Part shown: one piece after another, positions 1 to 64,000 of the stretch
Position numbering within the stretch: the first letter of the stretch is position 1
Layout: each line of letters begins with the position of its first letter
NCBI RefSeq assembly: GCF_964058985.1
Contig: NZ_OZ060379.1
Location: 248,001-312,000, forward strand
Origin: Buchnera aphidicola (Chaitophorus sp. 3695)
Lineage (GTDB): Bacteria; Pseudomonadota; Gammaproteobacteria; Enterobacterales; Enterobacteriaceae
Length of the DNA: 64,000 bases
Reading direction: 5' to 3'
The notes under the pieces: generated by a model
Told to the model about the DNA's origin: nothing
The model's input: only the letters and a program-made list of their open reading frames with translations
Databases searched by the model: none
Position numbers and translations under genes: made by a program

Positions 1-195
1 TAATGAAGAGACAGGTACATATAATTTGTCTTTGTCTGCATATAAAATAACGATGTATTCAGATTTAATTCCAGATGTTTCAATTGTTTTTAAACCTTGA
101 TATCTTCCAATTCCATGTTTGAGATGAATAATTGGTTGATTAATACTTATGTTAAAATTTTTTTTTTTGAGTAATTTAAAATATTTTTTTTTCAT
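1..195 (-). CDS. mfd: Mfd transcription-repair coupling factor, 5' part (runs off the window)
   Basis: Mfd removes stalled RNA polymerase and recruits nucleotide excision repair. Only the first 65 codons are here. After an ATG at 195-193 comes a Lys-rich start and then a clear RNA-polymerase-interacting (CarD-like) domain, with motifs such as PIIHLKHGIGRYQG and KLYVPVSSL that match about residues 480-540 of the 1148-residue E. coli protein. A stop codon lies in frame 24 bases upstream of the ATG with no other start between, so the protein begins at this domain and lacks the N-terminal UvrB-like module. The gene continues beyond base 1. The identity is firm; the short N-terminus follows from the in-frame stop. 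Confidence 0.85.
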   Translation of the reverse strand, partial: MKKKYFKLLKKKNFNISINQPIIHLKHGIGRYQGLKTIETSGIKSEYIVILYADKDKLYVPVSSL

Positions 196-432
196 AAATT
201 TATTAAAGAAATCGTATTAAAATAAATATTTTTATTTGATTAAAAATATATTTATATTATTTAAAAAATATTTAATGATATTTTAAATAAAAATTTTATA
301 AATTTTAATGCTTAAAAAATTTTATTTATTATTAAAATAATATGTTAAAATTAAAAAAAATAAAAATATATTATAATATATTTTTTTTTAAAACAGAATT
401 AAATTATATTTAAAATATGTAAAAATAAATAA

Positions 433-1476
<1,044 letters not shown>

Positions 1477-1499
1477 AATTTTTTTTAAAATATTTTAAC

Positions 1500-1528
1500 T
1501 AGGTATATATTAAATTTATATATACCTA
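1500..1528. terminator. Hairpin between convergent gapA and fldA
   Basis: A perfect 11-bp inverted repeat (1500-1510 with 1518-1528, loop of 7) contains the only GC-bearing core (AGG/CCT) in an otherwise A/T stretch. It lies 24 bases after the gapA stop and 34 bases from the fldA stop. Its place between convergent genes suggests a bidirectional terminator; there is no clean U-tract. Confidence 0.5.
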
Positions 1529-1561
1529 ATTTAATTTATTTATATAATATTTTTGATAAGA

Positions 1562-2068
1562 TTATTTTGTATTTAAAATTTTTTTTAACCACTTTTTAAT
1601 TCTTATTTTAGTAAGTTTTGATTGCCTGTCTTCATCAATTACTAATCCTAAAAAATATTTTTTATTTAACAATGCTTTCGAAGACTCAAAAGAATAATTT
1701 TTAGAAGGCCATTTTCCTATAACTGTAGCTCCTTTTGATATAACAATATCATATATTTCTTTCATACCATCACAAAAATATTCTCCATAATCTTCTTGGT
1801 CTCCACATCCAAAAATTGCAATTTTTTTGCTATGAAAATTAATTTTTTTTAAGACTGGAATAAAATCATCCCAATCGCATTGTAATTCTCCATAATACCA
1901 AGTAGGAACACCAAAAATTAAAAAATCATATTTTAAAAAATCTTTTATTTCAGTTGTAGATATATCATGTAAAACAGTTTTATTTTCTCCAATATATTTA
2001 CAAATCATTTTAGATACTTTTTCTGTATTTCCAGTATCAGTTCCAAAAAAAATTCCAATTTTTTTCAT
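1562..2068 (-). CDS. fldA: Flavodoxin 1
   Basis: FldA is a small FMN electron carrier that reduces partners such as biotin synthase, IspG/IspH and other radical-SAM or iron-sulfur enzymes. The product is 168 residues (E. coli 176). The FMN phosphate loop [10 protein letters not shown] is at residues 9-18, and the flavin-stacking loops are recognisable ([14 protein letters not shown] at about 55-68, [15 protein letters not shown] at about 87-101). It is divergent from phrB, separated by 199 bases of A/T sequence with no clear promoter. The gene next to it in E. coli (fur) is not present. Confidence 0.96.
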
Positions 2069-2267
2069 TTTTAAAATCCTGATATGTATATTGAATTATA
2101 TTAAAAATATTTAATTCAATTTTATTATAAACTACTAAAAAAATATAAATACAGTTCTATATTTATTATTTTTATTATTAAATTTTAAAAATATTGATAA
2201 TATTTTTATTTTATATTAAATTTGATGAGTTATATTAAATTTAAATTTTATATACATAGGTAGTTTT

Positions 2268-3698
2268 ATGACAAATTTAGTATGGATCAAAAATGATTTA
2301 CGAATTCATGATAATCGTGCTTTATATTCTGCATGTAAAAATAAAAATAAAAAAATTATTGCATTATTTATGTTAATTTCTAAAGTTTGGAAAAATAGAA
2401 AATTAAATATTCAATACAGTTTTTTACATAAAAGATTATTTTTTTTACAGCAAGAGTTTTTAAACTTGAATATTTCTTTTATCTATAGAAAATTAAAAAA
2501 TTTTAAAGAATCTATAAAATATCTTTTGTTAATATGTAAAAAATATCAAATTACTTCTATTTTTTATAACCATCAATATCATTTTAATGATAAAAAAGAA
2601 AATACTTATATTAAAAATTTTTTTAAAATTCATAAAATTAAAATAAAAATTTTACATGATAATATTTTAGTTAATCCTAATTTAATAAAAAATAATTTAG
2701 GTAAAACATATCAAGTATTTAGTTTTTTTAAAAAAAAGATTTTAAATATTTTAAAAAAAAATAAAAAATTTTCTATATTAAAATTAAAAGTTTTGCATAA
2801 ATCTAATGTTTTTTTTAAAAAAAAAAAATTATTTTTAAATAATCAATTTAAAGAATTTAATGTAAATAAATTTCCTTATATAGATAATGATATTTTAAAA
2901 AAAATTAAACGTTTTTTTAAAAAAAAAATTTTATATTATGAAAAAAATAAAGATTTTCCATATTTAAATAATACTAGTCAATTTTCAGTTTATTTTTCTT
3001 TAGGGATTATATCTATAAGGGAATTTTTTAATCATATAATATTATATAGTCAAAAAAAAAATATGAACGTTTCTGTTTTTTTAGATAAAATATTATGGAG
3101 AGAATTTTTTAAACATTTATTTTTTAAATTTTCTATTACACATAAAAATACATTTTTAAAAAATTGGGAAAAAAAAATTCAATGGAGTAGAAATTATTCT
3201 CATTTTTATGCTTGGAAAAATGGATTAACTGGTATTCCTATAATTGATGCAGGAATGAGACAACTAAATAAATTAGGTTGGATGCATAACAGATTAAGAA
3301 TGATTACTGCAAATTTTTTAGTAAAAAATTTATTAATTAATTGGAGATTTGGAGCAAAATATTTTATGATGCATTTAATCGATTTCGATTATTCTTTAAA
3401 TAATGGAAATTGGGCGTGGATAGCATCTGTAGGAACAGATTCTATGCCTTATATACGTACTTTTAATCCTTATCTTCAATCGAAAAAATTTGATTCTCAA
3501 GGATTGTTTATTAAAAAATATATTCCAGAATTAAAAAATGTTCCAAAAGAATATATACATAATCCGCATATTTGGTTAAATAAAAATAAATTATCAAAAA
3601 TATATCCAAATCCTATTATAGATTATCAAAAGAATAAAAATATTTTTATTAAACAAATTAAAACTATACTATATCAAAAAAAATACATACATGAATAA
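2268..3698 (+). CDS. phrB: Deoxyribodipyrimidine photolyase
   Basis: This is a class I CPD photolyase that uses FAD and light to split cyclobutane pyrimidine dimers. At 476 residues it is full length (E. coli 472). The N-terminal antenna domain starts LVWIKNDLRIHDNRAL. The C-terminal FAD domain holds LWREFF, WMHNRLRM and the DYSLNNGNWAWIASVGTDS region, where the electron-transfer and FAD-contacting residues sit. It overlaps ybgI by 8 bases, the same pairing as phr-ybgI in E. coli, so the two are probably co-translated. An intact light-driven repair enzyme is notable in a bacterium living inside insect cells. Confidence 0.97.
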   Translation: MTNLVWIKNDLRIHDNRALYSACKNKNKKIIALFMLISKVWKNRKLNIQYSFLHKRLFFLQQEFLNLNISFIYRKLKNFKESIKYLLLICKKYQITSIFYNHQYHFNDKKENTYIKNFFKIHKIKIKILHDNILVNPNLIKNNLGKTYQVFSFFKKKILNILKKNKKFSILKLKVLHKSNVFFKKKKLFLNNQFKEFNVNKFPYIDNDILKKIKRFFKKKILYYEKNKDFPYLNNTSQFSVYFSLGIISIREFFNHIILYSQKKNMNVSVFLDKILWREFFKHLFFKFSITHKNTFLKNWEKKIQWSRNYSHFYAWKNGLTGIPIIDAGMRQLNKLGWMHNRLRMITANFLVKNLLINWRFGAKYFMMHLIDFDYSLNNGNWAWIASVGTDSMPYIRTFNPYLQSKKFDSQGLFIKKYIPELKNVPKEYIHNPHIWLNKNKLSKIYPNPIIDYQKNKNIFIKQIKTILYQKKYIHE

Positions 3699-4437
3699 TA
3701 AATTTTTGGAAAATATAATTAATAAAAAATTAAATTCTAACGCTTTTAGTGATATTACTTATAATGGATTACAAATTGAAGGTTGTAAAAAAATAAAAAA
3801 AATTATTACTGGAGTTACAGCTTGTCAAATTTTATTAGATATATCTGTTAAATATCGTGCTCAAGCCATTATAGTACATCATGGATATTTTTGGAAAAAT
3901 GATCCAAAATATATTCATGGTTTTACTAGAAAACGTTTAAAAACAATTTTATCACATAATATTAATTTATATAGCTGGCATTTACCTTTAGATGCTCATT
4001 TAAAATTAGGAAATAATGCTTATATAGAAAAATCTTTAAATATTCATAAAAAAAAAATTATTACACCATATTTATGGTCTGGAAATTTTAAAAAAAAAAT
4101 TAGTGGAAAAAAATTATATAAAAAAATTGTTTCTATTTTTAAAAAAAAACCTATATATATTAGTGGAAAAAAAAATAAAAAAATTTTAAGTGTGGCTTGG
4201 TGTAGCGGAAAAGGACAACATTTTATTTTAAAGGTTATTCAACATAACATTGATTGTTTTATTACTGGTGAAATTTCTGAAGAAACTACACATTATGCAC
4301 GTGAATCTAATATACATTTTTTTTCTGTTGGGCACCATGCAACAGAAACTGGAGGAATACAATTATTAAGTAATTGGTTATCTAAAAAATATAAAAATTT
4401 AAATATAAAATTTATTAATGTTGAAAATCCAGCTTAA
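3691..4437 (+). CDS. ybgI: Nif3-like dinuclear metal-binding protein YbgI
   Basis: This member of the Nif3/DUF34 family has 248 residues (E. coli YbgI 247). Members form a toroidal hexamer with a two-metal site; the biological role is not settled, although a GTP cyclohydrolase I type 2 label is often transferred. Metal ligands are visible in IVHHGYFW (about residues 63-70), in DAHLKLGNN and near the C-terminus in GHHATETGG. The start codon lies inside the last codons of phrB (8-base overlap), implying translational coupling. No truncation or missing ligand is apparent. Confidence 0.94.
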   Translation: MNNKFLENIINKKLNSNAFSDITYNGLQIEGCKKIKKIITGVTACQILLDISVKYRAQAIIVHHGYFWKNDPKYIHGFTRKRLKTILSHNINLYSWHLPLDAHLKLGNNAYIEKSLNIHKKKIITPYLWSGNFKKKISGKKLYKKIVSIFKKKPIYISGKKNKKILSVAWCSGKGQHFILKVIQHNIDCFITGEISEETTHYARESNIHFFSVGHHATETGGIQLLSNWLSKKYKNLNIKFINVENPA

Positions 4438-4490
4438 AAATTAGTATAAAAATATTTTTATTACGTTTAATAAAATTCAAAGAGTAAATA

Positions 4491-7265
4491 ATGAGTAAAA
4501 AAAAAATAAAAAATTTTAATGAATCATGGATAAATTCTATGAATCAAGAATATTTAGAAAATATTTATAAAAAATATTTAAAAAATAAAAATTCTTTAGA
4601 TGTATTTTGGAAAAAAAACTTTAAAAAATTAAATTTATATGTTCGTAATAAAAATATTAACCATAATATACAAAATAATGAAATAAACGTTATAAATGAG
4701 AATATAAAATCAAAATTTCATATTATAAGTAAAGAAAAAATTTTTAAAATATTAAGTTTTTTTAGAAAAAAAGGTTATAAATATTCTAATATTAATCCCT
4801 TAGAAAATTTAAAATATCAAGAAGAAATTAATAAAATTGATGATTCTTTTTTTAAAATATCTTCTAAAAAATTAGATAAAAAAATAATTTTAAATATAAA
4901 TAAAAATAAAAATAAAATTTTCTCTAATTTTTTTTCTTTTTTGTCTTGGTTAAAAAAAAAATATTGTCATACTATAGGTTTTGAATTTAATCATCTTAGT
5001 ATTAAAAAAGAAAAAATATGGTGTATAAATTATATTGAAAAAAAATGGAATAAAAACTTTTGTACAAAAAATAAAAAATTAGATATATTGAATGCAATTA
5101 TTTCTTCTGAAACTTTTGAAAATTATATTAATTCAAAATATCCAGGGTATAAAAGATTTTCTTTAGAAGGAAATGATGCTTTAATTCCAATGTTATATGA
5201 AGCTATTATATTTTCTATTCAAAAGAACGTTAAACATTTATATATAGGTATGGCACATCGTGGTAGATTAAACGTATTAATTAATGTTTTAGGCAAACCT
5301 GTAAAAAATTTATTTCAAGAATTTTCTGGAAAATTTTTAAATTTTATAAATACAGGAGATGTAAAATATCATCTTGGATTTTATTCACAAGCTATAACAA
5401 AATATGGATCAGCATTTTTAAATTTAGAATATAATCCTTCTCATTTAGAAATTATTAATCCAGTAGTTATGGGAATTTCTCGCTCGTATATAGATTCTTT
5501 AAAATATTTTAAAAAAAACAAAGTATTATCAATAATGATTCATGGTGATGCATCTTTTATAGGGCAAGGTATTACACAAGAAACTTTAAATATGTCTCAA
5601 ACTCCAGGTTATACTGTAGGCGGTTCTTTACATATTATTATTAATAATCAAATTGGTTTTACAACATCTAATGTTAATCATATGAGATCTAGTAATTATT
5701 GTACAGATGTCGTTAAAATGATTGAATCACCAATTTTTCATGTTAATTCAGATGATCCAGAAGCTGCTATTTTTGCTGTTCAAATGGCTATAAAATATAA
5801 AAAAAAATTTAAAAAAGATGTTTTTATAGATTTAATTGGTTATAGACGTTACGGACATAATGAATCAGATGAACCCACTGTAACTCAGCCATTAATGTAT
5901 CAAAAAATAAAAAATCATTCTACTATAAAAACAATATATTCAGATAAATTAATTCAAGAAAATTTAATTACAAAAAATCAATTTTTAAAAATTATATCAA
6001 ATTATCAAAAACAATTAGATAATAAATTAACTATTACTCCAAATTATGACTCTTTAAAATTTAAATTAAAATCTAATCATAAAAAAAAAGAAAATATTTT
6101 TGTAAACTTAAATAAACACAAATTTTCAAAAAATAAATTACTAGAATTATTTAAAATTATTAATACATTACCACAAAACATGCATATACATCCTTTAGTA
6201 AAAAAAATTTATATGAATAGAATGTATATGGCTAATCAAGAAAAATATATTGATTGGGGAGCTGCAGAAAATTTAGCTTATGCATATTTATTAAATATCG
6301 GAATTTCTTGTCGAATTTCTGGAGAAGATGTAGTTCGTGGAACATTTTTTCATCGTCATGCTAAAATATATGATCAAAAAAATAATAATACTTATGTACC
6401 TTTAAAAAATATTTCTAATGGAAAATTTTTTATTTGGAATTCTGTATTATCTGAAGAAGCTGTTTTAGCTTTTGAATATGGATATAGTTTAAGAAATCGT
6501 AATACTTTAAACATTTGGGAAGCTCAATTTGGAGATTTTTCTAATGTAGCTCAAGTAGTTATTGATCAATTTATTACTTCTAGTAAAGAAAAGTGGAATC
6601 AAAGTTCTGGAATAGTTATGCTTTTACCTCATGGATATGAAGGTCAAGGTCCAGAACATTCTTCTGCGAGAATTGAAAGATATTTACAATTATCTGCTAA
6701 AAAAAATATAAAAATTTGTATACCTACTACTGCATCTCAAATATTTCATTTATTATGCTCGCATGCCTTTAAAGGAATGAAAAAACCTTTAATTATTTTT
6801 TCTCCTAAATCGTTGTTAAGACATCCATTATCTCAATCTTCATTTATAGAATTTTATTCAGGAAAATTTAAAAAAGTTATATATAAAACTAATTTATTAA
6901 ATCAAGAACACATTAAAAAAATTATTTTATGTTCTGGAAAAATATATTATGAATTATTAGAAGTATATAATAAACATCAAATTTCAAATATTCTTTTAAT
7001 CAAGATAGAACAACTATATCCATTTCCAAAAAAAAATATATTAAAAATTTTTAAAAAGTATTCTTATGTTAAAAATATTTTTTGGTATCAAGAAGAACCT
7101 AGAAATCAAGGTGCGTGGACTTATATTAAAAATGTTTTTGATAAAATTCTTTCTAATGAAATCATAATTAAATATATTGGAAGACCTGCTTCATCTTCTT
7201 CTGCTACTGGAAATCTTTATGTACATAAAAAAGAACAGTTAAAAATTATTAATTCTATATTTTAA
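4491..7265 (+). CDS. sucA: 2-oxoglutarate dehydrogenase E1 component
   Basis: SucA is the thiamine-diphosphate E1 subunit that decarboxylates 2-oxoglutarate and passes the succinyl group to the lipoyl arm of SucB. The product is 924 residues (E. coli 933). Family motifs present include MAHRGRLNVL, the ThDP/Mg region GDASFIGQG, GYRRYGHNESDEP, and GEDVVRGTFFHRH in the C-terminal half. The N-terminal 120 residues are Lys/Asn-rich and less conserved, but the segment that binds E2 is still recognisable (SWINSMNQEYLENIY). sucB follows after 21 bases, so they form one transcription unit. No other TCA-cycle gene is in the window. Confidence 0.98.
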   Translation: MSKKKIKNFNESWINSMNQEYLENIYKKYLKNKNSLDVFWKKNFKKLNLYVRNKNINHNIQNNEINVINENIKSKFHIISKEKIFKILSFFRKKGYKYSNINPLENLKYQEEINKIDDSFFKISSKKLDKKIILNINKNKNKIFSNFFSFLSWLKKKYCHTIGFEFNHLSIKKEKIWCINYIEKKWNKNFCTKNKKLDILNAIISSETFENYINSKYPGYKRFSLEGNDALIPMLYEAIIFSIQKNVKHLYIGMAHRGRLNVLINVLGKPVKNLFQEFSGKFLNFINTGDVKYHLGFYSQAITKYGSAFLNLEYNPSHLEIINPVVMGISRSYIDSLKYFKKNKVLSIMIHGDASFIGQGITQETLNMSQTPGYTVGGSLHIIINNQIGFTTSNVNHMRSSNYCTDVVKMIESPIFHVNSDDPEAAIFAVQMAIKYKKKFKKDVFIDLIGYRRYGHNESDEPTVTQPLMYQKIKNHSTIKTIYSDKLIQENLITKNQFLKIISNYQKQLDNKLTITPNYDSLKFKLKSNHKKKENIFVNLNKHKFSKNKLLELFKIINTLPQNMHIHPLVKKIYMNRMYMANQEKYIDWGAAENLAYAYLLNIGISCRISGEDVVRGTFFHRHAKIYDQKNNNTYVPLKNISNGKFFIWNSVLSEEAVLAFEYGYSLRNRNTLNIWEAQFGDFSNVAQVVIDQFITSSKEKWNQSSGIVMLLPHGYEGQGPEHSSARIERYLQLSAKKNIKICIPTTASQIFHLLCSHAFKGMKKPLIIFSPKSLLRHPLSQSSFIEFYSGKFKKVIYKTNLLNQEHIKKIILCSGKIYYELLEVYNKHQISNILLIKIEQLYPFPKKNILKIFKKYSYVKNIFWYQEEPRNQGAWTYIKNVFDKILSNEIIIKYIGRPASSSSATGNLYVHKKEQLKIINSIF

Positions 7266-7286
7266 AAATATTAATACAAGGTAAAT

Positions 7287-8426
7287 ATGAAAAAAAAAAT
7301 AACAATTTTAGTACCTGAGCTACCTGAATCTGTAAATACTGCTACAATTGTTAAATGGCATAAAAATATTGGTGATTATATTTATAGAGATGATATTTTA
7401 GTAGATCTTGAAACAGATAAAATTATGATTGAAGTTCCTGCTTCAGAAACAGGAAAATTAATTTCTATTATGAAAAATCCTGGAAGTGTAGTTCGTTCTC
7501 ATGAAATATTATGTTATATAAATAAAGAAAATAAAATCAATGAAAAATTAAATTTTAACAATATAAGAGAAAATTTATCTCCTTCATTAAGAAGAAAAAA
7601 TAAACTTCTTAATCAAAAAAACATATCAGAGATTAAAGAAATAAAACTACTTCAAAAACAAGAAAAAAAAAAAAATATTAATAATATTTTAAAAAATTCT
7701 GATAATATATTACAAAAAAAAATAAAAATTAAAAAAATAATTTCAATGTCTCCATTACGTAAAAGAATTGCAGAAAAATTAATAGAAACTCAAAATAACA
7801 CAGCTATGTTAACTACTTTTAATGAAGTAAATATGTCTTCAATTATTAAAATTAGAAAAAAATTTGGAGAAATTTTTTTAAAAAAAAATAATGTTAAATT
7901 AGGATTTATGTCTTTTTTTATAAAATCTGCAATATCAGCATTAAAAAAATATCCTATAATTAATGCTGTTATAAATAAAGATAAAATAATTTTTTATGAA
8001 GATTATAATATAAACATAGCAGTTTCTACTGATCGTGGTTTAATAGCTCCTGTAATTTTTAATGCAGATCAAATGAGCATTTCAGATATAGAAAAAAAAA
8101 TAAAATATTATGCAAATCAAGGAAAAAATAATAAAATTACTATACAAGAATTAAATGGAGGAACGTTTACAATAACAAATGGAGGAGTATTCGGATCTTT
8201 ATTTTCTACTCCTATTATTAATTTACCGCAATCTGCTATATTAGGAATGCATACTATTCAAGATAGAGTAATTGTTACACAAGAAAAAAAAATAAAAATT
8301 GCTCCTATGATGTATATATCTTTATCTTATGATCATAGATTAATAGATGGAAAAGATGCTATTGGATTTTTAAATCAAATTAAAAATGTTTTAGAAAATT
8401 TTATTCAAATTATTTTAGATATTTAA
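7287..8426 (+). CDS. sucB: Dihydrolipoyllysine succinyltransferase (2-oxoglutarate dehydrogenase E2)
   Basis: This is the E2 core that transfers succinyl from E1 to CoA. It has 379 residues against 405 in E. coli. The lipoyl domain is intact, with the lipoylated lysine at Lys45 in LETDKIMIEV. The C-terminal acyltransferase domain ends with the catalytic SYDHRLIDG (His350, Asp354). Between them, the peripheral subunit-binding domain is reduced: NLSPSLRRKNKLL at about residues 96-108 is present, but the Gly-rich stretch that should follow is replaced by Lys-rich sequence. It lies directly after sucA. The lpd (E3) gene is not in the window. Confidence 0.97.
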   Translation: MKKKITILVPELPESVNTATIVKWHKNIGDYIYRDDILVDLETDKIMIEVPASETGKLISIMKNPGSVVRSHEILCYINKENKINEKLNFNNIRENLSPSLRRKNKLLNQKNISEIKEIKLLQKQEKKKNINNILKNSDNILQKKIKIKKIISMSPLRKRIAEKLIETQNNTAMLTTFNEVNMSSIIKIRKKFGEIFLKKNNVKLGFMSFFIKSAISALKKYPIINAVINKDKIIFYEDYNINIAVSTDRGLIAPVIFNADQMSISDIEKKIKYYANQGKNNKITIQELNGGTFTITNGGVFGSLFSTPIINLPQSAILGMHTIQDRVIVTQEKKIKIAPMMYISLSYDHRLIDGKDAIGFLNQIKNVLENFIQIILDI

Positions 8427-8671
8427 TTTTATTAAATTCTTTCATAGAAATTCATATTTAAATATAGTAAAATATTATTAATTTAATTGTTAAATTTATC
8501 AAATTTAATTTAATACATTTTATTTAATATAATTTTTTATAATCAGGTTTACAAAGAATTATATTATTAAATAATATAAATAATAAAATTTACTAATTTA
8601 ATTTATTTTTAAATATATTTAATATAATAAAATTATTTAATATTGAATCTTTATTATTAAGGAAATTTTTA

Positions 8672-9361
8672 ATGACGTTTCAAGTAGTTTTTTTAAGACA
8701 TGGTGAAAGTGAATGGAATCAATCTAATAGATTTACTGGATGGTATGATTCTTCTTTAACAAAAAATGGAATTAAAGAAGCAAAACAAGCAGGAATACTT
8801 TTAAAAAAAAATAATTTTTCTTTTGATATTGCTTATACATCAGTTTTAAAAAGAGCAATTTATACTTTATGGAGTGTATTAAAAAAAATCAATCAACCAT
8901 GGTTAAAAGTTAATAAAACTTGGAGATTAAACGAAAGACATTATGGAGAATTACAAGGTTTTAATAAAGAAAGTGTAATTAAAACATATGGTAAAAAAAA
9001 AATTATAGATTGGAGACGAAGTTTTCAAGTAGTTCCTCCTAAAATGAAAACTCTAAAAAACAAATTTTCTGGATATGATGAAAGATATTTTAATATGAAA
9101 GAGAAAGATATTCCTTATACAGAAAGTTTAAAATTAACTTTAAAAAGAGTTTTACCATATTGGAAAAATGTAATTCTTCCAGAAATTAAAAATAATAAAA
9201 AAATAATTGTAGTAGCTCATGGAAATTCATTACGAGCTTTAATAACTTTTTTAGATAACATACATGATAAAGATGTACCAGATTTAAATGTTCCAACAGG
9301 AAAACCAATTATATATGAATTTAATAAAAATGGCGAACCTATCAAATATTATTATTTATAA
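8672..9361 (+). CDS. gpmA: 2,3-bisphosphoglycerate-dependent phosphoglycerate mutase
   Basis: GpmA interconverts 3- and 2-phosphoglycerate in glycolysis through a phosphohistidine. The nucleophile His10 is in FLRHGESEWN. The second active-site block LNERHYGELQG at about residues 87-97 and the second catalytic histidine in VVAHGNSLRAL at about 178-188 are intact. The product has 229 residues against 250 in E. coli and ends soon after EFNKNGEPIKYYYL, so the mobile C-terminal tail is lost, as in short members of the family. A GGAAA-type ribosome binding site precedes the ATG. It stands alone between sucB and pfkA. Confidence 0.97.
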   Translation: MTFQVVFLRHGESEWNQSNRFTGWYDSSLTKNGIKEAKQAGILLKKNNFSFDIAYTSVLKRAIYTLWSVLKKINQPWLKVNKTWRLNERHYGELQGFNKESVIKTYGKKKIIDWRRSFQVVPPKMKTLKNKFSGYDERYFNMKEKDIPYTESLKLTLKRVLPYWKNVILPEIKNNKKIIVVAHGNSLRALITFLDNIHDKDVPDLNVPTGKPIIYEFNKNGEPIKYYYL

Positions 9362-9448
9362 AAAAATAGATTAATATAAATAATACATTATAAATTTATA
9401 AAAATTTTATAATATATTTTAAAAAAATAATAAAATTAAAGGAATCAC

Positions 9449-10411
9449 ATGATTAAAAAAATAGCAGTTCTAACTAGTGGAGGTGATTCTCCAGGAATGA
9501 ATGCTGCTATTCGAAGCATAGTTCGAATTGCTTATCATAAAAAAATTAAAGTTGTAGGTATTTTAAATGGTTATTTAGGATTGTGTCAAAATAATATGAT
9601 TAAATTAAATCTATCCACTGTATCTAATATTTTAAATAGAGGAGGAACAATTCTTGGTACAGCTCGTTATTTAAAATTTTATAAAAAAAAAAATAGAGAA
9701 ATTGCAATTGAAAACATGAAAAAAAAAGGTATTAATGCATTAATTGTCATTGGAGGAAATGGAACGTATATTGGAGCTTATAAATTATATAAAATGAATT
9801 TTCCGTGTATAGGTATTCCCGGAACTATAGATAATGATATTTATGGAACAGATTATACTATTGGGTATAGCACAGCATTAGAAACAGTAGTTCAAGCAAT
9901 TGATAAAATTAGAGATACATCTTGTTCACATCAAAGAATTTCTATAATAGAAATAATGGGAAGAAATTGTGGAGATTTAACTCTTTTTTCTGCCATTGCT
10001 GGAGGTTGTGAATTTATTGTTATTCCAGAAATTCCATATAATGAAAAAAAATTAATTGATAATATAAAAAAAAATATACATTTAGGAAATAAAAATGCTA
10101 TTATTGCTATAACTGAAAAGATTTGCAATGTAAAAGAATTAGCAAAAAAAATTGAAATACACATTAAAAAAGAAACTAGAGCTACTATTCTCGGTCATAT
10201 ACAAAGAGGAGGATCCCCTGTTTCTTTCGATCGCATTTTAGCTTTTAAAATGAGTTTATTTGCCATTAAATTATTATTGAAAAAAAAATTTGGAAAATGT
10301 ATAGGAATTAAAAATAATAAAATAATTTACTATGATTTAAATTACTTTTCTCAATCTAAACATACAAAACTAAAAAAAAAATTAATAAAATTAGCTTCTA
10401 ATTTATATTAA
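9449..10411 (+). CDS. pfkA: ATP-dependent 6-phosphofructokinase I
   Basis: PfkA phosphorylates fructose-6-phosphate with ATP, the committing step of glycolysis. The 320 residues match the E. coli length. Visible are the ATP loop TSGGDSPGMNAAIR (residues 9-22), the catalytic GIPGTIDND with Asp128, the substrate-binding IEIMGRNCGDL, and HIQRGGSP near residue 250. In the Mg-ATP loop the family sequence GGDG(S/T) reads GGNGT, so Asn104 replaces the conserved Asp (E. coli Asp103). The codon is AAT. A good GGAATC ribosome site precedes the ATG. The gene is convergent with tpiA, only 35 bases apart. Confidence 0.97.
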   Translation: MIKKIAVLTSGGDSPGMNAAIRSIVRIAYHKKIKVVGILNGYLGLCQNNMIKLNLSTVSNILNRGGTILGTARYLKFYKKKNREIAIENMKKKGINALIVIGGNGTYIGAYKLYKMNFPCIGIPGTIDNDIYGTDYTIGYSTALETVVQAIDKIRDTSCSHQRISIIEIMGRNCGDLTLFSAIAGGCEFIVIPEIPYNEKKLIDNIKKNIHLGNKNAIIAITEKICNVKELAKKIEIHIKKETRATILGHIQRGGSPVSFDRILAFKMSLFAIKLLLKKKFGKCIGIKNNKIIYYDLNYFSQSKHTKLKKKLIKLASNLY

Positions 10412-10446
10412 TTTAGCTTTTTAGTTTTATATAATATTGATAATGA

Positions 10447-11208
10447 TTAATTTTTAGAAGATATTTTAATCATTTCTAAAAAATTTTTATAATTTAAAGA
10501 TCCTGATCCAATTAATACTCCATCTACATTTTTTTGACATATAATATCTTTTATATTTTCAGTAGATACAGAACCACCATATTGCATATAAAATTTTATA
10601 TCAGTATTTTCACTTTTAAAAATTATATAATTTTTTATAAATTTTAAAGTTCTATTTATTAAAATTGGAGATGCATTATTTCCAGTTCCAATAGCCCATA
10701 TTGGTTCATAAGCAATTAAAGTATTATGAAAAGCATTTTTTCCGCATATTAAAAATATTTTATCAATTTGTTTTGTTAAAATATTTTCTGTTAATCCTGA
10801 TTTTTTTTCATTTTCAGTTTCTCCAATACATAATATTGGAATTAAATTATTTATTTTCGTGCAATAAAATTTTTTTGCTATTAATGAATTATTTTCAAAG
10901 TGGTGCTTTCTTCTTTCAGAATGACCTAATATAATATACTTTGCTCCAATTTCTTGAATCATATAAGTGGATATTTCTCCAGTAAAAGCTCCTTGATAAT
11001 TATAATCAACATTTTGAGCAGCAAAAGATAATTTTAAATTTTTCATAAATTTTTTCATGTATTCTATATATATCATTGGAGGTGATATAATTACTGTACT
11101 TTTTTTAAAATATTTTTCATAATCATTATTTATTTTTTTAATGAATTTATTTACTAAAACTTTATTTCCATTTAATTTCCAATTAGCAATAATTATTGGT
11201 TTAAGCAT
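10447..11208 (-). CDS. tpiA: Triosephosphate isomerase
   Basis: TpiA interconverts dihydroxyacetone phosphate and glyceraldehyde-3-phosphate. The product has 253 residues (E. coli 255). Catalytic elements are all present: Asn/Lys in IIANWKLNGN near the N-terminus, the electrophilic His in ILGHSERR at about residue 95, and the base Glu in IAYEPIWAIGTG at about 168, followed by the mobile loop. It is downstream of rpsA on the same strand with a 130-base gap. In E. coli ihfB follows rpsA; here it is missing and tpiA occupies the next position. Confidence 0.98.
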   Translation of the reverse strand: MLKPIIIANWKLNGNKVLVNKFIKKINNDYEKYFKKSTVIISPPMIYIEYMKKFMKNLKLSFAAQNVDYNYQGAFTGEISTYMIQEIGAKYIILGHSERRKHHFENNSLIAKKFYCTKINNLIPILCIGETENEKKSGLTENILTKQIDKIFLICGKNAFHNTLIAYEPIWAIGTGNNASPILINRTLKFIKNYIIFKSENTDIKFYMQYGGSVSTENIKDIICQKNVDGVLIGSGSLNYKNFLEMIKISSKN

Positions 11209-11338
11209 ATATTTCTCTTTTGTTTAAAAAATTATTATATTTTTTGAAATTTTTATTTAATTTATAGTATTTCAAAGTATTTATATACAGATTAATCTTT
11301 TTAGTACTATAAATTTAAAAAAATAATTAAAATAAATT

Positions 11339-13021
11339 TTATTCTACAGTATTAGCTTTTGTAAAAGCATTTTTCATAGTATTAGTAAAACAATTTTTAT
11401 TTTTTTTTAAACAATCTTTTTTTAATAAATCATATTTTAAAAAAGATAAATAAATTAATTTATTTTTATAATCAATATCATAAATTAAAAATTTTATCAT
11501 TTTATTTTTTTTTAAAATAGACATTTGTTTATTGATATCAATTTTTTCAGGATTTGAAAAAATTATTATACCAGTAATATTTTTTTCTAAAGAAATAATC
11601 ACTTTTTCTTTTGAATCAATAGAATATAATTGTCCATTTACGATAGAATATTTTTTATTTTTTTGAAAATATTTATTAAACGGATCTTTTTTAAGATGTT
11701 TAATTCCTAAAGATATTCTTTCTCTATCTGCATCTACTTGTAAAACTATTACAGAAATTTGTTGTCCTTTTTTATATTTTTTAACAGCTTCTTCTCCTGG
11801 AATTATCCAATCTATATCAGATAAATGAACTAATCCATCAATACCATCTTTTAATCCTACAAAAATTCCAAAATCTGTAATAGATTTTATTATTCCATCT
11901 ACTTTTGTGCCTTTTTTATTTAGTTTATAAAATTTTTTCCATGGATTTAATGTACATTGTTTTAATCCTAAAGAAATACGTCTTCTTTCTTCATCAATGT
12001 CTAAAACCATAACTTCAATTATATCATTTAATTTTACTACTTTTGATGGGTGTATATTTTTGTTTGTCCAATTCATTTCAGAAACATGTACTAAACCTTC
12101 AATTCCTTCTTCAATTTCTACAAAACATCCATAATCTGTTAAATTAGTTACTCTTCCAGAAATCTTAGATTTTTCTGGATATTTTTTTGCAATCATATTC
12201 CATGGATCTTCTCCTAATTGTTTTAATCCTAATGATACTCTTGTTTTATCTTTATCAAATTTTAGTACTTTAACTAAAATTTCTTCTCCAATATTAACTA
12301 TTTCACTAGGATGTTTTACTCTTTTCCAAGCCATATCTGTAATATGTAATAATCCATCTACTCCCCCTAAATCAATAAAAGCACCGTAATCTGTTAAATT
12401 TTTTACAATTCCTTTTAGTTGTAAGCCTTCTTCAAGACTATTTAATAGTTGATCACGTTCAGCGCTATTTTCAGATTCAATTACTGCTTTTCTAGAAACT
12501 ACAACATTATTTCTTTTACGATCTATTTTTATTACTTTAAATTCTAATTTTTTTCCTTCTAAATGTGATGTTTCTCGAATTGGTCTAATATCTACTAAAG
12601 ATCCTGGTAAAAATGCTCGAATATCTTTTAATTCAACAGTAAATCCTCCTTTTACTTTTCCATTTATAATTCCTTCAATAGTAGTAGAATTCTCATAATT
12701 TTTTTCTAAATTTAACCATGATTGATATCTTTTTGCTTTTTCACGTGATAGAATAGTAGTTCCAAAACCATCTTCTACTGTATCTAATGCTACTTGAACT
12801 ATATCTCCTATTTTAACTTCTACTTCTCCAGTTTCATTTTTAAATTGTTCAATAGGTATTTGGGATTCTGATTTTAATCCAGAATCTATTACAACATTTT
12901 CTTTATTAATAGAAATTATAACTCCTGAAATAATTGATCCTGGTTTTGTATTATTGAGTTTTAATGAATCTTGAAATAATTGAGAAAAGGATTCTTTCAT
13001 ATTAATTTTCTTTGTATTCAA
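11339..13021 (-). CDS. rpsA: 30S ribosomal protein S1
   Basis: S1 binds mRNA leaders and brings them to the small subunit, and is important for mRNAs with weak Shine-Dalgarno sites. At 560 residues it has the E. coli length (557). Six S1 (OB-fold) repeats can be traced; repeats 3-5 are the clearest, each with a core such as [38 protein letters not shown] and [19 protein letters not shown]. The sixth repeat (about residues 450-520) is Lys/Asn-rich and poorly conserved. It lies behind cmk on the same strand, as in E. coli. The usual downstream neighbour ihfB is absent. Confidence 0.98.
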
Positions 13022-13088
13022 TATTGATAAACTTTTAAAAAGTCAATTTTAAGAAAAAGTTTGTAAGATTGCTTTAACTATTTCCATG

Positions 13089-13778
13089 TTAAAGAATGTT
13101 GTTAAATATTTTTAATTTTTGATAAATGTATTGCATAGATATTTTTATAGTTTGTTCAATATTCATATTAGTAGAATTAATAATTATAGCATCTTTAGCA
13201 GGTTTCAAAGGACAAATTATACGATTTTTATCTTGATAATCACGTTTTTTTAATTCTTTATGTAAGATATTTAAATTAATTTTAAAACCTCTATTTTGTA
13301 AATCTATAAAACGTCTTTTTAACCTTTCTTTAAATTTTGTTTTTAAAAATATTTTTAACATCGCTTCAGGAAAAACAATTGTTCCCATATCTCTTCCGTT
13401 AGTAATTAAACCTGGATGTTTTTTATATGATCTTTGTTTATATAAAAGCCATTCTCGTATGTAGGGCAATCTAGCAATTTTGGAAGCCATCATAGAAATT
13501 TCTTGAGAATGTATTTTATTTGAAATATCAATATCATAAAAAAATATTTTTAATTTTTTATTAATAATTTTAAAATTGAATTCTAAATACTTTAGTTTAG
13601 AAATTATTTTTTTATTTAAAGATAAATTATGTTTAATAATAAAAAAAGCAGTAATTCTATACATATATCCTGATTCTAAAAAATTCCATTTTAATTTTCT
13701 TGATATAGCATAAGTTAAAGTACTTTTCCCAACACCACTAGGTCCATCAACAGTCACTACTGGAATATTTTTTTTCAT
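13089..13778 (-). CDS. cmk: Cytidylate kinase
   Basis: Cmk phosphorylates CMP and dCMP to the diphosphates. It has 229 residues (E. coli 227). The P-loop GPSGVGKSTL is at residues 12-21, the CMP-binding block NGRDMGTIVFPEA is near 126-138, and the lid carries FKERLKRRFIDLQNRG. It sits between aroA and rpsA on the same strand, preserving the E. coli order serC-aroA-(one gene)-cmk-rpsA. Spacing to its neighbours is 63-67 bases, so read-through transcription of the block is likely. Confidence 0.97.
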   Translation of the reverse strand: MKKNIPVVTVDGPSGVGKSTLTYAISRKLKWNFLESGYMYRITAFFIIKHNLSLNKKIISKLKYLEFNFKIINKKLKIFFYDIDISNKIHSQEISMMASKIARLPYIREWLLYKQRSYKKHPGLITNGRDMGTIVFPEAMLKIFLKTKFKERLKRRFIDLQNRGFKINLNILHKELKKRDYQDKNRIICPLKPAKDAIIINSTNMNIEQTIKISMQYIYQKLKIFNNIL

Positions 13779-13841
13779 ATATTATTGTTATTATATTAAT
13801 ATAATTTTATTAATTAATGATTTTTTATTATTAAAATTTTT

Positions 13842-15128
13842 TTAATTATATTTGCATATAGAAGCAAATTTTATAAAATAATCAGGAAAAGTTTTATTAA
13901 CACATTTAGGATTTAAAATAATTATTGGCGCTCCAGATAAAGATAATAAAGAAAAACACATTGCCATACGATGATCATTATATGTGTTAATTTCTACTGT
14001 TGGAATCTTTTTTGGAGGAGTGATAATTAAATAATCTTTTCCTTCTTTAATAATAGCTCCAACTTTTTTTAACTCTGTAGACATAGCATATAAACGATCT
14101 GTTTCTTTTACTCTCCAATTATAAATATTTCTAATAATAGTTGTTCCTTTAGCAAATAAGGCTGTAACAGCAATTGTCATAGCAGCATCTGGAATATCAT
14201 TTAAATCCATATCAATAGCATATAATTCTTTTTTAGAACATTGAATATAATTTTTTCCAAAAACAATTTGAGCTCCCATTTTTTTTAAAACAGAAGCAAA
14301 TTTTATATCTCCTTGTATACTTTTTTTTTCAATTCCAAATATATTTACTGTTCCACCTTTAATTGCAGCTGCAGATAAAAAATAAGATGCTGATGAAGCA
14401 TCACTTTCTATAAAGTATTTTTTTGGAGAAACGTAATTTTGATTCCCTATAATTAAAAATTCTTTATAATTATCATTAATAATTTTAATTCCAAAAATAT
14501 TCATCATTTTTATAGTAATATTAATATATGGTTTAGAAACTAAATTTCCTTGAATGAAAATTTTTGTATTATTTTTTAATGTTGGAGATGCTAATAATAA
14601 ACCAGTAAGAAATTGACTAGAAATACTTCCATTTAAAACAATTTTTCCACCTTGAAACCCTCCTTTCACTAAAACTGGTATATTATTTTTTTTTTTTAAA
14701 TATTGAAATTTTGCATTACCTTGTTTTAATGCATCTATTAAATGTTTAATAGGTCTTTCTTGCATTCTTTTATCTCCAGTAATAATAATATTATTATATT
14801 TAATAGATAATACAGATAATAAAGATCGTACTGCAGTACCTGCATTTCCTAAAAATAAAGTAATATTTTTATTTACAGGAAAACTTTTTCCTTGTCCGTA
14901 AATTTTACAAGAAGTATTATTTTTTGAAAGAATACTTTTTATACCTAATTTTTTTAACGCATTTAACATATATTGAACATCATCACTATATAAAATGTTT
15001 TTTAAAATAGTAGTACCATTAGACATTGCAGCAAGAAGTAAAGCACGGTTTGTAATACTTTTTGAACCAGGAAGATATATATCACCTTCTATTTTTGTAG
15101 GAGATTGAAGAATGATTTTTTTGATCAT
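13842..15128 (-). CDS. aroA: 3-phosphoshikimate 1-carboxyvinyltransferase (EPSP synthase)
   Basis: AroA joins shikimate-3-phosphate and phosphoenolpyruvate in the shikimate pathway that leads to chorismate and the aromatic amino acids supplied to the aphid. It has 428 residues (E. coli 427). The substrate-binding LPGSKSITNRALLLAA is at residues 19-34, the PEP loop GNAGTAVRSL is near 94-103, MQERPIKHLIDAL follows, and the second domain holds SDASSASYFL and TDRLYAM. No active-site residue looks missing. It follows serC, the same serC-aroA pairing as in E. coli, with a 72-base gap. Confidence 0.98.
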   Translation of the reverse strand: MIKKIILQSPTKIEGDIYLPGSKSITNRALLLAAMSNGTTILKNILYSDDVQYMLNALKKLGIKSILSKNNTSCKIYGQGKSFPVNKNITLFLGNAGTAVRSLLSVLSIKYNNIIITGDKRMQERPIKHLIDALKQGNAKFQYLKKKNNIPVLVKGGFQGGKIVLNGSISSQFLTGLLLASPTLKNNTKIFIQGNLVSKPYINITIKMMNIFGIKIINDNYKEFLIIGNQNYVSPKKYFIESDASSASYFLSAAAIKGGTVNIFGIEKKSIQGDIKFASVLKKMGAQIVFGKNYIQCSKKELYAIDMDLNDIPDAAMTIAVTALFAKGTTIIRNIYNWRVKETDRLYAMSTELKKVGAIIKEGKDYLIITPPKKIPTVEINTYNDHRMAMCFSLLSLSGAPIIILNPKCVNKTFPDYFIKFASICKYN

Positions 15129-15200
15129 ATTATATAAACCATGTAATTTTATTTTATAAAATAAATATTTATAAAAAGATTATAAAATATTAAATTATGA

Positions 15201-16286
15201 CTAACTATGTTTTTTTTTAAAATATAACATAAACTTAACTAATTTTTTTATTCCTTTTAAAGGCATTGCATTATATATAGATGCGCGTATACCTCCAGCT
15301 ATTTTATGATTTTTTAATGCATATAAGTTATTTAATTGCGCTTCTTTTATAAATAAATTATTTAAAAATTCATTTTTTAATTCAAATACAATATTCATTT
15401 GAGATCTATTTTTTTCATGTATAAAATTTTTATAAAAATTGCTTGAATCAATAATTTGATATAATAATTTAGATTTTTCTTGATTAATTTCTTCTATTTT
15501 GTGAACTCCTCCTATTTTTTTTAACCATTTAAAGATTAAACTTGATAAATACCATGAAAAATTTGTTGGAGTATTAAAAAGAGAATTGTTATCATACATA
15601 ATTTTATAATTTAATATAGATGGTACTAATTTGTTTGATTTATTTAAAAATTTTTTATTTACAATAATAATTGTAATACCTGATGCTCCGATATTTTTTT
15701 GCGCGCTTGCATAAATTAATGCATACTTACTAATATCAATTACACGTGATAATAATGTAGATGAAAAATCTCCTATAATATTTTTATTTTTAAAAACTGG
15801 TTCTTCATAAATTGCTATACCTTCAATTGTTTCATTAGGGCAATAATGTATATAATCAGTATTTGAATTAATATTCCATTGTTGATAAGGAAGTATATAT
15901 TTAACATTATTAATTTTTTGTACAACATTAATAATATTAGTTCGACAATATTTTTGTGCTTCTTCAGCTGCTTTTTTAGACCAATATCCGCTACAAATAT
16001 AATCGACTTGATTTTTTTTTTTTGTTAAATTCATAGGAATAGCAGAAAATTGACCTCTTGCACCTCCATGACAAAATAATATTTTATAATTATTCGGTAT
16101 ATTTAATAATTCTCGTAAATCATTTTTAGAATTTTTTACTAATTCTAAAAATTCTTTACTTCTATGGCTAATTTCTAAAACAGAAGATCCAAGATTACAC
16201 CAATTTCTAAAATCTTGATGCGCTTTTTTCATTACTGCAATTGGTAACATAGATGGACCTGCACTAAAATTATAAATATTATTCAT
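15201..16286 (-). CDS. serC: Phosphoserine aminotransferase
   Basis: SerC is a PLP enzyme that transfers an amino group from glutamate to 3-phosphohydroxypyruvate for serine synthesis, and also acts on the pyridoxal precursor. It has 361 residues (E. coli 362). The N-terminus NFSAGPSMLP and the GGARGQFSAIPMNL block are typical, and the PLP-binding lysine lies in YASAQKNIGASG at about residue 197. The C-terminus GGIRASIYNAMP binds the substrate phosphate. It is upstream of aroA as in E. coli. serA and serB are not in the window, so whether serine is made cannot be judged here. Confidence 0.97.
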   Translation of the reverse strand: MNNIYNFSAGPSMLPIAVMKKAHQDFRNWCNLGSSVLEISHRSKEFLELVKNSKNDLRELLNIPNNYKILFCHGGARGQFSAIPMNLTKKKNQVDYICSGYWSKKAAEEAQKYCRTNIINVVQKINNVKYILPYQQWNINSNTDYIHYCPNETIEGIAIYEEPVFKNKNIIGDFSSTLLSRVIDISKYALIYASAQKNIGASGITIIIVNKKFLNKSNKLVPSILNYKIMYDNNSLFNTPTNFSWYLSSLIFKWLKKIGGVHKIEEINQEKSKLLYQIIDSSNFYKNFIHEKNRSQMNIVFELKNEFLNNLFIKEAQLNNLYALKNHKIAGGIRASIYNAMPLKGIKKLVKFMLYFKKKHS

Positions 16287-16389
16287 TTTTTTCCAATTTA
16301 AATTAAATTAGTATGTATATAAAAAATATCAAATATTAAAATTTATTTTTTATAAATTTTTTTATTTCAAATATAATATTATGTGTATT

Positions 16390-17682
16390 TTATTCAATAA
16401 ATTTTAAACCATTCATGTATTTTTTACGTAGTATTTTAGGTATTTCTATTTTACCATTTTTTAATTGATAATTTTCAAGTATAGCTGCTAATATTCTTCC
16501 TATAGCTAATCCAGAAGCATTTAATGTATGTACAGAATTATATTTTTTTTTTTTTATACTAAAATAACGTGCTTTCATACGTTGAGCTTGAAAATCAATC
16601 ATATTAGAACATGAAGACACTTCTAGATAAGATTGATGTGAAGGAAACCATACTTCCAAATCATATGTTTTTGCAGAAGAAAAATTTGTTTCACCTGTGC
16701 ATAAAAGAATTTTTCTATAAGGTAATTTCAATAATTTTAAAATTTTTTCTGCATGTAATGTTATTTCTTCTAATGCATAAGAAGATTTTTTTGGATGTGT
16801 AATTTGTACTAACTCTACTTTATCAAATTGATGTAATCTAATTAAACCTTGAAAATTACGACCATAAGAATTAGATTCTGATCTAAAACATGGAGTATTA
16901 GAAACAAACATATAGGGTAATTTAGATTTATTAATAATTTTATTTTGTATTAAATTAGTTAGAGGTACTTCAGCAGTTGGAATTAAAAAGTTTTGTTGAA
17001 TTTTATTTTCTTTATTTGAATAAATACTAAATAAATCAGAATGAAATTTAGGTAGTTGTCCTGTACTATATAAACAATTTTTATTAACAATATATGGAAC
17101 ATATATTTCTTTATATTTATGTTTATCAATATGTATATCCAACATAAATTGACCTAAAATTCTATATAATTTAGCGAGTACTCCTTTCATAATAAGAAAA
17201 TTTGCACCTGAAATTTTTGCAGATGTTTTCCAATCAAAACCATTTATTTGCTCTCCTAATTTTAGATGATTTTTTATTGAAAAATTTTTTTTTTTTATTT
17301 TTCCCCAAGTATATATAATTTTATTATCATTTTTATTTTTTCCAAAAGGTACATCTTCTAATGTAATATTAGGTAAAGATATAGAAAAGTTATAAATACT
17401 TTCTTGTATAATTTTAAATTTTTTCTTATATTCATTTAATTTTTTACTTAAAAGAATATTTTTTTTTATAAAATTCTCTTGATCTGTTTTTAAAATTTTT
17501 ATATTTCCAATAAATTTAGAATTATTTTTTTGCACTGATCTTAAATTTTCTGTTTTAATTTGTATATCTTTTCTTTTTTTTTCTAATTTTTTAAACTTTT
17601 TAACATCTAAAAAAAAACCTTTTTTTAAAAGATTTAAAGCAATTTTCTCTGTATTTTTTCTTAAAAATTTTGGATTAATCAT
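16390..17682 (-). CDS. serS: Seryl-tRNA synthetase
   Basis: SerS charges tRNA-Ser. The product has 430 residues, equal to E. coli SerS. The N-terminal helical hairpin that grips the tRNA long arm spans about residues 30-100 and is Lys-rich. The class II catalytic core holds motif 2 (PCFRSESNSYGRNFQGLIR) and motif 3 (NASGLAIGRILAAILENYQ). It is the first gene of the minus-strand run ending in tpiA, divergent from trxB with 185 A/T-rich bases between. A substrate, tRNA-Ser(UGA), is encoded at 32715. Confidence 0.98.
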   Translation of the reverse strand: MINPKFLRKNTEKIALNLLKKGFFLDVKKFKKLEKKRKDIQIKTENLRSVQKNNSKFIGNIKILKTDQENFIKKNILLSKKLNEYKKKFKIIQESIYNFSISLPNITLEDVPFGKNKNDNKIIYTWGKIKKKNFSIKNHLKLGEQINGFDWKTSAKISGANFLIMKGVLAKLYRILGQFMLDIHIDKHKYKEIYVPYIVNKNCLYSTGQLPKFHSDLFSIYSNKENKIQQNFLIPTAEVPLTNLIQNKIINKSKLPYMFVSNTPCFRSESNSYGRNFQGLIRLHQFDKVELVQITHPKKSSYALEEITLHAEKILKLLKLPYRKILLCTGETNFSSAKTYDLEVWFPSHQSYLEVSSCSNMIDFQAQRMKARYFSIKKKKYNSVHTLNASGLAIGRILAAILENYQLKNGKIEIPKILRKKYMNGLKFIE

Positions 17683-17867
17683 TGAATTTTACTCATAAGA
17701 TATATTTTCAATATAATAAATTAATATAAAAATAATCATTTATTTTAAAAAAAATTATTTGAAATATACTATATTTTAAAGATTTTAAATATAATTTCTA
17801 TATAAATTTTAATGATTATATTATACTATAACTTCTATAGATAAATAGATAATAAAAATTCAAATTC

Positions 17868-18818
17868 ATGAATAAAAAAAAAATACATAGTAAAATAATT
17901 ATATTAGGTTCAGGACCAGCAGGTTATACAGCTGGAATATATTCTGCACGAGCTAATTTAAATCCTATTATTATTACTGGAAACATTCCAGGTGGGCAAT
18001 TAATGCAAACTAATATGATTGAAAATTGGCCTGGAGATTATAAGACTTTAAGAGGTTCAGATTTTATTAAAAGATTAAAAAATCATGCTTTAAAATTTAA
18101 TACTCATATTATAAATGATCATATTAGTGCCATAGATTTTAGTTCTAAACCATTTATTTTAATTGGCAATAATAATATTTATACAGCAGATTCTATTATA
18201 ATATCTACAGGAGCTATACCTAGACGATTAAATATTCGTTCTGAATCTGAATTTTTTGGAAAAGGTATATCAACTTGCGCTATATGTGATGGTTTTTTTT
18301 ATAAAAATAAAATTATATCTGTAATTGGAGGAGGAAATACAGCTTTAGAAGAATCTTTATATTTGTCTAATATTGTAAAAAAAATACATTTAATACATCG
18401 AAAAAAATATTTTACTGCTGAAAAAATATTAATTAAAAAAATCATGCAGAAAATTCATGAAAAAAAAATAATTTTTCATAAATATTCTCAAGTAAAAAAA
18501 TTTTTAGGTGATACAAAGTTAGAGCAAATAAAAATTGAATCTACAATAAATCAAAAAATTAAAAAAATTGATGTATCTGGAGTATTTTTAGCTATAGGAA
18601 ATGATCCTAATACAAAAATTTTTAAAAATAAAATAAAAATGAAAGATAAATATATTATTATTGGAAAATATTCTAAAAAATATTTTTCTCAAACTAATAT
18701 TCCAGGAGTTTTTGCAGCTGGAGATGTTATATATAATTCATATAGACAAGCTATAACTGCTGCTTCTAGTGGATGTATAGCTGCTCTTGATTCTGAAAAA
18801 TATTTAGAATCTTTATAA
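17868..18818 (+). CDS. trxB: Thioredoxin reductase
   Basis: TrxB is an FAD/NADPH flavoprotein that reduces thioredoxin. It has 316 residues (E. coli 321). The FAD site GSGPAGYTAGIYSARA is near residues 13-28, the redox pair is in STCAICDGFF (CxxC near residues 137-140), the NADPH motif GGGNTALEESLYL follows, and the FAD tail is AAGDVIYNSYRQA. The active-site tetrad is CAIC rather than the E. coli CATC. No convincing ribosome binding site precedes the ATG. Confidence 0.98.
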   Translation: MNKKKIHSKIIILGSGPAGYTAGIYSARANLNPIIITGNIPGGQLMQTNMIENWPGDYKTLRGSDFIKRLKNHALKFNTHIINDHISAIDFSSKPFILIGNNNIYTADSIIISTGAIPRRLNIRSESEFFGKGISTCAICDGFFYKNKIISVIGGGNTALEESLYLSNIVKKIHLIHRKKYFTAEKILIKKIMQKIHEKKIIFHKYSQVKKFLGDTKLEQIKIESTINQKIKKIDVSGVFLAIGNDPNTKIFKNKIKMKDKYIIIGKYSKKYFSQTNIPGVFAAGDVIYNSYRQAITAASSGCIAALDSEKYLESL

Positions 18819-18917
18819 AAATTTCAGTTTGAATAATATCTAGAATGTAAAAAAAAAATAATGTATTATTGAAGTAATATTTAACTATAAATTTAAATTT
18901 ATAAGAGATTTATCATT

Positions 18918-19136
18918 ATGATTAAAGAAAACAACATTGAAATGCAAGGAACAGTTATAGATACTCTACCTAATACTATGTTTCGTGTACAGTTAGAAAA
19001 TAAACATATAATTCTAGCACACATTTCAGGAAAAATGAGAAAAAATTATATTAGAATTTTAACAGGAGATAAAGTCACAGTAGAACTTACTCCATATGAC
19101 CTAACTAAAGGTCGAATAATATTTCGAAGTAGATAA
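18918..19136 (+). CDS. infA: Translation initiation factor IF-1
   Basis: IF-1 is a single OB-fold S1-like protein of 72 residues that occupies the ribosomal A site during initiation. Length and sequence match E. coli almost residue for residue ([20 protein letters not shown], then [19 protein letters not shown] and a basic C-terminus ending FRSR). A GAGA element precedes the ATG. It lies between trxB and aspS. With infB in the same window, two of the three initiation factors are present. Confidence 0.98.
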
Positions 19137-19338
19137 TTTAAAATATTTTTTTAATTATATAATTTCAATAAAAATTAAAAATATTGTATTTTTTAAATAC
19201 ATATTTTATATAATATTATTTTTTTTTGATAAAAATTTTAAAATTACTAAAAATTTTTATCTAATTTCTTATAAAATATTTAAAAAAATTTTAAATAAAA
19301 TTTATAATTGTATTTTTAAAAAATATATTAGGAAAAAA

Positions 19339-21084
19339 ATGCGTACTAATTACTGTGGAAAAATTAATACAAAATATCTCTTCAAAAAAGTTAAAATATG
19401 TGGATGGATTCATCAGACTAGAAATATTGGAAAAATAATTTTTATTGACGTAAGAGATCAAGAAGGAATAGTTCAAGTAATATTTTCTTCTAAAATAAAA
19501 AAAATATTTCAACAAGCAAAACAATTGAAAATAGAATACTGTGTACAAATTTGTGGAATAGTAAAAAAAAGAAATATAAACAATATAAATTTAAAAATTT
19601 ATACTGGAAAAATAGAAATTTTTGCACATAAATTAAAAATTTTAAATATATCAAAAAAATTACCATTAGATTTTAATAAATATAATACGATAAAAAATCG
19701 ATTAAAATATCGTTATTTGGATATTAGACGATCAAATATTATTAATAACCTTAGAATCAAACATTCAATTATTAAATACATTTCAAATTTTTTAAATACT
19801 AATAAATTTTTTAATATAGAAACTCCTTTTTTGACTAAATCAACTCCAGAAGGTGCTCGTGATTATATAGTGCCTAGTAGACTAAATTTAGGAAAATTTT
19901 ATGCATTACCACAATCGCCACAATTATTTAAACAAATATTAATGATGTCAGGAATAGATAGATATTATCAAATTGTAAAGTGTTTTCGTGATGAAGATTT
20001 CAGATCTAATAGACAACCAGAATTTACTCAAATAGATATAGAAACGTCATTTATGAAAAGTAAGAAATTATGTAACCTTATGGAAAAAATGATTATATAT
20101 TTATGGTTAAAAATAAAAAATGTTGAATTAAACAAAATAAAAAAAATTTCTTTTTATGATTCTTTAAAACGTTTTGGAACAGATAAACCAGATTTAAGAA
20201 ATACTCTAGAAATTTTTGACATTGATGATTTATTAAAAAATACATTAATTTTTAAAAATATAAAATGTGAATCTAATCGAACAGTTAGTTTAAATATTCC
20301 AAACGGAATAAATATAACATCTGAAAGAATTAATTTTTATATAAAAATGTTAAAAAATAAAAATATTACAAATTTTTTTATGATGATTGTTAAAGATTTC
20401 AAATTAAAACAAGTTTATACTAATTGTATGATATTAAAAAATTTTAATTCTAAAATAGGTATAGAAATTATTCAAAGAAATCAAAGTAAAGAAGGAGATA
20501 TAATATTATTTGTTAATGGATTGAAAAAATTAGTAACTAAAACCTTAGGTGAACTAAGAAATATTTTAGGACAAGATTGTAAAATAATAAATAAAAATCA
20601 ATATTCTGCAGTATGGATTAAAGATTTTCCTATGTTTAAAAAAAATTCAAATAATACTTTTTCTTGCATGCATCATCCTTTTACTTCTCCAAAAAATTTA
20701 AATATTTCAGAATTATTAAAAAATCCTATAAATTCTATTTCTAGATCATATGATATGATTATAAATGGAGAAGAAGTTGGTGGTGGATCTGTACGTATTC
20801 ATCACAAAAAATTACAAGAAACAGTTTTTAAAATTATCGGATTAAATAAAATAGAACAAAAAAATAAATTTGGTTTTTTTTTAAATGCATTACAATATGG
20901 AACTCCGCCACATGCTGGAATCGCTTTTGGACTAGATAGAATTACTATGTTATTAACAGATAGTAAAAATATTAGTGATGTAATTGCATTTCCAAAAACT
21001 ACTTCAGGAAAATGTTTAATGACGCATGCTCCAGAATTTATAAATAAAAATTTTTTAAATGAACTTGGAATTAAATTAAAATAA
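19339..21084 (+). CDS. aspS: Aspartyl-tRNA synthetase
   Basis: AspS is a class IIb enzyme that charges tRNA-Asp. It has 581 residues (E. coli 590). An N-terminal OB anticodon-binding domain (about 1-105) precedes the catalytic core with motif 2 ([19 protein letters not shown]), the bacterial GAD insertion (about 280-410, the least conserved part) and motif 3 ([13 protein letters not shown]). An AGGAAA site precedes the ATG. Downstream there are 627 bases without a gene before pykA. Confidence 0.98.
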
Positions 21085-21711
21085 ATAAAATATAATTTTA
21101 ATAAAAGTTATTATTTCTTTTTATATTTAAAAAAAATTATGTTGATTAATTTTTTTTAAATATTTATTATTCTTTAAAAAAATTTTACATTGAAAATTAA
21201 TTTTAAAATATTTAATTTTTTATAAAAAATATAAACTTTTAAAAAAATATTTATAAATAAAATATATTACGTTTGAAAAAAATAATTTTTTTAATAAATA
21301 CTTTTATTTTTTTAATGAATTTATTTAAGTATCATTATACATTTATATTTAATATATTTAAAAAATATATTTTCTATATTGATATGGAAATAAATAATTT
21401 ATTTAAATAATTTTAAATAAATACAATATTTTTATTAAAGTTCTATATTAATTAATAAAAATTTCTATCAAAAAAATTTAAAAATATTAATATTTTTATA
21501 TATTTAAATTAAATTAATTAAAATCTATTTATTCTAGAATCATAGTATTTTAAAAATATTTAATCAAAATATGTAAAATATTTTATATTTTATATTAAAA
21601 CAACTTTATTAAATTTTTATTAATTGAGATACAATTATTTTTTATAAAAATTTTTATAAATTTATTTATTTTTAAATTATATTTAAAGTGTAAAAATATA
21701 TTTTAATTATA
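21085..21711. other. Gene-free A/T-rich stretch between aspS and pykA
   Basis: These 627 bases are almost entirely A and T, and I see no open frame with a recognisable product, no tRNA and no strong hairpin. In E. coli this interval of the map holds ruvCAB, znuACB, mepM and lpxM between aspS and pykA. None of these is detectable here, so this looks like the eroded remains of a deleted block. Confidence 0.6.
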
Positions 21712-23157
21712 TTAAAAATTTACTTTTAATATTCTACTAGTATTAGTATTTCCAGTAATTCCTTTGATATCTCCTTGAGTAATAATTACTATATCATTTA
21801 ATTGTAAATATTTTTTATCATATAATAATTTAACAGCCTCTTGCGATGCTAATAATCCTTCTTCTTTAGTTTCAAAAAATAAAGGAGTAACTCCGCGATA
21901 TAAAGATACTAAGTTTAATGTCTTTTGATTTCTTGATAAAGCAAAAATAGGCAATCCAGAACTAATTCTAGAAGTAATTAAAGCTGTTTTTCCTGATTCT
22001 GTTAAAGTAATTATAGCTTTTACTCCTTTTAAATGATTTGCAGAATACATAGCTGACATAGCAATAATTTCTTCAATACTATCAAAAGAAATATTAATAC
22101 GATGTCGAGAAATATTCATACTAGGTACTTTTTCTGCTCCTTGACATACTTTTGACATTGATATTACTGTTTCTACAGGATTGTTTCCAGAAGCAGTTTC
22201 TGAAGATAACATAACAGCATCACTTCCATCTAAAACAGCATTAGCAACATCCATCACTTCTGCTCTTGTTGGTATGAGATTAAATACCATAGATTCCATC
22301 ATTTGAGTAGCTGTAATTACAACTCTATTTAATCTACGTGCTGTTCGAATAAGTTTTTTTTGCATTCCAGCTAATTCTGGATCTCCAATTTCAATTCCTA
22401 AATCACCTCTTGCTACCATAATTGCATCTGAAGCTAATATCATTTCTTCAATTACTTGATCATTTTTTACAGCTTCAGCTCTTTCTATTTTTGCTATAAT
22501 TTTAGCTGTACTTCCAGCTTGATTCATTAATTTTCTAGCATTTTTTAAATCTTTAGCAGACTTAGGGAAAGAAATTGCTAAATAATCTACTTCAATTTTA
22601 GCTGCAGTTAAAATGTCTCTTTTATCTTTATTAGTAATAGAACCTGCATTTAAACCGCCTCCTAATTTATTTATTCCTTTATTATTAGCTAATATTCCTC
22701 CAATTAAAACTTGTGTAAAAATTTTTAATTCATATACTTTCAAAACTATTAATTGAATTTTACCATCATCTAATAATAAAATATCTTTCACAAAAATATC
22801 GTTTGGTAAATTTCTATAATTAAAACCTACTCTCTTTTTATTTCCTAATTTTTTTTTATAACAATAATCTAATAAAAATAAATCTCCTTTTTTTAAAAAT
22901 ATTTGATTATTTAAAAATTTTGAAATTCTAATTTTAGGACCTTGTAAATCTCCTAAAATTGCAATATTACTTCCAGTTTCTTGAATCACTTTTCTAGCTT
23001 TTTTAATTCTTATTTGATGTTCTTCTTTTGTTCCATGAGAAAAATTTAGTCTTAATACATTTGCACCAGATAAAATAATTTTTTTTAAAATTTTTTTTGA
23101 ATTTGTAGCAGGGCCAAGCGTTACAACAATTTTGGTTCTTCTAATTGGATTTAACAT
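21712..23157 (-). CDS. pykA: Pyruvate kinase II
   Basis: Pyruvate kinase converts phosphoenolpyruvate and ADP to pyruvate and ATP. The product has 481 residues (E. coli PykA 480) and is closer to PykA than PykF, for example in its start [19 protein letters not shown]. The active site shows [14 protein letters not shown], the Lys/Glu block AKIERAEAV and the metal site [15 protein letters not shown]. It is divergent from zwf, as in the E. coli pykA-hexR-zwf region, but the regulator hexR is gone. No other pyruvate kinase gene occurs in the window. Confidence 0.98.
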
Positions 23158-23495
23158 TTATATAATGTTCCTTAATATTTATACATTTTTTCAGACAAAA
23201 TTATATGATTTTTACTAAAAATATATTAATTTTAAAGTATTTTAAATTTTATTATTAAATTCTTTGAATTTATTTAAATGTATCACATTTTATATACAAT
23301 ATTTAAAAAAATAATTTTATATAAATTAATTTTAATATATAAATTTATTCATTTTAATTAAAAATTTATATTTTTCTAAAAATTAGACTAAATTAAAATA
23401 GTTTTATTAAAAATAAACTCTATATATAATAGAAATATAATTTAATTTAAAAAATATTATTTTAATACTTTTACTTTTTAGGAAATTAAAATTTA
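23158..23495. other. Divergent intergenic region between pykA and zwf
   Basis: These 338 bases separate two divergent genes and must contain at least one promoter for each, but the sequence is too uniformly A/T for me to pick a convincing -35/-10 pair. E. coli has the regulator gene hexR in this interval; no trace of it is visible. Confidence 0.5.
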
Positions 23496-24971
23496 ATGAA
23501 TTATGATCAAAAAATTTCAGCATATGATTTAATTATTTTTGGAGCAAAAGGTGATTTATCTAAAAGAAAACTTTTACCTGCTTTATATCAATTAGAAAAA
23601 TCATTTAAATTACATATAAATACACGAATTATTGGTGTAGGAAGAGCTAATTGGGATAAAGAAAATTATAGAAAAATAGTAAAAGATTGTATTATGAAGT
23701 TTTCTAATGAAAAAATAAATAAAAAAATTTGGAATAAATTTTCTAAAAAATTATTGTTTTGTAATATTGATGTTAATGATACATCTAGTTTTATTAAATT
23801 ACAAAAAATTATTAATCAAGATAGAAAAATTTTAATAAATTATTTCGCATTACCTCAACATACATTTAAATCCTTATGTAAAGGTTTAAAAAAATTTCAA
23901 TTAAATTTAAAAAAAGATAGAGTGATTCTAGAAAAACCTCTTGGAAATTCTTTACAAACTTCTAAAAAAATTAATATTCAAATCAATAAAGTTTTTAAAG
24001 AAAAAAGAATTTTTAGAATTGATCATTATTTAGGTAAAGAAACAATTTTAAATCTTTTAGCATTAAAGTTTTCTAACTCTATTTTATTTACAAATTGGAG
24101 TAATAAAACTATTGATCATGTACAAATTACCGTTTCTGAAGAAGTAGGTATAGAAGGAAGATTAAGTTATTTTGAACAAACTGGACAAATGCGAGATATG
24201 GTACAAAATCATTTACTACAAATTTTATCCATTTTAGCAATGTCTCCTCCAATTAATTTAAAAGCAAACAATATTAGAAATGAGAAGTTAAAAATTTTAA
24301 AATCATTACGAACTATAGATGAAAAAAATATTAATAAAAATACTATACGTGGACAATATCAATCAGGGAAAATAAATAATATAAAAGTACCCTCTTATCT
24401 AAAAGAAATTGGGAAAAAAAATTATAGCAATACTGAAACTTTTGTTGCTATAAAAGTAAATATTGATAATTGGAAATGGTATGGAGTACCTTTTTATCTG
24501 AGAACTGGAAAAAGATTACCAAAAAAATATTCTGAAATTGTAATTTACTTTAAACCATTAAATATGAATCTATTCTGTCAATCTTCAAAAAAATTTCCTT
24601 TAAACAAAATAGTTATAAGATTACAACCTAATGAAGGAATTGATATTTTTATTATGAATAAAATTCCGGGATTAGATTCAAATTATACACTAAAAGAAAC
24701 AAAATTAAATTTTGATTATAAACACAGTTTTAAAAATTTACGTATATACGATGCTTATGAAAGATTATTATTAGATAGTTCTTTAGGCATTCAATCTTTA
24801 TTTGTAAGAAGAGATGAAATAGAAGAATCTTGGAAATGGATAGACTCTATTATTCATGCATGGAAAAATAAAAAATCTAAATTAGAATTTTATAAAGCAG
24901 GTACTTGGGGCCCTCAATCTTCTAATGATTTATTAAAACGAGATGGAAAATATTGGAACATTTATAGTTAA
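23496..24971 (+). CDS. zwf: Glucose-6-phosphate 1-dehydrogenase
   Basis: Zwf oxidises glucose-6-phosphate with NADP+, the entry to the pentose phosphate pathway and a main NADPH source. It has 491 residues, the E. coli length. The dinucleotide motif FGAKGDLSKRKLLPALYQLE is at residues 15-34, the catalytic RIDHYLGKE near 177-185, and the substrate contacts in LRTGKRLPKK. The C-terminus AGTWGPQSS is intact. An AGGAAA ribosome site precedes the ATG. Confidence 0.98.
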   Translation: MNYDQKISAYDLIIFGAKGDLSKRKLLPALYQLEKSFKLHINTRIIGVGRANWDKENYRKIVKDCIMKFSNEKINKKIWNKFSKKLLFCNIDVNDTSSFIKLQKIINQDRKILINYFALPQHTFKSLCKGLKKFQLNLKKDRVILEKPLGNSLQTSKKINIQINKVFKEKRIFRIDHYLGKETILNLLALKFSNSILFTNWSNKTIDHVQITVSEEVGIEGRLSYFEQTGQMRDMVQNHLLQILSILAMSPPINLKANNIRNEKLKILKSLRTIDEKNINKNTIRGQYQSGKINNIKVPSYLKEIGKKNYSNTETFVAIKVNIDNWKWYGVPFYLRTGKRLPKKYSEIVIYFKPLNMNLFCQSSKKFPLNKIVIRLQPNEGIDIFIMNKIPGLDSNYTLKETKLNFDYKHSFKNLRIYDAYERLLLDSSLGIQSLFVRRDEIEESWKWIDSIIHAWKNKKSKLEFYKAGTWGPQSSNDLLKRDGKYWNIYS

Positions 24972-25256
24972 AAATTACTTTTTTAAAATTTTTATTAAAA
25001 TTTTTTATAGACTTCTTTGAAAGAATTTTGTTATATTTGTATTTGGATTAAAATTTATCTTTATATTATATTTTTTACATAAAAAATTTTTTTAATTTAT
25101 ATAAACTTATAAATTTTAAATTTAAAAAAATATTTTTGTTATATAAAAAATTTATACAATTAAAATTCTTTTAATTAATCTTATATATTAAATAATAATA
25201 TTTATAAAATATATTATAAATATTTAAAAAAGAATTTTTTAAAAAAAGGAAAAAGT

Positions 25257-26138
25257 ATGATTCGAGTTTTATTATTTGTAGTAACAAACTTATCTGTAAT
25301 AAGTTTATTATGTATAATAGCGTTTTTTACTGGAATACAAACAAATAATATATTATATCTAATTATTTCAGGATTTTTATTTGGTTTTGGAGGAGCTTTC
25401 ATATCACTTTTATTATCAAAACAAATTGCTTTATTTTCTATTGGATCGTATATTATTAAAAATCCTATAAATAAATCTGAAATATGGTTATTAAAAGTAT
25501 TAAAAAAACAATCATCTCAATTAAATATTAAAACTCCTGATCTAACTATATATAGTTCAAATAGTATTAACGCATTTGCTACAGGATCTAGAAAAGATTC
25601 TTCTTTAATTGCGATTTCTACAGGTTTGCTTAATAAAATGACTAAAAATGAGATAAAAGCAGTAATTGCTCATGAAATGACTCATATAGCAAATGGAGAT
25701 ATGATTACTATGACGCTGATACAAGGCGTTTTAAACACATTTGTAATATTTCTATCTCGTGGAATTGCATATTTATTTTCTAATTTAGATTCTAATAATA
25801 ATTCTTCACAATCTATATTCCAAAAAACTGGTGCTGCATATTTAATTTTAACAATTTTTTTAGAAATTATATTTGGAACTATTGCAAGCTTTATCACAAT
25901 GTGGTTTTCTAGAAGACGTGAATTTTATGCTGATGCAGGATCTGCAAAAATAGTAGGTGTAGAAAATATGATCTCTGCTTTACAAAAAATGCAATATAAT
26001 CCATATTCTTTAGAAATTCCAAAAACTCTTGCAACATTTTGTATTAACGGACAACAAAATTCTTTTTTAAACTTATTTATGTCTCATCCTCCATTACATG
26101 TTCGAATTCAAGCATTACATAATAAAACTTATATGTAA
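25257..26138 (+). CDS. htpX: Membrane zinc metalloprotease HtpX
   Basis: HtpX is an M48-family inner-membrane protease that degrades misfolded membrane proteins alongside FtsH. It has 293 residues, as in E. coli. Two N-terminal membrane segments (about 5-25 and 33-55) are followed by the zinc motif AHEMTH near residue 140, two further hydrophobic stretches (about 158-215) and the third ligand region SRRREFYADAGSAKI. A GGAAAAAGT element precedes the ATG. It lies between zwf and cspC; I see no sigma-32 promoter in the 285 bases upstream. Confidence 0.97.
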   Translation: MIRVLLFVVTNLSVISLLCIIAFFTGIQTNNILYLIISGFLFGFGGAFISLLLSKQIALFSIGSYIIKNPINKSEIWLLKVLKKQSSQLNIKTPDLTIYSSNSINAFATGSRKDSSLIAISTGLLNKMTKNEIKAVIAHEMTHIANGDMITMTLIQGVLNTFVIFLSRGIAYLFSNLDSNNNSSQSIFQKTGAAYLILTIFLEIIFGTIASFITMWFSRRREFYADAGSAKIVGVENMISALQKMQYNPYSLEIPKTLATFCINGQQNSFLNLFMSHPPLHVRIQALHNKTYM

Positions 26139-26406
26139 GTTATATTTCATATATAAATTTAATTTATTTTAAATAATAGATAAATGTTAAATATTGTTTT
26201 TTATTTAAAAATCCTCTATGATATAATAATCAATATTTGTTAAAAAGATATTTTATAAAATTTTTTATATAGTATATAAATACTAATTTTAAAAATATTA
26301 AGAATATATTAAACAAAATATATTTATAACAAATCAAAATTATTATTAAAAATTAAAAATTTTTAAAATAATTTTTCTGTAGTATCAATGTTTAAGGAAA
26401 TTTTAA

Positions 26407-26616
26407 ATGTCAAAAATTAAAGGTCAAGTTAAATGGTTCAACGAAGCTAAAGGATTTGGATTTATTACTCCCGAAGATGGAAGTAAAGATGTTTTTGTAC
26501 ATTTTTCTTCTATCCAAGGAGACGGATTTAAAACTTTAGAAGAAGGTCAAAATGTTGAATTTGAAATTCAAGAAGGGCCAAAGGGACCATCAGCGATAAA
26601 TGTTTTTGCAAGTTAA
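26407..26616 (+). CDS. cspC: Cold-shock-like protein CspC
   Basis: This is a 69-residue single cold-shock domain, an RNA-binding antiterminator and chaperone. The RNP motifs GFGFI and DVFVHFS are intact. Residues [20 protein letters not shown] and [11 protein letters not shown] agree slightly better with E. coli CspC than CspE. A strong AAGGAAA site lies 7-8 bases before the ATG. The gene is notably richer in G and C than its surroundings, as expected for a highly expressed small gene. The C/E paralogue choice is the only doubt. Confidence 0.95.
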
Positions 26617-26673
26617 TAAAAATTATTTACTTAAATTTTATTAAAAATTTTTTTAAACATTAAAAATTTTTAA

Positions 26674-26700
26674 AAACCTCTGTTTTATATACGGAGGTTT
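26674..26700 (+). terminator. Hairpin after cspC
   Basis: A 9-bp stem (26674-26682 with 26692-26700, one G-T pair, loop of 9) carries a CCTC/GAGG core and begins 58 bases after the cspC stop. There is no strong U-run after it. It probably marks the cspC mRNA end and protects it from 3' decay. Confidence 0.5.
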
Positions 26701-26839
26701 GTAAACAATTCATATAATAAAATTTTATATAATATAAATAAATTTTTATTTTTAAAAAAAAATATTTTTGAAAAATATTTGTATAATCATAATATCAAAT
26801 CATTCAATAAAATTTTTCCTGTTTAATGGAGTTATTTTA

Positions 26840-28396
26840 ATGGGAATTCTTTTAGACCCGTCAACGTGGACTGGTTTACTTGCTTTAGTATTACTTGAAA
26901 TAATATTAGGTATTGATAATTTAATTTTTTTAACTATTATTACTAAAAAATTAAATCCTAACCAAAGAAATAAAGCTAGAAACATAGGTTTAGTATTATC
27001 TCTTGTAATAAGAATTATTTTTTTATATTTTATATCATGGTCTACGTCTCTTACTCATCCCTTATATTCAAATAAATACATTATTCTTTCAATACGTGAA
27101 TTTATTTTATTATTAGGAGGAATATTTTTATCTATTATTTCATTAATTGAATTATATGATAAAATTTATCATAAACGTATTCAAATACAAAAAAACAAAA
27201 AATATTCTTATTTTTGGTTAATAATTTTACAAATAATAATCTTAGATACAATTTTTTCATTAGATTCAATTATTACAGCGATTGGAATAATAAATAACTT
27301 TTTTATTATTTCTACATCTATGATAATTTCTATGTGTTGTATGTTAATAATTGCTAATTCTTTAAAAAAATTTGTACAAAAATATAAAAAAATTTTTATT
27401 TTATGTTTAGGATTTCTATTAATAATTGGTGTGAATTTAGTATTAGAATCATTAGGATTGTATCTTTCTAAAACATATCTATATACAGCTGTAGGATTTT
27501 GTGTACTTATAGAATTATTTAATGAAATTTCTAAATATCATTTTTTACTATATCAATATAATCGACCTTTTAGAAGAAGAATATTAGAAAAGTTTTTAAA
27601 AATTTTAAAAAGAGAAGAAAATAAAGATATTAAAGTTATTGAAAAATTTAATAAAGATAATACAAAAAAATATTCTAAAAAAGAATATATAGATTTTAAT
27701 AAAGAAGAAAAGTATATGATTTATAGCTTATTACATTTATCTATTAGATCTGTAAAAAGTATAATGACTCCGAGAACAGAAATATCTTGGATTAATATTA
27801 ATCAATCTTTTAATATTATTAAAAAGAAATTATTAAGTACACCTCATAATATATTTCCTGTATGTGAGGGTAATATAGATAAAGTAATAGGAGTAGTACG
27901 AGCTAAAGAACTTATTTCAAAAATAGATAATAAAAACAATATTTTAAAATTTGTTTCTAAACATAAACCAATTATAGTTTCAGAAAAAATTAATCTTATA
28001 CAATTATTAAAAATATTAAAACAATCTAAAGGTAACATTATTTTAGTTCGAAATAAATTTAATATGCTTCAAGGATTAATTACTCCATTAGATTTTTTAA
28101 AAGCTATAGCTGGAGATTTTCCAGATTCTGATGAAACACCTAATATTATAAAAAAAAACAAAAGTTGGTTAGTAAAAGGTCATACAGATTTATATTCTTT
28201 GCAGCAATCATTAAATACACATCAGTTTATTAAAAAAAATACTATGAATGTATCTATATCTGGATTTATTATTGAAAAATATGGGGCAATTCCTATATCA
28301 GGTAAAGTAATTAAAATGTCTTCATTTACTTTTAAAATTCTTAAAGCAACAAATTATAAAATAGATTTAATTAAAATACAAAAACATATCAAATAA
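26840..28396 (+). CDS. yoaE: TerC-family membrane protein with CBS and CorC domains, YoaE
   Basis: This inner-membrane protein has an N-terminal TerC domain of about seven membrane helices (residues 10-230), a CBS pair (about 300-420) and a C-terminal transporter-associated CorC/HlyC domain (about 440-518). The substrate is unknown; metal-ion transport is the usual guess. The frame is open 24 codons further upstream, but MGILLDPSTWTGLL at 26840 matches the E. coli N-terminus, has a TGGAG site before it, and gives exactly the E. coli length of 518. Negatively charged residues inside membrane helices (LEIILGIDN, DTIFSLDSI) are kept. Confidence 0.93.
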   Translation: MGILLDPSTWTGLLALVLLEIILGIDNLIFLTIITKKLNPNQRNKARNIGLVLSLVIRIIFLYFISWSTSLTHPLYSNKYIILSIREFILLLGGIFLSIISLIELYDKIYHKRIQIQKNKKYSYFWLIILQIIILDTIFSLDSIITAIGIINNFFIISTSMIISMCCMLIIANSLKKFVQKYKKIFILCLGFLLIIGVNLVLESLGLYLSKTYLYTAVGFCVLIELFNEISKYHFLLYQYNRPFRRRILEKFLKILKREENKDIKVIEKFNKDNTKKYSKKEYIDFNKEEKYMIYSLLHLSIRSVKSIMTPRTEISWININQSFNIIKKKLLSTPHNIFPVCEGNIDKVIGVVRAKELISKIDNKNNILKFVSKHKPIIVSEKINLIQLLKILKQSKGNIILVRNKFNMLQGLITPLDFLKAIAGDFPDSDETPNIIKKNKSWLVKGHTDLYSLQQSLNTHQFIKKNTMNVSISGFIIEKYGAIPISGKVIKMSSFTFKILKATNYKIDLIKIQKHIK

Positions 28397-28415
28397 TTTT
28401 TTAAAATTTTTATAG

Positions 28416-28443
28416 TTTATTCATGAATACAAACATGAATAAA
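28416..28443 (+). terminator. Hairpin between yoaE and tsaB
   Basis: A perfect 10-bp inverted repeat (28416-28425 with 28434-28443, loop of 8) lies 19 bases after the yoaE stop and 43 bases before the tsaB start. It probably ends yoaE mRNA. It lacks a long U-tract, so it could be a processing or stability element instead. Confidence 0.45.
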
Positions 28444-28486
28444 TTATAAAATTAATACTCTAAATTAAATCAGTTTTTTTATTATT

Positions 28487-29140
28487 ATGAAATTATTAAC
28501 TTTTGATAGTTCTAGTCATTATTGTTCTGTAGCATTAAAAAATAAAGGTAATATTAGTTATATTAAAAAATTTACTTTGAATCATACTGATATAATTTTT
28601 ATGATAAAAAATATTTTATCTAAAAATTATTTACTATTATCAGATATAAATTATATCGCATGTTCTATAGGTCCTGGGTCTTTTACTGGAATTAGAATTG
28701 CAATAAATATATCTCAGGGATTTTATATAGGTTTAAACATTCCTATAATTGGAATATCTACATTAAAAATTTTAGCTGAACATGCGAGACAAAATACAAA
28801 TAATAAAAATTTTGTTACTATTATTCAAGCTAATAAAAAAAATTTATATTGGGGAAAGTATATATTTTATAAAAAAAAATGGTATTTAAAAAATAAAGAA
28901 TTATATATTTCTAACGAACTAGCTTTAAAAAAACTTTATCAATTAAATAAAATCTGGAAAATTGTAGGTGTTTTAAATAATTTTATTTTATATAAAAAAA
29001 TTAAACGTATAAAAGATTTAAATTTATATAAACCCTCTGCAATAGATATGTTACCATTAGCAATTCAATCTATTAAAGATAAAAAAAATGATTCTTTTAA
29101 AAAAATTTTTCCAAATTATTTAAATAAAATAATTAAATGA
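28487..29140 (+). CDS. tsaB: tRNA threonylcarbamoyladenosine synthesis protein TsaB
   Basis: TsaB (YeaZ) is the inactive ASKHA-fold partner of TsaD in making t6A37 on tRNAs that read ANN codons, a modification retained in nearly all reduced genomes. It has 217 residues (E. coli 231). The N-terminus LLTFDSSSHYCSVAL and the GPGSFTGIRI motif (about residues 64-73) are typical. The C-terminal part is shorter and Lys-rich. It faces minE, with 46 bases between. Confidence 0.95.
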   Translation: MKLLTFDSSSHYCSVALKNKGNISYIKKFTLNHTDIIFMIKNILSKNYLLLSDINYIACSIGPGSFTGIRIAINISQGFYIGLNIPIIGISTLKILAEHARQNTNNKNFVTIIQANKKNLYWGKYIFYKKKWYLKNKELYISNELALKKLYQLNKIWKIVGVLNNFILYKKIKRIKDLNLYKPSAIDMLPLAIQSIKDKKNDSFKKIFPNYLNKIIK

Positions 29141-29186
29141 ATACAGCAATTTTTTTAATTTATATTTTTTATCGATATATAAAAAA

Positions 29187-29438
29187 TTATTTTTGTAATA
29201 TGATATTAAATCCTAAAATAGATTTATTATTTTTTTTATATTCTAATTGAATTTTTATAAATTTTTGATCAATATTCATATGTTTTTGAACTAAATTTAA
29301 AATTTCTTTTTTAAGTGTAGGAATATATTTTTGTGTGTTTAGTGTTTTGTTTTCTTTATCTAAAATAATTTTTAATCTTTTTTTTGCAATAAAAGCACTT
29401 TTTTTTTTTTTAGATAAAAAAAAATCTAATAGAATCAT
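29187..29438 (-). CDS. minE: Cell division topological specificity factor MinE
   Basis: MinE drives pole-to-pole oscillation of MinD. It has 83 residues (E. coli 88). The N-terminus MILLDFFLSKKK holds the membrane-targeting segment, followed by the MinD-contact helix AKKRLKIILDKE and the dimerising beta domain. It is the last gene of minCDE, 2 bases after minD. Buchnera cells are round cocci, so retention of a full Min system is of some interest. Confidence 0.96.
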   Translation of the reverse strand: MILLDFFLSKKKKSAFIAKKRLKIILDKENKTLNTQKYIPTLKKEILNLVQKHMNIDQKFIKIQLEYKKNNKSILGFNIILQK

Positions 29439-29440
29439 AA

Positions 29441-30250
29441 TTATCGTCCAAATAAACGTTGAAAAAAATTCTTTTTTTCTGTGATAAATCTTAATGGAGT
29501 TTTTTGTCCTAACAATCTTTTTACAACGTCTGAATAAGCTTTTGCTGCATTTGATGTTTTATTTAATATAATAGGAAATCCTTGATTAGAAGATTTTAAA
29601 ATAGATGAATCTTCTGGTATAACTCCTATTAATGGAATTCTTAAAATTTCTAATATATCTTTCATGCTTAACATATCTCCTGAACTAACTTTTTCAGGAG
29701 AATATCTTGTTAATAACAAATGCTCTTTAACTGGTGTTCTTTGATCTTTTGCTCTTTTTGATTTAGAAGAAATAATTCCTAAAATTCTATCTGAATCTCT
29801 TACAGAAGAAATTTCAGGATTAGTAGTAATAATTGCTTCATCTGCAAAATATAAAGCTAATAAAGCTCCTCGTTCTATTCCCGCAGGTGAATCACAAATA
29901 ATAAAATCAAATTTCATTTCTAATAATTTTTTAAAAACTAATTCAACACCTTCATAAGTTAATGATTCTTTATCTTTAGTTTGCGATGCAGGTAAAATAA
30001 ATAAATTTGTAGTATGTTTATCTTTAATTAAAGTTTGGTTAACTGTAGATTCACCTTGTATTATATTAATAAAATCATACACCACTCTACGCTCACAACC
30101 CATAATTAAATCTAAATTTCTTAATCCTACATCAAAATCTATTACTACTGTTTTTTTTCCAGATTTAGCTAAACCAGTAGAAATAGATGCGCTTGAAGTA
30201 GTTTTTCCGACTCCTCCTTTTCCTGATGTTACTACTATAATACGTGTCAT
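29441..30250 (-). CDS. minD: Septum site-determining ATPase MinD
   Basis: MinD is a ParA-like ATPase that binds the inner membrane in its ATP dimer form and recruits MinC and MinE. It has 269 residues (E. coli 270). The deviant Walker A motif GKGGVGKTT is at residues 10-18, switch II is in CDSPAGIE, and the C-terminal amphipathic helix KNFFQRLFGR that anchors it to the membrane is intact. It is the middle gene of minCDE. Confidence 0.98.
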   Translation of the reverse strand: MTRIIVVTSGKGGVGKTTSSASISTGLAKSGKKTVVIDFDVGLRNLDLIMGCERRVVYDFINIIQGESTVNQTLIKDKHTTNLFILPASQTKDKESLTYEGVELVFKKLLEMKFDFIICDSPAGIERGALLALYFADEAIITTNPEISSVRDSDRILGIISSKSKRAKDQRTPVKEHLLLTRYSPEKVSSGDMLSMKDILEILRIPLIGVIPEDSSILKSSNQGFPIILNKTSNAAKAYSDVVKRLLGQKTPLRFITEKKNFFQRLFGR

Positions 30251-30284
30251 ACTAAAATATATCCTTAAATTAAAATACTAAAAA

Positions 30285-30971
30285 TTATAATTTTTTTATA
30301 TGTATACTATGATTTTTAAAATATATCTGAGCTGGTTTATTTAAAATATCTTTTGGTATGGAATCTATTAAACAATATTCTCCAGAAATAGATAAAAGCT
30401 CCGCTTCTAAATATTGACAAAAAATTTTTCTAGTATAATCTCCATGAGCACCTGCTAATGCTCTTCCACTAAGTTGTCCATATACATGAATGTTTCCATC
30501 CGCAATTAATTCAGATCCTTTATTTGCATTATTAATTAGTATTAAATCAGATTCTTTTGCATAAATTGTTTGTCCAGAACGAATAGTATGATGATATAAA
30601 ACACTTTTACGCATTTTTTTATCTAAAATTTTATTATTTTTATGAATAAAATTTTCTTTATTTGAAAATATAGGTAATCCTGAATTTAATATTTTTTTTT
30701 TCAATGTTAAATCATTACATTCACTAACACCAATAATTAAAAATTCATTAGAAAAAATAACTTTTTGAATTTTTATCCAATCAGAATTTTTTGGAAGTAA
30801 AGATAAATTTAAAATAATTGGCGCTTTATGAAAAAAATTAGGAGATTCTTGAACTTTTTTTTTTAATGCATTATTAATTAAATTAATATTATTACTACAT
30901 ATATATAATACTAATGTTGTAAAAACACTTCCTTTTAACTTAATCGGTGTCTTAATAGATTTAACATTCAT
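30285..30971 (-). CDS. minC: Septum site-determining inhibitor MinC
   Basis: MinC blocks FtsZ assembly away from mid-cell when carried by MinD. It has 228 residues (E. coli 231). The N-terminal FtsZ-inhibiting domain (about 1-105) is poorly conserved. The C-terminal beta-helix domain is clear, with RSGQTIYAKESDLI, HVYGQLSGRALAGAHGD and CQYLEAELLSISGEY. It is the first gene of minCDE and divergent from rsmC. Confidence 0.95.
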   Translation of the reverse strand: MNVKSIKTPIKLKGSVFTTLVLYICSNNINLINNALKKKVQESPNFFHKAPIILNLSLLPKNSDWIKIQKVIFSNEFLIIGVSECNDLTLKKKILNSGLPIFSNKENFIHKNNKILDKKMRKSVLYHHTIRSGQTIYAKESDLILINNANKGSELIADGNIHVYGQLSGRALAGAHGDYTRKIFCQYLEAELLSISGEYCLIDSIPKDILNKPAQIYFKNHSIHIKKL

Positions 30972-31202
30972 TGTTTTTAAAATTTGATTACTGAAAATAT
31001 TTAAATTATTTATGTAAATACATTTTATAAAAATTTTTTATTTATATAAATTTAAATATATAAAATGTAAAATTGATAATACTAATAAAATTATTTTTAT
31101 ATATATTTATTTTTTAAAAATGATAATATATATATCATAATTAATTTTATTAAAAAAAATTAAAAAAAATAATTATTTTTTTTTCATATGAGGAAATTAT
31201 TT

Positions 31203-32219
31203 TTGAATATAAATAATACTAGTCAATTAATATTAAAAAAAAAAAATATTTTTTTAAAAAAAAAAATATTATTTTCTGGAAATATTCAAGATTCTTTACC
31301 AGAAATTTTAAAAACAAAATTAAGCTATATACATCTTCAAAAATATAATTTTTTAAAATATTTTTCTAAAACAAACAAAAAAAACATATTTATAGAGTGT
31401 TTAGTAAATAAAGATATTTTAAAACATTGTAATACAGTTATTTATTTCTTTTCAAAAAACAAAAAAGAAACATTTTTTCAAATAAAAAATATTATATCTT
31501 TATTAAAAAAAAAAGAAAAAATATTTCTTGTTGGAGAAAATAAAAGCGGTATACATAGTTTTGTAAAATATTTTAAAAAAGAAATATTTTTTAAAAAATT
31601 TACGTATGGTAAAAAATGTACAATTTATGTTCATATTATACATAAAAAAATTTCTTTTCAATTAAAAAAATTTTATAAAATTCACTATTGGAAAAAAGTT
31701 CCAATCATATTTTTACCTGGCATGTTTGGATATAAAAAATTGGATTTAGGTAGTAAATTTTTAATTTCAACATTTTATAAAAATAAATTATATAACAAAA
31801 AAATTTTAGATGTAGGTTCAGGATCAGGTTTTTTATCTATTGCTATTTTAAAAATTATGAAAAAAAATAAAATTACTGTATCTGAAAGTTGTTTAACATC
31901 TATGAAATGTTGTAAAAAGACATTTCAATTAAATAATTTACACGCATATTTTAAAATTAGTGATATATATTCATCTATAAAAGGAAAATTTGATTTAATT
32001 ATATCAAATCCACCTATGCATAATCATTTAAAGAGATCAGTGGAATTTACAAAAGAAATTATTTATAAATCTCTTTTTTATCTGAAAAAAAAAGGAGAAT
32101 TAAGATTAATTTCTAACAAATCTTATTCATATGAAAAAGATTTTACTAAAACATTTTATAAATTTAATATTTTAAAAGAAAATAATTTTTTTAAAATATA
32201 TCAAGGATTTAAAAAATAA
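31203..32219 (+). CDS. rsmC: 16S rRNA m2G1207 methyltransferase RsmC (TTG start)
   Basis: RsmC methylates guanine 1207 of 16S rRNA using S-adenosylmethionine. The C-terminal half holds the SAM site LDVGSGSGFLSIAI and the catalytic SNPPMHNH; the N-terminal half is the degenerate methyltransferase-like domain. I choose the TTG at 31203 (338 residues): a TGAGGA ribosome site ends 8 bases before it, and the resulting 21 residues before ILFSGNIQ match the 22 of E. coli. The ATG at 31188 has no ribosome site and would bury this one in the coding region. It is the gene before tRNA-Leu on the opposite strand. Confidence 0.93.
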   Translation: MNINNTSQLILKKKNIFLKKKILFSGNIQDSLPEILKTKLSYIHLQKYNFLKYFSKTNKKNIFIECLVNKDILKHCNTVIYFFSKNKKETFFQIKNIISLLKKKEKIFLVGENKSGIHSFVKYFKKEIFFKKFTYGKKCTIYVHIIHKKISFQLKKFYKIHYWKKVPIIFLPGMFGYKKLDLGSKFLISTFYKNKLYNKKILDVGSGSGFLSIAILKIMKKNKITVSESCLTSMKCCKKTFQLNNLHAYFKISDIYSSIKGKFDLIISNPPMHNHLKRSVEFTKEIIYKSLFYLKKKGELRLISNKSYSYEKDFTKTFYKFNILKENNFFKIYQGFKK

Positions 32220-32252
32220 TAATAAAAAATTTTTTATATAAAATAATTTATA

Positions 32253-32338
32253 TACCCGAAGCGGGACTTGAACCCGCAAAGTCATTAATAACCGAGGGAT
32301 TTTAAGTCCCTTGTGTTTACCAGTTTCACCATTCGGGC
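32253..32338 (-). tRNA. tRNA-Leu (UAA)
   Basis: The 86-base gene folds as a class II tRNA. The acceptor stem GCCCGAA pairs with TTCGGGT (a first-position G-T, as in the E. coli gene), the anticodon stem-loop AGGGA-CTTAAAA-TCCCT gives UAA, there is a long variable arm, and the T loop is GGTTCAAGTCC. CCA is not encoded. It is the second gene after tRNA-Cys on the minus strand, 46 bases downstream, so both are probably cut from one transcript. Confidence 0.97.
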
Positions 32339-32384
32339 AAAATCTTTTATTTAATAATAAAACAAATATTTTTAAATATAAAAA

Positions 32385-32457
32385 AGGCGCACCTCGGAAT
32401 CGAACCGAGCTATACGGATTTGCAATCCGCTGCATAATGCCGATCTGCCAATGCACC
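32385..32457 (-). tRNA. tRNA-Cys (GCA)
   Basis: This is a 73-base class I tRNA. The anticodon arm CGGAT-TGCAAAT-CCG reads GCA and U73 is the discriminator, as needed by CysRS. The acceptor stem GGTGCAT/GTGCGCC has two G-T wobbles. CCA is not encoded. A promoter candidate lies about 45 bases upstream. Confidence 0.97.
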
Positions 32458-32501
32458 ATAAATTTTTTATTAAAATTATAAAATATAATAATATAAATTA
32501 A

Positions 32502-32529
32502 TATATAACAAAATATTTGATTATGTCAA
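32502..32529 (-). promoter_or_regulatory. Promoter candidate for tRNA-Cys/tRNA-Leu
   Basis: On the minus strand a perfect -35 TTGACA (32529-32524) is followed after 16 bases by TATATA (32507-32502), preceded by TG one base upstream as in extended -10 promoters. The predicted start is near 32495, about 38 bases before tRNA-Cys. A full TTGACA is rare in this A/T background. Confidence 0.6.
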
Positions 32530-32603
32530 TACAAATTTTTCAACATTTTAAAATATTTATAGTTAATTTAAAAATATATATTAAATATATGATAAAAATA
32601 AAC

Positions 32604-32633
32604 TTGAAATAATAATATAAAATGTTATATAAT
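32604..32633 (+). promoter_or_regulatory. Promoter candidate for tRNA-Ser
   Basis: TTGAAA (32604-32609) and a perfect TATAAT (32628-32633) are separated by 18 bases, with a predicted start near 32640, about 75 bases before the tRNA. In such A/T-rich DNA a TATAAT alone means little; the correctly spaced -35 is what supports it. Confidence 0.4.
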
Positions 32634-32714
32634 TAAATTATTAATTTCTAACAATTAAGTTAATTAAAATTTATATTTAATAAAATATTTAAAAATATTT
32701 TATTCTAAAAAATA

Positions 32715-32799
32715 GGAGGGATGGCCGAGTGGTTTAAGGCAGCGGTCTTGAAAACCGCCGATGAGAAATCATCCGAGAGTTCGAATCCCTCTCCCTCCA
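32715..32799 (+). tRNA. tRNA-Ser (UGA)
   Basis: This is a class II tRNA with a perfect 7-bp acceptor stem (GGAGGGA/TCCCTCC), the D arm GCCGAGTGGTTTAAGGC, the anticodon arm GCGGT-CTTGAAA-ACCGC (UGA) and a long variable stem GATGA/TCATC. Two oddities are seen: the T stem GAGAG/CCCTC has an A-C mismatch, and the genomic base after the acceptor stem is A where gammaproteobacterial tRNA-Ser usually has G73. CCA is not encoded. Confidence 0.96.
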
Positions 32800-32982
32800 A
32801 ATAAAAAACTTTTACAACAAAATTTATTATAAATTCTTATTTTATAAATTAAAATAACGTGAAGTAAATAAAATAATTTTATTTTATTTTATATTCTTTC
32901 ATTTATCTAATACTAAAAAATTTATATTTAAAAGTTATTAAAAGATAAATTTAATTTATATTTATAATTTTTTAAATTTAAA

Positions 32983-33954
32983 TTATAAATCTTTCTTAAA
33001 AGTGAAATTTTTTAATTGATTAGAATATTTTAAAGATAATGGATTATGGTATGAATTATTTGAGAAAATATCTTGAAAGTTCCATATAAAATTAAAATTT
33101 ATGGAATTTAAATTTCTACTTTTAGAATTACTATAATAAGTAATTTTTTTCTCAAATTCAATTCTTGAATAAAAATTTTTATTAATTTTATATTGTAATC
33201 CAAAACTAATTAATGGAAAAATATTATCTTTAAATAAATAATGTGTATCAGAATTTCTTATTTTAAGAAGATTCTGATTAAGATTCAGAGAACAACCTAA
33301 ACGACTATATATATCTATAGAATTTAATACTGGAATAGAAATTTTTGTAGCAATTTCTAAATTTTTTTGTGGATACATAATATTTATTTTATCATGTATT
33401 TTTGAATTTCTATTGGCATTTGTTCTGCTAGATGTATATTCTGATTGTCCGTATGCTTTTTGAATATTATTATTTCTTATTGAAAGTAATTTACTATTGT
33501 GAGGATTGCTATTGCTAAAGTTAACATAAGATGTTTGACTCTCGTTAATTTGTTGCATTTGAATTTGATTTATTTTTTCTTCTTCTTCAGACTCTTTATC
33601 TTCTACTTTTTTTATAGAACTTAAATAATTTTTTTCAAGTCTAAAATTTTTTTCTTGTTTGAAAATATTATTAATTTTTTCTTGATTAATAAAAGGGTCG
33701 TTATAAGAAATCTCGAATCCAAAATATGAATTATTTTGATATCCTATTAAAAAACCATATAATGAATGTGACCAATAATTATTATATAAATTTTTAAAAT
33801 TAAATAAATCAGATTTTTTATTAATATAGTTAGGTTGTAATATATTAAATTTTGAACCAAAATAAAAATAATTATTATCTAACGTATTCGCATGAACATG
33901 AGTAGCTATACAAGTGTTTAATAAAAGAGAAACTACTATAGCTTTATTATTCAT
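32983..33954 (-). CDS. ompA: OmpA-like outer-membrane beta-barrel with an enlarged surface loop, no peptidoglycan domain
   Basis: Residues 1-22 look like a signal peptide (cleavage after HVHA). The mature start DNNYFYFGSKFN, then YGFLIGYQNNSYFGFEISYN (64-84), DIYSRLGCSL (214-223), PLISFGLQYKI (247-257), YSRIEFEKKIT (262-272) and INFNFIWNF (285-293) align in order with strands of the eight-stranded OmpA barrel. Between strands 3 and 4, about 105 residues (88-195) are inserted: a charged part with a run of Glu (119-126), then a Ser/Asn/Gln-rich part. This corresponds to extracellular loop 2 of OmpA. After the barrel only a 30-residue tail follows; the OmpA peptidoglycan-binding domain is absent. 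A distant homologue other than OmpA itself cannot be excluded. Confidence 0.8.
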   Translation of the reverse strand: MNNKAIVVSLLLNTCIATHVHANTLDNNYFYFGSKFNILQPNYINKKSDLFNFKNLYNNYWSHSLYGFLIGYQNNSYFGFEISYNDPFINQEKINNIFKQEKNFRLEKNYLSSIKKVEDKESEEEEKINQIQMQQINESQTSYVNFSNSNPHNSKLLSIRNNNIQKAYGQSEYTSSRTNANRNSKIHDKINIMYPQKNLEIATKISIPVLNSIDIYSRLGCSLNLNQNLLKIRNSDTHYLFKDNIFPLISFGLQYKINKNFYSRIEFEKKITYYSNSKSRNLNSINFNFIWNFQDIFSNNSYHNPLSLKYSNQLKNFTFKKDL

Positions 33955-35342
33955 ATCTTTTACTCCATTTTAAAAATTATAAATAAAATTTATTATTACT
34001 TATATTTATAATTTTTTAAATAAATTTAAAAACATTGTATCAATAAATCTTTAAAATTTGATAAATAAAATAAAACTATATTTTTAATATAACTAAACAT
34101 TTTAAACTATTTTTTAAAGAAATTTTTATTAATTAAAAAATTTTATATAAAATATTTTTTTATAAAAATATTTACTAAATTTTAAAATATATATGAAATT
34201 TTTTCAATAAAATATTTTAAAAAATATAATTTTATTAATTTTATTACATCCTTTAAATTTATTATTTATAATAATGTTATTATATCGTTTTATTTAAAAA
34301 AATATCAAATAAATAATTTTTATAAATTTAAATAAAACATTTAAAGAATATTCTAACATAAAAATAGAAAGTTAAAAAATTAGATAATATTAAAAAATTT
34401 TTATATTATAAATAAATCATTATTAAAATTTATTTTTAAAGATATTATAAATATTTTTATATAAAACAGTTAATAAAAAATTCTTAATATTTAAATTTTT
34501 TATAAATTTTTTATAAACTGAAATATAACATAGTATAATTTTATTACTATATAAATTTACTAATTTAATTTTTTGTATAAAAATACATAAATCTTAAAAT
34601 TTATATTTTAAATATAATTTAATACTAAAATAAAAATTTATATATGTAAACATATATAATATAAAATTATAAAATTATTTTTATTATAAATAAAAACAAC
34701 AAAAAATTTTAAAATGCTATTTAGATTAAAATTACAAAAAAAATATATATTTGAAAATAATTTATTTAAAATTAAAAATTTTTTATAAATATTAATCTAA
34801 AAAACAAATTTATAGATATTTTTTAAATAAATTCTATGAATTAAATTAATATTTTAAAAAATAAATTTTACAATCACTTTTTAAATTTTAAAAAAAAAAT
34901 GAAAAAATATAAATGTAATAAAAACATTATAATATAAAATTTTACATGGCACTAAAAATAATAAAATTTAATTAAATACTTATTTAAATGAATTCTCTTC
35001 TTGTAATTTCAAAAATTTATTTAATTAATCTTTATTTAATATTTTTATTTTAAAAAATTAAAAAATATAATACATATATTTATCCAAAAATATTTGTTAA
35101 TATAAATTATACTTTTTTAAAATTAAAAATAAAATATATTTAAATTAAATATATTTTCATTATAATAAATTATATTATTAAAAATTGAATTCTATAAAAA
35201 AATTCTAAAATTAAAAGGAATTTTTTATTTATAAATAAAATTAGAAATATAATATAGATAATTTAAATTTATATTATGTTAATATTTAATCAATAAAATC
35301 TCAAATAAATACATATAAAAATTTTTTATTTAGGAAAATCAC
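33955..35342. other. 1.4 kb gene-free A/T stretch, probable remains of the flagellar block
   Basis: I see no recognisable coding sequence, tRNA or GC-bearing hairpin in these 1388 bases, the longest gene-free stretch of the window. In E. coli, murJ-flgN-flgM and flgA-L lie upstream of rne; here only a FlgK-like frame survives next to rne, so this stretch is best read as decayed flagellar DNA. The last part must carry the promoter and ribosome site (TTTAGGAAAA) of the FlgK-like gene. Confidence 0.55.
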
Positions 35343-36272
35343 ATGTACGATATTAACAGTTTTATAATGAATAACGAAAAATTATTAAATACGCCTTCTA
35401 CAGATTACTTTAATGAAATGAAACAATTAAATGAAAAAAATTATTTAAATTATAACAAATATATTAAATATAAAATACATCAAACATTAAAAATTAAAGT
35501 AAATACAAATTCTTTTAATATATATGTAAATAATTATACTAAAAAAATTCAAGAAAAAAGAAAATTAGAAGCTCAAGCAGAAAAAGATAAAATTTTTTTA
35601 AATATTATTTCTAAAATTCAAAATGTTTTTTTAAGAAATCAAGATATTTTACTCAAAAAAAGTCCTTTTGAAAATAATATATTTTTAAATATAAAAAATT
35701 CAGAAAAAAATAAAGAAAAATTTATAAGTCAATTACATGAATTACTTGATGAATATAACTTTTTTTATGATAACTTTGTAAGTATAGAAAAGTATATTAG
35801 TAATAAAATTAAAAATAATATTAACAAAATAAATAATATTATTGATCAAATTTATTTATTAAATAAAAAAATTCAAAAAGAAAAAATTGATAATAATTCA
35901 ATATATATAAATATTTTCAATACAGAGAGAGAAAATTTAATAAATCAATTAAACAAAATTATAGCTGTTCATAAAAATATTATAGATTCTGAAGATAGTG
36001 TTAGAATTTTTGATAATATATTATTAGTTTCAGATAAATTAAAATATCATATACAAAATAATCATGATCCAATTAATAAAATTGAAAATAGATTATGTTT
36101 TGTAAATAAATCATCTAATACTATTGACATACCTTTAAGTCAAATTATTGGAGAAGGAAAAATGTCTGGTTTATCCGAAGCTTATTTAAATGATTTAGTA
36201 CCTGCAATGAATCAAATTAGACAAATTATTTTTGATTTATCTCAATATTTAGATATTAATAATAAAAATTAA
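35343..36272 (+). CDS. FlgK-like protein remnant (middle part of the hook-filament junction protein HAP1)
   Basis: The 309-residue product is Lys/Asn/Ile-rich and has no signal peptide. Its middle and end align with FlgK: KINNIIDQIYLLNKKI (162-177) with the coiled INNYAKQIASLNDQI segment, ERENLINQLNKIIAV (195-209) with QRDQLVSELNQIVGV, and IDIPLSQIIGEGKMSGLSEA (261-280) with the IEIPEKLLNTGSLGG segment. Residues 85-160 fit the preceding helical region. The first 60 residues barely resemble the D0 region, and everything after the first third of the FlgK outer domain, including the C-terminal D0/D1 helices, is missing (FlgK is about 547 residues). Position supports this: it is next to rne, where E. 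coli flgKL end. A good AGGAAA site precedes the ATG. The function is unknown. Confidence 0.65.
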   Translation: MYDINSFIMNNEKLLNTPSTDYFNEMKQLNEKNYLNYNKYIKYKIHQTLKIKVNTNSFNIYVNNYTKKIQEKRKLEAQAEKDKIFLNIISKIQNVFLRNQDILLKKSPFENNIFLNIKNSEKNKEKFISQLHELLDEYNFFYDNFVSIEKYISNKIKNNINKINNIIDQIYLLNKKIQKEKIDNNSIYINIFNTERENLINQLNKIIAVHKNIIDSEDSVRIFDNILLVSDKLKYHIQNNHDPINKIENRLCFVNKSSNTIDIPLSQIIGEGKMSGLSEAYLNDLVPAMNQIRQIIFDLSQYLDINNKN

Positions 36273-36415
36273 TTTTGTAAAATTTGTTTTGATAAAAAAT
36301 TTTAATAAATTATAAAATAAATAAAATATTAATAAAACATTTTATTTTTAAAATATTTAAAAAAATAAAAAATTTAAATATTTTATAAAAAATCTTTATA
36401 AAGTTTAATTTAATA

Positions 36416-37603
36416 TTATTCAAAAAAATTAAATTTTTTTCTGGATAGTTCTAATAATCCAAATTTTGAAATTTTACCTAATTGAATTCTAGATGGTTCG
36501 TTTTGAATAACGTTTGCAAAAGTATTTTCAATTTTTTTAATATTTTTAATATTTGACATATTAATAAAATCTATAACAATTATACCTTCTATATTTCGTA
36601 ATCTTAATTGATTAACAATTTCAAATATAGATTCAAAATTTATATTAAAAGCTGTTTCTTCTATGTTATAACTTTTATTATAATGAGAAGAATTTACATC
36701 TATTACAGTTAAAGCTTCTGTTATATCAATAGTTAAAGATCCTCCAGATAATAATTTTATATTTTTTTCAAAAATAGAGTTAATTTGTAGATTTATTTTA
36801 TAAAAATAAAAAATAGATGTAGATTCTTTAAAATATTTAATTTTTTGAATAAATATATTTTTTTTAAAATAAATTATAAATTTTATAAAATCATAAAATA
36901 AAATTTTATTATCGATAATTATTTCATCAATATTGTTAGTTAAATAATATCTTAAAATAGAAATAAAAATATAATGATTTTTATAAATTATACAACTGAT
37001 GTTTTTTTTGTGTATAAAATTTTTATTTTGAATTAAATTTAATTGTTTAAGTTGATAATTAAAATCAAATTTAAGATCTTGAAAAGATATTTTATAACTT
37101 GATGTACGTAGAATAATTCCTACATAATTTGGAATTTTTAATAAATATAAAAAATTTTTCAAACGATTTCTTTCAATTCCTTTAATTTTTTTAGAAATTT
37201 TTTTAATATTTGGTTTATTGAAAATTAAAATTAAATATATTCCAAAAAATTTTATAAATGTAGTTAATATAGATCTTTTATATTTACTTTTTTTTTTTAT
37301 AATTTGCACTAAAAATTTTTTTCTTAAAATTTTATTTAAAACATTTTTATTTAATACATCTATATTTTTTAAATTTAAAATTTTTTTATATATTTTATTA
37401 AAAGGTAAAAATCCGTTTTTTTTATTTCCATAATCTATAAAAAAAGCTTCTAAACTTAGACTAATATATTTTACTTTAGCTATATATATATTATTTATTT
37501 TTTTTATATACATATTTTTTATATATAAACTATGTAATTTTTCTTTATAAATAACTGCTACTTTGACATTATTTTTAGTAACATGAACTAAAATTTTTTT
37601 CAT
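36416..37603 (-). CDS. rne: Ribonuclease E, catalytic core only
   Basis: RNase E is the main endonuclease for mRNA decay and rRNA/tRNA processing. Only 395 residues remain, against 1061 in E. coli. The S1 domain (about 36-120, with SLEAFFIDYGNKKNGFLPF), the 5'-sensor/RNase H-like part and the DNase I-like active site are present; the metal ligands are Asp302 and Asp345 with Asn304 in TVIDVNSS and IVIDFINM. The protein ends at FGLLELSRKKFNFFE, about ten residues before the CPRC zinc-link, so the zinc-link, small domain and degradosome scaffold are all missing. No CxxC codons follow downstream in any frame. Divergent from rluC, as in E. coli. Confidence 0.9.
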   Translation of the reverse strand: MKKILVHVTKNNVKVAVIYKEKLHSLYIKNMYIKKINNIYIAKVKYISLSLEAFFIDYGNKKNGFLPFNKIYKKILNLKNIDVLNKNVLNKILRKKFLVQIIKKKSKYKRSILTTFIKFFGIYLILIFNKPNIKKISKKIKGIERNRLKNFLYLLKIPNYVGIILRTSSYKISFQDLKFDFNYQLKQLNLIQNKNFIHKKNISCIIYKNHYIFISILRYYLTNNIDEIIIDNKILFYDFIKFIIYFKKNIFIQKIKYFKESTSIFYFYKINLQINSIFEKNIKLLSGGSLTIDITEALTVIDVNSSHYNKSYNIEETAFNINFESIFEIVNQLRLRNIEGIIVIDFINMSNIKNIKKIENTFANVIQNEPSRIQLGKISKFGLLELSRKKFNFFE

Positions 37604-37690
37604 TACATTCTCTTTAATATAAAAATATAAATTAATATGAAATTATATAAAGTTTTAAAAATAAATTTAAAATCTTTATTAGGATATTTT

Positions 37691-38635
37691 ATGGTCTCTA
37701 TCATAACAAAATTATCTTTCATTACAGTAAATAAAATTTTTTTCAAGCAAAGAATTGATAATTTTTTAATAAAAAAATTTAAAAAAATACCTAAAAGTAA
37801 ATTGTATAAAATTATTAGAAAAGGATATATTCGAATAAATAAAAAAAGAGTACAAGCAAAATATAAATTAAAATTAGGAGACTTAATACGTATTCCTCCA
37901 TTAAAAATAAATTCTAATATAAAAAAAAAAAATTTAAATATAAAAAATAAAAAAATTCTTTTAAAAAAAATATTATATGAAGATAAAATTTTACTTATTA
38001 TTAATAAACCTGCAGGAATTTCGGTACATGGAGGAAGTGGAATAAATTTTAATATAATAGATAGCTTAAGAATATTAAGACCACATGAAAAATATCTGGA
38101 ACTAATACATCGTTTAGATAGATATACATCTGGAATTTTAATGATTGCTAAAAAAAGATCTTCTTTACGTTATTTCCATAAAGAATTTAGAAAACATTGT
38201 ATTCAAAAAAAATATTTAGCTTTAGTACATCGTAAATGCTTATTTCAAAAAAAAATTGTTGATTCTCCATTATTAAAAATAAACGTTGTAAACAAAAAAA
38301 AAATGGTTTCAGTCAATAAAATTGGAAAAAAATCAAAAACTATTTTTTATACAAAAAAAAGAAATTTATTATATAGTCTAGTATCTATTATTCCATATAC
38401 AGGAAGAACTCATCAAATACGTGTTCATGCAGCATTTTTAAAACATCCTATAATTTTTGATAATCGTTATGGAAATAACAATTTGGATAAAAAAATACAA
38501 ACAAAAAAAATAAATAAAATATTATTATTGCATGCTGAAAAAATAACTTTTGTACATCCTATATTAAAAAAAAAAATTACTATCTGTGCTCCTTTACAAA
38601 AAAACTTTAAAAACGCAATCAAACACTTATTTTAG
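37691..38635 (+). CDS. rluC: 23S rRNA pseudouridine(955/2504/2580) synthase RluC
   Basis: RluC makes three pseudouridines in 23S rRNA near the peptidyl-transferase centre. An N-terminal S4 domain (QRIDNFLIKKFK, then GYIRINKKRVQAKYKL) precedes the catalytic domain with the aspartate in HRLDRYTSG, and the C-terminal TGRTHQIRVHA motif. The frame is open to 37637, but the ATG at 37691 (314 residues, TTAGGA upstream) fits the E. coli N-terminus (319 residues) better. It is divergent from rne as in E. coli. Confidence 0.95.
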   Translation: MVSIITKLSFITVNKIFFKQRIDNFLIKKFKKIPKSKLYKIIRKGYIRINKKRVQAKYKLKLGDLIRIPPLKINSNIKKKNLNIKNKKILLKKILYEDKILLIINKPAGISVHGGSGINFNIIDSLRILRPHEKYLELIHRLDRYTSGILMIAKKRSSLRYFHKEFRKHCIQKKYLALVHRKCLFQKKIVDSPLLKINVVNKKKMVSVNKIGKKSKTIFYTKKRNLLYSLVSIIPYTGRTHQIRVHAAFLKHPIIFDNRYGNNNLDKKIQTKKINKILLLHAEKITFVHPILKKKITICAPLQKNFKNAIKHLF

Positions 38636-38766
38636 TATATTAAAAATAATAAAATAATTATTATATTAATTAAATTCTTGTGAATAATATAAAAAAATTA
38701 TTTCTTGAATAATGTTTAAAATTATTGTATATAATAATAAAAAACTATCAAGAATAGGGAAAAAAC

Positions 38767-38937
38767 ATGGCTGTACAAAAAAGTAAACCCACTCGATCTA
38801 AAAGAGGAATGCGTCGATCTCATGATTCATTAAAAAAGAAAATAAAATTAATATCTAAAGATAAATTTTCTAATGAATATCATATCAGACATCATATAAC
38901 CAAAAAAGGATACTATAAAGGTAAAAAAATTTTTTAA
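38767..38937 (+). CDS. rpmF: 50S ribosomal protein L32
   Basis: This 56-residue protein begins [20 protein letters not shown], the signature of L32, and ends [10 protein letters not shown] (E. coli 57 residues). A TAGGGA ribosome site lies before the ATG. It sits between rluC and fabD; in E. coli rpmF is followed by plsX and fabH, which are missing here, so it is now 43 bases from fabD and may be co-transcribed with the fab genes. Confidence 0.97.
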
Positions 38938-38980
38938 AAAATAAATTTTTTAAATTAAATTAATCTAAACAAAATTCATT

Positions 38981-39883
38981 ATGATTCCATTTGCAATGAT
39001 TTTTCCAGGACAAGATAAACAAAATATTAAACTTTTAGAAAAATTATACAAAAAAAACAAAATTATACAAGATACTTTTAAAAAAGCTTCTGAATATTTG
39101 AAATATAATTTATTTAAATCTATTACCCAAAAAATATTAAATAAAAAATCTCAAAAAAATGATTTCTTACAATTAGGAATTTTAACTACTTCTTATGCCA
39201 TATATAAATTATGGAAATTTCATATTGGATTGAATCCAAAAATAATGACTGGACATAGTCTAGGACAATATTCTGCATTAGTATGTAGTAAAGTTTTAAA
39301 ATTTTCTGACGCAATTCAGATGGTTGCTTACAGAACTAAAATAATGCAAAAAAAAAAAGGTTCAATGTATGCTATTTTTGGATTAAAAAAATCAATAATA
39401 GAAAAATTTTGTAAAAAATATTCTAAAACAAATCTTGTATCTATAGCTTGTATAAATTCTACTAATCAAATTGTAATTACTGGAAATACAAAATATTCTA
39501 AAAAAATTTCTAAAAAATGTAAGAATAATGGTGCTAAAAGAGTTATTAAATTAAATAATACTACTATTTCTCATTGCCCTTCCATGAAAAATTTAAAAAA
39601 AAAATTATCTTTTAAATTTAAAAAAATAAATTTTTATTCACCACAAACTTTAATCATAGATAGCACAAAAGTAAAAATTTTAAAAAACCCAGTAAAAATT
39701 AAAAATTGTTTAATAAATCAATTATGCAAAACTGTTAAATGGAATGATACAGTTAATTTTATTATACAAAAAAAAATTACAAATTTTTTAGAAATCGGAT
39801 TAAAAAATACATTAACGCAATTTCATAAAAATGAAGAAAAATATATTTCTTTTGATATTAAAAAAATTCTTAATTTAAAATAA
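38981..39883 (+). CDS. fabD: Malonyl-CoA:ACP transacylase
   Basis: FabD moves malonyl from CoA to acyl carrier protein, the extender step of fatty-acid synthesis. It has 300 residues (E. coli 309). The N-terminus shows FPGQDKQNIKLL (normally FPGQGSQ, so two positions of this motif have changed), the nucleophile serine lies in TGHSLGQYSA at about residue 90, and the second catalytic residue in NTTISHCPSM (His at about 200). It starts the fabD-fabG-acpP run. Confidence 0.95.
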   Translation: MIPFAMIFPGQDKQNIKLLEKLYKKNKIIQDTFKKASEYLKYNLFKSITQKILNKKSQKNDFLQLGILTTSYAIYKLWKFHIGLNPKIMTGHSLGQYSALVCSKVLKFSDAIQMVAYRTKIMQKKKGSMYAIFGLKKSIIEKFCKKYSKTNLVSIACINSTNQIVITGNTKYSKKISKKCKNNGAKRVIKLNNTTISHCPSMKNLKKKLSFKFKKINFYSPQTLIIDSTKVKILKNPVKIKNCLINQLCKTVKWNDTVNFIIQKKITNFLEIGLKNTLTQFHKNEEKYISFDIKKILNLK

Positions 39884-39915
39884 TAATTTTAATTTATAAT
39901 TTAAAAAAAATAAAA

Positions 39916-40644
39916 ATGAAGAAAAAAAATGTTTTAGTTACAGGAGCTAGAAAGGGTATAGGAAAATCTATTTTAAAAAGATTTATAAAAAAAGAATTTT
40001 TTATTATAGGGACTTCTAGAACATTGACTGGAGCTAAAAAAATTCAAAAAATTGTAAAAAAAAATGGTTTTGGAATGATTTTAAAAATTAATAATTATTC
40101 TGAAATTAATTTTTTTTTAGAAAAAATTATGAAAAAAATAGGAAATATAGATATATTAATACATAATATTGGAACAACTAAAGATCGTTTAATAAATAAT
40201 ATATCAAAAAAAAATTGGGATAATATTATAAATACTAATCTTACATCAGTGTTTTATATTACTAAAAAAATTATTAAACATATGATCAAAAGAAAATTTG
40301 GAAGAATTATTAGTATTGGATCTATATCTGGATTTGTAGGAAATCCTGGACAAACTCATTATTCTTCTTCTAAATCTGCATTAATAGGTTTTACAAAGTC
40401 ATTATCTTTAGAAGTTGCTTGTAGAGGAATTACAGTAAATTTAATATCTCCTGGCTTTATTAAAACAAATATGCTAAATAAATTAACTGTATTACAATTA
40501 AAAAAATGTTTAAAAAAAATACCTATGAGAAAATTTGGAAATCCTAAAGATATCGCATATTTAGTTAAATTCTTATCTTCAAAAAAAGCATCATATATAA
40601 CTGGGCAAACAATCCATATAAATGGAGGAATATGTATATTATAA
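39916..40644 (+). CDS. fabG: 3-oxoacyl-ACP reductase
   Basis: FabG reduces 3-ketoacyl-ACP with NADPH. It has 242 residues (E. coli 244). It is a short-chain dehydrogenase with the cofactor loop GARKGIGKS near residue 9, HNIGTT in place of NNAG, the catalytic serine in SIGSISGFVG and the YSSSKSALIGF tyrosine/lysine pair near 150. The C-terminal TGQTIHINGG is intact. It follows fabD by 32 bases. Confidence 0.96.
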   Translation: MKKKNVLVTGARKGIGKSILKRFIKKEFFIIGTSRTLTGAKKIQKIVKKNGFGMILKINNYSEINFFLEKIMKKIGNIDILIHNIGTTKDRLINNISKKNWDNIINTNLTSVFYITKKIIKHMIKRKFGRIISIGSISGFVGNPGQTHYSSSKSALIGFTKSLSLEVACRGITVNLISPGFIKTNMLNKLTVLQLKKCLKKIPMRKFGNPKDIAYLVKFLSSKKASYITGQTIHINGGICIL

Positions 40645-40686
40645 ATTTTTTAATAAAATAATTTTTTAAAAATAAGGAAAATTAAC

Positions 40687-40920
40687 ATGGATTTAAAAAC
40701 AAAAATAAAAAAAATTATTCTAAATTGTTTATCTTTAAAAAAAAAAATTTCAGATCATTCATGTATTAAAAATGATTTAAAAGCTGATTCTCTGGATATG
40801 ATTGAATTAATAATGTCTATAGAAGAAAATTTCAATATTAATATTAAAGATAAAGAAGCAGAAAATATTACAACCGTATATTCATTAATTAATTTAGTAA
40901 AAAAAAAAATTAAAAAGTAA
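40687..40920 (+). CDS. acpP: Acyl carrier protein
   Basis: AcpP carries growing acyl chains on 4'-phosphopantetheine. It has 77 residues (E. coli 78). The modified serine is Ser35 in LKADSLDMIELIM, the usual DSLD site. Helix 1 is much more basic than in E. coli (a Lys-rich start instead of acidic residues), although the recognition helix 2 keeps its acidic face. A TAAGGAAA site precedes the ATG. In E. coli fabF follows; here it does not. Confidence 0.97.
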   Translation: MDLKTKIKKIILNCLSLKKKISDHSCIKNDLKADSLDMIELIMSIEENFNINIKDKEAENITTVYSLINLVKKKIKK

Positions 40921-40948
40921 TATTTTTTTTTGAAATTAAAATATCAAT

Positions 40949-40976
40949 TTAAGCGTATAAAAAATTTTATACTTAA
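40949..40976 (+). terminator. Weak hairpin after acpP
   Basis: An imperfect stem (TTAAG-CG-TATAAA with TTTATA-CTTAA, two unpaired bases on the left arm) begins 29 bases after the acpP stop. It is the only candidate end for the fab transcript before tmk. Confidence 0.3.
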
Positions 40977-41070
40977 TTTATGAATAATAAATTTAATTTA
41001 TATAAAAATTTACTTTTTTATTTTTTTTAAAAATATAAAAAATATTCATTATATTAAATAAAGAAATTTT

Positions 41071-41703
41071 ATGAAACAAAATAAATTTATTGTAGTAGAA
41101 GGTTTAGAAGGATCTGGAAAAACAACTGCTTGTAAAATAATAAAAAAAATTCTGTATTTAAATAACATAAAAAATGTTATTACTGTAAGACAGCCAGGAA
41201 GTACATTCATTTCTGAAAAAATTCGTGCAATAATTAAAAATGATTATAAAAAAGAAAAATTAAATAAATTTTCCGAATTATTTTTAATATATTCTGCACG
41301 TTTTCAACTTATGGAAAATATTATTAAACCAGCATTAATAAAAGGAAAATGGATTATTTCAGATAGACATAATTTATCTTCTATAGCATATCAAGGCGGA
41401 GGAAGAGGAATTAATATATCTCTTATTAAAATACTTAATACTCTTATAAATAAAATTTCTAAACCGAATTTAACAGTTTTTCTTGATGTAAAACCAAAAA
41501 TTGGATTAAAAAGAGCTTTATTACGTTCTAATTTCGACAGAATTGAAAAACAATCTAAAAAATTTTTTTTTAAAGTTATGAAATACTATTTTAAATTTTT
41601 ATCATCTGAAAAAAATAAAATTATAATTAATGCAAATAAAAACATTAAAATAGTAAAAAAAAATATAAAAAGTCAATTACAAAATTGGATAAAAAATAAT
41701 TAA
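41071..41703 (+). CDS. tmk: Thymidylate kinase
   Basis: Tmk phosphorylates dTMP to dTDP. It has 210 residues (E. coli 213). The P-loop EGLEGSGKTT is near residues 10-19, the dTMP-binding RQPGST follows, and DRHNLSSIAYQGGGRG holds the catalytic DR pair and substrate contacts. The stop codon shares its last base with the ATG of holB (TAATG), so the two are probably translationally coupled, as in the E. coli tmk-holB-ycfH order. Confidence 0.97.
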   Translation: MKQNKFIVVEGLEGSGKTTACKIIKKILYLNNIKNVITVRQPGSTFISEKIRAIIKNDYKKEKLNKFSELFLIYSARFQLMENIIKPALIKGKWIISDRHNLSSIAYQGGGRGINISLIKILNTLINKISKPNLTVFLDVKPKIGLKRALLRSNFDRIEKQSKKFFFKVMKYYFKFLSSEKNKIIINANKNIKIVKKNIKSQLQNWIKNN

Positions 41704-42686
41704 TGAAAAAATATCCATGGCTTTACCCAATATATCAAAAAATTATTAATCAATGTTTAAATAAAAAAAATCATCATACAATTCTTATACAATCTCAAAT
41801 AAATCTTGGATCTTCCAAATTAATTTTAAAAATATGTAAAACAATATTATGTGATATAAAAAATAATTTATTTAGTTGCAATGTATGTCATAGTTGTCAA
41901 TTAATTAATAAAAAAAATTATTTAGATTTACATATTATTACATTAGAAAAAAAAAAAAAATTTATAGGTGTAAATACAATATTAAATTGTTTAAATAAAA
42001 TAAATAATACATCTCAATTAGGATCAATTACAATAATCTGGGTTCCTAAAATTCATTTATTGACTGAGTCAGCAATTAATTCTTTTTTAAAAGTTTTAGA
42101 AGAACCACCTCTTAACACATTATTTTTTTTAGAAAATAGAAATAATTTTTTATTAAAAGACACATTAAAAAGTAGATGTATAATTTATAATATATATTCT
42201 CCTTCAAATAAAGAAGGCATTTTATGGTTAAAAAAAAATATTTCTCAAAAATATACATCAGAAAACTTATTACTCGCATTAAATATATCAGAAAATTCTC
42301 CTATATTAGCAAAAAAAATTCTTAAAAATAAAATTTGGAATGCTAGAAAAAAATTATTTAAAAAAATATATAAATCCATAAAACTTAAAAATCTTTTTTT
42401 GTTGTATAAATATTTAAAGAAAAAAATATTAAAAAAAATTTATTGGATATGCTCTTTAATTTTAGATGTCATTAAATATTCTTATAATAAAAATATAAAA
42501 TTAACAAATATTGATCAAAAAAAATTAATTTATATAATTAATCAAAAAAATTCAAAAAAAAATTTATTTATAATAATTCAAATATGGATTAAATGTTTTT
42601 TTTATCTAAAAAATATTCCTAAAGTAAATATAAATTTTATTTTATTAGAACCTTTAATTCAATGGGAAAAAATATTTAATTTTTAA
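41703..42686 (+). CDS. holB: DNA polymerase III delta' subunit
   Basis: HolB is the delta' stator of the clamp loader that places the sliding clamp. It has 327 residues (E. coli 334). The zinc module is visible as CNVCHSCQL near residues 59-67, together with the AAA+ core around LTESAINSFLKVLEEPPLNTLF and the SRC motif in LKSRCIIY. The N-terminal nucleotide loop is degenerate (NLGSSKL), as expected because delta' does not bind ATP. The C-terminal domain is short of conserved residues. It overlaps tmk by one base and is followed by tatD after 32 bases. Confidence 0.94.
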   Translation: MKKYPWLYPIYQKIINQCLNKKNHHTILIQSQINLGSSKLILKICKTILCDIKNNLFSCNVCHSCQLINKKNYLDLHIITLEKKKKFIGVNTILNCLNKINNTSQLGSITIIWVPKIHLLTESAINSFLKVLEEPPLNTLFFLENRNNFLLKDTLKSRCIIYNIYSPSNKEGILWLKKNISQKYTSENLLLALNISENSPILAKKILKNKIWNARKKLFKKIYKSIKLKNLFLLYKYLKKKILKKIYWICSLILDVIKYSYNKNIKLTNIDQKKLIYIINQKNSKKNLFIIIQIWIKCFFYLKNIPKVNINFILLEPLIQWEKIFNF

Positions 42687-42718
42687 AAGTATTAATCTAA
42701 AGAAAAAGGAAATCTTGC

Positions 42719-43524
42719 ATGTTTTTAATAGATTCACATTGCCATTTAGATAAAATTAATTTAAAAAATTTTAAAAATGGATTAACAGATGTATTAAATA
42801 ATGCTTATTTAAAAAGTGTTAAAATAATTTTAGTAGTATCTACTTCTTTAAATAATTTTAAAAAAATTAAAAAAAAATTTAAAAATATAAAATACAATAT
42901 TTATTATTCATGTGGTATACATCCATTATCTATTTGTAAAAAAAAAAATCTTTTAAACTAATAAAATCTTTTTCAAAAGATAAAAAAGTAATCGCAATAG
43001 GTGAAACAGGATTAGATTATTTTTATCAAAAAAAAAATTTAAAAGATCAAATAAAATTATTTTACAAACATATTTATTTAAGTAAAAAAATTAATAAACC
43101 ATTAATTATTCATTCTAGAAATGCAAATAAAGATACAATAAAAATTCTTCAATCAGAAAAATCTAAAGGATGTAAAGGTATTTTACATTCATTTAATTAT
43201 GATTTTAAAACAGCATCAAAATTCTTAGATATGGGATTTTATATATCTATTTCTGGAATTTTTACATTTAAAAATTCTATAGAACTTCGTTCTGTAATAA
43301 AAAAAATACCTTTAAATCGAATATTACTAGAAACAGATTCTCCGTATTTGACACCATTTCCTTATCGAGGAAAAGAAAATCAACCTTCTTATGTATATTA
43401 TATAGCTAAATATCTCTCTAATTTACTTAAAATAGATTTAGAAGAATTAAGTTATATTACATCAAAAAATTTCTTTAAATTATTTAATTTAAAAAAAAAT
43501 AACTCTATTTTTGAAGATATATAA
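42719..43524 (+). pseudogene. tatD: TatD family deoxyribonuclease, frameshifted in an 11-A run
   Basis: TatD (YcfH) family enzymes are metal-dependent 3'-5' nucleases and hydrolases. The first 80 codons (42719-42961) run into a stop after the A run at 42938-42948. With one extra A the frame opens through to 43524 and gives 268 residues (E. coli YcfH 265) with all metal ligands: HCHLD near the N-terminus, GETGLDY, IHSRN, LHSFN and the catalytic TDSPYLTP. The second part has no separate start for a full domain. Everything outside the A run looks well conserved, which favours either a very recent mutation or rescue by RNA-polymerase slippage. It sits between holB and ptsG as in E. coli. Confidence 0.88.
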
Positions 43525-43549
43525 TTATTTTAAAATAAAGGTCTTAAAT

Positions 43550-44983
43550 ATGTTTCAAAACTTATTCGCTAATCTTCAAAAGATTGGAAAATCCTTAATG
43601 CTTCCAGTATCAGTATTACCTATTGCGGGTATTTTATTAGGAATTGGATCAGCGCATTTTTCTATAATTCCTCATTATGTTTCAGAAATAATGGAAAATA
43701 CTGGAGGTACAATTTTTAAAAATATGCCATTAATTTTTTCTATTGGTGTAGCTTTAGGATTCACTAAAAATGATGGAGTTGCAGCTTTAGCTGCGGTAAT
43801 TTCATATAATATTATGATAAAAACATCTTCTATAATGTTACCAGTTTTTTCTAATCATTCATTATTTTCTCTTCATGAAACTATAAAAAATATAAATGAT
43901 ACAGGAATTTTAGGAGGTATTTGTTCTGGAGCTATTTCTGCTTTTATGTTTAATAAATTTTATAAAATACAATTACCAGAATACTTAGGATTTTTTTCTG
44001 GTAAAAGATTTATACCTATTGTTTCTGGTTTATCTTCTATAATTTTAGGTCTATTTTTATCTTTTATTTGGCCTCCAATAGGATTTATTATACAAAAATT
44101 TTCAATATGGTCTGCTTATCAAAATCCAATCATTGCTTTTGGAATATATGGTTTTGTAGAAAGAGCACTTGTTCCTTTTGGATTACATCATATCTGGAAT
44201 GTTCCGTTTCAAATGCAAATTGGAGAATATGTGAACAATATAGGACAAGTTTTTCATGGAGATATAGCTAGATATATGGCAGGTGATTCAAGTGCAGGAA
44301 AACTATCTGGAGGTTTTATCTTTAAAATGTATGGTTTACCTGGAGCAGCATTAGCAATTTGGAGTTGTGCGAAAGATAAAAATAAAAAACGAGTTAGTGG
44401 AATTATGATTTCTGCAGCTTTAACTGCTTTTTTAACAGGTATTACAGAACCTATAGAATTTTCTTTTCTTTTTATATCCCCTATATTATATTTTATACAT
44501 TCAATATTAGCTGGATTATCCTTTTCTATATGTATTTTCTTAAACATGCAAGCTGGAACTAGTTTTTCTCATGGATTAATTGATTTTATTTTATTAAGTG
44601 GAAATAGTAATAACATTTTATTATTTCCAATTGTTGGAATTATATATTTTTTAATATATTATATAATTTTTTCAGTTTTTATTACAAAATTTGATTTAAA
44701 AACTTTAGGAAGAAAAAATAACTTGTTTAAAAAATCTTATGTAAATATTGATGAAAAAATTTCTAAAATAATAAAATATTTAGGAGGAAAAAAAAATATA
44801 GTTAATGTAGATGCTTGTATTACAAGATTAAGAATTACAGTTTTAGATTCTTCTAAAATAAATTCAAATAAACTAAAATCGTTAGGAGCTGCAGGAGTTT
44901 TTATTTCTGGTTTAGGTGTACAAGTAATATTTGGAACTAAATCAGATAGTATTAAAAATTTAATTGAAAAAAAAATAAAATAA
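43550..44983 (+). CDS. ptsG: PTS glucose-specific transporter, IIBC components
   Basis: PtsG imports and phosphorylates glucose using phosphate from HPr and EIIA-Glc. The frame is open further upstream, but [20 protein letters not shown] at 43550 matches the E. coli N-terminus, has AAAGG before it and gives 477 residues, the E. coli length. The IIC domain (about 1-390) shows roughly ten membrane segments and the loop [10 protein letters not shown]; the IIB domain carries the phosphorylated cysteine in [10 protein letters not shown] (about residue 421). It is the only sugar permease seen in the window and the likely entry of host glucose to glycolysis. Confidence 0.97.
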
Positions 44984-45096
44984 ATTTTTTTAATTTTTCT
45001 TAAAAAATATATATAAAAAATAAATATTATACTATTTTAATATACTTTTAATTATTTGAAATATTTTATTTGTTTATAAGGATAAATACGTTCACA

Positions 45097-45438
45097 ATGA
45101 CTAATAAAAAAATTTTTCAGAATATTATAAATAAAAAAACGCAATCAAAAATTGTTTTTCAAGATAAAAAAATTACTGCTTTTCATGATATATCTCCGAA
45201 AGCTAAAATACATATTTTAATTATTCCTAATAAATTTATAAAGAATCTTAATCATATAAATAAAGAAAATTTAAATATATTAACTTATATGTTATACAAG
45301 TCCATAAAAATAGCAAAACAAGAAAAAATTAATAAATCTGGATACAGAATTGTTATAAACTGCAACAAAAATGGTGGTCAAAAAATTTCTTATTTACATT
45401 TACATTTATTAGGAGGAGAAAAACTAAAAAATTTTTAA
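45097..45438 (+). CDS. hinT: HIT-family purine nucleoside phosphoramidase HinT
   Basis: HinT (YcfF) hydrolyses AMP-lysine and related phosphoramidates. I start at ATG 45097 (113 residues, E. coli 119), where [14 protein letters not shown] aligns with the E. coli N-terminus; a TTG-started frame reaches 45070 without homology. AAGGA lies 14 bases before this ATG, rather far. The histidine triad reads [10 protein letters not shown]: nucleophile His101 and His103 are kept, but the first histidine is Tyr99. The RNA ends at the hairpin at 45485. Confidence 0.92.
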
Positions 45439-45484
45439 AATAAATAAATTCAAAATAATATCAAAAAAATATTTTATAGTAATA

Positions 45485-45514
45485 AGTTTGTAAGAAGAAT
45501 ATTTCTTACAAACT
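45485..45514. terminator. Hairpin between convergent hinT and ompF
   Basis: A perfect 12-bp stem (45485-45496 with 45503-45514, loop of 6) extends outward with a single bulge. It starts 46 bases after hinT and lies in the 302-base gap before ompF, which otherwise shows nothing recognisable. It is a probable bidirectional terminator. Confidence 0.65.
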
Positions 45515-45740
45515 ATTACATAAAATAATTATTAATATTTAAAAATCTTTTCAAATTTATTATAAAAATAAATATAAATTTTTTATTCAAATATTAAATA
45601 ATAAAAAAATAATTAAAATTTAATATATAAATTGTATATAAAACTCAAAGTACTCTTAAAAATAATCAAAGTTTTAAAAAAAATAAATATTATGTTTGAG
45701 ACTGATAATAATATTTTTTACTAATCTATTTAAATATTAC

Positions 45741-46874
45741 TTAAAAAATATAAGAAAATCCTGCTCCTACACAATTATCAAAATAATGTGACAATTCCGA
45801 ATTAGAATTTACAGGAAAATTTTTTAATAAATTTAGTTTATAATGAAAATTTGCAACAAAATTTTTATTAAAATTATATGTTACTATTAAATTAATATGA
45901 TTGTTTAAAGTAGCTGATTTTGCATTTTTTATATTTTGTCCAAAACTATATTCTGTTCCAAAAGATTTTATATAACCAATAGAAGATTTTAATCCATTAT
46001 TAAAATCATAACTTCCGGCAATTTCAATATTATCTAATACATCATATATACAATGATTTTTTATAAAACTTGCAGCTGAATTTTTAGAATGTCCATAAAA
46101 TCCTGAAACAGAAACATTATGAAATGAATAATTCCAACCTATACCATAAGATTTAACCCAATGATTTTCAAGATTGACTTTATTTCGAGTATTATCATAA
46201 GGACTAAAAAAAGCGGATCCGACTAAAGTAAATCCGAAATCTGTATTATATCTTAAAGATGTACCCCATGAATCATTATATTTATCACTTAAGAACATAT
46301 TTTCTTTGTTATAATAACTTTGATGTTGTAAAGTTAATTCTAACCCTTTAATATATCCTGATAAATTTTTATTATGATATGTTAATAAACCATTTGCTCG
46401 ACCAACTAAGAAATTATCATCTTCATGCAATGTAATATTTTCACTATTGTCAAAAGCTTTGTCAGTAAATTGTTTCGCATAATACATTACACCATAATTT
46501 CTTCCATAATCTATAGTACCCCATTTTCCTAAATCTAATCCAACATAAGATAAATCAATATCATTTTTAGTAGAATTTACATAAATTTTTTCATTATATG
46601 TACAAAATTTAGGTTTATATTCAAAAGAAAAATATCCTGATATAAATTGATTAATATCAGATCTACTATACATTCCAAATGTAAAATGCGTATAGTTTCC
46701 TAATGAATTTAATAGAAAAGGATCATTGCTATGAGAATAAAAATAAAGCGGATTTAATTCTCCATAAATATCTACTTTATTTCCATTTTTATTATATATT
46801 TCCATAGCATTTACAGAACAACTAGAAGACAAAAATAAAGGCATTAAAACAGCTAAAAAATTACGTTTTATCAT
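45741..46874 (-). CDS. ompF: General porin OmpF/OmpC type
   Basis: This is a trimeric 16-stranded outer-membrane porin for small solutes. A signal peptide of about 23 residues ends at SVNA; the mature start MEIYNKNGNKVDIYGELNPLYF is that of enteric porins. Alternating hydrophobic strands run to a terminal aromatic residue (GAGFSYIF), as the Bam complex requires. The loop 3 region contains no PEFGG motif; the sequence there reads FLVGRANGLLTYHN. It has 377 residues (E. coli OmpF 362). It lies upstream of the convergent hinT terminator, with asnS behind it on the same strand as in E. coli (asnS-ompF). Confidence 0.95.
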   Translation of the reverse strand: MIKRNFLAVLMPLFLSSSCSVNAMEIYNKNGNKVDIYGELNPLYFYSHSNDPFLLNSLGNYTHFTFGMYSRSDINQFISGYFSFEYKPKFCTYNEKIYVNSTKNDIDLSYVGLDLGKWGTIDYGRNYGVMYYAKQFTDKAFDNSENITLHEDDNFLVGRANGLLTYHNKNLSGYIKGLELTLQHQSYYNKENMFLSDKYNDSWGTSLRYNTDFGFTLVGSAFFSPYDNTRNKVNLENHWVKSYGIGWNYSFHNVSVSGFYGHSKNSAASFIKNHCIYDVLDNIEIAGSYDFNNGLKSSIGYIKSFGTEYSFGQNIKNAKSATLNNHINLIVTYNFNKNFVANFHYKLNLLKNFPVNSNSELSHYFDNCVGAGFSYIF

Positions 46875-47050
46875 AATAATTATATTACCTTATTTGTATA
46901 ATAATTTTTAAACTTAAATATTTATTTTTTAATATAATCATATTATCTAAAAAATTTATTTATTTAAAATTTTTTTTTAATATCTTTTTAAAATTTTTAT
47001 TTAAAGTTATTTTTTTAAAAAAATATTTCAAAAATATCTTAAAATATAAA

Positions 47051-48436
47051 TTAAAAATTCGCATTTTTTGGAGTTCTTGGAAAAGGAATCACATCTTTAA
47101 TATTTTTTATTCCAGTAATATACATAATTAATCTTTCTAAACCTAATCCAAATCCAGAATGTGGCACTGTTCCATAAAATCTTAATTCTCTATACCATGT
47201 ATAATCATTTATGTTTAATTTTAATTCTTGAATCCTTTTATCTAAATATAAAATTCTTTCTTCACGTTGTGAACCTCCAATAATTTCTCCTATCTTTGGA
47301 AATAAAATATCAAAAGCAGCAACTGTTTTCTTATCACTATTAATTCTCATATAAAATGGCTTAAAACTTTTAGGATAATTTTGAATTATAATAGGTTGTT
47401 TAAAATATTTATCTACAAGAAATTTTTCATGATCTAAATTTAATTCAATATCTAAATAAATAGAATCTTTTTCAATAATTTTATTTTCTTTTAAAATTTT
47501 AATAGCATCTTTATAATTTATTCTTTTAATGTTAGTTTCCAAAAAATTTTTTAATTTATTTATAATATTATCATGAAAAGTCTTTTCAAAAAATCGTAAA
47601 TCATTTTTATTATTTTGTAATATAAAATTAATAATATATTTTAACATTTTTTGAATTACTTCAATAATATTATTTAAGTTTGAAAATGCTAATTCTACTT
47701 CTAACATCCAAAATTCTGATAAATGACGTGTAGTATTTGAATTTTCAGCTCTAAAAATTGGACCAAAAGTATATACTTTAGATAATGCACAGGCATATGC
47801 TTCAATAGATAATTGTCCTGAAACTGTTAAAAATACTTCTTTACCAAAAAAATTTTTATAAGTTAATTTTTTATTTTCTTTTTTTTTAGAATACTTAACA
47901 GAAAACATATCTCCTGCACCTTCTGTATTTAAAGAAGTAATAATTGGTGAAGCAACCCAATGATAATTATTTTTATGAAAAAAATCATGAATAGAATAAA
48001 AAACAGAGCTTCTAATTCTAGAAATACAACCAATAATATTAGTTCTTGGTCTCAAATGTGCAAAATTTCTTAAATGTTCCATAGAATGTCTTTTAGAAGA
48101 CATCGGATATAAATCAGGTTTTTTTACCCAACCAATAACATTTATTTTATACATATGAATTTCAAATTTTTGCTTTGTATTTAATGAAGATACTAATCTT
48201 CCTTCAACATATACTGAACATCCAGGAGTAGATTTTATAATTTCATGATTTTTATTCACTAATAAATTTTTATTTACTATAATTTGTAAAGTATTTACGC
48301 ATGAACCATCATATACATCTATAAATAATAAATTAGATTTAGAATTTCTTTTATTTTTTATCCAACCTTGAACTTTTACTATTGAATTTATCAAGATTTT
48401 ATTTTTAAATATATCTTTTATAGATACACTTTTCAT
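47051..48436 (-). CDS. asnS: Asparaginyl-tRNA synthetase
   Basis: AsnS is a class IIb synthetase that charges tRNA-Asn. I start at the ATG at 48436 (461 residues; E. coli 466), preceded by AAAGGAAG; eight more upstream codons are open but lack homology. An OB anticodon domain (about 1-105) precedes the core with motif 2 (FRAENSNTTRHLSEFWMLE) and motif 3 (GFGLGLERLIMYITG). The E. coli order asnS-ompF is kept on this strand. Confidence 0.97.
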   Translation of the reverse strand: MKSVSIKDIFKNKILINSIVKVQGWIKNKRNSKSNLLFIDVYDGSCVNTLQIIVNKNLLVNKNHEIIKSTPGCSVYVEGRLVSSLNTKQKFEIHMYKINVIGWVKKPDLYPMSSKRHSMEHLRNFAHLRPRTNIIGCISRIRSSVFYSIHDFFHKNNYHWVASPIITSLNTEGAGDMFSVKYSKKKENKKLTYKNFFGKEVFLTVSGQLSIEAYACALSKVYTFGPIFRAENSNTTRHLSEFWMLEVELAFSNLNNIIEVIQKMLKYIINFILQNNKNDLRFFEKTFHDNIINKLKNFLETNIKRINYKDAIKILKENKIIEKDSIYLDIELNLDHEKFLVDKYFKQPIIIQNYPKSFKPFYMRINSDKKTVAAFDILFPKIGEIIGGSQREERILYLDKRIQELKLNINDYTWYRELRFYGTVPHSGFGLGLERLIMYITGIKNIKDVIPFPRTPKNANF

Positions 48437-48655
48437 TATACTTCCTTTAATAAATATCATTCTTTAAAAAATTTAATATTTATAAAATATCTATAAATAT
48501 TAAAAAAATTAAATTATTTAAAATAAATAAAAATATTTTTAAATAAAATTTTTTAAAAAGTACTATTACATATTACATTTTTTTATATTATTTAAAATAA
48601 AAATTGTTTTGTTATAATAATACATATTTATAAATAATAACATTAAAATTTTTTA

Positions 48656-49597
48656 TTATTTACAATGAAACTCTATATAACATTTTTTTGAACAAAAAGA
48701 ACGATAAATTTTAGAACAAAATAAACATTGTATAAAAAGTATATTACATCTATTGTTAATACAATTTACATAATAATCAGATTTACGATAACATTGGTTA
48801 CAATAAGATAATATATGCTCTGTTATAGTTTCATATAATCTTAAATCAAAAACAAAATTTTTTCCTAAGAAATGAATAGAATGATTTTTTTTTATGCAAT
48901 CATTTATATATCCTATAATTCCTCCTCGAATTTGATAAACATTTTTATATCCATTTTTTTGCATCCATAATGATGTTTTTTCACATCTGATACCACCTGT
49001 ACAGTATAAAACTATTTTTTTTTTTTTATATTTAGAAATATATTTAAATATTTTTTTTAATTGTTCTCTAAAAATTGAAGTATTCATTAAAATTGCATTT
49101 TTAAAATGACCAATTTTATGTTCATAATTATTTCTCATATCTATAAATATAGCTTCTTTATTATATAATAAATTATTAACTTCTTGAGAATTTAAATATT
49201 TATTCTTAAAATTTTTATTTAATTTAAATGAATCTAATCCATCAAATATAATACGTTTTTTAATTTTAACACTTAAAGTATTAAAAGATATTCTAGAATT
49301 ATCTATACCCACATTAATATGAATATTTTTTAAATCTTGATGTAAGTTAGATATTTTTTTTTTTATAATATCAAAATATTTTTTTAAAATATTAGCTTGT
49401 ATATTAATTCCTTCATAAGAAATATAAATTCTACCAAAAATTTTTAACTTATGACACAAAGATTTTATTTTTTTTTTAATAATCTCAGGATTTTCTATAA
49501 AAAAATATTTATATAAAGAGATATTAATTCTTAAATAATTTTTAAAATTTTTTTTTAAATATTTTTTATTATATATAAAATTAGATATACAAGACAT
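48656..49597 (-). CDS. trhO: tRNA U34 hydroxylase TrhO (YceA)
   Basis: TrhO is a rhodanese-domain enzyme that forms 5-hydroxyuridine at tRNA position 34, on the way to cmo5U. It has 313 residues (E. coli 350). An N-terminal acylphosphatase-like domain (about 25-120) is followed by the rhodanese domain with the active-site loop LYCTGGIRCEKTS (Cys near residue 198). A C-terminal cluster of eight or more cysteines (about 268-310) probably binds zinc. The E. coli C-terminal extension is missing. Retention fits a symbiont with few tRNAs that relies on wobble decoding. Confidence 0.93.
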   Translation of the reverse strand: MSCISNFIYNKKYLKKNFKNYLRINISLYKYFFIENPEIIKKKIKSLCHKLKIFGRIYISYEGINIQANILKKYFDIIKKKISNLHQDLKNIHINVGIDNSRISFNTLSVKIKKRIIFDGLDSFKLNKNFKNKYLNSQEVNNLLYNKEAIFIDMRNNYEHKIGHFKNAILMNTSIFREQLKKIFKYISKYKKKKIVLYCTGGIRCEKTSLWMQKNGYKNVYQIRGGIIGYINDCIKKNHSIHFLGKNFVFDLRLYETITEHILSYCNQCYRKSDYYVNCINNRCNILFIQCLFCSKIYRSFCSKKCYIEFHCK

Positions 49598-49678
49598 TAT
49601 TTGTTATTCCATTTAAATTTTAAAAATATTATATAAAATATATTTATTTTTATTAATTTTATTATTATAAATTTAATA

Positions 49679-52549
49679 TTATATAGATAATAATAATTTT
49701 TTATAACTTTTTAAACTTTTTAAATTATTTTTTAAAATATTTAATTTATTTTTTTCTTTATTAACAATTTCTTTAGGTGCATTTTTCAAAAAGTTTTTAT
49801 TTATTATTTTTGTATTTAAAAATTGAATTTTAAAAAAACAATTTTTTATTTTTTTTAATACGGTCTCTAATTCTAGCTCTTTATTAATAAATTCTTTAAT
49901 TGGAATAAGTAATTCACATTCACTAATTTTTCTAACTATGAATTTTTTAATTATTTTTTTATCTACTTTAGTAAATATTTGAATTTTTTTTAAATACATA
50001 ATATTTTTTAAAAATTTTTTATGAGTTTGAATTATTAATAAAAATTTTTGACTACTATTTTTAATAAAAATTCTAATTTTTTTACTATATTTTATCTTCA
50101 TAGAATTTCTAATAGATCGTACTTCTTTAAAAAAATTTTGAATAATATTCATTTGTTCTAAAGATTGATAATCAATATTCTTTAAATTAAATTTTGGAAA
50201 ATTATGATTAATTAAACTATTTTTATAATAATTATCTTGTAGTACAAAAATTTTTTTCCAAATATATTCTGTAATAAAAGGAATTATTGGATGTAATAAC
50301 TTTAATATTGTTTTTAAAATATACATTAACATATTTTGTGTATTAATTTTTTCTTTTTCTGTACCAGATCTTATTATAATTTTAGAAATTTCCAAGTACC
50401 AATCGCAAAACTTAAACCAAACAAATTCATATATTAAATAAGAAACACGATCAAATCTATAATTTTTAATAAATTTTTTATAGTTCTGAATCAAAATCTG
50501 CAATTCTGATAAGATCCATTTATCTTGTAATAATAAAATTTTAGAAATTATTTTATTACTTTTATACATAATATTTTTATTTAATAACACAAATCGACTT
50601 GCATGCCACAATTTATTACAAAAATTTCGATAACCTTGTAAACGATTCATATCCCAAAAAATACTTCTAGAATAAGTAGATAAAGCTGTACAAGTAAATC
50701 TTAATGAATCAGCTCCAAAAGCTTGAATTCCGTTTGGAAAAAGTTTATTTAAATTTTTTATGATATTTTTTTTTTTAAATTCATTATTTTTTATATTTTT
50801 AGTACGTTTATTAATTAATTTTTTTAAACTAATTCCATCAATTAAATCTATTGGATCAATAATATTTCCTTTAGATTTAGACATTTTTTTTCCTTCTTCA
50901 TCACGTATTAAACCTGTTATATATACATTTTTAAAAGGAATTTGTAATTTTCCATGTTTATCTTTAATTATATGAGTAGTTAACATAATCATACGCGCAA
51001 TCCAAAAAAAAATAATATCAAAACCACTTACAACAACATTAGTAGGATGAAATTTTTTTAATAAATTTTTCTTTTTAGGCCAATCTAAAGCTAAAAAAGT
51101 CCATAAACTAGAAGAAAACCAAGTATCTAAAACATCTGTTTCTTGTTTTAAAAAACAATTTTTTTTTAATTTATACTTTTGAATAATATCTAATTTATTT
51201 AATCCTACATAAATATTTTTATTTTTATCATACCAAATAGGTATTCTATGACCCCACCATAATTGTCTAGATATACACCAATCTTCTACATTTCTCATCC
51301 AAGATAAATACATATTCTTATATTTTTTTGGAAAAAACTTAATTTTTTTATTGAGTACAGTTGATATAGACTGTTCTACAAATATTGAAGTTTTTAAAAA
51401 CCATTGACTTGTTAACATCGGCTCTATAATAGAATTACTTCTTTCACCATAAGGTATACTAGAATCTAATAATTTTATTTTATCTAATAAATTGTGTTCT
51501 TTTAAATATATAATAATTTGTTTACGTGCTAAAAAACGATTCATTTTTTGAAAATATAACGGAATATAACAATTATATTGATTTTCTATTTTATTAGTAT
51601 AACTATATATTAATAATTTTTTCAAAATATTTCCATTTAATGAAAATATTTGAATTATAGCAAGATTGTGTTTCATTCCAATCTTGTAATCAAGAAAATC
51701 ATGCGCTGGAGTAATTTTAACACATCCAGTTCCTTTACTTATTTCAACTTCAATATCAGAAATAATTGGAATGATTCTATTAACAATAGGTACAATAACT
51801 TTTAATCCAATACAATTTTTGTATCTAATATCTTGTGGATTTACTCCTATAGCAGAATCTCCAAATATAGTTTCAGGTCTAGTAGTAGCTACTACTATAT
51901 AATTTTTATTATTAATAAAACACTTTTTACTATAAAAAAAGTATTTTATATAATATATTTTAGATTTTATATTTTTATTTATTACTTCTAAATCTGAAAT
52001 TACAGTTTGTAAATGTACATCCCAATTTACTATTTTTTTTTTTTTATAAATTAATCCTTGATTATATAATATTATAAATGCTTTTTTAACTCCTTCAGAC
52101 ACATCTGAATCCAAAGTAAATTTTTTTCTATTCCAATCAATAGCATGACCTAAACGTTTAATTTGATCAAATATTTTACTTTTATATTTTTCAACCCATG
52201 TCCATGTTTTTTTTATAAGATACTTTCGATCATATTTTAATTGATTTTTCTTATTTTTTTTTAGAATTTTTTTTTCTATTAACAACTGAGTAGCTATACC
52301 AGCATGGTCTAAACCAATTTGAAATAAAATATTTTTTCCATTCATACGATTAAATCGGATTAAAATATCCATAATTGTTTGTTGGAAAGCGTGCCCCATA
52401 TGTAAGACACCAGTAATATTTGGTGGAGGCATAATAATACAAAAAGATTTTTTAGAACTTTTTTTAATAGAAGTTTGAAAATATTTTTGTTTTTCCCAAA
52501 ATTCATATAATTTTTTTTCAATTAACTTCGGATTGTAGTTTTTTTTCAT
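49679..52549 (-). CDS. valS: Valyl-tRNA synthetase
   Basis: ValS is a class Ia synthetase that charges tRNA-Val and edits threonine. It has 956 residues (E. coli 951). The HIGH-type motif is in PPPNITGVLHMGHAFQQT near residue 50, the editing domain carries TTRPETIFGDSAIGV and TPAHDFLDY, KMSKS is intact in EEGKKMSKSKG near residue 560, and the C-terminal coiled arm (about 890-956) is very Lys-rich. It is divergent from argI across a 553-base A/T gap. Confidence 0.98.
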   Translation of the reverse strand: MKKNYNPKLIEKKLYEFWEKQKYFQTSIKKSSKKSFCIIMPPPNITGVLHMGHAFQQTIMDILIRFNRMNGKNILFQIGLDHAGIATQLLIEKKILKKNKKNQLKYDRKYLIKKTWTWVEKYKSKIFDQIKRLGHAIDWNRKKFTLDSDVSEGVKKAFIILYNQGLIYKKKKIVNWDVHLQTVISDLEVINKNIKSKIYYIKYFFYSKKCFINNKNYIVVATTRPETIFGDSAIGVNPQDIRYKNCIGLKVIVPIVNRIIPIISDIEVEISKGTGCVKITPAHDFLDYKIGMKHNLAIIQIFSLNGNILKKLLIYSYTNKIENQYNCYIPLYFQKMNRFLARKQIIIYLKEHNLLDKIKLLDSSIPYGERSNSIIEPMLTSQWFLKTSIFVEQSISTVLNKKIKFFPKKYKNMYLSWMRNVEDWCISRQLWWGHRIPIWYDKNKNIYVGLNKLDIIQKYKLKKNCFLKQETDVLDTWFSSSLWTFLALDWPKKKNLLKKFHPTNVVVSGFDIIFFWIARMIMLTTHIIKDKHGKLQIPFKNVYITGLIRDEEGKKMSKSKGNIIDPIDLIDGISLKKLINKRTKNIKNNEFKKKNIIKNLNKLFPNGIQAFGADSLRFTCTALSTYSRSIFWDMNRLQGYRNFCNKLWHASRFVLLNKNIMYKSNKIISKILLLQDKWILSELQILIQNYKKFIKNYRFDRVSYLIYEFVWFKFCDWYLEISKIIIRSGTEKEKINTQNMLMYILKTILKLLHPIIPFITEYIWKKIFVLQDNYYKNSLINHNFPKFNLKNIDYQSLEQMNIIQNFFKEVRSIRNSMKIKYSKKIRIFIKNSSQKFLLIIQTHKKFLKNIMYLKKIQIFTKVDKKIIKKFIVRKISECELLIPIKEFINKELELETVLKKIKNCFFKIQFLNTKIINKNFLKNAPKEIVNKEKNKLNILKNNLKSLKSYKKLLLSI

Positions 52550-53102
52550 ATGTTTAATAACTTTATATACTTTTTAAATAATTTTTATTGAAATAAAAAT
52601 ATTTTATTGATTATATGAAAATATTATAAAATATTTATAAATTAGTATAACTCTTTTACATAAAATTTTTTACTTTTATAATGCTTATAATATCTTGAAA
52701 TAAATTTATTTTTTAAAAAAAAGTTAATATAAAAAAACAAAATATTTAATAATTTTATTTTATATTTTAAATATAAATATATTTTTTAAAAAAATTTATT
52801 CTTTTATAAAAAAATAAAAAATATTTTTAATTAAATTTAATTTTTTAATAATATATATAACATATATTTTTTAAAAATATTCTAATTATCTATAATATAA
52901 CATTATTTTTTTTATTCTTTAAAATAAATTTTTTATTTAATAAAATTTTTACATTTGAATATTTATTAAATAATTATATTAATTTTTAATTAATAGATAA
53001 TTTTTATTGTTTTTTATATAATATATTAAAATTTTAAAATTTTATATTTTTAAAATTTTTATAACAGATAAATAAACTATAATTATTTTAAAAAGAGAAA
53101 AT
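52550..53102. other. Divergent A/T-rich region between valS and argI
   Basis: These 553 bases separate two divergent genes. They contain no open frame with a recognisable product, no tRNA and no GC-bearing hairpin. In E. coli the argI promoter region holds tandem ARG boxes for ArgR; I see no convincing ARG-box palindrome here, and pick no promoter because TATAAT-like strings occur everywhere. Confidence 0.5.
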
Positions 53103-54119
53103 ATGAACTCATTTTATTTAAGAAATTTTTTAAGATTAAAAAATTTTAAAAAACAAGATATTTTATTTTTAATAAAATATGCACAAAAATTAAAATTTGA
53201 AAAAATAATGAAACAAGAACAAAAAAATCTAAAAAACAAAAATATTGTTTTGATTTTTGAAAAAGAATCTACTAGAACTAGATGCGCGTTTGAGGTAGCA
53301 TCATTTGATCAAGGTGCTAAAATTACATATTTAAATGCAAAAGATATACATATAGGATATAAAGAATCTATCGCAGATACAGCGTTAACTTTAGGAAAAA
53401 TGTATGATGGTATTGTATATCGAGGACATCAACATAAAAATATAGAAAAATTAGCAAAATATGCTAAAATTCCAGTTTGGAATGGATTAACTAAATCTTT
53501 TCATCCCACTCAAATTTTATCTGATATTCTTACAATTAAAGAGATTTTTTTAAAAAAAAATATTAAAAATATAAAAATTGCTTATATTGGAGATGCTAAA
53601 AATAATATTTCAAACACTTTAATAGAAGCTGCAAATTTATTAAATTTTAATTTAAGTGTTATTTCTCCAAAAAAATATTTACCTAATAAAGAGTTTTTAA
53701 ATTTTTATAATATTAAAATTAACAAAAAATCAAATAATATATTATTTACAGATAATATAAAAAAAGGAATTTATCAAGCAGATATAATTTATACAGATGT
53801 ATGGATTTCTATGGGTGAAAATTCTGATAAAATAAAAAAAAAAATATCTTTATTAAAAAATTATCAAGTAAATAAAAAAATTTTGAAATTAACTCAAAAT
53901 CCTTTTGTAAAAGTTTTTCATTGTTTACCTGCATTACATGATAAAAAAACTATTTTTGGAAAAAAAATTATTCAAAAATTTAATTTAAAAAATGGAGTAG
54001 AAATTACTGATGAAGTATTTAAATCTAATCAGAAAATAATTTTTCAACAATCTTCTAATCGCGTGCATATTGTAAAAGCATTAATGATTTGTAGTTTAAT
54101 TAAAAAAATTAATTTTTAA
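53103..54119 (+). CDS. argI: Ornithine carbamoyltransferase
   Basis: ArgI makes citrulline from ornithine and carbamoyl phosphate in arginine synthesis, an essential amino acid for the aphid. It has 338 residues (E. coli 334). The carbamoyl-phosphate motif is KESTRTRCAFEVAS near residue 53, HPTQ is in FHPTQILSD, the ornithine region is in TDVWISMGE, and the catalytic cysteine lies in FHCLPALHD near residue 276. A GAGA element precedes the ATG. The catabolic and anabolic forms cannot be told apart from sequence, but the context favours synthesis. Confidence 0.97.
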   Translation: MNSFYLRNFLRLKNFKKQDILFLIKYAQKLKFEKIMKQEQKNLKNKNIVLIFEKESTRTRCAFEVASFDQGAKITYLNAKDIHIGYKESIADTALTLGKMYDGIVYRGHQHKNIEKLAKYAKIPVWNGLTKSFHPTQILSDILTIKEIFLKKNIKNIKIAYIGDAKNNISNTLIEAANLLNFNLSVISPKKYLPNKEFLNFYNIKINKKSNNILFTDNIKKGIYQADIIYTDVWISMGENSDKIKKKISLLKNYQVNKKILKLTQNPFVKVFHCLPALHDKKTIFGKKIIQKFNLKNGVEITDEVFKSNQKIIFQQSSNRVHIVKALMICSLIKKINF

Positions 54120-54512
54120 AACATTTATTCTAGAAAATATTTAAAAAAATTATATAAAAATTTTTTATATTTAATATCTATTTTTAAAAATTATTTTTAT
54201 AAAATTATATCAAATATTTTTTTCAAAATAAATATATTAAAATAATAAATTTATAAATAAAAGAATTTCAATTAAATTAAATTAAACTAAATTAAAATTT
54301 TTTTATATTTTATTTTATTTTCATATTAAATATTTATACAATAAAAATTTAGATATTAAAAATTTTTAAAATAAACAAAATTTTTTTATTTTATCATAAA
54401 ATATTTTAAATAAACATAAAATATATTTATATATATCAATGTAAAAAATATAAATTAATTAAATATTAGATTTTTATTTCAAAATAAAAATAAATAAGGT
54501 AAATATAAAAAA
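54120..54512. other. A/T-rich gap between argI and ridA
   Basis: These 393 bases show no coding frame, tRNA or strong hairpin. E. coli carries pyrBI, pyrL and other genes in this map region; none is traceable here. Confidence 0.45.
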
Positions 54513-54896
54513 ATGAAAATTTACACTAAACATGCACCGAAAGTTTTTGGACCTTATTCTCAAGCTATTAAAATAAACAAATTATTAATGATTTCTGGAC
54601 AAATTCCTATTAATTCTATATCTAAAAATATACCAAATAATATTAGTGATCAAACTTTTTTAGTATTAAATAATATTAAAGCTATTATAAAAAAATCTAA
54701 TTTTTCTATAAAAAATATTATTAAAACAACAATTTTTACAACTTGTTTAGATAAAATTAATGATATTAATCATTCATATGAAAATTTTTTTATGCAAGAA
54801 AATATATTAATTTTTCCAGCTCGATCTTGTGTAGAAGTATCTAAATTACCAAAAAATGTAAAAATTGAAATTGAAGCTATAGCTTTTAAAAAATAA
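54513..54896 (+). CDS. ridA: Enamine/imine deaminase RidA (YjgF)
   Basis: RidA hydrolyses reactive 2-aminoacrylate released by PLP enzymes and so protects branched-chain amino-acid synthesis. It has 127 residues (E. coli 128). Family residues are present: YSQAIKINKLLMISGQIP near residues 17-34, the substrate-binding arginine in ARSCVEVSKLP (about residues 104-114), and IEIEAIAF at the end. A TAAGGTAAA site precedes the ATG. The gene ends 5 bases before a strong terminator. Confidence 0.96.
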   Translation: MKIYTKHAPKVFGPYSQAIKINKLLMISGQIPINSISKNIPNNISDQTFLVLNNIKAIIKKSNFSIKNIIKTTIFTTCLDKINDINHSYENFFMQENILIFPARSCVEVSKLPKNVKIEIEAIAFKK

Positions 54897-54900
54897 ATAT

Positions 54901-54945
54901 ATTAAAGAGTGCACTAACCAAAAAATTCTAAGTGCGCTCTTTAAT
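54901..54945. terminator. Strong hairpin between convergent ridA and deaD
   Basis: A 15-bp inverted repeat (54901-54915 with 54931-54945, one mismatch, loop of 15) has a GAGTGCACT/AGTGCGCTC core, the most GC-rich hairpin of the plus-strand region. It begins 5 bases after the ridA stop and 78 bases from the deaD stop. The flanking A and T runs allow function in both directions. Confidence 0.8.
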
Positions 54946-55022
54946 CTTATATAATTTCTATAAAAGTTATTTTAATATAATTATTCTAAAAAATTTGTAA
55001 TTTAAAAAATGAATTTTTTTTC

Positions 55023-56825
55023 TTATTTTATATTTTTATGAATTTTTTTATTAAAATATGGTTTTTTTAAACGATTTTTTTTAGAATGAAATTTACGATT
55101 ATAAGAAATTTTAGAAACTTTTTTTGTAATATAATTTCTAAATTTCTTTTTAACAGGTTTTTTAGATAAATATTTAAAATTTTTAAATAATTTTAAATTA
55201 ATAAACTTATTAAAAATTTTTGTTTCATGAAAATTTTTTAATAAACCACTTTGAATTAAATTTTTTGGTAATTCGATAGTAGAATATGAAGAAAATATTT
55301 TTATATGACCAATATCTTTATTATTTAAATTACCTTCGTTCGCAATAGCCCCCACGATATGTCTAACTTCTATTTTATCTACTCTTCCTAAATCTAATTT
55401 ATATACATCCATATTAGAATTTTTTTTAAATTGTTTTGTATTTTTATATGTTAAATTGTTATTTCTATTTTTTTTAATCCAATTTTCTCGAATCTTTGGA
55501 ATATTTTTATCTTTTTCTATAATTAAAATACGTTTTCCTTGAGCTATTTTTAAAAGTGCTGCAGATAAATTTTCAAGAGAAACAGAAATATTTGAATTTA
55601 TTTTAGATAATAACAGTTGATATTTTTTTAAATTAGAACTTTTTAATTCTTTTTGAATTTTTTTAGAAAAACTTTGTAAACGACATTGACTTAATAAATC
55701 TGAATTTGGTAATTGTATTTGTTTAATAGATTGTCTCATAATTCTTTCAATATTTCTTAATAATCTCATTTCTCTATATTCAACAAACATTAAAGCTTTT
55801 CCTTTACGTCCTGCACGACCTGTTCTACCAATTCTATGTACGTAAGATTCAGCATCTATTGGAATATCATAATTTATTACTAAACTAATTCTATCAACAT
55901 CTAATCCTCTTGCAGCAACATCTGTTGCAATTAATATATCTAATGTTCCATTTTTTAATCTTTCTAAAGTTTTTTCACGTAATGTTTGATTCATATCCCC
56001 ATTTAAAGCAGCGCTATTATATCCATTTTTTTCTAATACTTCAGAAACTTCTACAGTAGAATTTTTTGTTCGCACAAAAATTATAGTAGCTGAAAAATCT
56101 TCTGTTTCTAAAAATCTTATTAAAGCATCCGTTTTTTTTCCATACACTAACCAATAAGTTTGATTAATATCTGGTTTATTCATAATATTAGATTTAATTT
56201 TTATTTCTTTGGGATTATTCATAAAACGATGAGAAATTCTTTTAATAACATCGGGCATAGTAGCAGAAAATAATGCTGTTTGTCGTTTATTTGGTATTTT
56301 TGAAAGAATAGTTTCTACATCTTCAATAAATCCCATACGTAACATTTCATCTGCTTCATCTATAACTAAAGAGCTTAATCTAGATAAATTTAAAGTTTTT
56401 CTTTTTAAATGATCTAATAATCTTCCAGGAGTTCCAACTATAATTTGTGGACCACTACGTAAAGCACGTAACTGTAGTTCATATCTTTGACCACCATATA
56501 ATGGTAAAACACGAATAGCTGAAATATACTTAGAAAATAAAGAAAATGCTTCAGACACTTGAATAGCTAGTTCTCTAGTTGGCGTTAAAACTAAAATTTG
56601 TGGAATTTTTAAAAAAGTTTTAACATTATTTAATAAAGGCAAAGCAAAAGCAGCTGTTTTTCCACTTCCAGTTTGCGCCATTCCTAAAACATCATGATTT
56701 TTTAATAAGTAAGGAATACATTTTTCTTGTATAGGAGAAGGTTTTTGATATCCAATTTCTTTTAATACTTTTAAAATGGAATTATTTAATTTAAATTCTA
56801 AAAATTTGTTTTTAATAAGAACCAT
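55023..56825 (-). CDS. deaD: DEAD-box RNA helicase DeaD (CsdA)
   Basis: DeaD unwinds RNA in 50S assembly, mRNA decay and cold adaptation. The helicase core has the Q motif [37 protein letters not shown] and [13 protein letters not shown]-terminal RNA-binding domain (about 470-550, with [16 protein letters not shown]) and a basic tail follow. I start at the ATG at 56825 (600 residues), just before the conserved N-terminus; a longer frame reaches 56879 but its first 18 codons have no homology. A GAGGT ribosome site lies 11 bases upstream. It follows pnp, as in E. coli, but behind a promoter and a long leader. Confidence 0.95.
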
Positions 56826-56836
56826 GTAAAACATGT

Positions 56837-56919
56837 ACCTCATTGAATTAAAGAAGGAGGGCCAGTTTACATTATACACGATAAATTTTTTTATACATTT
56901 ATTGAAATTGTGAACTGGC
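56837..56919 (-). promoter_or_regulatory. Structured leader of deaD with possible Shine-Dalgarno occlusion
   Basis: In the deaD leader, 56910-56919 and 56861-56870 form a 10-base inverted repeat with a GCCAG core (one C-A mismatch in the deaD RNA). Right after it the RNA reads CCCTCC (56861-56856), complementary to the GAGG of the ribosome site (56841-56838) and resembling the anti-Shine-Dalgarno end of 16S rRNA. The leader could therefore hide its own ribosome site. This is inference from pairing only. Confidence 0.4.
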
Positions 56920-57113
56920 TTAAAATATTTTTATTTAAAATTTGAACGTTTATTTAACTATATTAAAATTTTATCAGTTATTTAGTATACTTTGTAAAAT
57001 TTTTGTTTATTTAAAAAAATAAATAATAAAATATTATTAAATAACTCATAAAATTTATTCATATAATTATATAAAATATTTTAAAAAACCAATAAATATT
57101 TTTTTTGAAATAA

Positions 57114-57144
57114 ATTATAATTTTATAATTTAAAAAAATGTCAA
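57114..57144 (-). promoter_or_regulatory. Promoter candidate for deaD
   Basis: A perfect TTGACA (57144-57139) and a perfect TATAAT (57119-57114) are 19 bases apart on the minus strand, just after the pnp terminator. The predicted start near 57107 gives a leader of about 280 bases before the deaD start codon. The spacer is two bases longer than ideal. Confidence 0.5.
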
Positions 57145-57174
57145 ATTTTTTATTCAATAAATTTAGATTATCAT

Positions 57175-57204
57175 AAAAAATAGAATTATAAAATTCTATT
57201 TTTT
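57175..57204 (-). terminator. Terminator hairpin after pnp
   Basis: A perfect 13-bp stem (57175-57187 with 57192-57204, loop of 4) has a TAGAATT core flanked by A6/T6, so the U-tract is built into the stem. It begins 27 bases after the pnp stop on that strand and would separate pnp from deaD transcription. Confidence 0.7.
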
Positions 57205-57230
57205 AATAAAAAATTTTTATATGAATTTAA

Positions 57231-59315
57231 TTATTCTGAAATTTTTTTCATACTTAATCTTAATCTTTTTTGTCGGTCTATATCTAAAACTTTTACTTTA
57301 ACCAATTGATTTAATTTTAAACAATCTGAAACTTTTTCTATATGCTTTTCTGAAATCTGAGAAATATGTACTAAACCTTCTTTTCCAATTCCTATAGAAA
57401 TAAATGCACCAAAATCAACTATTCTGGTTACTTTTCCCGTATATATTTTTCCGATTTCTAAATCTGATGTAATCTCTTGAATACGTTGTATAGCATGTTT
57501 AGCTTTTTTTTCCATTACAGCTGAAATTTTTACTGTGCCATTATCTTCAATTTCAATTGTAGTTCCTGTTTCTTCTGTTAACATACGAATCACAGACCCT
57601 CCTTTTCCTATAACATCTTTAATTTTTTCTGGATTAATCTTAATAACATGTACACGAGGAGCAAATTTAGAAATTTCTTTATTAGGAACATTTATTGTTT
57701 TAGACATTACTTGTAAAATAAAAGTAATAGCACGAAAAGATTTATTTAAAGTTTCATATAAAATATCATATGTCATTCCTTCAGTTTTCATATCTAATTG
57801 TAGAGCAGTAATACCTATAATACTTCCAGAAACTTTAAAATCCATATCTCCAAAATGATCTTCGTCTCCTAATATATCTGTTAAAATTACATAATTATTA
57901 TTTTCTTTAATTAATCCCATTGCAACACCTGCTATAGGTTGTTTAATAGGAACACCAGCATCCATTAAAGCTAAAGAAGCACCGCATACAGAAGCCATAG
58001 AAGAAGATCCATTAGATTCAGTAATCTCAGAAACTATACGAATAGTATAAGGAAAACTTTCTATAGAAGGCATTACAGCTAAGATACTTTTTTTAGCCAA
58101 TTTTCCATGTCCAACTTCTCTTCTTTTAGGAGAATTTATCATTCCTATTTCTCCAACAGAATACGGAGGAAAATTATAATGAAATAAAAAACTATCAGTT
58201 TTATCACCTAATAATTCATCTAAATTTTGAGCATCCCTTGAAGTTCCTAAAGTTACTGATACTAAAGATTGAGTTTCTCCTCTAGTAAATAAAGAAGAAC
58301 CATGTGCTCTGGATAAAACGCTAGTCTTAATATCTAAATTACGAATAGTATCTGGGCATCTACCATCAATTCTTATTTTTTTTATTAAAATTTTTTTTCG
58401 AACAATTTTTTTTTCTATATCAGAAAAAATTTTATTTATTTCTAAAATATTTGTATTTAAATCTTGGCATAAAATCTTAGAAATTATCATATTTTTATAT
58501 GTTTTTAATTTTTGAACACGTTTAATTTTATCAGAAATACAATAATATTTTTCTAATTTTTTTTTAGATAATTTTAAAACTTGTTCATAAAGAATATTAT
58601 TTAAAATATGAGAATCATATGTCCAACTTTTGTTTTTTATTGAAGATAATAAATTTTTCATACTTTGAATTAATTTTTTTTGCTTTTTAAATCCATATAA
58701 AATACCTTTAAATATAATTTTTTTATCTAATTGATTAGATTCTGCTTCAATCATTAGAATATTCTCATCAGTTCCAGATACTATTAAATCTAATAAGCTA
58801 GATTTCATTTCATCTGTATTAGGATTTAAAACATATTTATTATCAATAAAACCAACTCTTGCTGCACCGATCATTTTTTTTACTGGTATGCCAGAGATAT
58901 ATAATGCAGCAGATACTCCAATCATAGAAACAATATCAGGATTAATTTTTGGATTTAATGAAACGACTGTGATAATAACTTGTACTTCATTATAAAAATT
59001 TTTTGGAAAAATCGCACGAATAGGTCTATCTATTAATCGTCCAATTAATATTTCATTTTCACTAGGACGACCTTCTCTTCTAAAAAACCCTCCTGGAATT
59101 TTACCAGCAGCATACGTTCTTTCTTGATAATTTACAGTTAAAGGTAAAAAATCTTTAATTTCTTTAACTTCTTTTTGTCCAACTACAGTGACAAGTACAG
59201 AAGTATCATCTATACTAGCCATAATAGAAGATGTTGCTTGTCTAGCAATTAATCCAGTTTCTAAAGTTACTATATGATTTCCATATTTAAATTTAAATAT
59301 AAATGGATTGAGCAA
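57231..59315 (-). CDS. pnp: Polynucleotide phosphorylase
   Basis: PNPase is a trimeric 3'-5' phosphorolytic exonuclease of RNA decay. It has 694 residues (E. coli 711). The two RNase PH-like domains are intact ([22 protein letters not shown] in the first; the second has [14 protein letters not shown] with the catalytic aspartates near 490). A KH domain ([16 protein letters not shown]) and an S1 domain ([20 protein letters not shown]) follow, and the last 15-20 residues of E. coli are lost. It follows rpsO with a terminator between, as in E. coli. With RNase E cut short here, it may carry much of the RNA turnover. Confidence 0.98.
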
Positions 59316-59412
59316 AATAAATATCCTTAAAATATCAAATTAAAAATACTATTTTATAATATTTTAAACTTAATAAAACTTAAAAAAAAAAAAAGAAAAT
59401 ATAATTAAAAAA

Positions 59413-59433
59413 AAAGGGCTAAAATCGCCCTTT
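59413..59433 (-). terminator. Intrinsic terminator after rpsO
   Basis: On the minus strand AAAGGGC (59433-59427), a 7-base loop and GCCCTTT (59419-59413) are followed by a run of T, the textbook rho-independent form. It lies 63 bases after the rpsO stop and before pnp, matching the E. coli rpsO terminator position. Confidence 0.88.
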
Positions 59434-59495
59434 GTATATTTTTATATTATTAATTTGTAAAACATTTTTTTTTGTAAAAGTTTAAATTTATAGAT

Positions 59496-59765
59496 TTATC
59501 GACGAATTTTTAAATCTTTAATGATAGAATTATACTGAAAAACAGATTTTTTACGCATATATTTTAATAACTTTCTACGTTTAGAAACCATTTTTAATAA
59601 TCCTCTTCTACTAGAAAAATCTTTTTTATGGATTAAAAAATGGTTTTGTAAATCATTAATTTTATATGTTAAAAGTGAAATTTGTACTGCTGTATTTCCA
59701 CTATCTAAATTATTTCTTCCATATTTTATTATTATATTTTTCTTATTTAAATTACTTGCTAACAT
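59496..59765 (-). CDS. rpsO: 30S ribosomal protein S15
   Basis: S15 binds 16S rRNA helices 20-22 early in assembly and in E. coli represses its own mRNA. It has 89 residues, as in E. coli (S15 counted with Met). The RNA-contact regions DSGNTAVQISLLTYKINDL and SRRGLLKMVSKRRKLL are intact. It lies between truB and pnp. I did not find the E. coli pseudoknot leader in the 25 bases separating it from truB, so autoregulation in that form is doubtful. Confidence 0.98.
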   Translation of the reverse strand: MLASNLNKKNIIIKYGRNNLDSGNTAVQISLLTYKINDLQNHFLIHKKDFSSRRGLLKMVSKRRKLLKYMRKKSVFQYNSIIKDLKIRR

Positions 59766-59790
59766 ACTTCGTTCCTATTAATTAATAAAT

Positions 59791-60765
59791 TTATTTGTTT
59801 TTGAACGTATGATTAAAATTATATTTATTATACAAATCTTTTTTTATTAGTCTATAAGGATATAAAAATATCTGACATCTTATTTTTCCTAAACCAATAA
59901 AGTTTTTTTTAGTATTCATAATACAAATTAATCCATTTTGATATTTAGTAAATAATTTTATAAATTGTCCATTTTGAATAATTAAAGTGTCTTTTAAACT
60001 AATGTAAATTTTATTAAAATTAGAAACTATAGAATCAATAGGAATTAGTAACTTTTTAAGTTTGTCAAAAAAAATTTTCTTAGATTTTTTAAAGTACTTA
60101 TTTTTAAAAAAATTTAATTGATCTAAAGTTATTGATGAATGACAAGAATAAGATGATACTCGCATTCTTCTTAAAAAAATTACATGTGCTCCACATTTCA
60201 AAAAATTACCTAAATCATTAATAATAGAACGAATGTATGTTCCAGACGAGCAAGAAATTTCTAATTCTACAATATTTTTACTTCTATATAAACTATTTAA
60301 CTTATAAATTTTAACAGGACGAGCTTTTAAAGGCACTTGAATTCCTTTTCTAGCATATTGATACAATCTTATTCCTTTATATTTAATGGCTGAAAAAATA
60401 GGAGGAATTTGAAGTATATTTCCTCTTAATCTATCCAATGCAAGCCAATATTGATTAGAACTAAACCTAGCGCTAATAACATTTTTTATTTCTCCATAAG
60501 AATCTGCAGTTGAAGTTTTTTCACCTAATTTTGCAATTACTCTATATTGCTTATTAGATTTGATTAAATATTTAGAAAATTTTGTTGCTTCTCCAAAACA
60601 AATTGGAAGTATTCCTGTAGCTAAAGGATCTAAAGATCCAGTATGACCTGCTTTTTTCGCTAAAAATATTTTTTTTGTAATCTGTAATGCCTGATTCGAA
60701 GAAATTCCAGTAGGTTTATCTAATAAAAAAACTCCATGAATATTTCTTAAATTATTAGAAACCAT
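59791..60765 (-). CDS. truB: tRNA pseudouridine-55 synthase TruB
   Basis: TruB makes pseudouridine 55 in the T loop of nearly all tRNAs. It has 324 residues (E. coli 314). The N-terminal GVFLLDKPTGISSNQAL and the catalytic aspartate in HTGSLDPLATGILP (near residue 48) are intact, as are RLRGNILQIPP and CSSGTYIRSI. The PUA-like C-terminal region (about 250-324) is weakly conserved. It is between rbfA and rpsO, as in E. coli. Confidence 0.97.
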   Translation of the reverse strand: MVSNNLRNIHGVFLLDKPTGISSNQALQITKKIFLAKKAGHTGSLDPLATGILPICFGEATKFSKYLIKSNKQYRVIAKLGEKTSTADSYGEIKNVISARFSSNQYWLALDRLRGNILQIPPIFSAIKYKGIRLYQYARKGIQVPLKARPVKIYKLNSLYRSKNIVELEISCSSGTYIRSIINDLGNFLKCGAHVIFLRRMRVSSYSCHSSITLDQLNFFKNKYFKKSKKIFFDKLKKLLIPIDSIVSNFNKIYISLKDTLIIQNGQFIKLFTKYQNGLICIMNTKKNFIGLGKIRCQIFLYPYRLIKKDLYNKYNFNHTFKNK

Positions 60766-60805
60766 TTATATTTTTCATTATAACTAATATATTAAAAAAA
60801 ATAAA

Positions 60806-61156
60806 TTATTGTAATGTTTTTAATAAATTAGATATTTTATTTCCTTCTATATAAGAGCAATCATCTATAAAAACTAATTGAGGAACAATTCTTAATTTTA
60901 AATTTTTTCCTAATAAAAATCGTATGTAAGAAGATGCCTGATTTAAAATTTTTATAGAAGATGTTTTTAAATTATTATTAATTTTATTCACACTAACATA
61001 AATTTTAGCATAAGATAAATCTTTAGAAATTATAACATCTAAAATAGTAGAAAATTGATTTAATCTAGGATCATGAAGAAATTTTTGAATAATATAAGAA
61101 ATTTCTTTTTTGATTTCTTGAGATATTCTATTTAATCTATAAATGTTTTTATACAC
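60806..61156 (-). CDS. rbfA: Ribosome-binding factor A
   Basis: RbfA is a KH-fold protein needed for late 30S maturation and 16S 5'-end processing, especially in the cold. It has 116 residues (E. coli 133); the disordered C-terminal tail is trimmed. The N-terminus RLNRISQEIKKEISYIIQ and the core KIYVSVN and RIVPQLVFIDD are family-typical. It lies between infB and truB in the conserved order. Confidence 0.95.
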   Translation of the reverse strand: MYKNIYRLNRISQEIKKEISYIIQKFLHDPRLNQFSTILDVIISKDLSYAKIYVSVNKINNNLKTSSIKILNQASSYIRFLLGKNLKLRIVPQLVFIDDCSYIEGNKISNLLKTLQ

Positions 61157-61207
61157 TATTTCATTCTTTCCAAAATTTATTTAAAAATTTTTATTTAATA
61201 AAGTTTA

Positions 61208-63370
61208 CTATAATTTTTTAATTTTTTTAATTTTATATACTTCTATTATATCATTAACACGAATATCATTATAGTTCTTTATTCCAATACCGCACTCAGT
61301 TCCATTTCTAACTTTTTTAACATCTTCTTTAAAACGTCTTATTGATTCTAATTCTCCTTCATAAATTACTATATGATCTCTTAAAATTTTAATAGGATGT
61401 TTTCTTTTAATTAATCCTTCAGTTACCATACATCCTGCAATAAAACCAAATTTTGGAGATTTAAAAATACTTCTTACCTCTGCTAATCCAATAACTTCTT
61501 GTTTATATTCTGGAGACAACATACCATACATAGAAGATTTAAGTTCATTAATTAAATTATATATAACAGAGTAATATCTTAAATCTAAATTTTCTTTTTT
61601 AATAATTTTTTTAGCAGAAATATCTGCACGTACATTAAATCCTATAATAATTGAATGTGATGTATGTGCTAAATATGCATCTGTTTCATTAATTCTACCA
61701 ACATTTGCACTAATAATATTTATATTTACTTCTTTATGAGATAATTTTTTAATAGCAGAAGAAATAGCTTCTAAAGATCCTTTAGAATTAGATTTCAAAA
61801 TAATATTTAATTCTGAAACATTTTTTTTATTAATATTATCAAATAAATTTTCTAAATTAATTTTCTTTTGTTTAGAAAAAAATTTTTGTTTATATTTTTC
61901 TTTTCTATATAATGCAACTTCTTTAGCTTTTTTTTCATTACGTACTACAGTTAAAATATCTCCTGAAACAGGTAAACCAGATAATCCTAATATTTCTACT
62001 GGAATAGAAGGTCCTACTTTTAAAAGATCTTTTTTATGCTCATTTTTGATAGATTTAATTTTACCATATTCTAATCCACATAGCACTATATCTCCTTTTT
62101 TTAATTCACCCTCTTTAATTATAATATTTGATACTATTCCTCGACCTTTTGCAAGAAAAGATTCTATTACAATTCCTGTAGCCATTCCTTTTGAATAAGT
62201 AGATAATTCTAAAATTTCAGATTGTAATAATATACTATTTAATAGAGTTTTAATTCCTTTTTTTAATTTTACAGAAATTTTAACAAAAATATTTTCTCCA
62301 CCTAATTCTTCAGGTAAAATATTATATTTCATTAATTCATTATTAATTTTTTCAAGATTAATATTATTTTTATCAATTTTATTAATCGCAACGATAATAG
62401 GAACTTTAGCAAATTGTGCATGTTGAATGGCTTCAATAGTTTGAGGCATCACTCCATCATCTGCTGCAATTATTAAAACTACAATATCAGTAATTTGAGC
62501 TCCTCGCGCGCGCATAGAAGTAAAAGCTGCATGCCCTGGAGTATCTAAAAAAGTAATTTTTTTATTATTTATTACAACATGATAAGCTCCTATACTTTGG
62601 GTAATACCTCCTTTTTCTTTTAAAGCCATAGAAGTTTTACGAATACAATCTAATAAAGAAGTTTTTCCATGATCTACATGACCCATAACAGTCACAATTG
62701 GGGGTCTTAAAATTTTTTCTTTAGATATATCAAATTTTCTATCTTTTATAATAGATTTTTCTAAAAAGTTTTTATGAATTAGTTTTACTTGAAATCCCAT
62801 TTCTTCAGAAATAAGTTGAGCTAGATCTAATTTTAAAGATTGATTTATAGAAAGATTAATACCTGCATCGGACATTTTTTGAATTACTATAGAATTTTTT
62901 ATACCCATTTTATTAGATAATTCTATGACAGTTATTTTATCAAAAATAGTAATTTTTTTATTTATAATATTTTTAGGTTTATGAAAAACTTGTTTTAAAA
63001 AATTTTTTTGAATATTTTGTTGTGAATATTTAAAATTTTTTTTAAATCTAGTAGAAATATTATAATATTTTTTTGTTTTTATAAAATTTTTTTTTAATTT
63101 ATCTTTTATATTTAATTCTGATTTAAAATTTTTTATATTTTTTTTTTTTTTATTAAAAAAAGAATCTTTTTTGTATATATTTTTTTTTTTTAAGAAAGAT
63201 TTTTTTGATTGAGCATTTTTTTTACTAAATTTAAAATCATTTTTATTTTTTTTTTTTGAACTATTCAAAACTTTTTTAAAGACAGATTTTTTGTTCTTAA
63301 ATGAAGGTTTTTTATCAACATTATATATATATTTTTTTTTTATATCTTTTTTAAAATCTTTTTTTCTCAT
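61208..63370 (-). CDS. infB: Translation initiation factor IF-2
   Basis: IF-2 is the GTPase that brings fMet-tRNA to the 30S subunit. It has 720 residues (E. coli 890). The first 138 residues are a Lys/Asn/Phe-rich low-complexity stretch in place of the long N-terminal domain. An IF2N-like segment (about 142-195) precedes the G domain with GHVDHGKTS (230-238), DTPGHAAF and NKIDKNN. C-terminal beta-barrel and fMet-binding domains are intact (the sequence ends [14 protein letters not shown]). It is downstream of nusA, as in E. coli. Confidence 0.98.
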
Positions 63371-63571
63371 TTTTTCTCTTATTTATTTAGTTTAAAAAAT
63401 ACAATAACTTTACGAATTAATTATTTTTATCTATTTTTTTATTAATATAATATTTTTTATTAATTTAATTACTTTAAAAAAAAAAATAAGAAATACATAT
63501 TATATAATAATATTTTACATGTATTTTTTTTTAATTCCAAACAAATTATGAAAAATTTATAATATGATGAA

Positions 63572-64000
63572 TTATTTATTAAACCAACAAATATTTCTTG
63601 CAGACATGATAAATTCTCCTATTTTTTTAGAACTTAATTCTTGAATATCTAATAAATCACTTATACTTTGATTAGCTAAATCTTCTATAGTATATATTTT
63701 ATGTTGAAAGAACTTAGATACAATAGATTCATTCATACCTTTTATATTCAGCATTTGTTCTTTTAAAAAAATAAGATTTTTTGGTTTTTCAAAATTTTTA
63801 GATGTTAATGATAATGCTTGTTTTGCACGTTCTTTTATTGATAAAAATAATTCTTTATTCATATTAGTTTTTTTTAAAAAAATATTTTCAGGAATTGATA
63901 ATATCTCTTCAATTGTTTTAATATTATTTTTAAAGAACAAAGAAAAAGTTTTTTTATCAATATTTAAACATTTTTTAAAAATTTGATAAGTTTTGTTTTG
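63572..64000 (-). CDS. nusA: Transcription termination/antitermination factor NusA, 3' part (runs off the window)
   Basis: The last 142 codons of nusA are present. They cover both acidic repeats of the C-terminal domain: FFKNNIKTIEEILSIPENIF aligns with the first helix-hairpin-helix region and KIYTIEDLANQSISDLLDI with the second, and the protein ends FIMSARNICWFNK, close to the E. coli end. The frame is open to base 64000 with residues that also match NusA (CLNIDKKTFS), so the gene continues beyond the edge. It is first in the nusA-infB-rbfA-truB-rpsO-pnp-deaD order, 201 bases before infB. Confidence 0.95.
   Translation of the reverse strand, partial: QNKTYQIFKKCLNIDKKTFSLFFKNNIKTIEEILSIPENIFLKKTNMNKELFLSIKERAKQALSLTSKNFEKPKNLIFLKEQMLNIKGMNESIVSKFFQHKIYTIEDLANQSISDLLDIQELSSKKIGEFIMSARNICWFNK

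Follow-up and report, generated by a model that had tools for sequence, protein, structure and literature searches.

The flagellar basal bodies of pea aphid Buchnera are described as a filament-less remnant, for which 26 flagellar genes are kept, including those of FlhA, FlhB and FliPQR, the rod and the rings (PMC8109811). FlgK, the hook-filament junction protein (HAP1), is among the retained hook proteins and has been measured there by proteomics (PMC8109811). Buchnera lineages often shed flgD, flgE, flgK and fliI, and genes of the gate and of the basal body are reported to be well maintained (PMC8109811). Flagellar sets of 28, 28, 23 and 15 proteins have been given for four Buchnera strains, in an account that covers the sets of C. 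cedri and C. tujafilina (PMC3246468), and Buchnera of Stegophylla is reported to have no flagellar proteins (PMC8109811). In this lineage-specific shrinkage the genomes studied here resemble the other reduced Buchnera. Why a non-swimming Buchnera keeps flagellar parts is an open question, to which protein export is one standing answer. The Chaitophorus clade offers a natural test, since most of the export gate has been dropped there while FliF, FliO, FliP and a core of FlgK have been kept under selection.

The window analysed here is a stretch of 64,000 nucleotides, bases 248001–312000 of the single-contig genome (472,039 bp, 20.3% G+C) of Buchnera of Chaitophorus sp. 3695, referred to as G000. 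It was compared with Buchnera of Chaitophorus viminalis (G005) and with a second sister Buchnera (G009). In window coordinates, the frame under study occupies 35343–36272 of the plus strand and has 309 codons with an ATG start in the ORF listing. A sequence-only reading had taken this frame for a fragment of FlgK, and profile searches bear out that identity. The 309-residue product matches Pfam FlgK_D1 with an E-value of 2.8e-17 and 63.5 bits against a curated cut-off of 28.6, the alignment spanning profile positions 35–212 of 233. The full-length FlgK equivalog of NCBIfam, TIGR02492, gives E 2.7e-10 and 40.2 bits, far under its cut-off of 170.75, and the solved FlgK sequences of PDB chains 2d4y and 9go6 match the product with E about 1e-4. 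When a profile made from the cores of the three sister genomes was compared with one of full-length FlgK, the alignment (Prob 96.6, E 6e-10) matched core residues 86–303 to residues 89–309 of the 547 in E. coli FlgK.

The same reading had described the frame as the middle of FlgK with both termini missing, of which the C-terminal loss stands and the N-terminal loss does not. Beyond about E. coli residue 310 nothing is left in the core, D2, the last D1 helices and the C-terminal D0 being absent. The N-terminal part of about 85 residues is present; the core starts approximately where FlgK starts and this part has about the right length (88 residues in E. coli), although it is so diverged that D0 is not recognisable in it and it lies outside the local profile alignment. 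The D0 segments, which in FlgK pair and polymerise, are recognised at neither end of the core. Since the start is near the FlgK start and the match ends around residue 310, the product represents the N-terminal half of FlgK and not only its middle: the diverged N-terminal residues followed by the D1 helical region with a D1b-like stretch. The D1a part of C. jejuni FlgK is a bundle of four helical segments, of which the third stops just before D2 and the fourth is supplied by the C-terminus (PMC5691160). Read against that arrangement, the core would stop near the D1/D2 border and would keep D1b and three of the four D1a segments; with the fourth segment of the bundle missing, its fold may be unstable. 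An AlphaFold model computed from a two-sequence alignment was unusable (mean pLDDT 39, pTM 0.28). Neither a hydrophobic N-terminus nor any other hydrophobic segment is seen in the core, the highest hydropathy over 19 residues being 0.66, so that the earlier suggestion of a secreted piece is not upheld. We read the gene as a C-terminally truncated FlgK that probably still works, within the explanation that is weighed further below.

Immediately upstream of the start lies a leader (35326–35342, plus strand) with an AGGA ribosome-binding site. Its 12 bases TTATTTAGGAAA at 35326–35337 are identical in G000, G005 and G009 while the AT-rich DNA around them is poorly conserved, in agreement with the good ribosome site that had been noted from the window. 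On the other side, the core is arranged tail to tail with rne (36416–37603, minus strand; 395 aa, Pfam RNase_E_G E 2.2e-68), a gene that converges on the core and shows where the flg block used to end. As rne also closes the flg block in E. coli, the position of the core matches, and the sequence-only reading had placed it correctly.

The same gene is present beside rne in G005 and G009, where it codes for 312 and 310 amino acids with 72% and 66% identity, respectively, and shares start, leader and place. Neither sister has a stop in the frame. The FlgK core is under purifying selection in these three related Buchnera. Pairwise maximum-likelihood dN/dS is 0.245, 0.201 and 0.052 for the three pairs, with likelihood-ratio statistics (LRT) against neutrality of 25.8, 37.1 and 53.3, and the per-branch omega of the whole gene is 0.22, 0.30 and 0.18 (LRT 4.1, 4.9 and 25.2). 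Loss of coding constraint, the mark of a pseudogene, is not what these values (omega 0.05–0.25, LRT 26–53) describe. The profile search and the dN/dS comparison with sister strains that had been proposed for this frame thus came out in favour of a kept FlgK frame. The alternative of a very recent wreck is rejected in that form, the truncated frame being common to three genomes with dS of at least 0.62 in each pair. Dating by dS was set aside, as dS is unreliable in this base composition and saturated between G000 and a more distant relative, G001.

Conservation is uneven along the core. Residues 211–270, the D1b-like stretch, are best conserved, with 0.73–0.77 of the columns identical in all three genomes, and residues 1–90 are the least conserved (0.30–0.40) apart from the last nine (0.33). 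For codons 1–90, of which two pairs were tested, neutrality is rejected for G000–G005 (LRT 9.2) and not for G000–G009 (omega 0.56, LRT 1.6); for the codons from 91 to the end taken alone, an omega of 1 is not rejected on the two shorter branches (LRT 1.6 and 2.2). As a control, the same alignments were read in the wrong frames with stops skipped, and omega was 0.8–2.2 in four of the five frames per pair. The fifth, minus-1 frame gave 0.43–0.60; neutrality is rejected there for two pairs (LRT 12.2 and 11.1) and not for the remaining one (3.4), and therefore part of the selection signal is not frame-specific. In a neutral simulation, one frame in 4000 stayed open at 0.1 substitutions per site and none in 4000 at 0.2; the three branches carry 0.68–2.2 neutral changes per codon, i.e. 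about 0.23 or more per site. The three genomes, one of which is a draft in six contigs, form a single clade, and a scan of genome contigs yielded one relative.

The flagellar gene content around this core is strongly reduced. Profile searches find FliP and FliF in all 11 genomes of the genus, whereas FlhA, FlhB, FliQ and FliR are each found in eight and are absent every time from the same three, G000, G005 and G009. FlgK_D1 is found in four of the 11, namely these three and G001, and Flg_bb_rod in none, with a model of 31 positions that may be insensitive. A set of 36 E. coli query proteins, which included rne and argS as controls and was without FliR, FliO, FliL and FliT, gave only flgK, fliF and fliP in G000 at E < 0.1, besides FliA and FliI matches on other frames that are presumably sigma factors and ATP synthase subunits. 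G009 and G005 gave the same outcome, the one exception being a weak match to FlhB in G005 (E 0.015). With these queries no flgA–J or flgL was found in G000, confirming the loss of the flg neighbours that had been read from the window, and FlgE and FlgL, the partners of hook-junction assembly, are among the genes not found. The same queries found no rod, hook, ring, switch, export ATPase or FlgN gene in the three genomes, nor any of flgB, C, F, G and E, which leaves FliF as the only basal-body part found. FliO is present in all three sisters in phmmer searches with queries derived from G001. In G000, fliF, fliO and fliP (Pfam E 1.5e-16, 2e-9 and 6e-60, respectively) are located outside the window at G000:C1:61701–64850. 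The search of the rest of the genome, as had been advised, thus turned up fliF, fliO and fliP, and neither the flg genes nor flhA.

Divergent flagellar genes were sought with phmmer at maximum sensitivity, using 16 frames of G001 as queries. Beyond fliF, fliO, fliP, flgK and the FliI matches, only weak matches were obtained, six of them with E < 0.01 among the best two per query, on frames of at most 137 codons: FliJ-like (0.0013) and FliG (0.008) in G000, the C-terminal part of FlhB (0.0018 and 0.0083) and FliJ-like (0.0074) in G005, and the N-terminal part of FlhB (0.0067) in G009. We take these as low-complexity chance matches and, on this search, reject hidden divergent flagellar genes. 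The export gate of the clade is reduced to FliP, and what is left is a four-gene flagellar remnant comprising the flgK core, fliF, fliO and fliP. Because the three genomes are one clade, the co-retention of these four genes counts as one event and not as three. The clade differs from pea aphid Buchnera in that most of the gate, the rod and the rings are gone and the FlgK core stays. We found no description of a set made up of FliF, FliO, FliP and a FlgK core in the open-access text consulted.

All four survivors rank low in identity among reciprocal best pairs of frames of at least 60 aa, antisense frames included. Across 439 G000–G005 pairs, FliF is at percentile 0.0 (the least conserved), the FlgK core at 1.6, FliP at 2.5 and FliO at 3.9; across 441 G000–G009 pairs the values are 0.2, 1.1, 1.4 and 8.2, respectively. 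Of the 319 G000–G005 pairs with at least 150 codons, 120 were sampled at random, and their omega has a median of 0.072 and a 99th percentile of 0.223. The highest value of all, 0.245, belongs to the FlgK core, which was itself in the sample; values of 0.203, 0.195 and 0.052 were fitted apart from the sample for FliP, FliF and FliO, respectively. Constraint is seen on all three branches for FliF (LRT 8.0, 4.0 and 22.1) and for FliP (omega 0.20–0.27, LRT 6.3–15.6), and for FliO it is significant on one of the three (LRT 1.7, 19.9 and 2.2). The ratio of FliP dN to rne dN is 0.97–1.20 in the clade (three pairs) as compared to 0.56–0.81 in four gate-bearing relatives (six pairs). The methionine loop of FliP, whose first and last positions are reported to be 99% and whose central position 87% conserved in about 2500 homologues (PMC8239009), reads MMI in G000 and ITM in G009; G005 and all eight other genomes of the genus have MMM. 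FliP seems to have been freed from export duty, yet it is not neutral. FliF extends only a little beyond its second membrane segment and is without the cytoplasmic tail of E. coli and G001.

The place beside rne has a varied history in the relatives. In G001 it holds a FlgK core of 300 aa, whose end is at most a few codons away from the end point in the clade and which is followed by flgD. The gene beside rne is flgD in G004 and G007, flgI in G008 and flgH in G002 and G003; in G006 the adjacent gene reads like pyrC, and G010 gave no match to rne. The FlgD assignment comes from a profile comparison in which the three proteins were combined (Prob 96.7); taken singly, each of them is below the Pfam cut-off or without a match. 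In three small genomes outside the genus, which we take as Buchnera, the FlgK frames have 554–557 codons, and in the alignment one of these frames has a shortened N-terminus. A tree of rne and rluC from 12 genomes groups the three sisters in one clade (100/100), joined with G002, G003, G007 and G008 (85/95); G001 and G004 are further out in unresolved order, and G001 is not the sister of the clade. Both one early truncation of FlgK followed by losses and two truncations at one domain border fit this pattern. In G001, where the other export genes are kept, flhB is broken into two frames (G001:C1:366043–367097), which could be a sequencing error or early decay of the gate.

A hook protein that has been cut to half and is still selected probably serves some purpose other than flagellum construction. 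The core differs from FlgK as a hook-filament junction protein not only in lacking the part that in E. coli runs from about residue 310 to residue 547, but also in its surroundings, as no hook, filament or complete gate is found in G000. FlgK is normally passed by FlgN to FlhA and then exported (PMC8527033). Since FlgN, FlhA, FlhB, FliQ and FliR were not found and no hydrophobic segment is seen, the core is probably cytoplasmic. The reading that we prefer, and to which we would assign as much chance of being right as of being wrong, is a non-exported FlgK core kept within the four-gene flagellar remnant. The core would stay in the cell because four components of its normal exit gate, made of FlhA, FlhB and FliPQR, are gone, and it could act as a small protein-binding module through its best-conserved, D1b surface. 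FliP has been reported to form hexameric rings with the help of FliO, and the MS ring is formed by FliF alone (PMC5542437). The likeliest partner of the core would be a membrane remnant of the FliF ring and FliP rings with FliO as helper, and a contact between FlgK and FliF or FliP is putative. FliG aids MS-ring formation in Salmonella (PMC5542437), and a convincing FliG was found neither with the E. coli nor with the G001-derived queries in the clade. The remnant complex would no longer secrete protein; its job might be that of an envelope scaffold, a surface mark or a small-molecule pore. If the four genes are expressed, part at least of the symbiotic value of the remnant would be independent of export.

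In FliF, FliO and FliP the clade resembles the FliO/FliP ring and the FliF MS ring of Salmonella, as all three are ring-forming or ring-assembling proteins of the inner membrane (PMC5542437, PMC8239009). In contrast to Salmonella, FliQ, FliR, FlhA and FlhB are absent, FliF is tail-less and the methionine loop departs from MMM in two of the three genomes. A pore formed by FliP on its own has been reported (PMC8239009). It is conceivable, and in our judgement very doubtful, that the four survivors are a non-secretory membrane device turned metabolite channel, in which FliP rings built by FliO sit inside a tail-less FliF ring and the FlgK core serves as cytoplasmic partner or lid. With the FliR plug gone and the gasket changed in two genomes, such a FliP pore might let small molecules through between the host and a symbiont that is poor in transporters.

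The reading of a core kept in a remnant has to be weighed against a slow decay, in which the four genes would be the last flagellar genes, either useful until shortly before the split of the three genomes or weakly useful now and bound to go. Low identity ranks of all four, the raised dN of FliP relative to rne, its altered loop in two of three genomes and the differing flg leftovers (flgH, flgI or flgD) at the same place in relatives all point this way, and the low ranks together with the highest omega among 120 genes are as compatible with a fading use as with a new one. Two observations speak against it: the frame has stayed open on each branch over an amount of neutral change at which no simulated frame did, and the whole-gene omega is below 1 on every branch. 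We regard decay as rather unlikely, while still giving it appreciable weight. A somewhat smaller share of our belief goes to an independent role, that is, recruitment of the core by a non-flagellar partner, its survival beside fliF, fliO and fliP being coincidental. D1b, which faces FlgE in a modelled hook-FlgK junction (PMC5691160), is conserved here though FlgE is not found; furthermore, the truncated FlgK of G001 coexists with export genes, so that truncation would precede the loss of the gate if it had a single origin. However, no candidate partner was found for such a recruitment.

It might also be argued that a hidden or borrowed apparatus still exports the core, which would then cap a hook-like structure, given that FliP and FliF are present. 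This canonical use is largely refuted by the absence of FlhA, FlhB, FliQ and FliR from all three genomes in profile searches, by the lack of any rod, hook, ring or FlgN gene among the matches of the E. coli queries and by the loss of the C-terminal half of FlgK, and we consider it highly improbable. The link with the export machine that the sequence-only reading had thought conceivable falls on the same four missing gate proteins and is rejected in this clade, FliF, FliO and FliP being the only parts of the gate and basal body found. Finally, low-complexity AT-rich coding is all that favours a chance open frame or an annotation artefact; profile similarity, conservation of the frame in the sisters, the wrong-frame controls and the neutral simulation refute this explanation, whose probability we put close to nil.

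Upstream of the core, a stretch of 1.4 kb (33955–35342) is free of ORFs of at least 60 aa and holds no recognisable flagellar remnant, the best match having E 0.03; an empty stretch of similar length is found at the same place in G009. It is bounded on its far side by an OmpA-like membrane protein gene (32983–33954, minus strand), a neighbour identified from the ORF listing and a profile match and mentioned for context only. The barrel family matches this protein best over residues 185–268, which are preceded by a long polar stretch, and in G001 a longer protein of similar start is present at the place of this gene.
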